DNA of 52,625 bases from Synechococcus sp. GreenBA-s (lineage in GTDB: Bacteria > Cyanobacteriota > Cyanobacteriia > PCC-6307 > Cyanobiaceae), in NCBI RefSeq assembly GCF_024345855.1, contig NZ_JAGQBX010000016.1, positions 1-52,625 on the forward strand, read 5' to 3'. Position numbers and translations under genes: made by a program. This document shows, piece after piece, positions 1 to 52,625 of this stretch. Position 1 is the stretch's first letter; every line of letters starts with the position of its first letter. The notes beneath the pieces were generated by a model, which had not been told where the DNA came from, made no database searches, and saw only the letters and a program-made list of their open reading frames with translations.

Positions 1-2093
1 GCCCGGGCCCCGCCCCCATCCGCCCCCTGCACAGGCTCTGGCAGCAGCTCCTGCGGCTGGAGCTGCCCCGCCAGGCCCTGTCGCCCTGGCGCTGGCGCGA
101 CCGCGCCGGGGTGCTGCTGGCCTGCGTGCTGGTGGCGCTGGTGTCGAGCTGGCCCTGGCTGGTGGAGCCCAGCCTGCGGCCCGGCATCCCGGCCCCGTTC
201 ACGGCCCGCGCCCCCAAGGCGGCCCGGGTGGTGGATTCCGACGCCCTGGAGCAGCGGCGCTCCCAGCTGGGGCCCCGCACCCACGTGCAGGTGGTGGATC
301 CGCGCCTGAACCAGGAGCTGCAGCAGCGGCTGGAGCGGCAGCTACGCGAGATCAACCAGATCGCGGCGGCGCCGCTACGGCGGGTCACCGCACTGGAGCT
401 GAGCCCGACGGAGCGCCGCTGGCTCACCGAGCGCAGGCCGGAGGAGCTGGCCCAGTGGCAGCAGCAGTTGCGCCTGGTGCAGCGGCGCATGCTGCACCAG
501 GGCCTGGTGACCAACGTGGCCGAGCGGCAGCTGCAGCAGGCGGCCGCCCTGCAACTGGAGGGGGAGCCGGACCTGGACCGCAGCCTCGGCAGCCGCCTGA
601 TCGCCAGCTCCCTGCACGGCGGCAGCAACCTGCGCATCGATGCGGCCCTCAGCCAGCGGCTGATCGAGGATCTGCTCACCCAGCAGGGCATCCCCACGAT
701 CAACGTGCGCCCCGGCGACGTGATCACCCGCCAGGGGGAGGCGATCAGTCCCCAGGCCTTCGCGGTGCTCGACTACTTCGGGCTGGTGAACCGGCGGCCC
801 CTGGTGGGGGCCTGGCTGGGCCACTTCAGTGAAGCCCTGGCGGCCTGCATCGTGATGCTGCTGCTGACGCGGCGCTGGCGGCCGAGCCTGGAGCCCCGCC
901 AGGCCCTGCTGGCCCTGGCGATGCTGCTGGTGGTGCAGGGCTGCAAGCTCTGGTTCGGCGGCGCCGCCATCCCCCTGGCGCTGCTGGTGCCGCCCACGCT
1001 GCTGCTCACCCAGGGGCTGGGCACCCCGGCGGGCCTGGGCTGGCTGGCGGTGGCCAGCCTGCTCTGGCCCGAACCGCTCGACCCCTTCGCCAACCAGCGG
1101 GTGCTGGTGGCGGCGGCGGTGGCGGCGGTGGCGGCGGTGCTGGCTGGCCGGCAGCGCACCCGCGCCCAGCTGCTGCAGCTGGCCGTGCTGCTGCCGGTGG
1201 CGGCGCTGGTGGCGGAATGGCTGCTGCTGCAGGTGGTGTCCGCCACGGGCGGCGGCGATGGCCGTCTGCCGAGCGGCAGCGACCTGCCGGGTGAGGCCCT
1301 GCTGATGGGCGGCCTGCTGCTGGCGGGCCTGCTGCTGAGCCCGCTGGTGGAGAGCTCCTTCGACCTGCTGACCCGGACGCGCCTGCTGGAGCTGGCCGAC
1401 CTCGAGCGGCCGCTGCTGCGGCGCCTCTCCTGCGAGGCCCCGGGCACCTTCGAACACACCCTGATGATCTGCGGCCTGGCCGAGGAGGGGGCCCGGGCGA
1501 TCCAGGCGGACGTGGACCTGATCCGCACCGGCGCGCTGTACCACGACGTGGGCAAACTGCACGGGCCCCAGTGGTTCATCGAGAACCAGGAGAGCGGCGT
1601 CAACCCCCACGAGACCCTCGACGATCCGGCCACCAGCGCCGCGATCCTGCAGGCCCACGTGGATGAGGGCCTGCGCCTGGCACGCCGCTACCGGCTGCCG
1701 CGCCCCCTGGCGGACTTCATCCCGGAGCACCAGGGCACGCTGAAGATGGGCTATTTCCTGCACGAGGCGCGCCGCCGCGATCCCTCCGTGCCGGAGGGCG
1801 CCTACCGCTACCGCGGCCCCAATCCCCGCAGCCGCGAGACGGCGGTGCTGATGCTGGCCGATGGCTGCGAGGCGGCCCTGCGCTCCCTGCCGCCGGACAC
1901 CAGCGAGGACCAGGCCCGCACCATGGTGCGCCGCATCCTCGATGCCCGCTGGCAGGACGGCCAGCTGAGCGAGAGCGGGCTGGGCCTGGCGGAACTGGAG
2001 CTGCTGGTGCGGGCCTTCGTGCGGGTGTGGCGGCGCATGCGCCACCGGCGCATCCCCTACCCGATCCCGGCGCGGCGCGGCTTCAGCGCCTGA
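1..2093 (+). CDS. 7TM-HD family phosphohydrolase (PgpH/YqfF-like), 5' end outside window
   Basis: Membrane HD-domain phosphohydrolase; characterised PgpH relatives hydrolyse the second messenger c-di-AMP. The reading frame is open to the first base, and the residues before the first in-frame methionine look coding, so the true start probably lies upstream. An N-terminal hydrophobic helix is followed by an extracytoplasmic region of about 200 residues (the 7TMR-HDED type), a block of several transmembrane helices, then a cytosolic HD domain containing GTFEHT, the metal-binding YHDVGK and an EHQGT motif. The Rieske gene follows after about 46 bp. The substrate is inferred from the family; the sequence does not prove it. 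Confidence 0.85.
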   Translation, partial: PGPAPIRPLHRLWQQLLRLELPRQALSPWRWRDRAGVLLACVLVALVSSWPWLVEPSLRPGIPAPFTARAPKAARVVDSDALEQRRSQLGPRTHVQVVDPRLNQELQQRLERQLREINQIAAAPLRRVTALELSPTERRWLTERRPEELAQWQQQLRLVQRRMLHQGLVTNVAERQLQQAAALQLEGEPDLDRSLGSRLIASSLHGGSNLRIDAALSQRLIEDLLTQQGIPTINVRPGDVITRQGEAISPQAFAVLDYFGLVNRRPLVGAWLGHFSEALAACIVMLLLTRRWRPSLEPRQALLALAMLLVVQGCKLWFGGAAIPLALLVPPTLLLTQGLGTPAGLGWLAVASLLWPEPLDPFANQRVLVAAAVAAVAAVLAGRQRTRAQLLQLAVLLPVAALVAEWLLLQVVSATGGGDGRLPSGSDLPGEALLMGGLLLAGLLLSPLVESSFDLLTRTRLLELADLERPLLRRLSCEAPGTFEHTLMICGLAEEGARAIQADVDLIRTGALYHDVGKLHGPQWFIENQESGVNPHETLDDPATSAAILQAHVDEGLRLARRYRLPRPLADFIPEHQGTLKMGYFLHEARRRDPSVPEGAYRYRGPNPRSRETAVLMLADGCEAALRSLPPDTSEDQARTMVRRILDARWQDGQLSESGLGLAELELLVRAFVRVWRRMRHRRIPYPIPARRGFSA

Positions 2094-2139
2094 AGGCTTG
2101 CCGGAACTGCCAGCATCGCTACCCCCACGGCGGCGATCG

Positions 2140-3447
2140 ATGGACTGGAGCGCGCACTGGTACCCGGTGGCCTACCTCAAGGACCTGGACCGCACCCGGC
2201 CCACCCCCTTCACCCTGCTGGAGCAGGACCTGGTGCTGTGGTGGGATCGCCAGCAGCAGCAGTGGCGGGCCTTCGCGGACGTGTGCCCGCACCGGCTCGT
2301 GCCGCTCTCGGACGGGCGGCTCAACGCCAGCGGCGAGCTGGAGTGCCCGTACCACGGCTGGACCTTCAACGGCGACGGGCGCTGCACCGCCATCCCCCAG
2401 GCCGCCCCGGGCACCAACCCCAGTGAACGCCGCAGCCAGTGCCGCAGCTACGCCACCGCCGAGGGCCAGGGGCTGCTGTTCGTCTTCGCCGGAGACACGG
2501 AGCGGGCCGAGCAGGTGCCGCTGCCCCTGGTGCCCGTGCTGGACGATCCGGCCCAGGCCGGCTCCTGGACGGTGCAGGACACCTTCCGGGATCTGCCCAT
2601 GGACGCCCTGACCCTGCTGGAGAACGTGCTCGATGTGAGCCACGTGCCCTTCACCCACCACGCCACCGTGGGCCGGCGGGAGAACGCCGGCCCGGTGGCC
2701 CTGCAGCTGGAGAGCTTCGGACCGGAGGGCTTCACGGGGCTGTGGGAGGAGGGTCCGCGCCGGGGCAAGCTCGGCCGCCAGCACACGCGGTTCCTGGCGC
2801 CGGGCCTGATGTGGCACGACCTCACCGCCAAGGGGTTCGCACGCATCCTCACGGTGGTCTACGCCACGCCGATCCGCCGCGGCGAGTGCCGCCTGTTCGC
2901 CCGCTTTCCCTTCCAGTTCGCGTCGCCCTGGCCCGGCCGGTTGCTGAAGCTGCGGCCCGAATGGCTGCAGCACCTGGCCAACCACACGGTGCTGGAGGAC
3001 GACCAGCTGTTCCTGCACTGGCAGGAACGGGCCCTGGAGGCCCGGGGCGGCAGCCCGGCCGCCAGCCGCGCCTTCCACCTGGCCACCGACGCGGATCTCT
3101 ACGTGAAGGCCCTGCACGACTGGATCGACAGCACCGGCGGGGAGCCGTTCGCCGGCCAACCGCTCCCCGCGCGCCTGCCCCTGGAGGCCCTGATGGACCG
3201 GGAGCACACCCATACCCGCCACTGCCGCAGCTGTCGCACCGCCCAGCGGCGGCTGCGGCTGGGGCGGCAGCTGGGCTGGGGTGTGCTGCTGGCGGGCCTG
3301 GCGGCGGCAGCCTGGCTGGGGGCCAGCCCCGGCGGCGCCGCGGCCCTCGGGGTGGTGGCGCTGGTGGCCCTGGCCCAGCGGCAGGCCGGGCGGTGGCTGG
3401 AGCAGCTGCAGCGGGGCACGGGGCAGCCGCCGCGCAATCGAGGCTGA
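2140..3447 (+). CDS. Rieske 2Fe-2S oxygenase of the PaO/Tic55/PTC52 type
   Basis: Oxygenase resembling pheophorbide a oxygenase and Tic55. The Rieske cluster ligands are Cys49, His51, Cys69 and His72 (CPHR and CPYHGW motifs). A mononuclear iron site follows in ENVLDVSHVPFTHH. Near the C-terminus is RHCRSCRTA, the CxxC element typical of this plant/cyanobacterial group, followed by two transmembrane helices that would anchor it in a membrane. The start is taken at the ATG opening MDWSAHWYPV, where family homology begins; a TTG 42 bases upstream is also in frame. 435 aa. The substrate may be a tetrapyrrole or another lipophilic ring compound but cannot be read from the sequence. Confidence 0.85.
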   Translation: MDWSAHWYPVAYLKDLDRTRPTPFTLLEQDLVLWWDRQQQQWRAFADVCPHRLVPLSDGRLNASGELECPYHGWTFNGDGRCTAIPQAAPGTNPSERRSQCRSYATAEGQGLLFVFAGDTERAEQVPLPLVPVLDDPAQAGSWTVQDTFRDLPMDALTLLENVLDVSHVPFTHHATVGRRENAGPVALQLESFGPEGFTGLWEEGPRRGKLGRQHTRFLAPGLMWHDLTAKGFARILTVVYATPIRRGECRLFARFPFQFASPWPGRLLKLRPEWLQHLANHTVLEDDQLFLHWQERALEARGGSPAASRAFHLATDADLYVKALHDWIDSTGGEPFAGQPLPARLPLEALMDREHTHTRHCRSCRTAQRRLRLGRQLGWGVLLAGLAAAAWLGASPGGAAALGVVALVALAQRQAGRWLEQLQRGTGQPPRNRG

Positions 3448-3485
3448 ATCCGGCGCTGCGGCGGTCCTGCTGCGAGGCCCTGGCT

Positions 3486-5423
3486 TCAGAACCCGCCGCC
3501 GCCGCCGCCGCCATCCCCGCCCCCGGAGCTGCCACCGCCGGAGCTGCCTCCGGAGCTGGAGCTGCTGGGGGAGGTGTGCATCGAGCTGCTGGCACTGCTG
3601 CAGCAGTTGCTGAGGCTGCGGCCGAAGTCGGCGGCATCGAAGCTGTCGCCGCTGAAGCCCGCGCCATCGCCGCCGTACCAGCTGGGTGGCGCCACCAGGA
3701 TGTCCCGGAACGCCGCACTCCAGGCCAGGGTCTGGCCGGCGGCGATGGCATAGGGGAGGTAGCGCTCGAACAGCTCCGGGGTGAGCGGGATCCGCTGGAA
3801 GCGGGGCGCCTCCACCCGGCCCAGGAATTCGTGGAAGCCCAGGGTCTGCCGCAGCAGTTCCGTGCCCCGGACGGTGCGGCTGGGCATGATCCAGCTGAAC
3901 ACCGCGATGAGCCCCAGGGAGACCACCAGGGCCACGCCGATCAGCCAGGGATCGGCCCTCCCCTGGAGGGCCACGATGTCGTCCGGCAGCAGCAGCCGCA
4001 GCAGCAGCGGCAACACGACCACGGCGGCGATCGAGCCGAAGAAGGTGGCGGCCCGCACCGCACTGGGCCAGGCCCGGTAGGCCTTGAGGCCCTGCAGGGC
4101 CTCGCGCACCAGCTGCTCGAAGCCGGGCACATGCACGTAGTAGGTGTTGCGCAGCGCGTCGGTGTCGATGCTCGCGCCGGGCTCCTGCGAGGGGAACAGG
4201 GTGGAGAGCAGATAGCGCTCGTGGGGCCGGAGCCCCCGCTGCCGCTGGGCATCACTGAGCAGCGTGAAGCGATAGGAGGTGGTGCAAAACAGCTGCAGCA
4301 CGGCCCGGGTCTGGGCCTGAAAGCGGGGATCGACGTCCTTGGCGAGAGTCTCCAGGGCGTTCGGCAGGGCCTCGATGCGCAGGTGGCCCTTCACGGCCAG
4401 GTCCACCAGGGTGGCTCCAAGGGCCTCGGAACTCACTCCCTCGGCCACCAGGCTGGCCAGCACGGCTGGCGCCAGGCCCTCGGGGGGCTCGTAGGCCACC
4501 GGCACCGCCCCCAGGCGGGGATCACGGCCGTAGCGCTGCCACAGCAGCCAGAGGGGCAGGCCGATCAGCAGCGGCAGCAGCAGCGCCAGCCGCGCCTGCA
4601 GCCAGCGCTGGGCCCATTGCAACGGCGTCGGCGCCGCCACCAGCCCCTTGGCGAAGCCCAGCCCCAGGGTGAGCCCCTCGCCGGGCCCAAGCCCCCGGGT
4701 GGTCACGGCGCTGACCGCATCCCCTCCGATCTGCAGACGCGCGTCGCGGGCGGTGGAGCCCTCCGCGCCGGTATACACCGCAGCCCGGAGATCCTTCACG
4801 CCCTCGGGCAGGAGCACGCGGGCCTCGGCCCGCTCGATCGGAATCCGCCAGCCGTTCCCGGTCACGTTCCAATAGAACTCGTCGTGGTCGGGGTAGAAGC
4901 GGATGCCGTTCCTGACCCGGTAGCGGATCACGGCGGTGCGGCTGGCGTCGTGGGCCTGCGGGATGAAGATCTTCAGCTGGCGATCGCTGCCCTGGGTGCT
5001 GGTCTCGTAGCGGTAGGGGTGGCCCTCGCCATCGGTGATCGAGAGCAGCCGCCAGCCAAGGGGTTCCGGCCCCTGGGGGCGCTGGGCCACCAGCGGGATC
5101 TCGCGCACCAGGCCGTTCCAGGACCCCTGGAACCGGGCCGTGAGCGTCTCGGTGACCTCCACCGAGCCGGAGCGGTCCACCCGCGCCTGCATCTGGAAGT
5201 CGGTGAGCCGCAGCTGGCGGCCGGCGGCCTGGGCCAGGGCCGGGTGCCCCAGCGGCCAGGCCACCAGCAGAAGGCTCAGCAGGGCGCCGAGCAGCCCGAT
5301 CAGCCGCCACGGGCGGGGGAAGCCCCCGCGGGGCCGGCCGGTGGGGCGCCCGCCTGGAACGCCGTGGTCGGCGGCTGACCCAGCGGTGGAGGGCCTGGAG
5401 CCCGGCCGGGCGGCGCCCGCCAT
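3486..5423 (-). CDS. DUF2207 domain membrane protein
   Basis: 645-residue protein of the DUF2207 family, function unknown. A proline/arginine-rich leader is followed by a hydrophobic signal segment ending near ALAQA. An extracytoplasmic beta-rich domain comes next (RLTDFQMQARVDRSGSVEVTETL, then SWNGLVREIPL), then transmembrane helices near ALLLPLLIGLPLWLLW and a helix pair near ATFFGSIAAVVVLPLLL. The last 40 residues are almost entirely Ser and Gly and end in a poly-Gly run, as is common in this family. Its ATG overlaps the stop of the upstream LemA gene (TGATG), which suggests translational coupling. DUF2207 and LemA genes are often neighbours. Confidence 0.85.
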   Translation of the reverse strand: MAGAARPGSRPSTAGSAADHGVPGGRPTGRPRGGFPRPWRLIGLLGALLSLLLVAWPLGHPALAQAAGRQLRLTDFQMQARVDRSGSVEVTETLTARFQGSWNGLVREIPLVAQRPQGPEPLGWRLLSITDGEGHPYRYETSTQGSDRQLKIFIPQAHDASRTAVIRYRVRNGIRFYPDHDEFYWNVTGNGWRIPIERAEARVLLPEGVKDLRAAVYTGAEGSTARDARLQIGGDAVSAVTTRGLGPGEGLTLGLGFAKGLVAAPTPLQWAQRWLQARLALLLPLLIGLPLWLLWQRYGRDPRLGAVPVAYEPPEGLAPAVLASLVAEGVSSEALGATLVDLAVKGHLRIEALPNALETLAKDVDPRFQAQTRAVLQLFCTTSYRFTLLSDAQRQRGLRPHERYLLSTLFPSQEPGASIDTDALRNTYYVHVPGFEQLVREALQGLKAYRAWPSAVRAATFFGSIAAVVVLPLLLRLLLPDDIVALQGRADPWLIGVALVVSLGLIAVFSWIMPSRTVRGTELLRQTLGFHEFLGRVEAPRFQRIPLTPELFERYLPYAIAAGQTLAWSAAFRDILVAPPSWYGGDGAGFSGDSFDAADFGRSLSNCCSSASSSMHTSPSSSSSGGSSGGGSSGGGDGGGGGGGF

Positions 5424-5971
5424 CAGAAGCGAACCTGGGGCACGGCCGCCTCGCCGGCATCCTCCAGCTCGAAGAACTGCCGCCGCCGGAACCCGAAGGA
5501 GCTGGCGATCAGATTGGAGGGGAACTGCACGATGGCCGTGTTCAGGTCCCGCACCACGGCGTTGTAGTAGCGGCGGGCGCTCTGCAGGGCCTCCTCGATC
5601 GAGGCCAGACTGGCCTGCAGGGCCTGGAAGCTCTCCACGGCCCGCAGGGCGGGGTAGGCCTCCGCCAGGGCGAACAGCTGGCGGAGGCTGGAGCCGAGGC
5701 GCTGCTCGGCCTGCTGCTGCTCGGCGATCCCCGTGGCGGCCACCGCCGCGTTGCGGGCCTCGATCACGGCCTGGAAGGTGGCCTGTTCATGGCTGGCGTA
5801 GCCCCGCACCGTCTCCACGAGGTTGGGCACCAGATCGTGGCGCCGCTTCAGCTGCACGGCGATGTCGGCCTCGGCGTTGTCGGCCAGCACGCCGAGCTGG
5901 GCCAGCCGGTTGTAGAGCAGCACCACCACCAGGCCGGCCCCGGCGACGAGCCCCAGGAGGATCAGCGACAT
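5423..5971 (-). CDS. lemA: LemA family protein
   Basis: 182-residue LemA family protein. It has one N-terminal transmembrane helix (SLILLGLVAGAGLVVVLLYNRL), then a helical bundle with family sequences KRRHDLVPNLVETVRGYASHE and ARRYYNAVVRDLNTAIVQFPSNLIA, ending with FFELEDAGEAAVPQVRF. LemA proteins are membrane-anchored with the C-terminal domain outside the cytoplasm; their molecular role is unclear. It is the first member of a coupled pair with the DUF2207 gene. A 99-bp gap separates it from the upstream pseudouridine synthase gene. Confidence 0.9.
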   Translation of the reverse strand: MSLILLGLVAGAGLVVVLLYNRLAQLGVLADNAEADIAVQLKRRHDLVPNLVETVRGYASHEQATFQAVIEARNAAVAATGIAEQQQAEQRLGSSLRQLFALAEAYPALRAVESFQALQASLASIEEALQSARRYYNAVVRDLNTAIVQFPSNLIASSFGFRRRQFFELEDAGEAAVPQVRF

Positions 5972-6070
5972 GGCCGGTTCCGCGGTGCTGGAAAAAGCGT
6001 AGGGGCATTGGCCCAGGGGGCAAGGGGGCCCCAGGCCGGGCGGCGCGGCGACCCTCTCCGCAGACCGAAA

Positions 6071-6715
6071 TCAGAACGGGCAGGGGCTGCGGAACTGCAG
6101 CGGCTCGCCGCTGCGGGGATCGGGGAAGGCCAGCTCGGTGGCGTGCAGCCGCAGCCGCGGGTCCGGGTTCTGCCCCTCCGGCCGGGGGGCCTCGGGCGAC
6201 GGGCCGTAGAGGGGATCCCCCAGGATCGGATGGCCGATCGCCGCCAGGTGCACCCGCAGCTGGTGGGAGCGGCCGGTGTGGGGCCGCAGCTCCAACCGAC
6301 TCCAGCCGTCCTGGGCGCTGAGCAGGCGCCAGTCGCTGCGGCAGGGCTTCCCGGCCGGATCCGGGCCGTAGAGCGGTGGCCGCCGGCAGCGCTTGGCCAG
6401 GGGCAGCCGGATCGAGCCCTCGGCCGCCGCCGGCACCCCCTGCACATCGGCGCGGTAGTGCTTGAGCACCCGCCGCTCGGCGAACAACCTGCTGAGGGCG
6501 CGGTGCAGCTCAGGCTCCGTGGCCAGCAGCAGCAGGCCGGAGGTGTCGCGATCGAGGCGGTGCACCAGCTGCGCCGCGGGCCAGTGCCGCCGCAGCCGCG
6601 TGAGCAGGGAATCGGCCAGCGCCGGCCCCAGCCCCGGCTGGCAGAGCAGACCCGCCGGCTTCTCCACCACCAGCAGGCCACCGCCCTGGTGCCACACGAG
6701 CGGGTCGGCGATCAC
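6071..6715 (-). CDS. RluA family pseudouridine synthase
   Basis: Isomerises uridine to pseudouridine in rRNA or tRNA. The catalytic motif HRLDRDTSGLLLL (the Asp is the nucleophile) and the downstream elements ELRPHTGRSHQLRVHLAAIGHPILGDPLYG are typical of the RluA family. At 214 residues it is short and has no N-terminal S4 domain; it begins directly with the catalytic fold (VWHQGGGLLVVEKPAGLL), as RluA/RluF-like single-domain enzymes do. It sits 12 bp after the GGDEF gene, so the two are probably co-transcribed. The target nucleotide cannot be predicted. Confidence 0.88.
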   Translation of the reverse strand: MIADPLVWHQGGGLLVVEKPAGLLCQPGLGPALADSLLTRLRRHWPAAQLVHRLDRDTSGLLLLATEPELHRALSRLFAERRVLKHYRADVQGVPAAAEGSIRLPLAKRCRRPPLYGPDPAGKPCRSDWRLLSAQDGWSRLELRPHTGRSHQLRVHLAAIGHPILGDPLYGPSPEAPRPEGQNPDPRLRLHATELAFPDPRSGEPLQFRSPCPF

Positions 6716-6727
6716 GGCCAGCTGTGG

Positions 6728-7723
6728 TCAGGAGCCCAGCACGGTGGCGATCTGATCGCGGCCGTTGCCCTTGGCGAGATAGAGGGCCTGATCGGCCCGG
6801 TAGAAGAGGTCGGCGAAGCTGCGATCGGAGGGGGCCAGGCTCGAGAGACCGCCGCTGACGTGCGGCTGATAGCCGGAGTGGTTGAACACCCCGCCCATGG
6901 CAGAGATCTCCGTCCGGATCGTCTCGGCCAGGTCAATCGACGCGCTGCTGTCCCGGCCCACGAGCAGCAGGGCGAACTCCTCGTCGCCGATGCGCCCGAA
7001 CAGGTCCGCCTCCCCCAGCCGGGCCCGGCAGAGCCGGCAGATGTCCAGCAGCACCCGATCGCCGGCTTCATGGCCCCAGCGGTTGTTGATCTGGCGGAAG
7101 TCGTCGATGTCGATGTTGAGCAGCGACAGGGGCCGCCCCTCCTGGCGGGCCCGCTCCACCTCCCGCTCGCAGAGACGGAAGAAGGTGCCGCGGTTGTAGA
7201 GCCCCGTCACCGGGCAGATGCCGGTGAGCCGCCGCAGTTCCAGCTCCCGCACCACCAGTTCCGCCAGGTCGTGCAGCACCTGGACCTGCCCGGGGCTGAG
7301 CTGGCGGGGTTGCCGATCGATCACGCAGAGGGTGCCGAGGTTGTGGCCCTCGCTCGAGCGCAGCGGAGCGCCGGCGTAGAAGCGCACGCGGGGCTCCTCC
7401 AGCACCAGCGGGTTGTTGCGGAAGCGTTCGTCCTCCAGGGCATCGGGCACCACCAGCACCGCATCGCCGGCGATGGCGTGGGCGCAGAAGGCCATCTCCC
7501 GCGGAGTCTGCTGGGCCTCAAGCCCCAGGCGGGACAGGAACCACTGGCGGTCGCGGTCCACCAGTGACACCAGGGCGATCGGCGCGCCCAGCACGGCGCT
7601 GGCCAGACGCACGATCCGATCGATGTGCTCATCCGACGGGCTGTCGAGCACGCCATGGCGCTCAAGGTCGCGCAGGCGCTGTTCCTCGTCGGCCGGGATC
7701 GGGTAGTCCGGGAAGGGCGACAT
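6728..7723 (-). CDS. GAF-GGDEF protein, putative diguanylate cyclase
   Basis: 331-residue cytosolic signalling protein. Residues about 20-165 form a GAF sensor domain of the FCAHAI/LGTLCVID type; about 170-330 form a GGDEF domain with NIDIDDFRQINNRWGHEAGD. The signature is RIGDEEF, so the second Gly of GG[D/E]EF is Asp. Such GDxEF variants occur in the family and may be active. The product-inhibition site RxxD, expected five residues before the signature, is absent (GEAD there). Likely role: making c-di-GMP in response to a GAF-bound signal. No transmembrane segment. The ATG start follows a divergent unknown gene by about 100 bp. Confidence 0.87.
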   Translation of the reverse strand: MSPFPDYPIPADEEQRLRDLERHGVLDSPSDEHIDRIVRLASAVLGAPIALVSLVDRDRQWFLSRLGLEAQQTPREMAFCAHAIAGDAVLVVPDALEDERFRNNPLVLEEPRVRFYAGAPLRSSEGHNLGTLCVIDRQPRQLSPGQVQVLHDLAELVVRELELRRLTGICPVTGLYNRGTFFRLCEREVERARQEGRPLSLLNIDIDDFRQINNRWGHEAGDRVLLDICRLCRARLGEADLFGRIGDEEFALLLVGRDSSASIDLAETIRTEISAMGGVFNHSGYQPHVSGGLSSLAPSDRSFADLFYRADQALYLAKGNGRDQIATVLGS

Positions 7724-7822
7724 CCGAAACTCCCATCCGCTGCCTTGAGCCTAAGGGCGCAGGGGGATGCGGCGGGGCCGGGTCGGCGTCGCCACACTGC
7801 GGGCAACAGCGCGCGGCAGCCC

Positions 7823-8200
7823 ATGGCCCTGGATCGCTTCAAACAGGCCCTGGCCGCCCTGCTGGAGGAGGCGCCGGAGGATCCCCTGGCCCGCGATGAA
7901 TACCTGGAGCTCCAGCCCCTGCCGAGCGACGGGCCCGGCACGTTCGCCGTGTATCTGTGCGACGAGGAGCACGAACTGTTCGCCCTCGTCTACGAGGAGC
8001 GGCTGTTCCAGGAGGGCGAGGCCGGCCAGGAGGCGGTGCAGGAGCTGGTGGGGCCCTACCTGGAGAGCACCTACGGCCTGGGGGCGGACGACTGGAGCGC
8101 GGTGGCCCCCTTCGATCTGGGCTGGCGCAGCCGTGAGTTCCACTGGTTCATCGAATTCAGCGTGCCGGGCCTCACCCCCAGCTGCCGCTTCGACGCCTGA
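7823..8200 (+). CDS. Conserved hypothetical protein, acidic, 125 aa
   Basis: Small acidic soluble protein of unknown function, with no signal peptide or transmembrane helix. It begins MALDRFKQALAALLEEAPEDP and ends with a Trp/Phe-containing segment (WRSREFHWFIEFSVPGLTPSCRF). The ATG was chosen because it starts a compact protein-like sequence. An open frame extends upstream, but it runs into the divergent GGDEF gene. Its tail lies 13 bp from the end of the convergent glutamine-synthetase-like gene. I recognise no domain. Confidence 0.65.
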   Translation: MALDRFKQALAALLEEAPEDPLARDEYLELQPLPSDGPGTFAVYLCDEEHELFALVYEERLFQEGEAGQEAVQELVGPYLESTYGLGADDWSAVAPFDLGWRSREFHWFIEFSVPGLTPSCRFDA

Positions 8201-8213
8201 TCCGACCCCTGCC

Positions 8214-9815
8214 TCAGCCAGCCCCGGGGTCGCCCCCCAGGGGCAGCCAGCGCGTGGAGGCCACCAGGGCATCGGCGTCCAGACCGGCGCAGCGCCCCAG
8301 TTCCGCCTGCTGGCTGTCCACCAGGGTGTCGTGCAGGAGGGCGCCCATGGCCTGGCGCAGCAGCGGGCTGGCGGCAAAGGCCGCGCTGGCGGCGCCCAGA
8401 TCCTCGGGCAGGCGCGGCGGCGCGGCAGGGCCGAGCGCGGCGGGATCACCCCGCACCGGATCGGGCAGCGGCCGGGGGTGCACCAGGCCATCGCCGATCA
8501 CCGCCAGCAGGGCGCCGAGCAGCAGGTAGGGGTTGGCGGCCAGATCGGCCACCTTCAGCTCGAGGTGGGCCGCCGCCCCATCGCCGCCCGTGGGAATCAG
8601 CCGCAGGGCCGCCTCCCGGTTCTCCACCCCCCAGGCCTGGAACGGCGCCGACCAGCGCCCGGGTCCCAGCCGCCGGTACGACACCCCCAGGGGGCAGGCC
8701 AGCGGCAGCAGTGCCGGCAACGCCTCCAGCAGGGCACCCAGCACCCCGGCCCCGGCGGCCGTGAGGCCCGCCGGGCCGTCGCCGCCCTGCAGCAGCGGCA
8801 CGCCAGCACGCCGCACGCTCAGATGCACGTGGCCCCCGTTACCCACCCGCTCGACGGCCGGCAGCGGGCTGAAGCTGCAGCGCCAGCCGAAGCGGGCGGT
8901 GACCCGCTGGATCAGCAGTTTGGCGACCACCAGCTGGTCGGCGGCCACCAGGGGCTCGGCCGGCGCCAGGGAGAGCTCGAACTGGCCGGCGCCGTACTCG
9001 GGATGGAACTGCAGCCAGGCCAGGTCAGCGGCGTCGAGGGCGTCGGTGATGGCTGCGGCGTAGTCGAGGGCGACCACCAAGCGATCGGCGCCATAGGGGC
9101 TGCCGGCCATCGCCGGGTGCGCCTCGCCGTGGGGGCCGGAAACGGCCACCAGCCACTCCAGCTCGAAGCCAGCCCGCAGTTCCACCCCCTGGGCGGCCAG
9201 GGCCTGCTGCTGGCGGCGGCAGAAACTGCGCTGGTCGGCGGGGTAGGGCTGGCCGTCGCGGTCGCGGCGGTCGCCCGGTGCCCAGGCCCAGCCGCTGGAG
9301 GGTTCGAGCGGCCGCAGGGCCGCCAGATCGGGCAGCAGGCGCAGATCGCCATCGGGGCGGGCCAGGCGCTGGCCGGGATCGATCACCCCATCGATGCGGA
9401 AGGCATCCGACACCGGCGAGAAGCCCACCCCCTGGCGGGCCACGGCCTGGAGCTGGCTGACGGGCACCACCTTCACCAGGGGCAGACCGGCATGGGTCAC
9501 GAAGGTGATCGCCAGACGGCGCAGGCCCTGATCGAGCAACCCCTGCTGCAGCTCCGCCAGCGGCGGGGCGAGGGATGGACCCGAGCGGGACTGGAGGCGT
9601 GGATCAGCAGACAGATCCGGCCATGGCTCGGGTCCTGGATCCGAGCCTGATTCCGGGCCTGGATCGGGGAGCCGATCAGCTGGCCGTTCGGACGGCGATT
9701 GGGATGGCGATTCGGGCGGCGACTCGGGCGGCGATTCGGACAGCGGTCCGGAGGGCAGGTCGGCAGTGCTCAAGCCGGGCCTCCGGCGCAGGCCGGAACG
9801 GGCGAACAGCCCCAT
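8214..9815 (-). CDS. Glutamine synthetase-like ATP-dependent amide ligase
   Basis: 533-residue member of the glutamine synthetase fold, with the GS signatures HPEYGAGQFELSLAP, NGGHVHLSV (metal/ATP loop) and VENREAALRLIP. It diverges from the housekeeping GlnA, has no GlnA adenylylation region that I can recognise, and is closer in style to gamma-glutamyl-amine ligases. The first 75 residues are a Ser/Pro/Asp-rich low-complexity stretch of ESPPESPSQSPSE-like repeats, probably disordered, so a later start is possible. It is divergent from, and 30 bp away from, an isochorismatase-fold cysteine hydrolase. An amine or amide metabolism role is inferred; the substrate is unknown. Confidence 0.8.
   Translation of the reverse strand: MGLFARSGLRRRPGLSTADLPSGPLSESPPESPPESPSQSPSERPADRLPDPGPESGSDPGPEPWPDLSADPRLQSRSGPSLAPPLAELQQGLLDQGLRRLAITFVTHAGLPLVKVVPVSQLQAVARQGVGFSPVSDAFRIDGVIDPGQRLARPDGDLRLLPDLAALRPLEPSSGWAWAPGDRRDRDGQPYPADQRSFCRRQQQALAAQGVELRAGFELEWLVAVSGPHGEAHPAMAGSPYGADRLVVALDYAAAITDALDAADLAWLQFHPEYGAGQFELSLAPAEPLVAADQLVVAKLLIQRVTARFGWRCSFSPLPAVERVGNGGHVHLSVRRAGVPLLQGGDGPAGLTAAGAGVLGALLEALPALLPLACPLGVSYRRLGPGRWSAPFQAWGVENREAALRLIPTGGDGAAAHLELKVADLAANPYLLLGALLAVIGDGLVHPRPLPDPVRGDPAALGPAAPPRLPEDLGAASAAFAASPLLRQAMGALLHDTLVDSQQAELGRCAGLDADALVASTRWLPLGGDPGAG
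9691..9752 (+). repeat. Short tandem repeats in the 5' end of the GS-like gene
   Basis: Imperfect 12-bp units related to GGCGATTCGGGC repeat here and encode, on the minus strand, the ESPP/ESPS repeats of the N-terminal low-complexity tail. They look prone to slippage, so the tail length may vary between strains. Confidence 0.6.
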
Positions 9816-9845
9816 GATTGCCGCGATTCCGCTCCCGCGCCGCCC

Positions 9846-10502
9846 ATGGATCCGCGCCGCACGGCCCTGCTGCTGGTGGATCTACAGGAGGGCACCTGCG
9901 GCGCGGAGCAGGCCCGGCAGCGGCCTGGGTTTCACGGGCTGTTCCGCCAACGCACCCTGCCGGCCCTGCAACGGGCCCTGGCCCTGGCCCGGGGCCAGGG
10001 CATCGAGGTGATCCACACCGTGATCGCCAACCTCACGGCCGACGGCCGCGACCGCAGCCTCGACTACAAGCGCTGCGGCATGGGCTTCCCGCCGGGCTCC
10101 GTGGAAACCCGGGTGATCGCCGAACTGGCACCGGAGCCCGACGAGCTGGTGCTGGCCAAGAGCTCCTCCTCGCCCTTCAGCTCCACGGTGCTCGACTACC
10201 TGCTGCGCAACATCGGCATCGAGACGCTGATGGTGGCCGGCATCCTCACGGATCAATGCATCGATCACACCGTGAAGGATGCCGCCGACCGGGGCTATCG
10301 GGTGATCTGCCTCACCGATGCCTGCATGGCCGAGAGCGTGGAGCGGCACGGGGCTGCCCTCGACTGCTTCCGGGGCTACGGCGAGCTGATCGCGGTGGAG
10401 GAGCTGGCGCAGCGCCTGGGCCCGAGCCGGAGCCGGGATGGCAGCGGGCCGAACGACCCTGGCCAGCCCCCGCAGGACCTCAGGCAGGACGGGGACGCTT
10501 GA
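9846..10502 (+). CDS. Isochorismatase-fold cysteine hydrolase
   Basis: 218-residue hydrolase of the isochorismatase/nicotinamidase superfamily. The catalytic triad is visible: Asp in LLLVDLQEG, Lys in LAKSSSSPF and Cys in GILTDQCIDHT, with the expected cis-peptide region just before the Cys. The ATG at MDPRRTALLLVDLQ is a family-typical start. It is divergent from the glutamine-synthetase-like ligase, so the two may act on the same amide-containing compound (inference). The last 23 bases overlap the tail of the convergent gene on the minus strand. The specific amide substrate is not determinable. Confidence 0.88.
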   Translation: MDPRRTALLLVDLQEGTCGAEQARQRPGFHGLFRQRTLPALQRALALARGQGIEVIHTVIANLTADGRDRSLDYKRCGMGFPPGSVETRVIAELAPEPDELVLAKSSSSPFSSTVLDYLLRNIGIETLMVAGILTDQCIDHTVKDAADRGYRVICLTDACMAESVERHGAALDCFRGYGELIAVEELAQRLGPSRSRDGSGPNDPGQPPQDLRQDGDA

Positions 10503-11034
10503 AGGTGATCCGGTAGGACTCCCGGCTCATCCCCGCGGGATCGGCCGCGGGGATGTCCGCGCCAGCCGGGGCGCTGCCCGAACCTGCGGCGGCACGGCTG
10601 ACCGTGGCGATCACCAGCTCCCAGCCCCGATCGCCGAGCAGATCGAGCAGCTCGTGGAACTGGTGAACCTGCACGCCATCGGGCGCCCCCAGATCGAACG
10701 GAAGGCCATTGATCCGCACCCGCTCCAGGGCGGTGGTGGAGCCGTCGTCCAGCAGATCCAGGCGCATCACCAGGTACTGCCAGCGCGGGCCGCTGGGCAG
10801 ACCCACCACCTCCTCAATGCTCAGGGGCTGGGCGCCATGGGCCGGGGCTGGATGGGAGGGGATCCAGCTGCGCAGGGCCTCCGGCGACACCAGGGCCAGG
10901 CGATCGGCCTGGGCATCGAGCAGGGCATAGCCATCGGGCTGCAGGTGGCTGCGCTCCTCATCGGGACGCTGGTCTGCAGCCAGAAGCCCAAGACCGCGGG
11001 CCACGGCCACGGCCGTGTCGAATTCGGAGAGCAT
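10480..11034 (-). CDS. Conserved hypothetical protein, 184 aa
   Basis: Soluble protein of unknown function. The N-terminal half (MLSEFDTAVAVARGLGLLAADQRPDEERSHLQ) is predicted helical. The C-terminal half has a recognisable segment, HQFHELLDLLGDRGWELVIATVS, that resembles short protein modules ending in GWELV, followed by a basic tail SRESYRITFKRPRPA. The ATG start was preferred over a GTG 36 bases upstream. Its 3' end overlaps the cysteine hydrolase by 23 bp in convergent orientation. Confidence 0.65.
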   Translation of the reverse strand: MLSEFDTAVAVARGLGLLAADQRPDEERSHLQPDGYALLDAQADRLALVSPEALRSWIPSHPAPAHGAQPLSIEEVVGLPSGPRWQYLVMRLDLLDDGSTTALERVRINGLPFDLGAPDGVQVHQFHELLDLLGDRGWELVIATVSRAAAGSGSAPAGADIPAADPAGMSRESYRITFKRPRPA

Positions 11035-11177
11035 CGCCAGGGCAGCGGGCCGTGCTGGAACCGTAGGCACGGCGACAGGGCCAGGCCAGGGCGTCGAACA
11101 CGGGCATGACCAGGGGGCCTAACGGCCCACAACGGATGCGCCCCGGGCAGGCGACAAGGACCTCCTCAGCCATCACA

Positions 11178-12407
11178 ATGCGCCCAATGTCAGCCCCAGC
11201 GCCCCTGATGGCTCCAGGCCCGAGGCCGAAGCAGATCCCAGCCGCGGGCAGGCTTCACGGGAGGCCGGGGCTGGGCAGCGGGCACCGGCGCAGCGGTTGG
11301 GGGCCAAGCCATCTCTGGCCCAGCGGCGGCGCGGTGCTGGCCCTGCTGCTGGCGGCCGGCTGCGGCCAGCCGGCACCCCCGCCCCGACCGCCCCTGGCGG
11401 TGCGCAGCGAGCCGGCCCGGCCGGCGGTGTTCCGCCAGGAGGTGGGCACGGTGAGCACCCTGGAGGCGCCGGATGAGGTGAACCTGGCCGCCCAGGCCGG
11501 CGGCCGGATCGAGGCATTGCGCATCCGCCAGGGGGATCGCGTCAAGCGGGGCCAGCTGCTGGTGGTGCTCGACCAGACCCAGCTGCAGGCCGAGGTGGTG
11601 GCCCTGCGGGGCCAGCGCAACGAGAGCCTGCTCAACTACCGGCGCTTCGAGTTCCTGGCCCGCACCGGCGCGGCCAGCGTGATCCAGCGCGATGCCCTGC
11701 GCCAGAACTGGATCGCGGCCGAATCGGCCCTGAAGGCCAAGCAGGCGGATCTGGCCTACCGCGACCTGCGCTCCCCCGTGGATGGCTACGTGAGCGACGT
11801 GCGGGTGAACCCCGGCGATGTGATCAAGGCCGGCGATCCCTTCACCACGATCCAGCGCAACAACCGCCTGTTGGCCCGCGTCGAGGTACCGGCCCGCTAC
11901 GGCCCTCAGCTGCGCATCGGCCAGGCCGTGATCCTGCAGGACCCCGTGGCCGACCGGACGATCGCCGAGGGCCAGGTGCGCTCCATCGATCCGCGGGTGA
12001 GCAGCGGCACCCAGGGCCTGCTGGTGAAGGCCGAGATCGACAACCCGGACGGCAGCCTGCGCACCGGCCAGCGGCTGCGCAGCCGACTGGTGCTCGGCAG
12101 CAACGAGCAGCTGTCGGTTCCGTTCGCCGCCGTGACCCAGACCTCGGGCCAGAACTTCGTGTTCGCGGTGGGCACACTGGAGCAGCTGGAACGGCAGCCC
12201 GGGAGGATCGCCAAGGAGCAGCTGCAGGCCCTGCGCGAGCGGGTCGCCTCCGCCCCCCAGCTGCGCTTCGCCCTGCAGACACCCGTGCAGCTCGGCCCGC
12301 TGCAGAGCAACCGCTACCCGGTGCTGCGCGGCCTCAGCGCCGGCCAGCAGGTGATCGTCACCAACCTGCTGAGCCTGCGCCACGGCGCACCGGTACAGCT
12401 GAACTGA
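11178..12407 (+). CDS. RND efflux periplasmic adaptor (membrane fusion protein)
   Basis: Adaptor of a tripartite RND pump (AcrA/MexA type). A hydrophobic segment GGAVLALLLAAGC ends in a probable lipobox Cys, so the mature protein would be an inner-membrane lipoprotein. It is followed by the biotinyl-lipoyl-like hairpin domain (AQAGGRIEALRIRQGDRVKRGQLLVVLDQTQLQAEV), a short coiled-coil hairpin, the second lipoyl half (YRDLRSPVDGYVSDVRVNPGDVIKAGDPF), then beta-barrel and membrane-proximal domains. The start is uncertain: ATGs at 11178, 11187 and 11208 all give long n-regions. The RND permease follows after 60 bp. No outer-membrane TolC gene is nearby. Confidence 0.85.
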   Translation: MRPMSAPAPLMAPGPRPKQIPAAGRLHGRPGLGSGHRRSGWGPSHLWPSGGAVLALLLAAGCGQPAPPPRPPLAVRSEPARPAVFRQEVGTVSTLEAPDEVNLAAQAGGRIEALRIRQGDRVKRGQLLVVLDQTQLQAEVVALRGQRNESLLNYRRFEFLARTGAASVIQRDALRQNWIAAESALKAKQADLAYRDLRSPVDGYVSDVRVNPGDVIKAGDPFTTIQRNNRLLARVEVPARYGPQLRIGQAVILQDPVADRTIAEGQVRSIDPRVSSGTQGLLVKAEIDNPDGSLRTGQRLRSRLVLGSNEQLSVPFAAVTQTSGQNFVFAVGTLEQLERQPGRIAKEQLQALRERVASAPQLRFALQTPVQLGPLQSNRYPVLRGLSAGQQVIVTNLLSLRHGAPVQLN

Positions 12408-12467
12408 GCCACCCGCCCGACCCAGCCACGACCAGCCGCTGATCCTCCGCGCTGACCGACGCACCGC

Positions 12468-15400
12468 ATGTCCCCCTCCAACACCTTCATCCTCCGGCCG
12501 GTGCTGACGGCCGTATGCAGCGTGCTGATCGTGCTGGCGGGCCTGATTGCCATCCCGCTGCTGCCGATCGAAAACCTGCCCGACATCGCTCCGCCCACGG
12601 TGCAGGTGAGCGCCCGCTACGTGGGCGCCGACGCGGTGAGCGTGGAGGAGGGTGTGACGAGCGTGCTGGAGCAGCAGATCAACGGTGTGCAGAACATGGA
12701 GTTCATCAGCTCCAGCAGCGCCGCCGATGGCACCAGTGCGATCACCGTGTCGTTCGCCAGCGGCACCGATGGCGATATCAACCAGGTGAATGTGCAGAAC
12801 CGGGTGTCGCTGGCCGAACCGCAATTGCCGGCGGAGGTACGAGCCTCCGGCGTGACGGTGAACAAGGCCTCCAACTCGATCCTGCTGCTTTACAACATCA
12901 CCAGCGACGATCCCGCCAATCCCTACAGCATCGAGACGATCAGCGGCCTGCTGGACCAATACCTCACCGACCAGATCCGGCGCGTGCGCGGGGTGGGCAG
13001 TCTCGCGTATTTCGGCAACCGCAAGCTGGCGGTGCGGATCTGGCTGGACCCCGACCGCCTCAGCGCCTTCAACCTGGATGCCAACAGGGTGGTGGCCGCG
13101 CTGCAGAGCCAGAACCGGCTGGTGCCGGCGGGCCAGATCGGCGGCGCGCCGGCCCCCGAGGGCCAGCCAAACACCTTCACGGTGCAGCTGCCCGGCCGCC
13201 TGGTGGATCTGGAGGACTTCGAGGACCTGATCCTCAAGCGCACGGACAACGGCGCCCTGGTGCGGCTGCGGGATGTGGGGCGCGTGAGCCTGGGCGGTGA
13301 GAGCTCGGACGTGAGCACCACCGACCTGCGTGAGGTGCCCTCGGTGGGCATGGCCGTGTACCAGCTGAGCGGCAGCAACGCCCTGCAGGTGTCCCAGGGG
13401 GTGGAGCAGGTGCTGGATGAGTTCGCCGCCCAGCTGCCGCCGGGGGTGCGGCTCGAGAAGATCTACGACATCACCGACTTCATCAACGCCTCGATCGAGG
13501 GCGTGACCGGCTCGCTGCGGGATGCGGTGGTGCTGGTGGTGCTGATCCTGTTCCTGTTCCTGCAGGACTGGAAGGCGACCCTGGTGCCGGCGATCGCCAT
13601 TCCGGTGGCCCTGATCGGCACCTTCGCCTTCGTGAAGGCCTTCGGCTTCTCGCTCAACCAGCTCACCCTGTTCGGCCTGGTGCTGGCCACCGGCCTGGTG
13701 GTGGATGACGCCATCACCGTGATCGAGGACACCACCACCAAGAAGGGCGAGGGCCTCAGCGCCATCGGGGCCGCCAGGGCCACGATGGATGAACTGTTCA
13801 GCGCCGTGATCGCCACCTCGCTGGTGCTGTTCGCGGTGTTCCTGCCGGTGCTGTTCTTCCCCGGCGCCACCGGCACGATCTACAAGCAGTTCGCCGCCAC
13901 GATCCTGTTCTCGATCGCGGTCTCCACCTTCAACGCGCTCACCTTCTCACCGATGCTCTCGGCCCTGCTGCTGGCCCAGGAGGGTCGGCCGCCGGCACGC
14001 CGCACCTACGCCATCGCCGGCTGCAGCATCGGCTTCGTCTACGGCCTGCTGGCCTCGGGCGGCGGCGCCCTGCCCGCCCTGGTGGCCACGCTGGTGGGCG
14101 TCCTGGTGGGCTATGGCCTGCTGCTGGCCACGGGCCTGCCGCTGCGGCTGCCATTCGCGGCCGGCGGCGCCGTGGCCGGCGTGCTGCTGGGGGGTGTGGA
14201 GCAGCCGATCAAGGTGCTGATCTTCGCGGGTCTGGGGCTGCTGGTGGGCTGGTTCACCCCGGTGATCTTCGCGGGCTTCAACCGCTTCTATGCCGGCTTC
14301 GAGCAGCGCTACCGCGGCGCCCTGGGCTGGGTGCTGGGCAGCCGCAAACTGGTGATGGCCCTGCTGGCCGGGGGCATCGCCCTGACGGCCGTGGCCTTCA
14401 ACGCCATCCCCTCTGGCTTTGTGCCGGTGGAGGACCAGGGCTATCTGATCGGCTTCGTGCAGGCCCCCGACGGCGTGTCGGTCCAGACCACCAGCGCCAT
14501 CAACCGCCAGGTGGCCCAGATCCTGCGCGAGGAGAGCGACCTCGCCAAGGACTCCAGCGGCAACGACGCCAAGGGCTCAGCCAGCAGCTCGGCCAGCGTC
14601 GCCAGCGCCGCGATCTTCAGCGGCTTCAGCCTCGATGGCAACGCCCCCAACAAGGGCCTGTTCTTCGTGGGCCTCAAGAACTGGGACGACCGGCCCAACC
14701 CCGACCAGGCCTCCAGCGCGCTGGTGGAACGGCTGAACCGGCGCATGGCCGCCATCGACGGCGCCCGCATCGTGGTGGTGGAGCCGCCGGCGATCCCCGG
14801 CTACGGCATGTCGGGCGGCTTCGAGTTCCAGCTGCTCGACCGCAGCGGCGGTGCCCTGAGCCTGCCCCAGTTCTTCGATGCCGCCAACCGGCTGCTGGAC
14901 CAGACCCGTGCCAACCCGGTGTTTGCGCGGGTGTTCACCCAGTTCAGCCCGGAGGCGCCCCAGCTGGCGATCCGGGTAAACCGGGAGGCGATGGCCTCGC
15001 TCGGGGTGGATTTCGGCCAGGCGATGCAGGCCTTCAGCGTGAACTTCGGCGGCGCCTACATCAACGACACCTTCCAGGAGGGCAAGGTGCGGCGGGTGTA
15101 CGTGCAGGCCGACGACGGCTTCCGCGCCGCCGCCGACCGGCTGCGCAGCCTGGAGGTGCCCAACGCCGAGGGCAAGCCGATCTCCCTGGCGGAGTTCTTC
15201 ACGGTGGAGCCCAGCACCGGCCCGAGCGTGATCCCCCGCTTCAACCTGTTCCGCTCGATCAAGCTGGAGGGCACCGCCGCCGAGGGCCGCAGCTCCGGCG
15301 AGGCGATCAAGGCGATGCAGGCCAGCTTCCGCGACCTGGACGTCAACGGCCTCGGCTTCGACTGGACTGGCCTCTCCCGCGAGGAGGTGAAGGCAGGCGC

Positions 15401-15944
15401 CCTGGCGGCCGTAATCTTCGCCTTCGGCATCCTGGTGGTGTACCTGGTGCTGGCGGCCCAGTACGAGAGCACCAGCGATCCCCTGATCATTCTGATGACG
15501 GTGCCCACCGCCATGCTCGGCGCCCTGGTGTTCCTAGCGGCCCGCGGCGAGGTGCTGAACATCTACGCCCAGGTGGGCCTGGTGATGCTGATCGGCCTCG
15601 CGGCCAAGAACGGCATCCTGATCGTGGACCTCGCCAACCAGCGCATGGCCGCCGGCGCCACGGCGCTGCAGGCGGCCCAGGAGGCCGCCGAATCGCGCCT
15701 GCGGCCGATCATCATGACGGCCATCTCGTCCCTGTTCGGCTTCCTGCCGCTGGTGCTGGCCAGTGGCGCCGGCGCCCGCAGCCAGGCCTCCCTGGGCACC
15801 GTGGTGTTCGGCGGCCTGCTGGTGGCCACCGTGCTCTCTCTGCTGGTGGTGCCGGTGTTCTATGTGGTGATGAAGCAGTGGCTGGCGCCACCGGCGCCGC
15901 CCGCCGAGCCGTCGCCCGCGCTCACGCCGGAGACCGCCCCATGA
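12468..15944 (+). CDS. RND (HAE1/AcrB-type) multidrug efflux permease with extra membrane insertion
   Basis: Proton-driven inner-membrane pump, 1158 residues, about 110 longer than AcrB. It starts with the family N-terminus (FILRPVLTAVCSVLIVLAGLIAIPLLPIENLPDIAPPTVQVSA) and has two porter domains and a transmembrane core with the proton-relay region GLVLATGLVVDDAITVIED; the second half has LVLAAQYES and GLAAKNGILIVDLANQR. Between the sixth and seventh core helices, residues about 505-600 form an insertion with about four hydrophobic segments, before the usual cytoplasmic linker FNRFYAGFEQRYRGALGW. The stop overlaps the next gene's ATG by 4 bp. The substrate is unknown. Confidence 0.92.
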   Translation: MSPSNTFILRPVLTAVCSVLIVLAGLIAIPLLPIENLPDIAPPTVQVSARYVGADAVSVEEGVTSVLEQQINGVQNMEFISSSSAADGTSAITVSFASGTDGDINQVNVQNRVSLAEPQLPAEVRASGVTVNKASNSILLLYNITSDDPANPYSIETISGLLDQYLTDQIRRVRGVGSLAYFGNRKLAVRIWLDPDRLSAFNLDANRVVAALQSQNRLVPAGQIGGAPAPEGQPNTFTVQLPGRLVDLEDFEDLILKRTDNGALVRLRDVGRVSLGGESSDVSTTDLREVPSVGMAVYQLSGSNALQVSQGVEQVLDEFAAQLPPGVRLEKIYDITDFINASIEGVTGSLRDAVVLVVLILFLFLQDWKATLVPAIAIPVALIGTFAFVKAFGFSLNQLTLFGLVLATGLVVDDAITVIEDTTTKKGEGLSAIGAARATMDELFSAVIATSLVLFAVFLPVLFFPGATGTIYKQFAATILFSIAVSTFNALTFSPMLSALLLAQEGRPPARRTYAIAGCSIGFVYGLLASGGGALPALVATLVGVLVGYGLLLATGLPLRLPFAAGGAVAGVLLGGVEQPIKVLIFAGLGLLVGWFTPVIFAGFNRFYAGFEQRYRGALGWVLGSRKLVMALLAGGIALTAVAFNAIPSGFVPVEDQGYLIGFVQAPDGVSVQTTSAINRQVAQILREESDLAKDSSGNDAKGSASSSASVASAAIFSGFSLDGNAPNKGLFFVGLKNWDDRPNPDQASSALVERLNRRMAAIDGARIVVVEPPAIPGYGMSGGFEFQLLDRSGGALSLPQFFDAANRLLDQTRANPVFARVFTQFSPEAPQLAIRVNREAMASLGVDFGQAMQAFSVNFGGAYINDTFQEGKVRRVYVQADDGFRAAADRLRSLEVPNAEGKPISLAEFFTVEPSTGPSVIPRFNLFRSIKLEGTAAEGRSSGEAIKAMQASFRDLDVNGLGFDWTGLSREEVKAGALAAVIFAFGILVVYLVLAAQYESTSDPLIILMTVPTAMLGALVFLAARGEVLNIYAQVGLVMLIGLAAKNGILIVDLANQRMAAGATALQAAQEAAESRLRPIIMTAISSLFGFLPLVLASGAGARSQASLGTVVFGGLLVATVLSLLVVPVFYVVMKQWLAPPAPPAEPSPALTPETAP

Positions 15945-16198
15945 CCAGGCTGCGGGGCCGGGCCGTGGTGCGCACAGGCCTGCTGGGGGCCGGCGTCGGC
16001 CTGACAGTGGCCCTGCTGCTACGGACCGTGATCCGCCAGAGCACCGTGGAGCTGAGCACCGCCAGCCAGTTCTGGCTGCTGGTGCTGCTGGTGGCGGGCT
16101 GTGCCACGGCCGGAATGGCTCTGGCGGCGGTGCAGCAACTGCAGGAGGGCAACCCCGATCCTGCCTACCGCCAGCGGCGGGGCCGGAGCGAGCGCTAG
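15941..16198 (+). CDS. Small two-helix membrane protein coupled to the RND permease
   Basis: 85-residue protein beginning MTRLRGRAVVRTG with two predicted transmembrane helices, about residues 11-30 and 44-64, a polar loop (RQSTVELSTAS) and a basic tail ending RQRRGRSER. Its ATG overlaps the RND permease stop (ATGA), so it is translated with the pump. The function is unknown; by analogy with small accessory subunits of RND pumps such as AcrZ it could modulate or stabilise the permease, but there is no sequence similarity to support that. Confidence 0.75.
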   Translation: MTRLRGRAVVRTGLLGAGVGLTVALLLRTVIRQSTVELSTASQFWLLVLLVAGCATAGMALAAVQQLQEGNPDPAYRQRRGRSER

Positions 16199-16201
16199 CC
16201 C

Positions 16202-16486
16202 TCACTTCACGGTGAACTTGGCGGCGGCCCGGGTTCTGCAGGTTTCGCGGGCCTGATCGAGGCTGGCATTGCTGCTCACCTGCTCCAGGAAGCACTTGCA
16301 GGTGAAATCACCCATGCCGGGAGGGGCCGTCTTGCGGGCCGCCGTCATGGCGGCATTGAAGCCCGCCAGGCACAGCCCCATCACCCGATCGCTGTCGATG
16401 GCGGCCCGGGCCGGGGCGGCACCGAGCAGCAGGGACCCCAGGGCCAGGGCGGCCACGCCGGGGAGGGAGCGCGCAGGGATCGCCAT
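16202..16486 (-). CDS. Small secreted cysteine-containing protein, unknown function
   Basis: 94 residues. A clear signal peptide (MAIPARSLPGVAALALGSLLLGAAPARAA) is followed by a mature domain of about 65 residues with four Cys (GLCLAGF, FTCKCFLEQV, ARETCRTRA), which may form two disulfides in the periplasm. The ATG is chosen so that the signal peptide is N-terminal; the frame is open further upstream. It is convergent with the RND operon, with only 3 bp between stops and no evident terminator. Confidence 0.72.
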   Translation of the reverse strand: MAIPARSLPGVAALALGSLLLGAAPARAAIDSDRVMGLCLAGFNAAMTAARKTAPPGMGDFTCKCFLEQVSSNASLDQARETCRTRAAAKFTVK

Positions 16487-16535
16487 CGGAGAGGGGAGTG
16501 ATGGGGTCCAGGCTAGGAGCCACGCGAGAGAAAGC

Positions 16536-16838
16536 TCAGCCCTGCCACTGCAGCAACTGGATCGCGGCCTGGCGACGACTGAACAACAGCACAATCCCTG
16601 GGTCTTCCGGCACCGGCAGGCCCGTGGCGGCGCGCAGCTGCTGACGCTGTATCAGGGCAATCCCACACGTCTCCACCAGCAGCAGCGGCACGGTGGAGGC
16701 CGTGCCGTGCATGGCCTGCAGGTCCAGGGCCTGGCGGGCCGCCCGGGCTCCCCGCTCGAGCCCCAGGGACTCCACCAGGGCCGACCAGAGGTCGTTCACC
16801 GGGCTGGCCGCCGCCAGATCGATCTCGTTGACCTGCAT
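16536..16838 (-). CDS. Conserved hypothetical protein, 100 aa
   Basis: Soluble protein of unknown function starting MQVNEIDLAAASPVNDLWSALVESLGLERGARAARQALD, with a hydrophobic beta segment TVPLLLVETCGIALIQ and C-terminal GIVLLFSRRQAAIQLLQWQG. An in-frame ATG 24 bases upstream is an alternative start. It belongs to a run of small minus-strand genes of unknown role between the RND operon and feoB. I recognise no domain. Confidence 0.6.
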   Translation of the reverse strand: MQVNEIDLAAASPVNDLWSALVESLGLERGARAARQALDLQAMHGTASTVPLLLVETCGIALIQRQQLRAATGLPVPEDPGIVLLFSRRQAAIQLLQWQG

Positions 16839-16913
16839 CGCGCCGGAACCATGCCCCGCCACTCTGGCCGACCAGCGCGCACCGACACGCCCGGCACCTG
16901 GGCCGGGAGCCCA

Positions 16914-17165
16914 TCAGCCGACGGCCTGGCTCGCCGCCTCGGTCTGCTCGGTGATCTCGCGGCGCAGCAGGGCGGCGAGATAGTCGGGGGCGCGGTAGCG
17001 GTTGGGCAGGCAGGAGTGCAGGATCTCCAGCCGCTCCCAGCAGACGGTGCGCTGGATGCGGGTGAGGCTGCGGCCCTCCAGGAGCAGCAGCTTGAGGGCC
17101 TTGCAGTAGAGGGAGTAATTGGCCTCCAGTTCGCCGATGGTCAGGCCCGGATTCGCTGAAGTCAT
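16914..17165 (-). CDS. Conserved cyanobacterial hypothetical protein, 83 aa
   Basis: Small helical soluble protein with strikingly protein-like composition: MTSANPGLTIGELEANYSLYCKALKLLLLEGRS, then TRIQRTVCWERLEILHSCLPNRYRAPDYLAALLRREI. From memory it resembles a small protein conserved in marine and freshwater Synechococcus, with no assigned function. About 160 bp without a gene precede it and could hold its promoter; I see no strong consensus element there. Confidence 0.75.
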   Translation of the reverse strand: MTSANPGLTIGELEANYSLYCKALKLLLLEGRSLTRIQRTVCWERLEILHSCLPNRYRAPDYLAALLRREITEQTEAASQAVG

Positions 17166-17323
17166 CGCTGGGATCCCATCGGATGTCGGGCCTCAAAGGG
17201 CGTGCATCGGACGCTGGCGGCCGCAGGTCTGCCGGCGTCCCTGGCGGGACGATCGCCGCTCCTCAAGTTTGACGACTGGACCATCCCGCAGCTGGTGCTA
17301 ACCGACACCCTCCGGGAAGTTGT

Positions 17324-17614
17324 TCACGCAGGGCCGTCGGTCTCCGGAGTGGCGGCGGCATCGATCGCGGCCTCAGGGGCCGCCGCCTCCAGCATCTCCA
17401 GGGTCGGCAGGATGGTCTCCACCTCGTCCTCGTTGTCGAGGAAGGCCTCAAAGGAGCGGTAGCGGCGGATCGTTGGGGCGTAGCGGGGATCCGCGCACAC
17501 CTCTTGCCAGCTGAGCTCCTTGGGCTTCAGGTCCTGAAAGAACGCCAGGGCTTCGGCAAGATCAGCGGCATCGCCACAGCCCTCCCCCTCCCAGAGCAGC
17601 TCGTAGAAGGTCAT
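17324..17614 (-). CDS. Conserved hypothetical acidic protein, 96 aa
   Basis: Acidic protein of unknown function. The N-terminal region MTFYELLWEGEGCGDAADLAEALAFFQDLKPKELSWQEVCADPRYAPTIRRYRSFEAFLDNEDEVETILP looks folded and helical, followed by an Ala/Pro/Glu-rich tail. No membrane segment or signal. Divergent from the secreted protein gene that starts about 40 bp away. Confidence 0.65.
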   Translation of the reverse strand: MTFYELLWEGEGCGDAADLAEALAFFQDLKPKELSWQEVCADPRYAPTIRRYRSFEAFLDNEDEVETILPTLEMLEAAAPEAAIDAAATPETDGPA

Positions 17615-17651
17615 GGTGCCTCCGGCAGCCCCCTCAATCTATGGACCCCCG

Positions 17652-18041
17652 GTGGGCCGCCAACGCCACTGGCGCCACCGGACGGCCGCTGTCGCCATGG
17701 TGGTGGCGGCTGTTCTGGCCACCGGCAGCCTCGGCGGCTGGCTCCCCATCGGCGCCACCAGGGCCCAGGTGGAGCCGCCGCCGCTGCCGCCCGCAGCCAC
17801 GCGTGAGCTGGCCCAGCGCACCCTGGCCGCCGGCCAGGCCATGGAGCGCAGCGGCCTGGAGCTCTCCCGCCAGCCGGATCCCCAGACGAAGCAGCGGGCC
17901 TGCAGCGTCTTCTACCTGGCCCAGGTGGCCTACGCCCGGGCCGTGGAGCTGGGCATCGACAGCGCCGAGGCCGAGATCGACCGGCTGGAGACCCTCAAGC
18001 AGACCGTGGGCTGCGATCCCAGTGGGGGAGGCGAGTCCTGA
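17652..18041 (+). CDS. Secreted hypothetical protein, 129 aa
   Basis: Probable periplasmic protein. From the GTG at 17652 it has a basic n-region (GRQRHWRHR), a hydrophobic core (TAAVAMVVAAVLATGSLGGWL) and a likely cleavage site near ATRAQ. The mature part is helical with two Cys (KQRACSVFYLAQVAYARAVELG and QTVGCDPS). Alternative starts are an ATG at 17613, overlapping the divergent gene's start, and an ATG at 17697, which would remove the positive charges. It ends 7 bp before the convergent end of feoB. Function unknown. Confidence 0.65.
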   Translation: MGRQRHWRHRTAAVAMVVAAVLATGSLGGWLPIGATRAQVEPPPLPPAATRELAQRTLAAGQAMERSGLELSRQPDPQTKQRACSVFYLAQVAYARAVELGIDSAEAEIDRLETLKQTVGCDPSGGGES

Positions 18042-18048
18042 CCGTGCC

Positions 18049-19950
18049 CTACCCCAGCACCCCCAGGCGCTGCAGCAGCCCAGCCCCCTGGAAGAACACG
18101 AAGCTCACCAGCCAGGCCAGCAGCAGCGACCAGAGCACGCTGAACACCGTGAAGCCCAGCCGCTTCGACTCACTGCGGATCACCGCCACCGTGGAGAGGC
18201 AGGGGGTATAGAGCAGGGTGAACAGCATGAAGCTCACCGCCTGGGTCCAGCTCACGTCCGTCGCCACGGCACGGCCCAGGGCCGCCGGGTCGGCCTGGCC
18301 GTAGATCACCGCCAGCCCACCGAGCACGATCTCCTTGGCGATGAAGCCGAACAGCAGCGCCACGGTGAGCTTGGGGTTGATGCCGATGGGCCCGAGCAGG
18401 GGTTGCAGCAGTTCCCCCAGCCGCCCAGAGAGCGAGGCGGCCGAGGCGGGTGCGACCCCCAGCGGCAGGGTGTTGAGCAGCCACACCGCCACCACGCCGA
18501 AGATGATGAAGCGGCGGGCCCAGAACCAGAAATGGCGCACCTCCGCCCAGGCGCGGTTCAGCATCTGACGCAGGGTGGGAAAGCGGTAGGGGGGCAGTTC
18601 CAGCACCAGCGGCTCGTCGCTGGCGAAGCGTCCCTTGAAGAGCAGGGCCGTGAGAATCGCCGCCGCGAAGCTCATCAGGTAGAGGCCGAAGATCACCAGG
18701 CCGCCCTGAAGCGGCGGGAAGAAGGCCGCCGCCATGAACAGGAACACGTTCAGCCGGGCTGAGCAGAGCGAGAAGGGAATGATCAGCATCGAGAGCAGCC
18801 GCAGGCCGCTGCTGCGCATCACCCGGGTGCCCAGGATCGCCGGCACGTTGCAGCCGAAACCCATCAGCGACAGCACAAAACTGCGGCCATCGAGGCCGAG
18901 CCGCTCCATGAAGGCATCCATCAGGTAGGCGGCCCGCGAGAGATAGCCGCTGTCCTCCAGCACGCCCATGGCCAGGAAGAACAGGAAGATCACCGGCAGG
19001 AACGCCGTGACGGTGCCGAGGCCCTGGTAGAGGGCATCGAGCAGAAAGCCCTTCAGAAACGGCGGCAGGCCGGAGAGCAGTGGCGTCAGCACGCCCTTGC
19101 CGAAGGCGTCGAGCAGGGAGCCAAGGGCCTCCTGCAGCGGCACGCCGATGGCATAGATGGCCTGGAACATCAGGGCCATCGCCAGGAAGAACAGCGGCAG
19201 CCCCAGCCACGGGTGCAGCAGCAGGGCATCGAGCCGGCGGGTGAGCCGGTCGCGCCACTGGGGCGGCAGGCGCACCGCCGCGGCCAGCAGGAGCGCCATC
19301 CGCTCCGGCAGCTCCGCCTCGCCGGCCTGCAGGATCGGCTCCAGCAGGGGAATCGGCGCGGGTTGGGCCTCGGCATCGGAAGCAGCGGAGGCCCCTGCGA
19401 GGGCTGAGGGGTCTGCTGCGGGGCCGAGCTGGCGCACCATGGCCTGGCGGACCTGGGCCAGGCCGCGTCGGTACTTGGCACTCACGAGCAGCACCGGCAG
19501 CCCGAGTTCAGAACTCAGGCGCTCGGTATCGATGCTCACCCCGAAGCGGCGGGCCTCATCGGCCATGTTCAGCAGCAGCACGGCCGGCAGCCCCAGCTGG
19601 CGCACCTGCAGGGCCAGGCGCAGCTGGCGGTCGATCTGGCTGGCGTTGAGGATCACCACCACCAGGTCGATCGGGGTGGCTTCGAGGAAGCGCCGCACCA
19701 CGGCCTCGTCCTCGGAGTGGCCGCGCAGGTCGTAGATGCCGGGCAGATCCACCAGCTGGGCGGGGCGACCCTCCAGGTCGAGGTCGGCCTGCAGCAGATC
19801 CACGGTGAGGCCCGGCCAGTTGCCGATATGGGCGTGGCTGCCGGTGAGCTGGCTGAAGAAGGTCGACTTGCCCGTGTTGGGCATGCCCAGCACGGCGATG
19901 GTGGCCTGGCCGGCGGGGGCGCTCCAGACGGGGCTCTGGCAGTGGCTCAC
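18049..19950 (-). CDS. feoB: Ferrous iron transport protein B
   Basis: Inner-membrane Fe(II) transporter with an N-terminal GTPase. G1 is GMPNTGKST, G2 lies in GNWPGLTVDLL, G3 in DLPGIYDL (which also includes the family SEDE stretch), and the G4-like motif NMADEARR follows. A multi-helix transporter core of Gate-type repeats comes next (GYLSRAAYLMDAFMERLGLDGRSFVLSLMGFGCNVPAILGTR). At 633 residues it is shorter than the E. coli protein (about 770), mostly through a reduced linker and C-terminus. Its start overlaps the feoA stop by 4 bp, indicating one transcript. Iron limitation probably induces it. Confidence 0.95.
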   Translation of the reverse strand: MSHCQSPVWSAPAGQATIAVLGMPNTGKSTFFSQLTGSHAHIGNWPGLTVDLLQADLDLEGRPAQLVDLPGIYDLRGHSEDEAVVRRFLEATPIDLVVVILNASQIDRQLRLALQVRQLGLPAVLLLNMADEARRFGVSIDTERLSSELGLPVLLVSAKYRRGLAQVRQAMVRQLGPAADPSALAGASAASDAEAQPAPIPLLEPILQAGEAELPERMALLLAAAVRLPPQWRDRLTRRLDALLLHPWLGLPLFFLAMALMFQAIYAIGVPLQEALGSLLDAFGKGVLTPLLSGLPPFLKGFLLDALYQGLGTVTAFLPVIFLFFLAMGVLEDSGYLSRAAYLMDAFMERLGLDGRSFVLSLMGFGCNVPAILGTRVMRSSGLRLLSMLIIPFSLCSARLNVFLFMAAAFFPPLQGGLVIFGLYLMSFAAAILTALLFKGRFASDEPLVLELPPYRFPTLRQMLNRAWAEVRHFWFWARRFIIFGVVAVWLLNTLPLGVAPASAASLSGRLGELLQPLLGPIGINPKLTVALLFGFIAKEIVLGGLAVIYGQADPAALGRAVATDVSWTQAVSFMLFTLLYTPCLSTVAVIRSESKRLGFTVFSVLWSLLLAWLVSFVFFQGAGLLQRLGVLG

Positions 19951-20195
19951 GCGGCCCCATCCAGGGCGATGAGGTCCACCCGGGCCGCGTCACGGCGGCG
20001 CAGCATCAGCTCGGTCATGCCGACGCGCAGGTGCAGGGGCCCGCCCCAGCCGGCCCGGCGCAGCAGCTCCACGCGCTGGCCGGGGCGCAGACCAAGGGCG
20101 GCGAGGCGCTGGCCCAGGCCCGTGTCGGCCGCCAGGGAGCCAATGGTGGCGGACTGGCCGGGGACCAGATCGGCGAGCCGGGGAGGCGTTCGCAT
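19947..20195 (-). CDS. feoA: Ferrous iron transport protein A
   Basis: 82-residue SH3-like cytosolic partner of FeoB (LADLVPGQSATIGSLAADTGLGQRLAALGLRPGQRVELLRRAGWGGPLHLRVGMTELMLRRRDAARV). It is required for, or stimulates, FeoB-mediated Fe(II) uptake. It is translationally coupled to feoB. A perfect inverted repeat lies 11 bp upstream of its ATG, at the position expected for a Fur-type operator. Confidence 0.93.
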   Translation of the reverse strand: MRTPPRLADLVPGQSATIGSLAADTGLGQRLAALGLRPGQRVELLRRAGWGGPLHLRVGMTELMLRRRDAARVDLIALDGAA

Positions 20196-20205
20196 CGACG
20201 CCGCT

Positions 20206-20226
20206 TATTGCAAGTGAGTTGCAATA
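20206..20226 (-). promoter_or_regulatory. Candidate Fur-type operator upstream of feoAB
   Basis: Perfect 21-bp inverted repeat: arms TATTGCAA and TTGCAATA separated by GTGAG (plus-strand reading). It is an AT-rich island in very GC-rich DNA, lies between the stop of the upstream unknown gene and the feoA ATG, and has the size and TTGCAA half-sites seen in some Fur-family boxes. Repression of feoAB by Fur with Fe(II) is inferred. Confidence 0.55.
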
Positions 20227-20228
20227 TC

Positions 20229-20912
20229 CTATGCCGGACCGATCGAGCCTCCGGCTCCGGCCAGGGGCTCCAGCAGGCCACTGGCCCCGTAGCGGCGGCT
20301 GATCTCCAGCACCAGCCCCGGCTCAGGGCTCCAGCGCAGGCTTGTGCACACCGGATCCCCCAGGCAGCGGCCGCTGGCTGTCGCGATCTCCAGGCCCGGC
20401 TCGGGGCTCCAGTGGCCCGGGCCCAGCAGGGCCGCCACCAGGGGCACCGCCGGCGCTGGATCCGCCACGCCCGGCCGCGCCTCCATCACCACCACCAGGC
20501 TCTCGGGGTTCTCGCTGCCATGGCGCAGCACCACCCGCCGGCGACGATCGCCATGCACCAGGCACAGCTCGGCGAAGAACGGCCAGGGCCCGATCCGATC
20601 CGGCCCGAGGCTCCAGTGGCCCGCGGGGCTGATCTGCATCTCCGGCGGCGGCTCGGCGAAGCGCATGCTGCGCACCTGGCCGGTGTGGACGTAGGTGAGG
20701 GAGGCGTCGATCGTGCCGTTCTGCTCCTCCACCGCCAGGCGGGTGGGGAACCGCTCCTGCTCCACGCCATCGGCGCCGCAGCGGATGAAGGTGCCGTGCC
20801 AGGCGCCGGCATTGGGCCCCAGCAGCCACTGGCGGCGCTGCTGGGGGCTGGGCTCGGCGGGGCTGGGCGGGGCAGGGCTGGGCGCCGATCCGTTCGGCTG
20901 GGACACGACCAC
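20229..20912 (-). CDS. Hypothetical protein, possibly lipocalin-like (DUF3598-type), next to feoAB
   Basis: 227-residue soluble protein. A Pro-rich start is followed by LGPNAGAWHGTFIRCGADGVEQERFPTRLAVEEQNGTIDASLTYVHTGQVRSMRF and then repeated GHWSLGPDRIGPWPFF / GHWSPEPGLEI / LRWSPEPGLVLEISRRYG elements. The Trp-rich beta repeats suggest a lipocalin-like barrel; cyanobacterial DUF3598 and CpcS/T-like chromophore-handling proteins share this look, but the match is from memory. No ATG precedes the conserved part; GTGs at 20912 and 20906 are the likely starts. It ends 33 bp before feoA on the same strand. Confidence 0.65.
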   Translation of the reverse strand: MVVSQPNGSAPSPAPPSPAEPSPQQRRQWLLGPNAGAWHGTFIRCGADGVEQERFPTRLAVEEQNGTIDASLTYVHTGQVRSMRFAEPPPEMQISPAGHWSLGPDRIGPWPFFAELCLVHGDRRRRVVLRHGSENPESLVVVMEARPGVADPAPAVPLVAALLGPGHWSPEPGLEIATASGRCLGDPVCTSLRWSPEPGLVLEISRRYGASGLLEPLAGAGGSIGPA

Positions 20913-21039
20913 GGGGCAGGACGGCAGGGAGGCGCCGATGCTGGCAGGGACGGCCAGGGGCCCGCGCCGGCCGGCCCGACCCCAGCCACCCCGCTGCCGC
21001 CCCAGGCCTGCCAGGCTGGTGCCGCTTTGCTTCGCCGCG

Positions 21040-21612
21040 GTGATCACGCGCCGCCTGCGCACCGGCTTCCAGTTGTCGCTCCTGCTGGTGGGTGTGGCCT
21101 GGGCCCAGGAGCTGGTGGACCAGCTGCTGTTCGGCGGGCGCTGGAACCTGCCGATGCTGCCCGCAGCGGCCGGCGGCAGCCTGCTGGGCGTGTTCACCGC
21201 ACCCTTCAGCCACAGCGGCTTCGGCCACCTGCTCAGCAACACGCTGCTGTTTCTGCCGCTCTCCTGGCTGGTGCTGGCCAAGGGCCGGCGCGACTACCTG
21301 GCGGTGTGGATCGGCGTGTATGCCACCGCCATCCCGGTGTGGCTGCTCTGGCCCAACGGCAGCCACGGCCTCTCCGGAGTCGTCTACGGGCTGCTGGGCT
21401 ATCTGATGGTGATCGGCTTTCTGGAGAAGCACCCCCTCAGCCTGCTGCTCTCCGTGTTCTGCCTGGTGACCTGGGGCGGCATCCTGCCGAGCCTGCTGCC
21501 CTTCGCCTCGCCGCCGGGGGTGAGCTGGATCGGCCATGGGGCGGGGTTCGCCGGCGGCGTGCTGGCCGCCTTCGCCATCCACCGCGAGCCGACCGATCGC
21601 CCAGCCCGCTGA
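21040..21612 (+). CDS. Rhomboid family intramembrane serine protease
   Basis: 190-residue six-helix membrane protease. The oxyanion-region motif HLLSN (SGFGHLLSNTLLFLP), catalytic Ser112 in GLSGVVYG and catalytic His166 in WIGHGAGFAGG are all present. The GTG at 21040 gives a basic N-terminus (MITRRLRTGF) directly before the first helix; a GTG 21 bases upstream is possible. There is no extra cytosolic domain. Divergent from the lipocalin-like gene. The substrate is unknown. Confidence 0.9.
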   Translation: MITRRLRTGFQLSLLLVGVAWAQELVDQLLFGGRWNLPMLPAAAGGSLLGVFTAPFSHSGFGHLLSNTLLFLPLSWLVLAKGRRDYLAVWIGVYATAIPVWLLWPNGSHGLSGVVYGLLGYLMVIGFLEKHPLSLLLSVFCLVTWGGILPSLLPFASPPGVSWIGHGAGFAGGVLAAFAIHREPTDRPAR

Positions 21613-21700
21613 GGCCCCAAGGCCGCTGCGTTAACAAGTGATGGCACCCCCTGGCTGCAGCGGGAGACCCCGATAGGGTCGACCCACCGCCAAGGGAGCC

Positions 21701-21886
21701 ATGATCGTCGGGGAGATCTACCTGGAGAGCGTCGCCACCGGCGTGATCACCGCCGAGGAGATCGCCTGGATCACCAGCCACCAGAGCGGCTTCGACCGCC
21801 AGGAGGAGGCCTTCGCCCTCAAGCTGGGCCGGCTTCTGGATGAAGGCAGCATCCAGATCGGCTGCCGCCTGCTGGGCAAGGCCTAA
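21701..21886 (+). CDS. Small conserved hypothetical protein, 61 aa
   Basis: Compact helical protein: MIVGEIYLESVATGVITAEEIAWITSHQSGFDRQEEAFALKLGRLLDEGSIQIGCRLLGKA. A good ribosome-binding sequence (AAGGGAG) lies just before the ATG. Short proteins with this pattern (ITAEEI...F.R.E.AFA.KLGRLLDEG.I.IGCR) are, from memory, widespread in cyanobacteria without assigned function. No membrane segment. Confidence 0.75.
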   Translation: MIVGEIYLESVATGVITAEEIAWITSHQSGFDRQEEAFALKLGRLLDEGSIQIGCRLLGKA

Positions 21887-21926
21887 GGGCCGCCGGCCCC
21901 GACTGCCGCGCCGGCAGGATGGAGCC

Positions 21927-22343
21927 ATGAGCATCCACCCTGAAACCCAGGCCAGCAGCGCCTTTGAAGCGGCCTTCGCGGACCTGCTGCGGTTGGCGCC
22001 GGGGCCGATCTTTCCCCGGGCCCGCCAGCTCTACTTCCGCAAGTACGCCCTGGAGGGCCAGGGCCAGGGCCAGGACGGGCCCTTCCACACCCACCTGCTG
22101 GCCGAACTGGTGGAGGAGGCCGAAGGGCTGGAGCAGGGCGGCTATCGGGTGCGGGCCGTGAGTTTCGCGGTCGTTTACTGGGATGGCGCCCCCGCCAGCA
22201 CCGCTCCCGACTTCGCCGGCTATCTGGGCGAACGCTGGGCCCTGGTGGCCCCCGACCTCACCCCCGAGCCCGACCTCTGGTTCCGCGGCGAAGGCCAGTA
22301 CGCCCGCTTCAGCGCGCCGGCGCAGTCCAGCAGCGCCAGCTGA
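21927..22343 (+). CDS. Conserved hypothetical protein, 138 aa
   Basis: Soluble protein of unknown function: MSIHPETQASSAFEAAFADLLRLAPGPIFPRARQLYFRKYALEGQ, then HLLAELVEEAEGLEQGGYRVRAVSFAVVYWDGAP and a low-complexity Ser/Ala tail. The ATG is preceded by GGATGGAG, a reasonable ribosome-binding site. It lies 40 bp after the 61-aa gene and is convergent with the Nif11-like gene. No domain recognised. Confidence 0.68.
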   Translation: MSIHPETQASSAFEAAFADLLRLAPGPIFPRARQLYFRKYALEGQGQGQDGPFHTHLLAELVEEAEGLEQGGYRVRAVSFAVVYWDGAPASTAPDFAGYLGERWALVAPDLTPEPDLWFRGEGQYARFSAPAQSSSAS

Positions 22344-22350
22344 GCCGGCC

Positions 22351-22596
22351 TCAGCCGGGGATGAAGGTGCGCAGCTTGCGGGCGTCCTGGCCGGCGCGGC
22401 GCTGCAGCTCCTCGTCGCTGAGGCTCTCCTCCTCACGGGCCTGGGCGGCGATCACATCCGCCTCGCTCACCGCAAAGCCCTCCGCGGCAGCCAGGGTCAG
22501 CAGCGCCTCCAGCTCCAGGGGCTGCTGCAACTGCTCCATCAGGCTGGGGCTGCGGCGGGCGTGGGCCAGGAAGGCGTCGAGTTGCTCGAGGGACAA
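22351..22596 (-). CDS. Nif11-like domain protein
   Basis: 81-residue protein whose N-terminus SLEQLDAFLAHARRSPSLMEQLQQPLELEALLTLAAAEGFAVSEADVIAAQ matches the Nif11/nitrile-hydratase-like leader domain common in cyanobacteria. The start is probably TTG (the codon before SLEQL), because no ATG precedes the domain. After the domain come EEESLSDEELQRRAGQDARKLRTFIPG, with no Gly-Gly cleavage site and no Cys, so it is unlikely to be a lanthipeptide precursor like prochlorosins. No modification enzyme is nearby. Role unknown. Confidence 0.75.
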   Translation of the reverse strand: MSLEQLDAFLAHARRSPSLMEQLQQPLELEALLTLAAAEGFAVSEADVIAAQAREEESLSDEELQRRAGQDARKLRTFIPG

Positions 22597-22769
22597 GGGA
22601 TCGGGGCGCAGTGGCCCTGTCCTAGCGACCGGTGCGCCCACCTGGCAGCGGAGACTTGGGGACGCCGCCGCCGCCCAGGGGCCCACGGCGGTCCGGATCG
22701 CTCGCCAGCAGCGCAGCCAGCCCCCAGACTTGGCCTGCCAGCCCCCGGGCCGCCCCCAGCGCCTCTCGC

Positions 22770-23231
22770 ATGTCCGCCAGTCCCAGCTCGCCGCCGCCCG
22801 CCGCCGCCCGGCCCCTGGACCCCAGCCCCCTGCCCCCCTGGATGCGCTGGCTGGGCACGGGGCTCACGGCGATGGTGGCGGTGCTGTTCCTGGTGTTGCT
22901 GCAGCAGGTGCGCCAGCAGGCCGGCCGGCTGGAGGTCCTCCAGGGCCGGGTGCAGTCGTTGGAGAACGCCCGCGACCTGGAGCGCACCAATGCCCTGGAG
23001 GAGCAACTGCGCTCCACGGTGCAGCGGCTACACCGCTTCGATGGCCTGGAGGGCGCCGTGGAGGAGCTGCAGGCCCAGCAGGAGAGCCTGCGCCAGCAGC
23101 TGCGGCAGCGCCCGGCAACGCCGGGCCCGCAAGCCCAGCCGCTGCTGCCCCGCGAGGATCTGGGCGGCGGCCTGACGCCCCTGGCCCCCGGCCCGTCCCC
23201 GGCGCGGCCGGCGGCGCCGACCCAGCCGTGA
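22770..23231 (+). CDS. Membrane-anchored coiled-coil protein, 153 aa
   Basis: Pro-rich cytosolic N-terminus, one transmembrane helix (WLGTGLTAMVAVLFLVLLQQV, about residues 30-50), then an extracytoplasmic coiled coil of about 80 residues (RLEVLQGRVQSLENARDLERTNALEEQLRSTVQRLHRFDGLEGAVEELQAQQESLRQQL) and a Pro-rich tail. The topology is inferred. It overlaps the aminotransferase start by 4 bp (GTGA), so the two are co-translated. Function unknown; a scaffold or cell-envelope role is possible. Confidence 0.7.
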   Translation: MSASPSSPPPAAARPLDPSPLPPWMRWLGTGLTAMVAVLFLVLLQQVRQQAGRLEVLQGRVQSLENARDLERTNALEEQLRSTVQRLHRFDGLEGAVEELQAQQESLRQQLRQRPATPGPQAQPLLPREDLGGGLTPLAPGPSPARPAAPTQP

Positions 23232-24442
23232 GCGGCGGCGCCAGCCTTGGAGCCACCGCGGCCCAGCGCCTGGCCGCGGTGCAGACGCCGGTGATCCCGG
23301 TGATGGGTGCCCTGATCCGGGACACCCCCGGCACCCTCTCCCTGGGCCAGGGGATGGTGAGCTGGGGGCCACCGCCGGCGGTGCAGGCGGCCCTGGGCGA
23401 CGCGCTGTTGCGCGACCCGCCGGGCACCGCTCCCACCCGGAGCCATCCCGACCTCAACGCCTACGGGCCGGTGGAGGGGGAGCCCGAGCTGCGCGCCGCC
23501 ATCGCCCGCCACCTGCGCCGGGAGCACACCATCGACCTCGGCGGCAGTGCCCTGCTGGTGACCGCCGGCAGCAACATGGCCTTCAACGCCGTGGTGCAGG
23601 TGCTTTGCGACCCCGGCGATGAGCTGATCCTGGCGGTGCCCTACTACTTCAACCACGCCATGGCGATCCAGCTGGCGGGCGGGGTGCCGGTGGCGGTGCC
23701 GGCGGGGGTCGTGCCCGACCCGGAGCGGCTGGCGGCGGCGATCACGCCCCGCACCCGGGCGATCGTGACCGTGTCGCCCAACAATCCCAGCGGGGCGGTG
23801 CTGTCGCGGGCGGTGCTGGAGGCGATCAACCGGCTCTGCGCCGAGCGGGGCCTGCTGCACCTGCACGACGAGGCCTATGCCCTGTTCGGGTACGGCGGGG
23901 TCCAGCCCTGGAGCCCGGCCAGCCAGCCGGGCAGCGGCGCCCACACCGTGAGCTTCGGCTCCCTGTCGAAGAGCCACGGCATGGCGGGCTGGCGCCTGGG
24001 CTGGGCCGTGGTACCCGAGGCCCTGATGCCGGCCCTGGCCAAGGTGCAGGACACGGTGCTGATCTGCGCGCCGCGGCCGGTGCAGCACGCGGCCGTGGCG
24101 GCCCTGGAGGTCGGTGGCGACTGGTGCCGCGAGCGGATCGCGGGCCTGGCCGACCGGCGCCGGCAGGTGCTGGAGGCCCTGGCTATCCCCGGTGCCCCCT
24201 GGCGCCTGATGGTGCAGCCCGAGGGCGCCTTCTATGCCCTGCTGGAACTGCAGGCACCGCTCACCGCCGACACGGCGATGGAGCGCCTGATCCGCGAGCA
24301 CCGGGTGGCGCTGGTGAGCGGCGGCAGCTTCGGGCTGGCGGGCTGCTGCCTGCGGCTGAGCTACGGGATGCTGGGGCCGGCGGACCTGGCGGAGGCCCTG
24401 GTGCGGCTGACCCGGGGCCTGGAGCAGCTGGCCGCTGGCTGA
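23228..24442 (+). CDS. PLP-dependent class I/II aminotransferase
   Basis: 404-residue fold-type I aminotransferase. Visible elements are the substrate/PLP loop VTAGSNMAFNAVVQVLCDPGDE, SPNNPSGAVL, HDEAYALFGYGG (Asp/Tyr contacting PLP) and SLSKSHGMAGWRLGW with the Schiff-base Lys. The start is a GTG overlapping the preceding gene's stop. The substrate is not determinable from sequence; aspartate, aromatic or methionine-related amino acids are typical. Likely cytosolic amino-acid metabolism. Confidence 0.9.
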   Translation: MSGGASLGATAAQRLAAVQTPVIPVMGALIRDTPGTLSLGQGMVSWGPPPAVQAALGDALLRDPPGTAPTRSHPDLNAYGPVEGEPELRAAIARHLRREHTIDLGGSALLVTAGSNMAFNAVVQVLCDPGDELILAVPYYFNHAMAIQLAGGVPVAVPAGVVPDPERLAAAITPRTRAIVTVSPNNPSGAVLSRAVLEAINRLCAERGLLHLHDEAYALFGYGGVQPWSPASQPGSGAHTVSFGSLSKSHGMAGWRLGWAVVPEALMPALAKVQDTVLICAPRPVQHAAVAALEVGGDWCRERIAGLADRRRQVLEALAIPGAPWRLMVQPEGAFYALLELQAPLTADTAMERLIREHRVALVSGGSFGLAGCCLRLSYGMLGPADLAEALVRLTRGLEQLAAG

Positions 24443-24483
24443 ACAGCTGCTCTGCTGGTTATAGAGAAGGCCCTATTCCGGAC

Positions 24484-25071
24484 TCAGAGCCCCTGCTCCC
24501 GGAAGTAGCTCTTGACGGCCTCCTCGGCAGCCTGGACCTTGGCGGCATCACAGGCGGAGGTGTTGAGCGTGCGCTTGCCCGCCTTCGTGAAATAAACCCG
24601 GCACGTGCCCTCAAATTTCACCTGGTAGTTGCCGAGTGGCAGCCGGACAAGCTCGGGAGGCTTTGGCGCGGATGTCCCGCTACCAGGAACCGCGTAGCCT
24701 TTGCCGGAGTTCACACCCTTCTTGTAGGGAGCCGTATCCCAGAAGACAACGATCGACTGGGTCGCCAGCCGATACACATGGCCGCGCTTGCCGTCCAGGA
24801 TCTCGCGCTTGGCGGGTTCACCCTGGGCATCAAAGAAGGCGTTGGCCGTGCTCTCGTTGGGCTTGAGCTCGATGGTTTTGCCGTTCTTGAGTCGGATGCT
24901 CACAAAGCCCTGCCGCTGGGAGAAGGTACACAGCCCTGAGGAGGTGGCCCGATCCTCTCGGGCAGGGAAGACATCGCAGCGGGCATCGACCGTGTCAGCC
25001 AGCCCTGGAGGCGCCATTCCCAGCACGCCGAGACCGAGCAGGGAGGCGGTCAGACCAGAGAGCAGCTTCAT
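24484..25071 (-). CDS. Secreted hypothetical protein, 195 aa
   Basis: Signal peptide MKLLSGLTASLLGLGVLGMAPPGLADT, then a lysine-richer mature protein: CDVFPAREDRATSSGLCTFSQRQGFVSIRLKNGKTIELKPN, an EPAKREILDGKRGHVYRLATQSIVVFW region, and CRVYFTKAGKRTLNTSACDAAKVQAAEEAVKSYFREQGL. Four Cys in the mature protein could pair as two disulfides. An ATG 15 bases upstream is an alternative start. The coding sequence and the roughly 200 bp upstream are visibly less GC-rich than the neighbours, which may indicate acquisition. I do not recognise a family. Confidence 0.75.
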   Translation of the reverse strand: MKLLSGLTASLLGLGVLGMAPPGLADTVDARCDVFPAREDRATSSGLCTFSQRQGFVSIRLKNGKTIELKPNESTANAFFDAQGEPAKREILDGKRGHVYRLATQSIVVFWDTAPYKKGVNSGKGYAVPGSGTSAPKPPELVRLPLGNYQVKFEGTCRVYFTKAGKRTLNTSACDAAKVQAAEEAVKSYFREQGL

Positions 25072-25276
25072 CGCCACCTTGCACATCGCACCCTGACGCT
25101 AGACATGACGGCTGACCGGAATTCAGGCTCATCGCACAATCGACACACCCTCCACTGAGATACTCAAAGAGAGGTAGACGCTCAGCCGACGAGATGCCTC
25201 AGCGAGGGCATTGCACCGACCCGAGCCGGAAAGAGCCGCCACTCTCCGCCTAGGGAAGGCGATCCCACCTGCCCTC

Positions 25277-26125
25277 TCAGCCCTTCACCGCATCACCTGT
25301 GGCACTGGGCAGGATGTAGCGCTGCAGGCCGATGAACAGCACCAGCACCGGCAGAATCGACACCACCGCACCGGCCGCCACTAGGCGCCAATCCAGGGAG
25401 AAACTGGTGGCCAGCTGCTGCAGTCCCAGCGGCAGCGTATAGAGCTTGGGGTCGTCAAGGATCACCAGCGGCCACAGGAAATCACTCCAGGTGCCGATGA
25501 ACACGAACATCGCCAGGGTGATCAGATCGGCCCGCGCCGCCGGGATCATCACGTTCCACCATTCCCCCAGGGGCGTACAGCCATCGATGCGGGCCGCTTC
25601 CTCCAGCTCCACCGGCACCCCGGCGAAACTCTGGCGCAGCAGAAAGATGCCGAAGGCCGTGGCGGCCTGGGGCAGGATCAGCGCCCAGAGGGTGTTACGC
25701 AGCCCCAGCTGCACCATCAGCAGGTAGAGCGGGATCATCACCACCTGGAAGGGGATCAGGATCGTGGCCACCACCAGGGCAAGCACCAGCCCCCGGCCGG
25801 CAAAGCGCATCCGCGCCAGGGGGTAGGCCGCCAGGGAACAGAACAGCAGGTTGGCCAGCACCGCCAGCCCGCTGACGATCGTGCTGTTGAGGATGTAGGC
25901 GCCGATCGGGTTCTCCCCGAACAGCCGGCCGTAGGCCTCCAGGCTGGGCTGGACCGGCAGCAGGGCCGGCGGCATGGTGAAGATGTCCTCCGCCGGCCCC
26001 TTGAGCGAGGTGCTCACCAGCCAGAACAAGGGCACCAGCATGGCGATCGCCAGCAGCAGCAGCAAGGCCAGCTGCAGGGCACTGGCGAGAGGGGGGCGGG
26101 GCCGGCCGCTGGCGGGATCAGGCAT
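25277..26125 (-). CDS. Carbohydrate ABC transporter permease (MalG type)
   Basis: 282-residue inner-membrane permease of the binding-protein-dependent sugar ABC class. It has six hydrophobic segments and the EAA loop EEAARIDGCTPLGEWWNVMIPAARADL that contacts the ATPase. The N-terminal features LFWLVSTSLKGPAEDIFTMPP and FSLAAYPLARMRF are typical of MalG/UgpE homologs. The usual partners (MalF-type permease, binding protein, ATPase) are not beside it, so the remaining subunits must be elsewhere. The sugar is unknown; compatible-solute (glucosylglycerol/trehalose) systems in cyanobacteria use such permeases. Confidence 0.88.
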   Translation of the reverse strand: MPDPASGRPRPPLASALQLALLLLLAIAMLVPLFWLVSTSLKGPAEDIFTMPPALLPVQPSLEAYGRLFGENPIGAYILNSTIVSGLAVLANLLFCSLAAYPLARMRFAGRGLVLALVVATILIPFQVVMIPLYLLMVQLGLRNTLWALILPQAATAFGIFLLRQSFAGVPVELEEAARIDGCTPLGEWWNVMIPAARADLITLAMFVFIGTWSDFLWPLVILDDPKLYTLPLGLQQLATSFSLDWRLVAAGAVVSILPVLVLFIGLQRYILPSATGDAVKG

Positions 26126-26155
26126 CGGGGTCAGGCTAACTGCGGCGGCGCCGTC

Positions 26156-26602
26156 TCAGGGCTGGGCGACCCATCGCTGCACACTGCGCAGGAACACCTC
26201 CATCGAAGCCAGCGCCAGCACGACACTGAGCAGATTGACCATCCAGCTGAACAGATAGAGGGCCGGCAGCAGCCCGCTGGCCAGGCCCTGCTGCAGGGAG
26301 GCGAACAGATAGTCGAAAGCCCCATCAAGCACCGAGAAAAGCGAGGCCATGACCATGGCCAGGGCCGCCTGCAGGACGCGCCGGGAGTCCTGCGGATCCG
26401 GTCCCTGGGCCAGGTAGCGCGCGAAGCTGAGCTGAAAGCTGGCCACCAGAAACAGCACCGCGAAGACGGTGATCTGCGTCAGCTGCCGCTGGCTCGCCAC
26501 CTCCCTGGCCTCCAGCGCCAGATAGGCCAGCCCCGCGGCCCAGAGCAGGAGACGCAGGACCCGTGAGCTCCAGCGTTGAAGAACCAGCAGCGCGCGGCTC
26601 AT
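26156..26602 (-). CDS. Membrane protein of unknown function, 148 aa
   Basis: Three or four predicted transmembrane helices: LRLLLWAAGLAYLALEAREVAS, TVFAVLFLVASFQLSFARYLAQ, AALAMVMASLFSVLDGAFDYLF and ALYLFSWMVNLLSVVLALASMEVFL. Starts with MSRALLVLQRWSSRVL. It lies 4 bp downstream of leuA on the same strand, so it is probably in the leuA transcript. No family recognised. Confidence 0.7.
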   Translation of the reverse strand: MSRALLVLQRWSSRVLRLLLWAAGLAYLALEAREVASQRQLTQITVFAVLFLVASFQLSFARYLAQGPDPQDSRRVLQAALAMVMASLFSVLDGAFDYLFASLQQGLASGLLPALYLFSWMVNLLSVVLALASMEVFLRSVQRWVAQP

Positions 26603-26606
26603 CGTC

Positions 26607-28232
26607 CTAGAGCCTCGGGATGTCGGCCACCGGCAGGGGTGCCTTCTGGGGATGGAGCGGGCTGCGCTGGGTGCCTGCCACCAGACGGTTGAGGGCGTTC
26701 ACGAAGGCCTGGGCCGCCGCCACCACGATGTCGGTGTCGGCCGCGTGGCCGGAGTAGAGCACACCGTTCTGGCGCAGGCGGATCGTCACGTCGCCCATGG
26801 CGTCGATGCCCTCGGTGACGGACTTGACGGAGAACTCCACCAGTTCGTTCGGCACCTGGGCCAGGCGGTTGAGGGCCTGACAGACGGCATCCACCGGGCC
26901 GGTGCCGATGGCGGCCTCCCTGAGCTCGGCGCCGTCGGCGGTGGTGAGCGTCACCGTGGCCGTCGGCAGCAGTGCCGTGCCGCAACTCACCTGCACGGCC
27001 TTGAGGACATAGCGGGCCTCATCCTGCTGCTGCACCTGCTCGCTCACGATCGCCTCCAGGTCGCGGTCGGTGATCTCACGCTTGCGATCGGCCAGCTCCT
27101 TGAAGCGGCTGAAGGCCTCATCGAGGTCTTCGCGATCGAGGTTGTAGCCGAGCTCCTCGAGGCGGGCGCGGAAGGCACTGCGGCCGGAGAGCTTGCCCAG
27201 GGAGATGCGGTTATCGGCCAGGCCGATAGTACGAGCGTCGATGATCTCGTAGGTGAGACGGTTCTTGAGCACACCGTCCTGGTGGATGCCCGATTCGTGG
27301 GCGAAGGCATTGGCCCCCACGATCGCCTTGTTGGGCTGCACCGCCATGCCGGTGAGGTTGCTCACCAGCCGCGAGGTCTTGTAGATCTCCTCGGTGCGGA
27401 CACGGGTGAGCGGCTCGGTGCTGTCCTGCGGCCGGCCCAGGAAGGGGTTGAAGTAGCTGCGGCGCACGTGCAGCGCCATCACCAGCTCCTCGAGCGAGGC
27501 ATTGCCGGCCCGCTCACCGATGCCGTTGATCGTGCACTCCAGCTGGCGGGCACCGTTCTTCACAGCCTCCAGGAAGTTGGCCACGGCCAGACCCAGGTCG
27601 TTGTGGCCGTGCACGGAGATCACGGCCTGATCGATGTTGGGCACATGGCGATTGATGCCGTCGATCAGGGCACCGAACTCGGCCGGCGTGGTGTAGCCCA
27701 CGGTGTCCGGAATGTTGACCGTGGTGGCACCGGCGGCGATGGCCGCCTCGATCACCTGATAGAGGAATTCCGGGTCGGAGCGGCCGGCGTCCTCACAGGA
27801 GAACTCCACGTCGTCCACGAGGGAACGGGCGTAATCCACCATCTCGGCGGCGATCTGCAGCACCTCGGCGCGGCTCTTGCGCAGCTTGTGCTCGAGGTGG
27901 ATGTCGCTGGTGGCGATGAAGGTGTGGATGCGCCGATGGGCGGCGGGGGCCACGGCGTCGGCGCAGGCCTTGATGTCGCCGCGGGCGGCCCGCGACAGGC
28001 CGCAGATGACCGGGCCGTCGGGGGTGCCGACGCTGGCGGCGATGCGCTGCACCGCGTTGAAGTCGCCGGGGCTGGCGAAGGGGAAACCCGCCTCGATCAC
28101 ATCCACGCCCAGCCGGGCCAGCTGCTGCGCGATCGCCAGCTTCTCCTCGAGATTGAGGCTGGCACCCGGGGACTGCTCCCCATCGCGCAGGGTGGTATCG
28201 AAGATCAATACCCGGCCGGGATCGCGGGCCAT
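26607..28232 (-). CDS. leuA: 2-isopropylmalate synthase
   Basis: First committed step of leucine synthesis: condenses 2-ketoisovalerate with acetyl-CoA. 541 residues, the usual length. The N-terminal TIM barrel has [15 protein letters not shown] and the metal site [12 protein letters not shown]; the linker contains [15 protein letters not shown]; and the C-terminal LeuA dimerisation/regulatory domain ([23 protein letters not shown]...) binds leucine for feedback inhibition in characterised homologs. 62 bp separate it from the upstream NYN gene on the same strand; I see no obvious leader-peptide attenuator. Confidence 0.96.
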
Positions 28233-28294
28233 GGCGGTTACAAAGCGGAATGGATATGACTTAGCCCCATCCTAGGGGGCGGCTGGTCGCGCGT

Positions 28295-28825
28295 TCAGGT
28301 GCGGCTGAACACGGGGGCCTGCAGCGCCTCGGCCTTCTCCAGCTGGGGCCGCAGCGTGGCCAGATCCACGAAGCGGTCGGCGGCGTTGCGCAGCTCGCGG
28401 GGCACCATGCCGTCGGTGTTGAACACCGTGATCCGCAGCCCCCGGGCCCGCAGCACCTCCACCAGACGCTCCAGATCACGGCTGCCGCTGAGCAGCCACA
28501 GCTCGTCGCTGCGGTGGGCCACCGCCATCAGGTCGATGGCGATCTCCACGTCCAGGTTCGCCCGGGCGAACTGGCGCTGTTCAGGGTCATGGCCGAATTC
28601 CCGCAGCGGCTTGGTGCGCACCGTGTAGCCCAGGGAGGTGAGCGCGTCGCGGAACGGGCGCTGGTCGGTGGGATCCTTCAGGCCCGTGTACCAGAAGGCG
28701 CTGCCGATCTCCACCCCCGGGGTGGCCGTGGCGTACTCCAGCAGCCGGCGCGGATCGAAGAACCAGCCCAGCTTCTGCTGGGCATAGAACATGCTGTGAC
28801 CATCCACCGCCAGGGCCAGCTGCAT
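28295..28825 (-). CDS. NYN domain protein, LabA/DUF88 family
   Basis: 176-residue single-domain NYN (PIN-like) protein. Conserved acidic positions are seen in LALAVDGHSMFYAQQK, ANLDVEIAIDLMAVA and DELWLLSGSRDLERLVEVLRARGLRITVFN. The family includes LabA, which affects circadian output in Synechococcus elongatus, and putative RNases. The order NYN-leuA on one strand suggests possible co-transcription. Divergent from the GH57 gene. Confidence 0.82.
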   Translation of the reverse strand: MQLALAVDGHSMFYAQQKLGWFFDPRRLLEYATATPGVEIGSAFWYTGLKDPTDQRPFRDALTSLGYTVRTKPLREFGHDPEQRQFARANLDVEIAIDLMAVAHRSDELWLLSGSRDLERLVEVLRARGLRITVFNTDGMVPRELRNAADRFVDLATLRPQLEKAEALQAPVFSRT

Positions 28826-28892
28826 CGGCGCTCCATCGCGGGGTTCAGCCTAGGTGCAGCGCCTAAGCTGGCCTCCAATCCGGGGGAGAGCC

Positions 28893-30626
28893 GTGGCCGG
28901 CGGCGAACGGGCACCAGCGACTGGTGATCCGGCTCAGGCCAGCGGCCCTGCCGCCTTGGCCAGCGGCCCAGCGGCCTTGGCCGGCGGGCCTGCGGCCTTG
29001 CCGATCGGTCCAGCGGCGGTGGCCGGCGATGGCCCTCGGCCCAGCGGCGGCGACCTGGCGATCGTCCTGCACGCCCACCTGCCCTACGTCCACAGCAGCA
29101 AGCCCGGCTCCCTCGAGGAGGACTGGTATTTCCAGGCCCTGCTGGAGTGCTACATCCCGCTGCTGGAGGTGCTGGAGGCCGCCGCCGCCGATCCGGCCCA
29201 GCGACCGCGGCTGAGCCTGGGGCTCTCGCCCACGCTGCTGTCGTTGCTGGCCAGTGCCGAGCTGGCTGCCCGCTTCGTGCCCTGGCTGGAGGTGCGCCTG
29301 GAGCTGCTGGCCCAGGCACCCCCGAGCCACGCCGCCGCCGCCAGCGCCCAGGCCGCCCGCCTGGAGGCCACCATCGCCGCCTGGCGGTCCTGTGGCGGCG
29401 ACCTGCTGCCGCGCTTCCGCCGCCTGCAGCAGGCCGGCGTCCTCGATCTGCTCACCTGTGCCGCCACCCACGGCTACCTGCCGCTGCTGCGCGAGTTCCC
29501 CGAAGCGGTGCGGGGCCAGCTGCTCACGGCGGTGCGCGAGCACGAGCGGCTGCTGGGGGTCCGGCCCCAGGGGATCTGGCTGCCGGAATGCGCCTACTAC
29601 GAGGGGCTGGATCGGATCCTCACGGGGGCGGGCCTGCGCTACGCGATCCTCGATGCCCATGGCCTGCTGCACGGGCTGCCGCGGCCCCGCTTCGGGGTCT
29701 ACGCGCCGATCGTGAGCCCGGGCGGCATGGCCTTCTTCGCCCGCGACAGTGGCTCCACCCTGCCGGTGTGGAGCGCCCGCGACGGCTACCCCGGCCAGGC
29801 CGCCTACCGGGAATTCCACCGCGACCTGGGCTGGGACCTGCCGGCCAGCACGCTGGTGGAGCGGGGCATCGGCAGCCCCCGGCCCCTGGGGCTGAAGCTG
29901 CACCGCGTCAGCGGCCGCGACTGCCCCCTGGAGCAGAAGCAGGCCTACGAACCGGAGCGGGCCGCCGCCACCGCCGCCACCGATGCCGGCCACTATCTGG
30001 ATGGGCGGCGCCAGCAGCTGCAGCAGCTGGCCGGGGCCATGGAGCGGCGGCCGCTGCTGGTGGCCCCCTTCGACGCCGAGCTGTTCGGCCACTGGTGGTA
30101 CGAGGGGCCGGCCTTCCTGGCCGAGCTGTTCCGCCAGGCGCCCGCGGCCGGCGTGGGCCTGGTGACCCTGCGGGAGAGCCTGGGCGGCGGCCAGTCGCTG
30201 CAGCTCTGCCAGCCCTCCCCCTCCAGCTGGGGCCAGGGCGGCTACCACAACTACTGGCTCAACGAGACCAACGCCTGGATCGTTCCCGAGTGGCACCGCG
30301 CCACCGCCGCCATGGTGGCCCGGGTGAACCGAGGCGTGGCCAGTGCCCAGGCCCGCGACCTGCTGAACCAGGCCGCCCGCGAGCTGCTGCTGGCCCAGAG
30401 TTCCGACTGGAGCTTCATCCTGCGGGCCGGCACCACCACCGAGCTGGCCCGCGAGCGCATCCACCGCCACCTGAACCGCTTCTGGCGGCTGCTGGCCGCC
30501 GTGGATGGCCGCGCCACGCCGCCGCCCGACTGGCTGGCGGCGGTGCAGCGGGAGGACGGCCTGTTTCCGCTGGTGAACGCCGCCGACTGGGCCAGCCTGC
30601 CGCTCCGATCACCGCCAGCTGGGTAG
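28893..30626 (+). CDS. Glycoside hydrolase family 57 protein (putative 1,4-alpha-glucan branching enzyme)
   Basis: 577-residue GH57 enzyme with a DUF1957-type C-terminal domain. The start of the fold is DLAIVLHAHLPYVHSS. The catalytic glutamate lies in GIWLPECAYYEGLD and the acid/base aspartate region in VAPFDAELFGHWWYEGP. The conserved tail includes SSWGQGGYHNYWLNETNAWI and QSSDWSFILRAGTT. GH57 branching enzymes form alpha-1,6 links in glycogen. A GTG preceded by GGGGGAGAG at good spacing is taken as start; a GTG 39 bases upstream is also open. Residues 16-43 are four heptapeptide repeats, absent from typical GH57 enzymes. Confidence 0.88.
   Translation: MAGGERAPATGDPAQASGPAALASGPAALAGGPAALPIGPAAVAGDGPRPSGGDLAIVLHAHLPYVHSSKPGSLEEDWYFQALLECYIPLLEVLEAAAADPAQRPRLSLGLSPTLLSLLASAELAARFVPWLEVRLELLAQAPPSHAAAASAQAARLEATIAAWRSCGGDLLPRFRRLQQAGVLDLLTCAATHGYLPLLREFPEAVRGQLLTAVREHERLLGVRPQGIWLPECAYYEGLDRILTGAGLRYAILDAHGLLHGLPRPRFGVYAPIVSPGGMAFFARDSGSTLPVWSARDGYPGQAAYREFHRDLGWDLPASTLVERGIGSPRPLGLKLHRVSGRDCPLEQKQAYEPERAAATAATDAGHYLDGRRQQLQQLAGAMERRPLLVAPFDAELFGHWWYEGPAFLAELFRQAPAAGVGLVTLRESLGGGQSLQLCQPSPSSWGQGGYHNYWLNETNAWIVPEWHRATAAMVARVNRGVASAQARDLLNQAARELLLAQSSDWSFILRAGTTTELARERIHRHLNRFWRLLAAVDGRATPPPDWLAAVQREDGLFPLVNAADWASLPLRSPPAG
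28938..29021 (+). repeat. Four 21-bp tandem repeats in the GH57 gene
   Basis: Four in-frame 21-bp units encode ASGPAAL, ASGPAAL, AGGPAAL and PIGPAAV. The unit begins GCCAGCGGCCC and ends GCCTTG, with the fourth copy diverged. It lies between the start codon and the catalytic domain and would make a flexible Ala/Gly/Pro linker. Confidence 0.85.
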
Positions 30627-30658
30627 TTGTCCGGGGTGCCGCTGCTGGGCCCAACCCC

Positions 30659-31951
30659 TCAGGGCCAGAGCAGACGGCTCAGCAGCGCCAGCTCCCGGCC
30701 GCGGGGTTCGAGCAGACCCCAGCGCACGCCCCAGGGGGCCGTGACGAACAGCCGCAGCATCGCGGCGATCAGCTGCGGCAGGGGCAGGGTATTGGTGAGA
30801 AAGCCATACCACTGGGCCGTGGGCATGGCGAAGAAGTTGGCGAAGAACGCCCGCAGCTGGGCCTCGGGGAAGCGCATCAGCTTCTCGAGGCCGAAGCGGT
30901 AGAGGGCATGTTTGCGGCGTAGCTCCAGGGGCCACAGCGCCGCCCAGGCCAGTCCAGCCACGCTGGCGGAGTCGAGTCCAGGAGTGCGCAGGCCGGTGGC
31001 GATCGCGGCCGCCAGCTCGGGGGCCCGTCGTAGCAGAGAGCCCACCATGTAGCCGGAGGCGGGATGCACCATCGAGGCCGCCCCGCCGAAGCCCACCACC
31101 TGCTGCCCGAGATCCGGCAGGGGCAGGTTCATCGGGAACAGGCAGAACTCCTCGTGCTGCACCTCCAGCACCTGCACGCCGCGATGGGCCAGCCGGCGCA
31201 GCAGCCGCTCCTTCAGCGTGTCGTAGGGGACGGGCGGTGCCAGGGCGAGCGACGTCTCCTCGACGAAGAACACACCGCCGCCGAGATCCATGGCGTAGAG
31301 AAACGTGGGCGGCTCCAGGCGCTCCTCCGGCGTGAGGTGATCGCAGCGGTAGTCCATCAGCACGAACTGGCCGGGCTGCACCGGCGGGGCCGAGAAGGTG
31401 CCCACCACCCCGTAGGCGGCCTGGCCCGCCACCGGCCCGTCATCGGGGCGCTGCACGAACACCGGCTGGTGGCCACTGGCATCCACCACCAGCCGGGCCC
31501 TCAGTTCCAGGCCCTCCTGGGTGGTGACAGTGGACTGCTGCGCCCCATGCCGGATCGCGGCGGCCAGACCGCGATGCCAGCGCAGACCACCGGCGCGGCA
31601 CTGCTGCAGCCAGTGCTGCTGAAGCCTGGTCTTGTCGAACAGGCCGTAGTCGATGCCATGGGCCACAGCGCCGGGGTCCCCAGAGCCGGGGGCAACAGCC
31701 CCGTTCGCCACGGCCGCTGGGTTGAGCGCCGCGCCGAAGTCGCTGCGGGTGTCGCTCCAGCGGTGACCCAGCAGGGCCTCGAGGCCCTGGGCATCCACCT
31801 CCGGGCCCCAGATGCCGTAGGTGTTGGCCCAGGGCGCCTCGGGATCGGCGGCGACCAGGGCTTCCACCGTGAGGCCCTGCTCCAGCAGAGCGGTGGCGAT
31901 GGCCAGGGCGGCGGGTCCCGCACCGACCACGAGCACGTCAGCCGGCATCAC
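30659..31951 (-). CDS. crtL: Lycopene cyclase (CrtL family)
   Basis: 430-residue FAD/NAD(P)-dependent cyclase converting lycopene to carotenes with beta or epsilon rings. N-terminal dinucleotide fold DVLVVGAGPAALAIATALLEQG; the CrtL signature WANTYGIWGPEVDAQGL; a middle segment QAAYGVVGTFSAPPVQPGQFVLMDYR; VFFVEETSLA; and the conserved FGGAASMVHPASGYMVGSLLRRAPELA. The sequence does not tell the beta from the epsilon type. Its 5' end overlaps the stop of the CARDB gene by 4 bp, so it is the third gene of a gyrA-fusion-crtL run. Confidence 0.92.
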   Translation of the reverse strand: MMPADVLVVGAGPAALAIATALLEQGLTVEALVAADPEAPWANTYGIWGPEVDAQGLEALLGHRWSDTRSDFGAALNPAAVANGAVAPGSGDPGAVAHGIDYGLFDKTRLQQHWLQQCRAGGLRWHRGLAAAIRHGAQQSTVTTQEGLELRARLVVDASGHQPVFVQRPDDGPVAGQAAYGVVGTFSAPPVQPGQFVLMDYRCDHLTPEERLEPPTFLYAMDLGGGVFFVEETSLALAPPVPYDTLKERLLRRLAHRGVQVLEVQHEEFCLFPMNLPLPDLGQQVVGFGGAASMVHPASGYMVGSLLRRAPELAAAIATGLRTPGLDSASVAGLAWAALWPLELRRKHALYRFGLEKLMRFPEAQLRAFFANFFAMPTAQWYGFLTNTLPLPQLIAAMLRLFVTAPWGVRWGLLEPRGRELALLSRLLWP

Positions 31952-33081
31952 ACCACCACATCCAGGGCGGCCCGGTTGTTGGCCTGCAGCTCCGGAGCCT
32001 CGAGAATCTCGCCCTCGGGGTCGGCGATCACATCCAGCCGATGGGCGCCGGCCGCCAGGGCCAGGGGCACGCTGAACTGCTCGCTCGCGCCGGCGGCCAG
32101 CCAGGGCAGGCGCAGGTAGCGATGGCCGGCGTAGCGGTCGTCGATCACCACGGCGACCCCCACATCGTTCACATCCAGCGAGCCGCGGTTGGCCACGGTG
32201 AACCAGACGGATCCAGCCTCGAAGCGCAGGCCCTCCACCGCCAGATCACTGGCCAGGTGATGCAGCTGCCCCAGCGGATAGATCGCCAGGGACTCGAGGC
32301 TGCGTAGACGGGTTCCCGGATGCTCGTGGTGCAGGTGGCCGCCATGGCGCAGATCGGTGCTGCAGCCATGCAGGTGCAGATGGGCACCGGCCTGGGGCAC
32401 CGTGACCCGGCCGCTGCCGGGGTCGGTGTCGTAGAAGCCGCAGCAATCCCAGTGCAGGGAGCGGCCGAGGAACCGGATCGGATCGGCGGGGTCGCCGGGA
32501 TCCTCGGGGGCGAGGCGGTAGTGCTGCAGCAGGTCGTAGAGGCTGCGACCGGCCGTGCCCTCGCAGGCGGCGCTGCTGGCCACGGCGGTGTTGCGGCGCT
32601 GCTGGCCCATGCACAGCTTGGAGGCCACCGTGATCACCAGGGAGTGCCAGTGGGCCATCAGGCGCACGCCGTAGATGGGGGCCTCAACCAGCCGTCCGTC
32701 GGAGCGCAGCCTGGCGATCGCCTCGGCCACGAGCTCCTGCAGCGGTCGCCCCTCCACCGGGCCCAGCGCGTCCGGATCGAGCGGCACCCGCAGCGCCGTG
32801 GCATCACCGCTGAAGCACACGTAGGGGAAGTGGCCGCTGCCATCGCCGGACCGCAGGGCCCGGATGCCGCCGTCACCGGCCTGGCACTTCCAGATGGTGG
32901 TGTGGCCGGCGGCGTTGCGCAGGAAGGTGAGCTCGCCGTTGTCAACGCTGGTGGTGGTGCCCAGCCCCAGCACATCCCCCCGCAGGGGAATGGCCTCCAG
33001 GGGGAGATGCTCCTTCACATCCCCCTGGATCAGGTCGCTGATGTTGTTGGCGATCCAGAGCTCGCCGCTGCGATCAGGCAT
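31948..33081 (-). CDS. Acetolactate decarboxylase-like domain fused to a CARDB domain
   Basis: 377 residues. Residues about 15-255 resemble alpha-acetolactate decarboxylase: [20 protein letters not shown] (Glu50), APIYGVRL (Arg140) and [14 protein letters not shown] with His236, His238 and His249, spaced like the zinc ligands of the enzyme (H-x-H-x10-H). Residues about 285-375 are a CARDB beta-sandwich ([23 protein letters not shown]...[18 protein letters not shown]...[18 protein letters not shown]). No signal peptide. It starts 8 bp inside the end of gyrA and overlaps crtL by 4 bp. The assignment is by motif spacing and is moderate. Confidence 0.7.
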
Positions 33082-35770
33082 CGGGCTCGGGAGCCTCGGC
33101 CTGGGCGGGATCCAATGAAGCGGCATCCGCTGGTGCGGCATCCGATGAAGCGGCATCCGCTGGGGCCTCGTCGTCCTCACCCTCCGGCGCCGGCGGCACC
33201 AGCACCACCTCGGCCAGGCGGTCGCCGGAATCGAGCTTCTGCAGCCGCACGCCCGTGGCGGCGCGGGACTGCTGGGGCACCGCATCGGCCTGCATGCGCA
33301 CGATCACGCCCCGCTCGCTCACCAGCAGCAGCTCCTCGCCGGCGCCCAGCACCTTGAGGCCCACCAGCACATCGCCGTCACGGCGGAACTTGATCGCCCG
33401 CAGGCCCATGCCGGCCCGCTTCTGCAGCCGGAACTGGTCCACCGGCACCCGCTTGCCCAGGCCGCTGGCGGAGGCCACCAGCACCCAGGGCCCCTCGCTC
33501 GGGGTCACCTCATCGCCTTCGGCGTCGCTGTCGTCGTCAGCGGCGGCGGCACCTTCCACCCGGTCGGCCAGCTCCACCGGCAGCACGTCCATGCTCACCA
33601 GGGAATCGCCTTCGCGCAGGTTCATGGCCCGCACGCCGCGGGCGGTGCGGCCCAGGGGACGCAGCTCCTCGTCGCTGAGGCGGAAGTGGATCGTCATGCC
33701 GTTGCGCGAGCCGATCAGCACGCTGTCGCCGGGCAGGGCCAGCCGCACCCAGGTGAGGGCATCGCCATCCTCCAGGGAGATGGCGATCAGGCCGTTGGAG
33801 CGGATGTTGGCGAAGGCCGAGAGGCGCGTGCGCTTCACGTAGCCGCCGCTGGTGAGCATCACCAGCACCATGTTGTCCTCGAAGGCACCCACCGCCAGCA
33901 GCGAGGTGATCAGCTCCTCGCGGGGAATCGGCAGCAGCTGCACGATCGGCGTGCCCTTGGCGGCGCGGCTGCACAGGGGCACCCGGTAGGCGGGCACCGA
34001 ATACACCACGCCGCGATCGCTGAACAGCAGCAGGTTGTCGTGGTCGTTGCAGCTGATGAACAGCTTCACGGCCTCCTCGCCCTGGCCCTTGGCACCGGGG
34101 CTGCGGGTGCCGGCCTTGCCGCGGGTGCCGCGGCTGGTGGCCTCGAACTCGCTCACCGGCATGCGCTTGAGATAGCCGTTCTCGGTGAGCAGCACCACCG
34201 AGCGCTCGTTGGCGATCAGGTCGATGTCCTCCAGGCCGCCCTCGAGATCGAGGATCTCGGTGCGGCGCGGCGAGTCGTAGCGGCTGCGGATCGCCTGCAG
34301 CTCGTCGGTGATGATGCCGAGCACCCGCTCCTTGCGGGCCAGGATGTCCTTGTAGTCGGTGATCTTGGCCAGCAGATCCTCATGCTCGAGCCGGATCTTG
34401 TCGGCCTCGAGGGCCGTGAGCCGGCGCAGCTGCATCTGCAGGATCGCGTCGGCCTGGATCTCGCTGAGGCCGAACTGCTCCTGCAGCTCCAGGCGGGCCG
34501 TGGCGGTGTCGGCGGCGCCGCGGATCAGGGCGATGATCGCGTCGAGATTGTCGAGGGCAATCAGCAGGCCCAGCAGGATGTGGTCACGCTCCTCGGCCTT
34601 GCGCAGCAGGTAGCGGGTGCGCCGCTCGATCGTCTCGACGCGGAACTCGAGGAACACCTCGAGCATCTTGCGCAGGGTGAGCAGCACCGGCTCACCCTTC
34701 ACCAGCGCCAGCATGTAGGCGCTGAAGTTGTTCTGCAGCGGCGTGAGTTTGAACAGGTTGTTGAGCACCACCTGCGGATAGGCATCCCGGCGCAGCTCGA
34801 TCACGATCCGCATGCCGTCGCGGTCGGATTCGTCGCGGATGTCGGCGATGCCCTCCAGCTTCTTGTCGTTAACCAGCTCAGCGATGCGCTCGATCAGCGC
34901 CGCCTTGTTGGTCTGGTAGGGCAGCTCGGTGATGATCACCGCATCGCGATCGGGGCGGCCCTTGGCCTCGATGGTCTCGATCGAGGCCACGCCGCGCATG
35001 GTCACCGAGCCGCGGCCGGTGGTGTACATCTCGCGGATGCCGCGGCGGCCCAGGATCTGACCGCCGGTGGGGAAGTCAGGGCCGGGGATCAACGACGTCA
35101 GCACGCGATCGTCGACGTCAGGGTCGGCGATCAGGGCCAGCAGACCGTCGATCAGCTCGGTGAGGTTGTGGGGCGGGATGTTGGTGGCCATCCCCACGGC
35201 GATGCCGGTGGAGCCGTTGAGCAGCAGCTGGGGGATGCGCGCCGGCATCACCGTGGGCTCCTGCTGGGAGCCGTCGAAGTTGTCGATGAAATCGACGGTC
35301 TCGCTCTCGATGTCCTCCAGCAGGCTGTCGGTGGTGAGGGCCTGCAGCCGCGATTCCGTGTAACGCATGGCGGCCGGCGGGTCGTTGTCCACCGAGCCGA
35401 AGTTGCCGTGGCCGTCGATCAGCGGCATGCGCATGGAGAAGTCCTGCGCCATGCGCACCAGCGCGTCGTAGACGGCCGTGTCGCCATGGGGGTGGTACTT
35501 GCCCAGCACCTCGCCCACCACACGGGCGCATTTGCGGTAGGGCCTGTCGCTGGTGAGACCCAGCTCATACATCGCATAGAGGATGCGGCGATGCACCGGC
35601 TTGAGGCCGTCGCGGGCATCGGGCAGGGCCCGGCCCACGATCACGCTCATCGCATACTCCAGATAGGAGCGCGACATCTCGTTGCGGAGGTCGGCCTGGA
35701 TGATCCGGGAATCGCCGTTGTCGCCGGATTCGCCGGGACCTGTGGGACCGGTCCCTACTGGATCCGCCAT
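33074..35770 (-). CDS. gyrA: DNA gyrase subunit A
   Basis: 898-residue breakage-reunion subunit of DNA gyrase, which introduces negative supercoils. Catalytic Tyr lies in [10 protein letters not shown]; the QRDR-like region is [26 protein letters not shown]-terminal beta-pinwheel contains a GyrA-box-like [17 protein letters not shown]. The tail is acidic and Ala-rich with a duplicated APADAAS unit. The first 22 residues are a Gly/Pro/Asp-rich extension before [25 protein letters not shown]. Start overlap with downstream genes makes it the head of a three-gene run. A likely -10 element lies upstream. Confidence 0.97.
33114..33173 (-). repeat. Two 30-bp tandem repeats at the gyrA 3' end
   Basis: Two adjacent 30-bp units share GATGAAGCGGCATCCGCTGG (the first copy starts with A). 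On the minus strand they encode the Ala/Asp/Ser-rich tail of GyrA ([17 protein letters not shown]), and they lie about 30 bp before the overlapping start of the next gene. Confidence 0.8.
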
Positions 35771-35793
35771 CGATGACCGCCTGAGTTGACGCC

Positions 35794-35801
35794 ATTTTAT
35801 C
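35794..35801 (-). promoter_or_regulatory. Candidate gyrA promoter -10 element
   Basis: The 44-bp divergent gap between gyrA and the HcyBio gene holds an AT-rich GATAAAAT on the minus strand, about 24 bp before the gyrA ATG. No convincing -35 is visible at 17 bp. Confidence 0.35.
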
Positions 35802-35814
35802 GAGTGTTGCGGCC

Positions 35815-36984
35815 ATGACCCCCCAGCCCCGCCTCCTGGAGCCCCGCAGCGAGACGGAGCTGCGGGAACGGCAGCGCCGGGGGGAGCTGCGGGTGTGCAG
35901 CGGGGCCGCCTTTCGCGAGCGGGTGGCGGCCGATGGCCTGGAGGCCGCCTACGCCGCCACCGACGTGGTGGTGGCCGCCAACGCCGAGTTCACCGACCAG
36001 GCCTCGCTGCTGCTGGGCCTGGGTCCGAGCGATCCGCCCATCCGCGTGCGCGAGTTCCGGCTGGGGGGCGTGGCGGGCCTGGGCGGCAGCGGCGCCACCG
36101 ATCTGGTGCTGCCCATCGGCGGGGGACCCACGGACCCGGGCCGCCGCGGCGGCGCCCAGGTGCTGGCCGACCTGCTGGCGGGGGCGGAGCTGCCGCTCAC
36201 GGCCAGTGGCGAGGCCACGCCGCTGCACCCCCGCCGCGAACTCGAGAGCCGCCTCGACCTGGAGCGCATCGGCAGCGGCCGGCTGCTGCTGCACCGCGGC
36301 ATCGGCGAGAACGGCGTGGTGGCGGTGAGCAGCGCCGAGGGCCTGACCCGCAGCCCCCTGGGCCCCCTGCTGGGCCCCTACACGACGGCCCTCTACAACT
36401 GCGGCGGCAGCGCCAGCATCGGCCTGACCATGCCGGGCCTGTCGCTGCTGGGGCCGGGCTCACCGGTGCTGGTGGGGGGAGCCCTGGGCTGGGTGCTGGG
36501 CCCCGGCAGCGGCCACAACCCCGTCCCCCGGCGGCTGCCAAGCGGCCACGCCCGCGTGCCCGGCGCCGTCTGCGCCCTGGCGGTGGATCTGCAGGGCCTG
36601 CGGCCCGCCTGGGTGCGGGCCACCCACTTCGAGGGCCACGGCAGCGGCCTGCTCGTGGGAGTGGCGGCGCCGGTGCCACTGCTGGATCTGGCGGTGGCGC
36701 GGCAGGCCGCCGCCGGCGACCACGAGCTGGAGGCGCCGGTGCTCGACTTCTCGATCCCGCGGCGGATCAAGCCGAGCTTCGGCTGCGTGCCCTACAGCCA
36801 GCTGCTGGCGGGCGAAATCCAGGTGGACGGCCGCAGGCTGCGCTGCGCCCCGGCCCACAGCCCGCGCATCGCCGCCGAGATCGCCGCCGAGCTGGTGGCC
36901 CAGCTGCAGGACGGCCGCTTCCCGCTGCGGCTGCCCCTGGCGCCCCTGGGGGAGCGCCCCGGCCTGATTCCCCTGGAGGGCTAG
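35815..36984 (+). CDS. Homocysteine biosynthesis protein family (HcyBio, DUF39)
   Basis: 389 residues matching the HcyBio/DUF39 family, which in methanogens is linked to homocysteine formation from aspartate semialdehyde and sulfide. Recognisable segments: [88 protein letters not shown] and [28 protein letters not shown]. No C-terminal ferredoxin or CBS domain is attached here. The ATG lies 44 bp from the divergent gyrA start. The cyanobacterial role is not established; homoserine dehydrogenase at the far end of the window is in the related pathway. Confidence 0.82.
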
Positions 36985-37080
36985 GGGGAGGGCGGGAGCG
37001 GTCCAGGCGGCGGCCCTGAGGGCACCCAGAAGCCGGGAAACGGCCGTAAACTCCCGCACCGACCTGCGTGCTCCGGATCC

Positions 37081-37809
37081 ATGGCTGACGCTTTCGCCGC
37101 CTCGAACGAAGGCCTCCAGCCGACCGACTCCAGCCCCGAGGTCGGGGCAGGTCCCGACCAGGGCGACACCCCGCCCGAGCCCCCGATCCCCCTGTTCAGG
37201 CATACCGAGACACCCGTCAGCACCGACGCACCGATGGCCGTGGAGGCACCGACGGCGAGCGACGAGGCGGCCCTGGTCGCCCCCGCCGGCGAACCACCCC
37301 AGCCCCTGGAGCCCGCCGAGGCCACGGCCAGCGCCTTCAGCGCGCCGGCACCTGAGTCCAGCGAGCCCGCGCCAGCGCCCCAGCCCATTCCAGCGGCGGC
37401 CTCCGAAGCGGCGGCGAGCCCCGTGGCAGCCGCCGCGCCGGCCGAAGCCAGCGTCGCCAGCACGATCGAGATTCCAGCGCTCGAGCCCGGCGAAGGCGGT
37501 GAGTGGGAGCTGCTGGTCGCCAAGGTCCGCCAGTGGCTCGCCAGCGGCCAGCTGCGGGAGCTGGTGGACACCGCCCGCACGCCGCTCACCCTGCTGGCCT
37601 ATCTAGTGGTGGCGGTGCTGGTGCTGCAGATCTACAGCGCCCTGCTGGATGTACTCGAGGGCCTTCCCCTGGTGCCTGGCCTGCTGGAGCTGGCGGGCGT
37701 GATCACCGTGGTGCGCTTCGCCCTGACGCGGCTGGTGCGCAGCAGCGACCGCCAGCAGGTGATCGCCGGCCTGAAGAGCCGCTGGAACGCCTTCCGCGGC
37801 CAGGGCTGA
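37081..37809 (+). CDS. CAAD domain (CurT/CURT1-like) thylakoid membrane protein
   Basis: 242 residues. The C-terminal 100 residues (EWELLVAKVRQWLASGQLRELVDTARTPLTLLAYLVVAVLVLQIYSALLDVLEGLPLVPGLLELAGVITVVRFALTRLVRSSDRQQVIAGLKSRWNAFRG) form a CAAD domain: an amphipathic helix, two transmembrane helices and another amphipathic helix. In cyanobacteria CurT bends thylakoid membranes. The first 130 residues are an Ala/Pro/Glu/Ser-rich, probably disordered cytosolic tail. A TAAACT sequence about 33 bp upstream could be a -10 element. Confidence 0.85.
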   Translation: MADAFAASNEGLQPTDSSPEVGAGPDQGDTPPEPPIPLFRHTETPVSTDAPMAVEAPTASDEAALVAPAGEPPQPLEPAEATASAFSAPAPESSEPAPAPQPIPAAASEAAASPVAAAAPAEASVASTIEIPALEPGEGGEWELLVAKVRQWLASGQLRELVDTARTPLTLLAYLVVAVLVLQIYSALLDVLEGLPLVPGLLELAGVITVVRFALTRLVRSSDRQQVIAGLKSRWNAFRGQG

Positions 37810-37887
37810 GCGGGGCTGCAGACACCGGCCTGGAGCGGACGCCATCGGGCCGGTTGATAGCTTGGCCCGATTGCGTCAACGTTCCCG

Positions 37888-39051
37888 GTGGACATTCAGC
37901 TCGGCCGTTCCCGTACCGTCCGTCGCGCCTATGGCATCGACGAGATCGCCCTGGTGCCGGGCGGTCGCACGGTGGATCCAGCCGTCACCGACAGCAGCTG
38001 GAGCCTGGGCGGCATCACCCGCGAGATCCCGATCATCGCCAGCGCCATGGACGGCGTGGTGGATGTGGGCGTGGCGGTGGAGCTCACCAAGCTCGGCGCC
38101 CTGGGGGTGCTGAACCTCGAGGGGGTCCAGTGCCGCTACGACGACCCCAATCCGGTGCTCGATCGCATCGCAGCGGTGGGCAAAGATGCATTCGTACCGC
38201 TGATGCAGGAGCTCTACAGCCAGCCGGTGCGCGAGGACCTGATCCGCAGGCGCATCGCCGAGATCAAGGAGCGGGGCGGCATCGCCGCCGTGAGCGCCAC
38301 TCCCGTGGCGGCCCTGAAGTTCGGCAAGGCCATCGCCGAGGCCGGCGCTGACCTGTTCTTCGTGCAGGCCACGGTGGTCAGCACCGAGCACATCGGCCCC
38401 GAGGGCCAGGAAACCCTGGACCTGGCGGCCCTCTGCCGCGATTTCGGCGTGCCCGTGGTGATCGGCAACTGCGTCACCTACGACGTGGCCCTGCAGCTGA
38501 TGCGCGCCGGCGCCGCCGGCGTGATGGTGGGCATCGGCCCCGGTGCCGCCTGCACCAGCCGCGGCGTGCTGGGCGTCGGCATCCCCCAGGCCACCTCCGT
38601 GGCCGACTGCGCCGCCGCCCGCGACGACTACTTCGCCGAGAGCGGCCGCTATGTGCCGATCGTGGCCGACGGCGGCATTGTCACCGGCGGTGACATCTGC
38701 AAGTGCCTCGCCTGCGGCGCCGACGCCGTGATGATCGGCTCGCCGATCGCCCGCGCCGCCGAGGCCCCTGGGCGTGGATTCCACTGGGGCATGGCCACCC
38801 CCAGCCCGGTGCTGCCCCGCGGCACCCGCATCAACGTGGGCACCACCGGCAGCCTGGAAAAGATCCTGCGCGGCCCCGCCGGCCTCGACGACGGCACCCA
38901 GAACCTGCTGGGCTGCATCAAGACCTCGATGGGCACCCTCGGCGCCCGCACCCTCAAGGAGATGCAGCAGGTGGACGTGGTCGTGGCCCCCTCGCTGCTC
39001 ACCGAGGGCAAGGTGTATCAGAAGGCCCAGCAACTGGGCATGGGCAAGTAG
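37888..39051 (+). CDS. guaB3: GuaB3 family IMP dehydrogenase-related protein
   Basis: 387-residue TIM-barrel enzyme of the IMPDH/GMP reductase superfamily without CBS domains. Motifs: LGRSRTVRRAYGIDEIALVPG (family N-terminus), the catalytic loop VGIGPGAACTSRGVLGVGIPQATSVADCAAAR with its Cys, and VADGGIVTGGDICKCLACGADAVMIG. GuaB3 is a cyanobacterial and actinobacterial subgroup, and a cyanobacterial member has been described as a GMP reductase. The start is GTG (reading MDIQLGRSR), and TTGATAGCTT about 30 bp upstream may contain the -10. A strong terminator follows. Confidence 0.9.
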   Translation: MDIQLGRSRTVRRAYGIDEIALVPGGRTVDPAVTDSSWSLGGITREIPIIASAMDGVVDVGVAVELTKLGALGVLNLEGVQCRYDDPNPVLDRIAAVGKDAFVPLMQELYSQPVREDLIRRRIAEIKERGGIAAVSATPVAALKFGKAIAEAGADLFFVQATVVSTEHIGPEGQETLDLAALCRDFGVPVVIGNCVTYDVALQLMRAGAAGVMVGIGPGAACTSRGVLGVGIPQATSVADCAAARDDYFAESGRYVPIVADGGIVTGGDICKCLACGADAVMIGSPIARAAEAPGRGFHWGMATPSPVLPRGTRINVGTTGSLEKILRGPAGLDDGTQNLLGCIKTSMGTLGARTLKEMQQVDVVVAPSLLTEGKVYQKAQQLGMGK

Positions 39052-39110
39052 GGAGGATCCCAGCCCCGGAGCCGCCTCAGGCCCCCCCCGGGGCACAGGA
39101 CCTAATCTGA

Positions 39111-39138
39111 GGGTGTGCGGGCTTCGGCCCACACACTC
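39111..39138 (+). terminator. UUCG-capped hairpin downstream of guaB3
   Basis: Arms GTGTGCGGGC (39113-39122) and GCCCACACAC (39127-39136) form a 10-bp stem with one mismatch, closed by a C(UUCG)G tetraloop, and extend by two more pairs. It is 13 bp upstream of the U-tract terminator. It may stabilise the guaB3 mRNA 3' end or act with the second hairpin. Confidence 0.65.
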
Positions 39139-39151
39139 CTCACACCCCCAA

Positions 39152-39173
39152 GCCCGGCGCGTCCGGGCCTTTT
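39152..39173 (+). terminator. Rho-independent terminator between guaB3 and trxA
   Basis: Perfect 6-bp stem GCCCGG/CCGGGC with a CGCGT loop, followed by TTTTGTCTT. It separates the guaB3 transcript from trxA. Confidence 0.8.
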
Positions 39174-39254
39174 GTCTTCATTACGAGCCCCCTGCGCCAC
39201 CGGGGCAAACCCGGGGGGCATTGCTAGATTTCAGCCATCCTGATCCTCCTTCGG

Positions 39255-39578
39255 ATGTCCAGCGCAGCCGCCGTCACCGACGCATCCTTCGAGCAAGACG
39301 TGCTCAAGAGCGAGGTGCCCGTGCTGGTGGATTTCTGGGCTCCCTGGTGCGGCCCCTGCCGCATGGTGGCCCCGATCGTCGATGAGATCGCCAAGGAGTT
39401 CGAGGGCAAGATCAAGGTGTTCAAGCTCAACACCGACGAGAACCCCAACGTCGCCAGCCAGTACGGCATCCGCAGCATCCCCACCCTGATGGTGTTCAAG
39501 GGCGGCCAGAAGGTGGACACCGTGGTCGGCGCCGTGCCGAAGACCACCCTGTCGGGCACCATCTCCAAGTACCTCTGA
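39255..39578 (+). CDS. trxA: Thioredoxin (m-type)
   Basis: 107-residue thioredoxin with the active site WCGPC (Cys32/Cys35) in [24 protein letters not shown], the cis-Pro loop [15 protein letters not shown] and the standard C-terminus. It reduces disulfides in the cytosol, including light-regulated Calvin-cycle and other enzymes, by analogy with m-type thioredoxins. ATG start after a terminator, so it probably has its own promoter; GCTAGATTT about 30 bp upstream may contain it. Confidence 0.96.
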
Positions 39579-39588
39579 ATCCGCAGCT

Positions 39589-40665
39589 CTGAGTTCCGCC
39601 TTCTCGCCCGCCTACTCCACAGGTCAGAGTCCGCTGGATGCCCTGGGGTCCCTGTTGCGGGGCCACCCCCAGCGCCGTGAGATCGAGCGGACCATCGTCA
39701 GCCTGCTGGAGATCAGCCGCAGCAGCACCGACGCCAGCGAGTGGCGCCTGATCCGTGGGGCCCTGGCCGACATCCGCGACGGCCTGGCGGTGTTCGGGCC
39801 GCGGCGCCAGACCCGCAAGGTCACCGTGTTCGGCTCGGCGCGCACCGCCACCGAGGACCCGGCCTACAAACTGGCCGAGCAGCTCGCCGCCGAGGCGGTG
39901 GCCCAGGGCTTCGACGTGATGACCGGGGCCGGCGGCGGCATCATGGAGGCGGCCAACCGCGGCGCCGGCTGCGAGAACAGCATCGGCCTCAACGTCGATC
40001 TGCCCTTCGAGCAGCACGCCAACCGCTACGTGAGCGGCTGCGACGGGCGTCTGCTGCACTTCCGCTACTTCTTCACCCGCAAGCTGTTCTTCCTGCGCGA
40101 GAGCGATGCGCTGGTGGTGCTGCCGGGTGGCTACGGCACCTTCGATGAGCTGTTCGAGTCCCTCACCCTGATCCAGACCGGCCGCACCCCGCCGATCCCG
40201 CTGGTGATGCTGGCTCCCCCTGGGGACGACTTCTGGCCCACGTTGATGCGGGATGTGCAGGCGGGGCTGGCGGCCCGCGGCCTGATCTCAGCCGAGGACA
40301 CGGCCCTGCTCAAGCAGGCCACCACCGCCGCTGAGGCGATGGAGCACATCTGCACCTTCTACCGGGTGTTCCATGGCGCCCAGCTCGGCGAGGACCGCAT
40401 GGAGCTGCTGCTGCACGTGCCGATCCCGCCCGACCTGCTGCCGGATCTGAACCGGGAGTTCGCCGATGTGGTGAGCGAGGGCACGATCAGTGCCGGCGAG
40501 AGCTCCGATGAGGAGGGGATCCTGCGGCCCTGCCTGCGCTTCCAGCTGGATCGGCGCCGCATGGGCCGGCTCTATCAGCTGATCGATCGGATCAACGCCA
40601 TTCCCCTGCCGGCCTCACCGGCCCTGGAGCAGCCGTGCCAACGGCTCGGGGTCAGCGCCGCCTGA
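39589..40665 (+). CDS. LOG-like Rossmann-fold nucleotide-binding protein (TIGR00730 type)
   Basis: Family often annotated as lysine decarboxylase-like; LOG members are cytokinin-nucleotide phosphoribohydrolases. Motifs: TVFGSARTATEDPAY, TGAGGGIMEAANRGAG and LPGGYGTFDELFESLTLIQTG (PGGxGTxxE). An N-terminal helical extension IERTIVSLLEISRSSTDASEWRLIRGALADIRDGL precedes the fold, as in the longer cyanobacterial members. No ATG or GTG lies at the natural start. The frame is open from CTG at 39589, giving SSAFSPAYSTGQSPLDALGSLL; the first conventional start is TTG at 39655. About 358 or 336 residues. Substrate unknown. Confidence 0.82.
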   Translation: MSSAFSPAYSTGQSPLDALGSLLRGHPQRREIERTIVSLLEISRSSTDASEWRLIRGALADIRDGLAVFGPRRQTRKVTVFGSARTATEDPAYKLAEQLAAEAVAQGFDVMTGAGGGIMEAANRGAGCENSIGLNVDLPFEQHANRYVSGCDGRLLHFRYFFTRKLFFLRESDALVVLPGGYGTFDELFESLTLIQTGRTPPIPLVMLAPPGDDFWPTLMRDVQAGLAARGLISAEDTALLKQATTAAEAMEHICTFYRVFHGAQLGEDRMELLLHVPIPPDLLPDLNREFADVVSEGTISAGESSDEEGILRPCLRFQLDRRRMGRLYQLIDRINAIPLPASPALEQPCQRLGVSAA

Positions 40666-40697
40666 GGATGGGGACCCTGCCTGCGACCGGCTTGACC

Positions 40698-41348
40698 ATG
40701 GCCAGCCCGACCCCGCTCCGCATCGGCCTGATCGACTACGGCATGGGCAACCTGCACTCGGTGCAGCGGGCCTTCGAGCGGCTGGGGGCCGAGGTGGTGG
40801 CCGTCCACGGCGCCGCCGACACCGCCGACTGCCGGGCCCTGGTGCTGCCGGGGGTGGGCGCCTTCGATCCGGCGATGGAGCGGCTGCACCGCTCGGGCCT
40901 GGTGCCGGTGATCGCCGACTGGTGCGCCGCCGGCCAGCCCTTGCTCGGCATCTGCCTGGGCCTGCAGCTGCTTTTCGAGGCCAGCGACGAGGGCCAGGCG
41001 GCCGGACTGGGCCTGCTGCAGGGCCGGGTGCGGGCCCTGCCCCGCAGCCCGGGGCATCCGGTACCCCACATGGGCTGGGCGCCGCTGCTGCCCGCCGAGC
41101 CCAGTCCCCTGCTGCCGGGGGGCACCCCGGCGAGCTGGGTCTACTTCGTGCATTCCTATGCCGCCGAGCCCAGCGATCCGGCCTGCACCACCGCCCGGGT
41201 CGACTTCGCCGGCAGCCCCGTGACCGCGGCGGTGTGGCAGGGGAGCATCGCCGCCTGCCAGTTTCACCCGGAGAAATCGAGCGGCACGGGGGAGGCGATG
41301 CTGCGCCGCTGGCTGGACTGGCTGGCGGCGGAGCGCCTCAGCCCATGA
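40698..41348 (+). CDS. hisH: Imidazole glycerol phosphate synthase, glutaminase subunit
   Basis: 216-residue class I glutamine amidotransferase for histidine synthesis; supplies ammonia to HisF, which is not in this window. Starts IGLIDYGMGNLHSVQRAFERLG; nucleophile Cys in LLGICLGLQLLFE; His/Glu of the triad in CQFHPEKSSGTGEAML. An alternative ATG lies 30 bases upstream. The stop overlaps the rsmD start by 4 bp (ATGA). Confidence 0.94.
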   Translation: MASPTPLRIGLIDYGMGNLHSVQRAFERLGAEVVAVHGAADTADCRALVLPGVGAFDPAMERLHRSGLVPVIADWCAAGQPLLGICLGLQLLFEASDEGQAAGLGLLQGRVRALPRSPGHPVPHMGWAPLLPAEPSPLLPGGTPASWVYFVHSYAAEPSDPACTTARVDFAGSPVTAAVWQGSIAACQFHPEKSSGTGEAMLRRWLDWLAAERLSP

Positions 41349-41947
41349 GCCTGCGCCTCAGCGGTGGTCGCCGGCTGCAGAGCCCCCCCGGCGCCACCGC
41401 CCGTCCCACCCCCTCACGGCTGCGCCTGGCGGTGATGAACATGCTGGCGACCGAGCTGCCAGGGGCCCGGTGGCTGGACCTGTTCAGCGGCAGCGGCGTG
41501 ATGGGCTGCGAGGCGCTGCAGCGCGGCGCGGCGGCGGTGGTGGCGGTCGATCAGGACCGGCAGATGGCCGCGACCAGCCGCGCCAACCTGGAGGCCGTGG
41601 CAAGAGGCCTGGCCGGCCAAGCCCAGGGCCCCGAGCAGAGCCCTGCGCAGGTGGAGGTGGTGCAGCAGGAGGTGCTGCGCTGGCTGCAGGCTGGCGCTGG
41701 GCAGAGGGGCCAGGGACGGCACTGGAACGGCGGCTTCCAGCTGATCTACGCCGACCCCCCCTACGCAGCCGGCCTCTACGGCCCAGTGGCGCGAGCCGTG
41801 GCGGCGGGGGGCTGGCTGGCCCCCGGTGGAGAGCTCCTGATGGAGTGCGCCTCCAGTGCCGTTCCCGAGTTGCCGGAGAGCTGGCTGTTGCACGAGCAGC
41901 GCCGCTACGGGAGCAGCACGCTGTTGAGGCTCAGGCAGGAGGGCTGA
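41345..41947 (+). CDS. rsmD: 16S rRNA (guanine966-N2)-methyltransferase
   Basis: 200-residue SAM-dependent rRNA methyltransferase. The N-terminus SGGRRLQSPPGATARPTPSRLRLAVMNML is family-typical; the SAM-binding motif is WLDLFSGSGVMGCEALQRGA; catalytic motif IV appears as YADPPYAAG. There is a small extra loop (GQAQGPEQSPAQ, GAGQRGQGRHWNGG). Coupled to hisH and convergent with petG. Confidence 0.92.
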   Translation: MSLRLSGGRRLQSPPGATARPTPSRLRLAVMNMLATELPGARWLDLFSGSGVMGCEALQRGAAAVVAVDQDRQMAATSRANLEAVARGLAGQAQGPEQSPAQVEVVQQEVLRWLQAGAGQRGQGRHWNGGFQLIYADPPYAAGLYGPVARAVAAGGWLAPGGELLMECASSAVPELPESWLLHEQRRYGSSTLLRLRQEG

Positions 41948-41954
41948 GCAGTCG

Positions 41955-42068
41955 TCAGCCGCCGAGGGCGCCGCCGCGGCGGTACTGGTTCCAGGCGGCC
42001 ACGAACAGACCCGCCAGGGTCACCGGGATCAGACCGAGCACGATGCCGCAGAGCAGGGGTTCGATCAT
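41955..42068 (-). CDS. petG: Cytochrome b6f complex subunit PetG
   Basis: 37-residue single-helix subunit: [37 protein letters not shown]. It stabilises the cytochrome b6f complex of the thylakoid. The sequence is canonical for the family. It lies 7 bp from the convergent end of rsmD and diverges from the cytochrome cM-like gene across 75 bp, the petG-cytM arrangement common in Synechococcus. Confidence 0.96.
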
Positions 42069-42143
42069 GGCGCGCTGGAACGGGATGGCGTTGCAGAATT
42101 GTCCCACGGCCCTGGCGGCCACCGAGACGCCCGTAGAGCAACC

Positions 42144-42647
42144 GTGATCGCCGAGCCCAACGCCATTCCGCCGCCGCCGCTCCCCTCGGCATCGGCGCTC
42201 ACACCGGCCCTCGCCGCCGTTCCCATGGCGGGTCCCGGCGCTGGCGTGGACAGCGCCGCCGGCGCCAGCGCGGACCCAGCGGCCGCCGCCCAGTCGCGCC
42301 GCGGCCTGATCGGCACCCTGGTGGTGCTGGCGGCCATCGCCTCGATCCTGCTGGTTCTGCTCGGCGCCCTGCCGGCGGCCCGCAGTGATCCCTACACCCG
42401 CAGCACCCTGCAGCTGGCGGGGTCCGAGGAGCGGGGCGGCCAGCTGTTCATGATCAACTGCGCCGGCTGCCACGGCATCGCCGCCCAGGGCCTGGTGGGC
42501 CCGAACCTGCATGGCGTGGTGGGCCGCAAGAACGACCGACAGCTGATCCAGCAGGTGGTGAGCGGCCGCACGCCGCCCATGCCCCGCTTCCAGCCGGAGC
42601 CCCAGGCCATGGCCGACCTGCTCGCCTACCTGCACGCACTGGCGTGA
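42144..42647 (+). CDS. cytM: Cytochrome cM-like membrane-anchored c-type cytochrome
   Basis: 167 residues. One transmembrane helix ([21 protein letters not shown]) is followed by a mono-haem domain with CAGCH (Cys106, Cys109, His110) and axial Met146 in TPPMPRF. CytM is implicated in electron partitioning under stress. The GTG start at 42144 gives a 50-residue Pro/Ala-rich N-terminal extension not seen in the usual ~105-residue protein; an ATG at 42225 would shorten it. Its stop overlaps the trmJ start (GTGA). Confidence 0.85.
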
Positions 42648-43501
42648 GCGAGCCAGCGGAGCGGCCCTGCGACCGCCCCCTGGCGCCCCTCGTGGTGGTG
42701 CTGGTGGAGCCGGCCGGCCCGCTGAACGTGGGCGGCGTGGCCCGGCTCTGCGCCAACTTCGCCATCGCCGAGCTGCGGCTGGTGGCCCCCCGCTGCGACC
42801 ACCTCGGCGAGGAGGCCCTGCGCATGGCCGTGCACGGCGGCGCGCTGCTGCAGCGGGCCCGCCTGTTCCCCGACCTGGCCGCGGCCCTCGCCGACTGCCG
42901 GCGCGTGGTGGCCAGCTGCGGCCAGGTGGCGCGCGACAGCCTGCCCCTGCACAGCCCCGCCGGCGCCCTCGACTGGCTGCTGGCCGGGGGCGGCCTGCCG
43001 GCCGGGAAACCACAGCCGCCATCGGCGCTGGTGTTCGGGCGCGAGGACCGGGGGCTGAGCACCGATGAGCTGCTGCAGGCCGGCCGGGTGCTGCGCATCG
43101 CCACCGGCGAGGCCTACGCCTCCCTGAACCTCGCCCAGGCGGCCGCCATCTGCCTGCACGAACTCCACCAGGCGCGGCTGCGGCAGGCGAACCCGGACGA
43201 TCCGGGCCCGGGCTCCCCCCTGCCAGAGCCGGCCGGGGAGACAGCGGCGGCTCCGCGGGACAGTGCCTCCCCGGACGATCCCCTCGGGGATCCGGCCCCC
43301 CGCGGAGCCATCGAGGCCATGCTCCAGGACGCCGAGGAGCTGCTGCTGGCGGTGGGCTTCCTCTACCCCCACACGGCCCACGCCCGCATGGCCAAGCTGC
43401 GGGGCCTGCTGCAGCGCGCCCAGATCCGCGACGCCGAGGTGGCCCTGGTGCGGGGCATGGTCCGGCAGCTGCGCTGGGCAGCACAGCGGCGAAGCCCCTA
43501 A
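42644..43501 (+). CDS. trmJ: tRNA/rRNA 2'-O-methyltransferase, TrmJ type (SpoU family)
   Basis: 285-residue SPOUT methyltransferase. Motif 1 [18 protein letters not shown], motif 2 [16 protein letters not shown], motif 3 [19 protein letters not shown], forming the trefoil-knot SAM site. A C-terminal helical extension ([40 protein letters not shown]) is characteristic of TrmJ, which methylates position 32 in tRNA. An insertion rich in Pro, Gly and Asp separates the two. GTG start coupled to the preceding stop. Confidence 0.88.
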
Positions 43502-43531
43502 GGTCTGGCCCTGCCCGGATCCGCCCGCCTC

Positions 43532-44665
43532 GTGAGTTCCCTTCGCCCCGCCCGCTCCGGCTCCTGGGGGCCGCTGCGCCTGCTGCTGCGGCTGCTGGTG
43601 ATGGGCATCGGCCTGGGCCTGATCAGCGGCACGGCCCTGAAGCTGCTGGCGCCACGGCTGGCCCAGGGCTCGATCAATGCCCCCCGCATCACCGGCAGCC
43701 CCGCCAGCCAGCCCCTCCAGGCCCTGCCGCGGGGCATCCCCCTGGGCCGCATCGAGCCCCACCGGGAACTCACGGGCCTGAGCAGGAGATGGGCCGCCCT
43801 GGCGGCGGCCCACAAGGACCTCAAGGCCAGCGGCTACCTGCTGGTGCTCGATGACGGTCGCTTCGCCCAGCTGCAGAGCGAGCTGCCCCTGCCGGCCGCC
43901 AGCTCGATCAAGACGCCGATCCTGCTGGCGGCCCTCGAGGATCTGGATGCCGGCCGGCTGCGCTGGGACCAGCCCCTGACCATGACCAAGGAGGTGGTGG
44001 GGGCCGGGGCCGGCTGGATGGCGAACAAGCCGGTGGGAACGCGCTTCCCCTTCCACGAGGCCGCCACCGAGATGATCCGCGTGAGCGACAACACCGCCAC
44101 CAACCTGCTGATCAAGCGGCTCGGCGGCAAGACGGCCCTCAACGCCCGCTTCCAGGCGCTGGGGCTGCCGGGCACGGTGATCAACAACTGGCTGCCGGAC
44201 CTGGAGGGGACCAACACCACCAGCGCCCACGACCTGGCCCGGACCATCGCCCTCGTGGACACCGGCGAGAAACTCAGCCCGCGGGCCCGGGACCTGTTCC
44301 GCCAGGTCATGGGCACATCGCGCACCAACACCCTGCTTCCCCTGGGCCTGCTCCAGGGCCTCGGCGGTGACTCGGCCGATCCCGATGCCGATCTGATGCC
44401 CTACGGCGTGACCGTGCTCAACAAGACCGGCGACATCGGCATCGCCTACGCCGACGGCGGCCTGATCGAACTGCCCAATGGCCAGCGGGCCGTGGCCGCC
44501 TTCATGGTGAAGGGCCCCTTCAACGACCCCCGCTCCACCGACCTGATCAGGGCCATGGCCGCCGAGGCGGCCAAGCTGCTGGTGCCCCGCGGCTCCGCGG
44601 CCGCGCAGCCCGGCACCCCGTCCGCACCCCCGTCTGCCACGACACCATCCTTCGACCGCCGCTGA
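43532..44665 (+). CDS. Class A beta-lactamase-like serine hydrolase
   Basis: 377 residues, one N-terminal transmembrane helix, then a penicillin-recognising fold: SSIK (SxxK) in [19 protein letters not shown] in [18 protein letters not shown], and KTG in [16 protein letters not shown]. All catalytic motifs are intact. No E166-type omega loop was verified, so it may be a D,D-peptidase-like or regulatory homolog rather than a resistance enzyme; such genes are common in picocyanobacteria. GTG start; its stop overlaps the next ATG (TGATG). Confidence 0.85.
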
Positions 44666-46089
44666 TGCTGTCCGTCCTGCTGGCCGCCGCCCTGCCGCCC
44701 CCCGTGGCCACCCCCGCTCCGGCAGCGGCCACTCCACCGGCCGCCACCACCCTGCTGCGCCCCCAGACCGTGGCCCCCCTGCCGGGCAGCCTGGACACGG
44801 TGCTGCTGGTGAACGACAACAACCCGGAGCTGATCACGGCGCCGGGGATCCTGCTCTCCACCTTCCCCCGGCCGGGCCGGGGCGTGCCGGAGGCCCACCT
44901 GGATGTGCCGCTGAGCGGTCGCTTCGACCTGTTCAGCCACCACGTGTATGCGGGCCGGCCCGAGAGCCTCGATTCCACGCTGTGGTTGGCGGTGCTGGCC
45001 CAGCCCCGCGGCAGCCAGCCGGTGAGCCTGCAGCTGCTGGCCGGCTCCACCGCCCTCTCCCAGGCCACCGACGCGGTGCAGCCCTCAGCCCCCTTCCTGC
45101 CCCTGCCGGAGCTGCTGCCCCAGGACGGCTCGGTGTTCTCCGGCCCCGGCAGCCGCGTGGCCACCGAGCTGCTCGAGCGCCAGCGCAGCCCGCTGCTGCC
45201 CGCCAGCTGGACCCTGCAGCCCGGAGCGCCGACCACCCTGGTGGTGCTGCCCCTGCCGGTGAAGGGGCTCGATCCGCTGCTCAACGGCCGCAACCTGCAG
45301 CTGCGGCTGCAGAGCCAGGGCCCCGTGAGCCTGGCCACCCTGGCGGCCTTCGGCACGGGCGATCGGCCGCCGTCGCCCGAGAGCTGGGCAGCGCTGCTGG
45401 AGGGTCCCCTGAGCCCCAAGGAGCACCAGCCCACCCCCCGCGGCAGCAAGGGCAAGCTGATCTACTCGCGGGTGAGCGGGGTGCAGATCGGCAGTGTGTG
45501 GCGCACGACCCTCACCGATCCAGGCCGGCGCTGGCTGAGCGCCAGCCGTGCCCCGATCTCCTGGCCGATCAGCTCCCTGGAGCGCGGCAGCCTCGGCACC
45601 GGCCAGGTGCAGACCGCCGAGCTGCAGGCCCACTACCCCGGCACCGCCTGGGCCGCCCACGGCAACTACGGGGTGGAGTACGACCTGGCGATCCCCCTGC
45701 GCAACGACACCAAGGCTCCGCTGCAGCTGCAGCTGGCCCTGGAATCACCGCTGAAGACCGATGCGCCCGTGGGGGGCCTGCGCTTCAACACCAGCCCGGC
45801 GCGGGCCGTGATGTTCCGCGGCAGCGTGGAGGTGAGCGGCCTGGATGATCCCGCCGGCAAGGCAGCCGGCCGCCGCAGCTTCCACCTGATCCAGCGGGCG
45901 GGCCAGCAGGGCCCGGTCCTGGGCACGCTGAGCCTGGCCCCCGGCAGCCAGCGGCAGCTGCGGGTGCGGCTGATCTACCCGGCCGATGCCACCCCGCCCC
46001 AGGTGCTGAGCCTGCTGCCAGTGGCCGTCCCGGCGCCTCAAGCGGCTGTGAAACAATCGCCTGCTCCCCCAGCCAGCAGCCAACCGTGA
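44665..46089 (+). CDS. DUF3370 family secreted protein
   Basis: 474-residue cyanobacterial DUF3370 protein of unknown function. The signal peptide [22 protein letters not shown] is followed by a Pro/Thr linker and a long beta-rich domain (LPGSLDTVLLVNDNNPELITAPGILLSTFPRPG, HVYAGRPESLDSTLWLAVLAQP, HGNYGVEYDLAIPLRNDTKAPLQLQLALESP, VMFRGSVEVSG). Likely periplasmic. Sandwiched between the class A hydrolase and chlI with start/stop overlaps on both sides, so all three form one operon. The C-terminal tail is Ala/Pro-rich. Confidence 0.82.
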   Translation: MLSVLLAAALPPPVATPAPAAATPPAATTLLRPQTVAPLPGSLDTVLLVNDNNPELITAPGILLSTFPRPGRGVPEAHLDVPLSGRFDLFSHHVYAGRPESLDSTLWLAVLAQPRGSQPVSLQLLAGSTALSQATDAVQPSAPFLPLPELLPQDGSVFSGPGSRVATELLERQRSPLLPASWTLQPGAPTTLVVLPLPVKGLDPLLNGRNLQLRLQSQGPVSLATLAAFGTGDRPPSPESWAALLEGPLSPKEHQPTPRGSKGKLIYSRVSGVQIGSVWRTTLTDPGRRWLSASRAPISWPISSLERGSLGTGQVQTAELQAHYPGTAWAAHGNYGVEYDLAIPLRNDTKAPLQLQLALESPLKTDAPVGGLRFNTSPARAVMFRGSVEVSGLDDPAGKAAGRRSFHLIQRAGQQGPVLGTLSLAPGSQRQLRVRLIYPADATPPQVLSLLPVAVPAPQAAVKQSPAPPASSQP

Positions 46090-47174
46090 CGCAAGCCCGC
46101 AAGCGCCGGGTCTTCCCCTTCACCGCCATCGTGGGTCAGGAGGAGATGAAGCTGGCCCTGCTGCTGAACGTGATCGATCCGCGCATCGGCGGCGTGATGA
46201 TCATGGGCGACCGGGGCACGGGCAAGAGCACCACGATCCGGGCCCTGGCCGATCTGCTGCCCGAGATCGACGTGGTGGGGGGCGACCCCTACAACAGCTC
46301 CCCCAGCGACCCGGATCTGCAGAGCGCTGAGGTGCGCCAGCGGGCCGAGGACGGCGAGGCACTGCCGATCGAGCAGCGCCAGGTGCCGATGGTGGACCTG
46401 CCCCTGGGCGCCACCGAAGACCGCCTCTGCGGCACCATCGACATCGAGAAGGCCCTCAGCGAGGGCGTGCGGGCCTTCGAGCCGGGCCTGCTGGCCAAGG
46501 CCAACCGCGGCCTGCTCTATGTGGATGAGGTGAACCTGCTGGACGACCACCTGGTGGACGTGCTGCTGGACTCGGCCGCCTCAGGCTGGAACACGGTGGA
46601 ACGCGAGGGTGTGAGCGTGCGCCACCCGGCCCGCTTCGTGCTGATCGGCTCCGGCAACCCCGAGGAAGGTGAACTGCGGCCACAGCTGCTCGATCGCTTC
46701 GGCATGAGCGTGGAGGTGCGCACCGTGCGCGACCCCGAACTGCGGGTGCAGGTGGTGGACCAGCGCACCAGCTTCGACAACGACCCCGACCGCTTCAACG
46801 ACGCCGTTCAGCCCACCCAGGAGGCCCTGCAGGCGCGGGTGGTGGAGGCCCAGAACCGCCTGCCCCAGGTGCAGATCGACGACGACCTGCGCATCCGCAT
46901 CAGCGCCATCTGCGGCGAGCTGGATGTGGACGGCCTGCGCGGCGACATCGTGACCAACCGCGCCGCCCGCGCCCTGGCCGCCTTCGAGGGCCGCACCGAG
47001 GTGACGGAAGACGACGTGGCCCGCGTGGCCGCCTGCTGCCTGCGCCACCGCCTGCGCAAGGACCCCCTGGAGCAGATCGACTCGGGCGACCGGGTGGTGA
47101 AGGTGTTCTGCAAGGTGTTCGAGCGGCCCGAGGTCAGCGACCGCAGCGCCTTCGAGCTGGCCCTGGCCGCCTGA
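46086..47174 (+). CDS. chlI: Magnesium chelatase ATPase subunit I
   Basis: 362-residue AAA+ subunit of Mg-chelatase, which inserts Mg2+ into protoporphyrin IX as the first step committed to chlorophyll. Walker [10 protein letters not shown]; Walker [18 protein letters not shown]; sensor region [26 protein letters not shown]-terminal lid [15 protein letters not shown] start overlapping the DUF3370 stop. It acts with ChlD and ChlH, which are not in the window. Normal length. Confidence 0.96.
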
Positions 47175-47227
47175 GCGGCGGCCGGCCCGCGCCGGCTCCT
47201 GCACACTGGGCCGATCGCCGCCTGCCC

Positions 47228-47692
47228 ATGCGAATCCTCGGCCTGGATCCGGGCCTGGCCCGTGTCGGCTACGGCGTGATCGACACGGACGGCGGCCAGC
47301 AGCGCCTGCTCGACTGCGGCATCATCCGCACCGACCCCGGCCGAAGCGAGGGCGAGCGGATGGTGGAGATCGCCCGGGACCTGCGCCAGCTGATCCGGGC
47401 CTGGCGGCCGGAGCTGGCGGCGGTGGAGAAGTTCTTCTTCTACCGCTCCAGCACCACCATCGCCGTGGTGCAGGCCCGCGGCGTGCTGATGATGACCCTG
47501 GCCCGCTTCGCCATCCCGGTGGTGGAGTTCCCGCCGATGCAGATCAAGCTGGCCCTCGCCGGCCACGGCCACGCCGGCAAGGACGACGTGCTGGCCGCCG
47601 TGATGCGCGAGCTGGACCTAGTGGTGCCCCCCCGACCGGACGACGCCGCCGATGCCCTGGCCGTGGCGCTCACCGGCTGGTTCCAGCGCTGA
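47228..47692 (+). CDS. ruvC: Crossover junction endodeoxyribonuclease RuvC
   Basis: 154-residue Holliday junction resolvase. Acidic catalytic residues: Asp7 ([17 protein letters not shown]), Glu in [12 protein letters not shown], and the Asp pair in [13 protein letters not shown]. The loop normally reading GRA-K-QV is [12 protein letters not shown]. It acts on four-way junctions with RuvAB. ATG start 53 bp after chlI. Confidence 0.93.
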
Positions 47693-47737
47693 GCCGGGGC
47701 GCTGCGGTTACAACGGGGCTGGAAGCTGCCGAAGCCC

Positions 47738-48778
47738 ATGCCGATCCGCGTCCTGCCGCCAGCCCGCCGCGCCGTGCTGCGCTGGGCCCTGCTGGGTGGC
47801 CTGGTCCTGACGGGGAGCGTGGCCGTGACGGCGCTCCTGGGCGTGGCCGGCTCCCGGGACGCCATAGCCGCAGCCCGCGGGCCCAGCCGCGTGCGCCTCG
47901 ACTATGCCGCCTACAACCCGGTGAGTCTGGTATTGAAGGAGCGCGGCATCCTGGAGCAGGCACTCAAGAAGCAGAACATCCAGGTGGAGTGGGTGCTCAG
48001 CCAGGGCAGCAACAAGGCCCTGGAATTTCTTGCAGCCCGCCGCATTGACTTCGGCTCCACCGCGGGTGCGGCGGCCTTCGTCGGCAGGGCCAACGGCGCC
48101 CCGATCAAGGCCATCTACGTCTACTCCAAGCCGGAGTGGACGGCGCTGGTGGTGCGCAACGGCTCCAAGCTCCGCACCGTGAGGGATCTCAAGGGCAGAA
48201 GGGTGGCGGCCAACCGCGGCACCGATCCCTACATCTTTCTGCTGCGGACCCTGGATCGCAACGGCCTGGCGCCCCGCGACGTGACGATCGCGCAGCTCTC
48301 CCATGCCGACGGCAAGGCGGCCCTGGAGAGGGGCTCCGTGGACGCCTGGGCTGGCCTGGATCCGCTGATGGCCAAGGCCGAGGTCGACAGCAAGGCGACG
48401 CTGCTCTACCGCAACCCCGACTTCAACACCTACGGGATCCTCAACGTGCGGGAACAGTTCGCCAGGGAGAACCCCGCCACGGTGCTGACGGTGCTGCGGG
48501 CCTACGAACAGGCACGCCTCTGGGCCCTGAAGAATCCCCAGGAACTCCGGAAGGTGCTGATCAGGGAAGCGCAGCTCAGCGACGCCGTGGCCGCCCGCCA
48601 GCTGCAACGCACCGACCTGCGCCACTCCAGCATCGGTGCCGCCGAGAAGGCCTCGATCCTGGCCGCCGGGGATGTGCTCAGAAAGACGGGCGTGATTCCG
48701 GCCACCACCGACATCAAGCAGGTGCTCAAGGACCTGATCGATACCCGTTACACCACCAAAGTCAACGGTGGGCGATGA
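47738..48778 (+). CDS. ABC transporter substrate-binding protein (SsuA/nitrate-taurine type), orphan
   Basis: 346 residues with an N-terminal signal/anchor (AVLRWALLGGLVLTGSVAVTALLGVAG) and a two-lobed periplasmic binding fold: YNPVSLVLKERGILEQALKKQNIQVEWVLSQGSNKALEFLAARRIDFGSTAGAAAF, VVRNGSKLRTVRDLKGRRVAANRGTDPYIFLLRTL, and AWAGLDPLMAKAEV. This resembles aliphatic-sulfonate binding proteins. No permease or ATPase gene is beside it, so it either joins a transporter encoded elsewhere or acts alone. Its 3' end may overlap the cyclo-ligase start. Confidence 0.85.
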   Translation: MPIRVLPPARRAVLRWALLGGLVLTGSVAVTALLGVAGSRDAIAAARGPSRVRLDYAAYNPVSLVLKERGILEQALKKQNIQVEWVLSQGSNKALEFLAARRIDFGSTAGAAAFVGRANGAPIKAIYVYSKPEWTALVVRNGSKLRTVRDLKGRRVAANRGTDPYIFLLRTLDRNGLAPRDVTIAQLSHADGKAALERGSVDAWAGLDPLMAKAEVDSKATLLYRNPDFNTYGILNVREQFARENPATVLTVLRAYEQARLWALKNPQELRKVLIREAQLSDAVAARQLQRTDLRHSSIGAAEKASILAAGDVLRKTGVIPATTDIKQVLKDLIDTRYTTKVNGGR

Positions 48779-48809
48779 CCAACCGAGGGCACCGGTCCCG
48801 GCCGTGGCC

Positions 48810-49388
48810 GTGAGTTCCGCGAGCAAATCCGACCTGCGCCGGCGGTTCCGGGAGCGCCGGCTGCAGGCCCTGCCGGGAGTCGAGGCGGCGATCCAGGCCA
48901 ACGCCCGTCGTCACCTGGCACCGCTGGTGCCGGCGGACGCGTTCCTGGGGCTCTACTGGCCCCTGGCCGGCGAGGCGGATCTGCGCCGCCTCGGCGGTTC
49001 CCTGGCGGACCGCCTGGCGCTGCCGGCCATCGAAGGCGGTTCGCCCGATCAGGCGCGGATGGTCTACCGCCCCTGGCAAACGGACAGGCCCCTGCGGCCG
49101 GACGGCTGCGGCATTCCTGCCCCGGAGCCCGGCGAGGGCGACGAGGCGCCGCTGGGGCCGGAGCGGATGGCGCTGCTGCTGGCCCCGTCCCTGGCCTGCG
49201 ATGACGGCGGCATCCGCCTGGGCTACGGGGGCGGCTGGTTCGACCGGCTGCGCGCCGACCCGGCCTGGGCCGCCGTGCCCACCCTGGCGGTGCTGCCCTC
49301 GGCCTGCCGGCTGCCCGCCCTGCCCCGCGACCCCTGGGACATCCCACTGCAGGGCTGGCTGGATGAGACGAGCCTGCATTGGTTCTGA
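48810..49388 (+). CDS. 5-formyltetrahydrofolate cyclo-ligase
   Basis: ATP-dependent conversion of 5-formyl-THF to 5,10-methenyl-THF. 192 residues. Basic N-terminus SDLRRRFRERRLQAL; middle LALPAIEGG; ATP site LGYGGGWFDRL preceded by LLLAPSLACDDGGIRLG. The GTG at 48810 gives a natural N-terminus (MSSASKSDLRRRF). GTGs at 48768 and 48804 are alternatives; the first overlaps the preceding gene by 11 bp. Confidence 0.88.
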   Translation: MSSASKSDLRRRFRERRLQALPGVEAAIQANARRHLAPLVPADAFLGLYWPLAGEADLRRLGGSLADRLALPAIEGGSPDQARMVYRPWQTDRPLRPDGCGIPAPEPGEGDEAPLGPERMALLLAPSLACDDGGIRLGYGGGWFDRLRADPAWAAVPTLAVLPSACRLPALPRDPWDIPLQGWLDETSLHWF

Positions 49389-49496
49389 GCCGGGCCGGCC
49401 CTGGAGGCTTGATTGCAAGCTGTGTCGCGCGGCGGCCGGGCCACGCGCCGCTGTGGGCTGTTTGGCAAGATCGGAACGTTGCTCCCCCGAGACGCC

Positions 49497-49778
49497 GTGG
49501 AACCCCAGGCCGATTCCTCGCACCTCTTCCGCGGCACCACCTCCGGCAACAACGCCTTCAGCAGCACGGCCTTCGGCAGCTCCAACGGCGGCTCAGCGCT
49601 CCCCAGCCCGGCGAGCCGCCACCACAGCGCCAGCAGCGGCTCCGCCGTGCACCACGTGATCGCCTCCGAGCTCAAGCACCGCAACCAGCCCAGCGATGCC
49701 CTGGCGATGATGGTCAACTCGATGGTGTCGATGGTGCAGGCCGGCAAGGCGAGCCGCAGCCGCTGGTCCGCCTCCTGA
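49497..49778 (+). CDS. Small Ser/Asn/Gly-rich hypothetical protein, 93 aa
   Basis: From the GTG: MEPQADSSHLFRGTTSGNNAFSSTAFGSSNGGSALPSPASRHHSASSGSAVHH, then a helical part VIASELKHRNQPSDALAMMVNSMVSMVQAGKASRSRWSAS. The low-complexity half is probably disordered. No membrane segment or signal. The frame is open upstream, so the start is uncertain. Unknown function; confidence that it is a real gene is moderate. Confidence 0.5.
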   Translation: MEPQADSSHLFRGTTSGNNAFSSTAFGSSNGGSALPSPASRHHSASSGSAVHHVIASELKHRNQPSDALAMMVNSMVSMVQAGKASRSRWSAS

Positions 49779-49935
49779 GCGCTCCTGCCGCCCACCGGCC
49801 CGGCCCGTACGCGGCCCCCGAGGTTCATCAGCTCATTGTTCAGGCCTCCCGTTCTTGAATTCCCGCTTCACGGGGGCTGGCGGTCCCTGGAGCCGACTCG
49901 ATAGCCTCCCTGCAACGGCTGGTTCCACCGCTGCC

Positions 49936-50466
49936 ATGGCGCGTTCCCTTCCCCTGGTCCTGATCACGGCGGCCCTGGCGCTGGCGCCCAGCGGCGCCCG
50001 GGCCCATGGCATCGAGACCAGCCTCAGCCGCCTGCCCTCCCTCAGCGAGGGCCTGCTGCTGCAGAGCCAGTTCTCCAGCGGCGAACCCACCCGCGATGCC
50101 GTGGTGCGGCTGGTGCCCCCCAGCGGCGCACCGATCGAGCTGGGCCGCACCGATGCCCTTGGGCAGCTGAGCTTCGCCCTGCCCAAGGGCGCCAGCGGCG
50201 ACTGGGAGCTGCAGGTCGACGGCGGCCCCGGCCACCGCGACTTCCTGGAGATGCCCGTGACCCAGGGCCGCCCCGAGCTGGACCGCCTCAGCGAGACCCG
50301 CTCGCCCGGGCTCCGCGGCCTGCTCGCTGAAGCCGGGCCAGACCTGAATCGGCTGCTGCTCGGAGCCGTCGCCGGTCTGGCGGGCCTCGGCGGTGCCGGC
50401 CTGCTGCGGCACCGCTCCCGCCGGTCCCTGCGGGGCCCGTCCTCCAGCGAGGGGCACCAGTCCTGA
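49936..50466 (+). CDS. Secreted, C-terminally anchored hypothetical protein, 176 aa
   Basis: Signal peptide MARSLPLVLITAALALAPSGARAHG; mature beta-sandwich of about 85 residues (IETSLSRLPSLSEGLLLQSQFSSGEPTRDAVVRLVPPSGAPIELGRTDALGQLSFALP...DWELQVDGGPGHRDFLEMPV) resembling carboxypeptidase-regulatory or DUF4198-like domains. A C-terminal transmembrane helix follows (LLLGAVAGLAGLGGAGLL) with a basic tail. A mature N-terminus starting HG is reminiscent of metal-associated periplasmic proteins, but this is only suggestive. Its stop overlaps the sufE start (TGATG). Confidence 0.72.
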   Translation: MARSLPLVLITAALALAPSGARAHGIETSLSRLPSLSEGLLLQSQFSSGEPTRDAVVRLVPPSGAPIELGRTDALGQLSFALPKGASGDWELQVDGGPGHRDFLEMPVTQGRPELDRLSETRSPGLRGLLAEAGPDLNRLLLGAVAGLAGLGGAGLLRHRSRRSLRGPSSSEGHQS

Positions 50467-50936
50467 TGGCCACCGGCAGCGAAGCCCTCGATCGGATCGT
50501 CGAGCGGCTCAAGGGCACCGCCGATCCGAAGCGCCGCTACGAGTACGTGCTCTGGCTGGCCAAGAAGCTGGAACCCCTGCCCGGCGAGTTCCGCAACGAC
50601 GCCTTCAAGGTGAAGGGCTGCGTCTCGCAGGTGTACGTGGTGGGGCAGCTGCTGGACGGCAGGCTCCACTGGCAGGGCGATTCCGACGCCGCCATCACCA
50701 AGGGCCTGCTGGCGCTGCTGATCCAGGGCCTGGAGGGCCTGGATCCCGCCACCGCCGCGGCCATCGATCCGGCCTTCCTCGGCGCGATGGGCCTGCAGGC
50801 CAGCCTCACCCCCTCGCGGGCCAACGGCTTCCTCAACATCCTGCGGACGATGCAGGCCCAGGCCCTGGCCCTGGCGTCCGGGGCCAGCGAGCAGGCTGCG
50901 GCCGCCGGCAGCAGTGCGGATCCCGTCAGCGCCTGA
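50466..50936 (+). CDS. sufE: SufE family Fe-S cluster assembly protein
   Basis: 156-residue sulfur acceptor for the SufS cysteine desulfurase. The sulfur-carrying Cys is in NDAFKVKGCVSQVYV; the fold starts with RIVERLKGTADPKRRYEYVLWLAKKLEPLP and continues DAAITKGLLALLIQGLEG. A C-terminal Ala-rich tail of about 25 residues is added to the usual length. Translationally coupled to the upstream secreted protein. Confidence 0.93.
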   Translation: MATGSEALDRIVERLKGTADPKRRYEYVLWLAKKLEPLPGEFRNDAFKVKGCVSQVYVVGQLLDGRLHWQGDSDAAITKGLLALLIQGLEGLDPATAAAIDPAFLGAMGLQASLTPSRANGFLNILRTMQAQALALASGASEQAAAAGSSADPVSA

Positions 50937-50984
50937 GGCCCGCCGGCCGATTTCTAGGATCGGCTCCACGACGGCAACACAGGC

Positions 50985-52328
50985 ATGACCATCGGCATCG
51001 GCTTGCTCGGGCTCGGCACGGTGGGGGCAGGCGTTGCCGGCATCCTGGCCACCCCTGAGGGGCGCCACCCCCTGGTGGGCGATCTGGCCCTGCGGCGCGT
51101 GGCCGTGCGTGACCTGCAGCGGCCCAGGCCGGTGGACCTGCCCGCCGCGATCCTCACCACCGACCCCGAGGCCGTGGTGGACGACCCGGCGGTGGACATC
51201 GTGGTGGAGGTGATGGGCGGCCTGGAGCCGGCCCGCAGCCTGATCCTGCGCGCCATCGCCGCCGGCAAGCCGGTGGTGACCGCCAACAAGGCCGTGATCG
51301 CCCGCTACGGCGAGGAGATCGCCGCGGCCGCCGCCGAGCAGGGCGTGTACGTGCTGATCGAGGCGGCCGTGGGCGGCGGCATCCCGATCATCGAGCCGCT
51401 CAAGCAGTCGCTGGGGGGCAACCGCATCCAGCGGGTGAGCGGCATCATCAACGGCACCACCAACTACATCCTCAGCCGCATGGCCGATGAGGGTGCGGCC
51501 TACGGGGACGTGCTGGCCGACGCCCAGCGGCTGGGCTATGCCGAGGCCGATCCCGCCGCCGACGTGCAGGGGGGCGACGCGGCCGACAAGATCGCCATCC
51601 TGGCGGGCCTGGCCTACGGCGGCTCGGTGCAGCGCAGCGCCATCCCGGCCGAGGGCATCGATCGGCTCGACTCCCGCGACGTGAGCTACGCCGCCCAGCT
51701 GGGCTTCGTGGTGAAGCTGGTGGCCGCGGCCCAGTTCCTCGGCACCGACGCCGATGGCACCGTGCAGCTGGACGTGCGCGTCAGCCCGACCCTGCTGCCG
51801 AAGGAGCATCCCCTGGCCGGGGTGCATGGGGTCAACAACGCGATCCTGGTGGAGGGCGACCCGGTGGGCCGGGTGATGTTCTACGGCCCGGGCGCCGGCG
51901 CGGGGCCCACCGCCTCCGCCGTGGTGGCCGACATCCTCAACATCGCCGGCATCCGCCAGGTGGGCGGCAGTGAGGCCGGCCTGGATCCACTGCTGGCGGC
52001 CAGCCGCTGGCGCCAGTGCCGCCTCGTGGATCCCGGCCTCACCCAGCACCGCAACTACGTGCGCCTGCGCACCAGCGACGAGCCGGGGGTCATCGGCCGC
52101 ATCGGCACCTGCTTCGGCGATCAGCAGGTCTCGATCCAGTCGATCGTGCAGTTCGAGGCCAAGGGCGGGGCGGCGGCCGGCGCTGGAGCCGGTGCGGCTA
52201 CCGGCGGCGCCGCCGAGATCGTGGTGATCACCCATGAGGTGGGTGAGGCCCGCTTCCGCGCCGCCCTGGCCGCGATCGAGGCCCTGCCCGAGGTGGTGAG
52301 CGTGGCGGCTTGCCTGCGCACCATGTAG
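50985..52328 (+). CDS. hom: Homoserine dehydrogenase
   Basis: 447 residues. NAD(P)H reduction of aspartate semialdehyde to homoserine (threonine, methionine and isoleucine synthesis). Rossmann motif GLGLVG-type GLGTVGAGVAGIL; conserved core EAAVGGGIPIIEPLKQSLGGNRIQRVSGIINGTTNYILSRM; catalytic Asp/Lys region DVQGGDAADKIAILAGLAYG. A C-terminal ACT domain (NYVRLRTSDEPGVIGRIGTCFGDQQVSIQSIVQFEAKGG...EIVVITHEVGEARFRAALAAIEALPEVVSV) allows feedback control. An Ala/Gly-rich insertion interrupts the ACT domain. Starts 48 bp after sufE. Confidence 0.95.
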   Translation: MTIGIGLLGLGTVGAGVAGILATPEGRHPLVGDLALRRVAVRDLQRPRPVDLPAAILTTDPEAVVDDPAVDIVVEVMGGLEPARSLILRAIAAGKPVVTANKAVIARYGEEIAAAAAEQGVYVLIEAAVGGGIPIIEPLKQSLGGNRIQRVSGIINGTTNYILSRMADEGAAYGDVLADAQRLGYAEADPAADVQGGDAADKIAILAGLAYGGSVQRSAIPAEGIDRLDSRDVSYAAQLGFVVKLVAAAQFLGTDADGTVQLDVRVSPTLLPKEHPLAGVHGVNNAILVEGDPVGRVMFYGPGAGAGPTASAVVADILNIAGIRQVGGSEAGLDPLLAASRWRQCRLVDPGLTQHRNYVRLRTSDEPGVIGRIGTCFGDQQVSIQSIVQFEAKGGAAAGAGAGAATGGAAEIVVITHEVGEARFRAALAAIEALPEVVSVAACLRTM

Positions 52329-52625
52329 GGAACACCGGCCGCGGAGCCACGCATGGGGGCGTCCCTGGTGCAAAGTGGAAGCAAATGTGTAGGAGGTTGG
52401 AGCGCCACCCCGTCCGTCCCGCGTCCCGGCCATCCCACGTCGGGAACCCCTGACGCGGGTCGAGCTTCGTATCGCATCGAACCCTGCGCTGGGATAAGAC
52501 GAAGAAGGCTGGTTCCACCGGCCATCACAGCCATCCCCGGGCCGGCACTCCCGCCGCCCCCGCCGAACCGCCAGCTGCCCACCGTTACCCCGCCCCCTTG
52601 ACCGGGGCCGCAGCCCGGCCATAAC
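52329..52625. other. Non-coding stretch at window end
   Basis: About 297 bp after homoserine dehydrogenase. Open frames here lack protein-like composition and a convincing start. An AT-richer patch (GGATAAGAC near 52494) could be a promoter element for a gene beyond the window. I see no terminator or RNA gene. Confidence 0.4.

Follow-up and report, generated by a model that had tools for sequence, protein, structure and literature searches.

A conserved palindrome before feoA as the probable Fur operator of the feoAB operon in Synechococcus sp. GreenBA-s

The 21-bp palindrome located directly before feoA in Synechococcus sp. GreenBA-s is in all likelihood the Fur box (operator) of the feoAB operon, as judged from comparison with orthologous loci, and very probably represents a familiar type of Fur operator, at a gene where such operators are known, with a spelling specific to its lineage. 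Comparison of sequences established the site itself, its conservation, a second site in the same genome and a gene for a Fur-family protein. The window analyzed here, i.e. the whole stretch of 52,625 nucleotides from contig NZ_JAGQBX010000016.1, has a GC content of 71.7%, and on its minus strand a gene with a DUF3598 domain, the palindrome, feoA and feoB follow each other in that order (Table 1), with a 4-bp overlap between feoB and the 3' end of feoA. The nearest named relative, Vulcanococcus limneticus LL (Cyanobacteriota), has a 90% identical FeoB; in the DNA upstream of feoA, 613 of 675 aligned positions (91%) agree, and the 21-mer is identical and lies at an equal distance from feoA.

Table 1. 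Features at the feoAB locus (positions in the window)
Feature	Position	Strand	Basis or remark
feoB, 633 aa, Fe2+ transporter	18049..19950	-	PF02421 E 4.7e-49, PF07670, PF07664
feoA, 82 aa, Fe2+ transport accessory protein	19947..20195	-	PF04023 E 2.5e-17
Inferred feoA leader, ~24 nt	20196..20219	-	Start ~7 bases past the putative -10
21-bp palindrome TATTGCAA-GTGAG-TTGCAATA, putative Fur box (operator)	20206..20226	.	Exact 8+5+8; orthologue comparison; hold-out model E 0.027
TAGGAT, putative -10	20226..20231	-	Overlaps stop TAG of upstream gene and first box base; TANGAT columns conserved
Gene with DUF3598 N-terminal domain	20229..21281	-	PF12204 E 3.4e-07

The palindrome and its conservation before feoA

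The initial annotation had drawn attention to a perfect palindrome before feoA, and this proved to be real, with two exact 8-bp arms around a 5-bp spacer, while its distances to the neighboring genes had to be corrected: measured along the minus strand, 10 bp and not 11 separate it from the feoA ATG (20195), and 2 bp rather than 3 from the stop codon TAG (20229–20231) of the upstream gene. The element had also been considered unlikely by chance, which stood for its exact and A/T-rich arms, since perfect 8+8 inverted repeats (spacer 0–10) having at least 6/8 A/T in the arms occurred once in the window (20206–20226) and in none of 40 dinucleotide shuffles. It did not stand for 8-bp repeats as such, of which the window held 56 against a mean of 37.3 (SD 8.5) in the shuffles, nor for the looser motif TTGCAA-N5-TTGCAA with up to two mismatches, whose numbers were unremarkable, with one match in the window against 0.39 expected and eight places genome-wide against seven for a reversed control pattern. 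Without mismatches this motif occurred at a single place in the assembly (2.85 Mb); none of the two-mismatch sites of the genome was identified as a known locus upon inspection of the open frames. What goes beyond chance is the exactness and A/T content of the palindrome and not the loose motif, and conservation is the main evidence.

That conservation was assessed by a FeoA search of 121 genomes of the family, which gave a match in 33, and 30 loci were examined. Inspected for the motif, as the initial annotation had proposed, the feoAB promoters of close relatives carried it in every case: the box TTGMRANTNANTYKCAA was found with 0–1 mismatch upstream of feoA in all 11 close orthologues among these 30 loci (E 2.2e-20 or better, own locus included), each with feoB adjoining feoA. 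The box started 29–43 bp before feoA in seven of the 11, where the position of the feoA start was estimated by extending the protein match. Two loci (L012 and L013) had the box at -113, and their feoA may begin earlier than extrapolated because an in-frame ATG lies 18 bp 3' of the box. In two others (L014 and L015, from genomes G032 and G074) there was a tandem pair of boxes, at about -105 and -67. Counting sites with at most one mismatch in 14 genomes gave 58 against 14 for a reversed control, using a pattern written after the feoA sites had been viewed and with those sites counted among the 58. Eleven loci with such sites elsewhere in the relatives were viewed by their open frames, several of the sites being inside open frames, and none of the 11 was tied to iron on this basis, although the box at locus L067 (G064) is flanked by frames resembling, by eye, those of a ferritin and of an ABC protein that binds zinc.

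The exact symmetry, which the initial annotation had stressed, was not conserved among relatives (e.g. TTGCAACTCATTCTCAA), and therefore symmetry itself is not what matters; the exact palindrome represents one state of a variable site. It is symmetric about a central base at 18 of its 21 positions, as the odd-centred repeat of about 19–21 bp by which a Fur box is recognized.

The remaining 19 FeoA-like loci of the 30 examined were distant (E 9.4e-15 or worse), and a site with a matrix score of at least 6 was found in 0/19. In 17 of these 19 a FeoB relative of 49–53% identity lay nearby, convergent to the FeoA-like gene (second-type loci, L020–L035, L038 and L145–L158). No box was found before feoB of this second feo type at any of 14 starts examined, with a best score of 4.8. 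The box is a property of the feoAB operon type and not of every feo system.

Comparison with more distant feoAB operons

For a wider comparison we used the 80 named loci nearest by FeoB, of which 79 were scored with a 23-bp matrix (L203 being too short), and which were regrouped by us, as the original groups of the script had been cut by rank. All of 26 loci (L165–L189 and L195) scored at least 20; several of them derive from genomes used for training the matrix, so the scores are not all independent, and L166–L171, L175, L176 and L183 are among the loci having spellings absent from the training set. Conservation at orthologous iron genes, as expected for a Fur box, was in this manner seen in 11/11 genomes of the family that have a close feoA orthologue (own included) and in 26/26 wider loci, partly from training genomes. 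L190 scored 1.7, and no feoA was found there. Among other cyanobacterial loci 9/28 scored at least 10 (e.g. TTGAGAATAATAGTCAA and TTGCGAATAATTATCAA) and 19/28 below 10, and among proteobacterial loci these numbers were 1/24 and 23/24, respectively. L176 (CALPNT020000096.1) is a contig of a metagenome-assembled genome titled Bifidobacterium breve, having a picocyanobacterial-type feoAB with the box, and its label is probably wrong.

The 7-1-7 consensus of Fur boxes is TGATAATnATTATCA. Five of the 24 proteobacterial loci matched it at 13–14 of 14 positions, with the center 26–28 bp before feoA (a count made without shuffle control), and three related loci had the exact sequence (14/14). Six other compared sites matched at 9–11 positions and our own site at 8/14, a value that is equalled by 1.0% of random 15-mers. 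When the search was widened to the class (77 genomes, 30 loci), six loci outside the family reached a FeoA E-value below 1e-8; the best sites in five of them (L086, L087, L088, L092 and L094) were reached by 0, 12, 0, 1 and 4 of 1000 shuffles, respectively. In the sixth, L112 (FeoA E 1.35e-09), no site was found before feoA (score -3.5), and a site scoring 22.4 was located elsewhere in the locus. As a whole, the sites at this one position make up a series that runs from the textbook Fur box through the intermediate sites of some other cyanobacteria to the palindrome studied here. The reading as a Fur-type operator, suggested in the initial annotation, was hence strengthened, with the site being present before feoA in 11/11 close orthologues and taking the place of the Fur boxes of more distant feoAB operons. 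The nearest non-cyanobacterial FeoB proteins (L221–L244, 55–59% identical) came from Sulfuricella, Gallionella, Methylophaga and other proteobacterial records, a kinship that hints at transfer of feoAB.

Fur is reported to bind and repress feoAB1 in Magnetospirillum (PMC3251581), and in Caulobacter feoAB is reported to be upregulated both upon iron limitation and upon mutation of fur (PMC3751524). The present site resembles such proteobacterial feoAB Fur boxes in its position before an orthologous feoA and in being an odd-centred inverted repeat, and differs from them in its spelling, TTGCAA-N5-TTGCAA, with the low consensus match given above. The FurA box of Anabaena sp. PCC 7120 is given as AAATAAATTCTCAATAAAT, of 19–23 bp (PMC4005646). 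It is likewise a cyanobacterial Fur operator, and its stretch ATTCTCAAT recurs in relatives of our box, but it is AT-rich and less symmetric than ours, and was built on DNase I footprints. Among the matches listed in the literature searched, titles and the beginnings of abstracts revealed no study of Fur boxes or the Fur regulon in picocyanobacteria. The lineage-specific form of the Fur box seen here in GC-rich picocyanobacteria could serve to predict iron control at sites that a search with the textbook consensus would overlook. As feoB is reported for 43/67 freshwater, 12/17 brackish and 8/48 marine picocyanobacteria, with Fur in all isolates (PMC9361551), how Fur reads feoAB would also bear on the use of a patchily distributed gene set.

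Promoter, leader and the candidate regulator

The putative -10 hexamer in Table 1 follows a TANGAT pattern, with T in 23, A in 24 and G in 24 of 26 loci in the respective columns. A scan for sigma-70 consensus promoters found none, a -35 element was not evident, and no clear Shine-Dalgarno sequence was seen in the inferred leader of feoA. The overlap of TANGAT with the box suggests promoter occlusion, and the leader would then measure about 24 nt. The very short leader proposed in the initial annotation is plausible in view of TANGAT, although the consensus scan found no promoter; the claim of no room for a normal leader went too far, as some 24 nt would make the leader short, not absent.

A Fur protein is encoded in the genome, as a Fur box would presuppose. 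Of three Fur-family proteins, the product of C90:4901-5359 is the most Fur-like (PF01475 E 3e-33; best PDB match 9ire, ferric uptake regulation protein, E 3.6e-21), with no NCBIfam cut-off reached. The protein encoded on C3 had PerR as its best NCBIfam match, and that encoded at C31:23958 had Fur, both below the cut-off; since the latter gene adjoins a frame that is znuB-like by eye, its product is tentatively taken for Zur. A relative of the C90 protein was found in 16/16 genomes searched (best hit E 4.7e-38 or better; 43–89% identical, own excluded).

We infer the binding of Fur, its dependence on iron, the direction of control and the start of transcription as follows. When iron is plentiful, iron-loaded Fur, for which the C90:4901-5359 product is the best candidate, would bind the odd-centred inverted repeat, and RNA polymerase would be blocked, given the position of the box on and immediately 3' of the conserved TANGAT. 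When iron is scarce, Fur would leave the DNA and feoAB would be transcribed with the leader of about 24 nt.

A second locus and the question of what binds the box

The genome was scanned with three models built from sequence only (R1, R2 and R3), of which R2 was made from the feoA sites of other genomes and R3 followed the same scheme minus G032 and G074, two genomes with sites like those of a CRP-type gene; models as short as these give E-values that are only approximate. R2 found two places in the genome at E≤10 (150 of 198 candidates scored). At E≤3, R3 as a hold-out model found only the palindrome and C31:696-716 (E 0.054; 150 of 242 candidates scored). The latter site lies 28 bp before a gene for a CRP-type regulator (PF13545 E 1.7e-08), which adjoins the gene of an ABC-type iron-binding protein (E 9e-98 for its best match in the PDB); we take the regulator to be idiB-like and its neighbor to be FutA/IdiA. 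The scan for the motif at other iron genes that had been suggested thus yielded one further locus, and only one, as a site common to iron genes. Hits of R3 also fell on the CRP-type promoter in five other genomes (G009, G092, G048, G037 and G102), and G115 gave none at E≤3. This promoter has two boxes, over TTGCAA and TANNNT hexamers at a spacing of 17–18 bp. In G047, G051 and G084 a relative of the C90 gene lies approximately 50, 400 and 250 bp, respectively, before the tandem boxes and the CRP-type gene. Elsewhere, R3 found one place in G062, three in G090 (one viewed) and two at contig ends in G005 (one viewed). The G062 box (L163, G062:C1:146184-146201, hold-out E 0.52) precedes a stretch that is FeoA-like at 36% identity, in a locus that gave no match to FeoB, and the strong G090 box (L160, G090:C1:269556-269575, hold-out E 0.07) lies just before a frame for a small secreted-looking protein.

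With a box pair before its own gene in several genomes, autoregulation by the CRP-type (IdiB-like) regulator is possible, and that protein might then be what binds the box, activating its own promoter as well as feoAB when iron is short. We consider this quite improbable and rejected it, because three genomes keep the box before feoA while having no close match to the regulator (best E 2.0e-7 in G032, 6.8e-8 in G074 and 1.4e-6 in G044, as compared to 3.2e-44 or better in the other eight of the 11); G074 is 76% complete, and the best match in G118 (44% identity) may be a paralogue. Sites of CRP/FNR proteins have an even center, unlike the odd-centred box, and the overlap of the box with the putative -10 is a repressor's place.

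Another member of the Fur family, such as Zur or PerR, answering to zinc or peroxide, could be considered as the binder, with two more such proteins encoded and with boxes of this family resembling each other. This we rejected as similarly improbable, for the strong boxes sit at two iron loci, and model R1 at E≤10 (150 of 184 candidates scored) gave no further place in the genome, and hence none at the third Fur-family gene (C31, near 24 kb). Least credible of all was that the palindrome acts as an RNA hairpin in the leader, as an attenuator or stability element: although an 8-bp hairpin was part of the minimum-energy structure of a 77-nt fold of leader and gene start (z -1.82), and the true register paired 78.8% as compared to 26–45% in slid registers, as expected of any palindromic DNA site, the paired cells did not exceed those of column shuffles (79.8%) and the pairing was not conserved by compensating changes among 13 distinct feoA sites. 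As two of the eight pairs of the hairpin (6–16 and 7–15) were broken in 7 and 8 of these 13 sites, it is the DNA half-sites and not the pairing on which selection acts.

Against Fur as the regulator of feoAB counts that the genome has only two strong places, a low number for a global regulator, as do the 8/14 consensus match, the boxless second feo type, the low matrix scores outside the family, the L112 locus and the lack of a sigma-70 promoter in the scan. With Fur as the binder, the same box would also control the CRP-type promoter, and since this lies beside the gene for a periplasmic iron-binding protein, Fur would probably set both ferrous and ferric uptake. A more tentative and rather doubtful extension is that the strong-box Fur regulon of these picocyanobacteria is reduced to two switches, with feoAB being controlled directly and the CRP-type activator, having tandem boxes over its -35 and -10, relaying the iron signal to ferric uptake.

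In G032 and G074 (L014, L015 and L082), feoAB stands behind a tandem-box promoter that resembles the CRP-type promoter of other genomes, and the 8 kb examined of G032 revealed no gene resembling idiA or idiB. These tandem promoters suggest an exchange of promoters between the two uptake systems. A paralogue of the CRP-type regulator (50% identical) is furthermore encoded in our own genome, at G000:C34:22098-22688.
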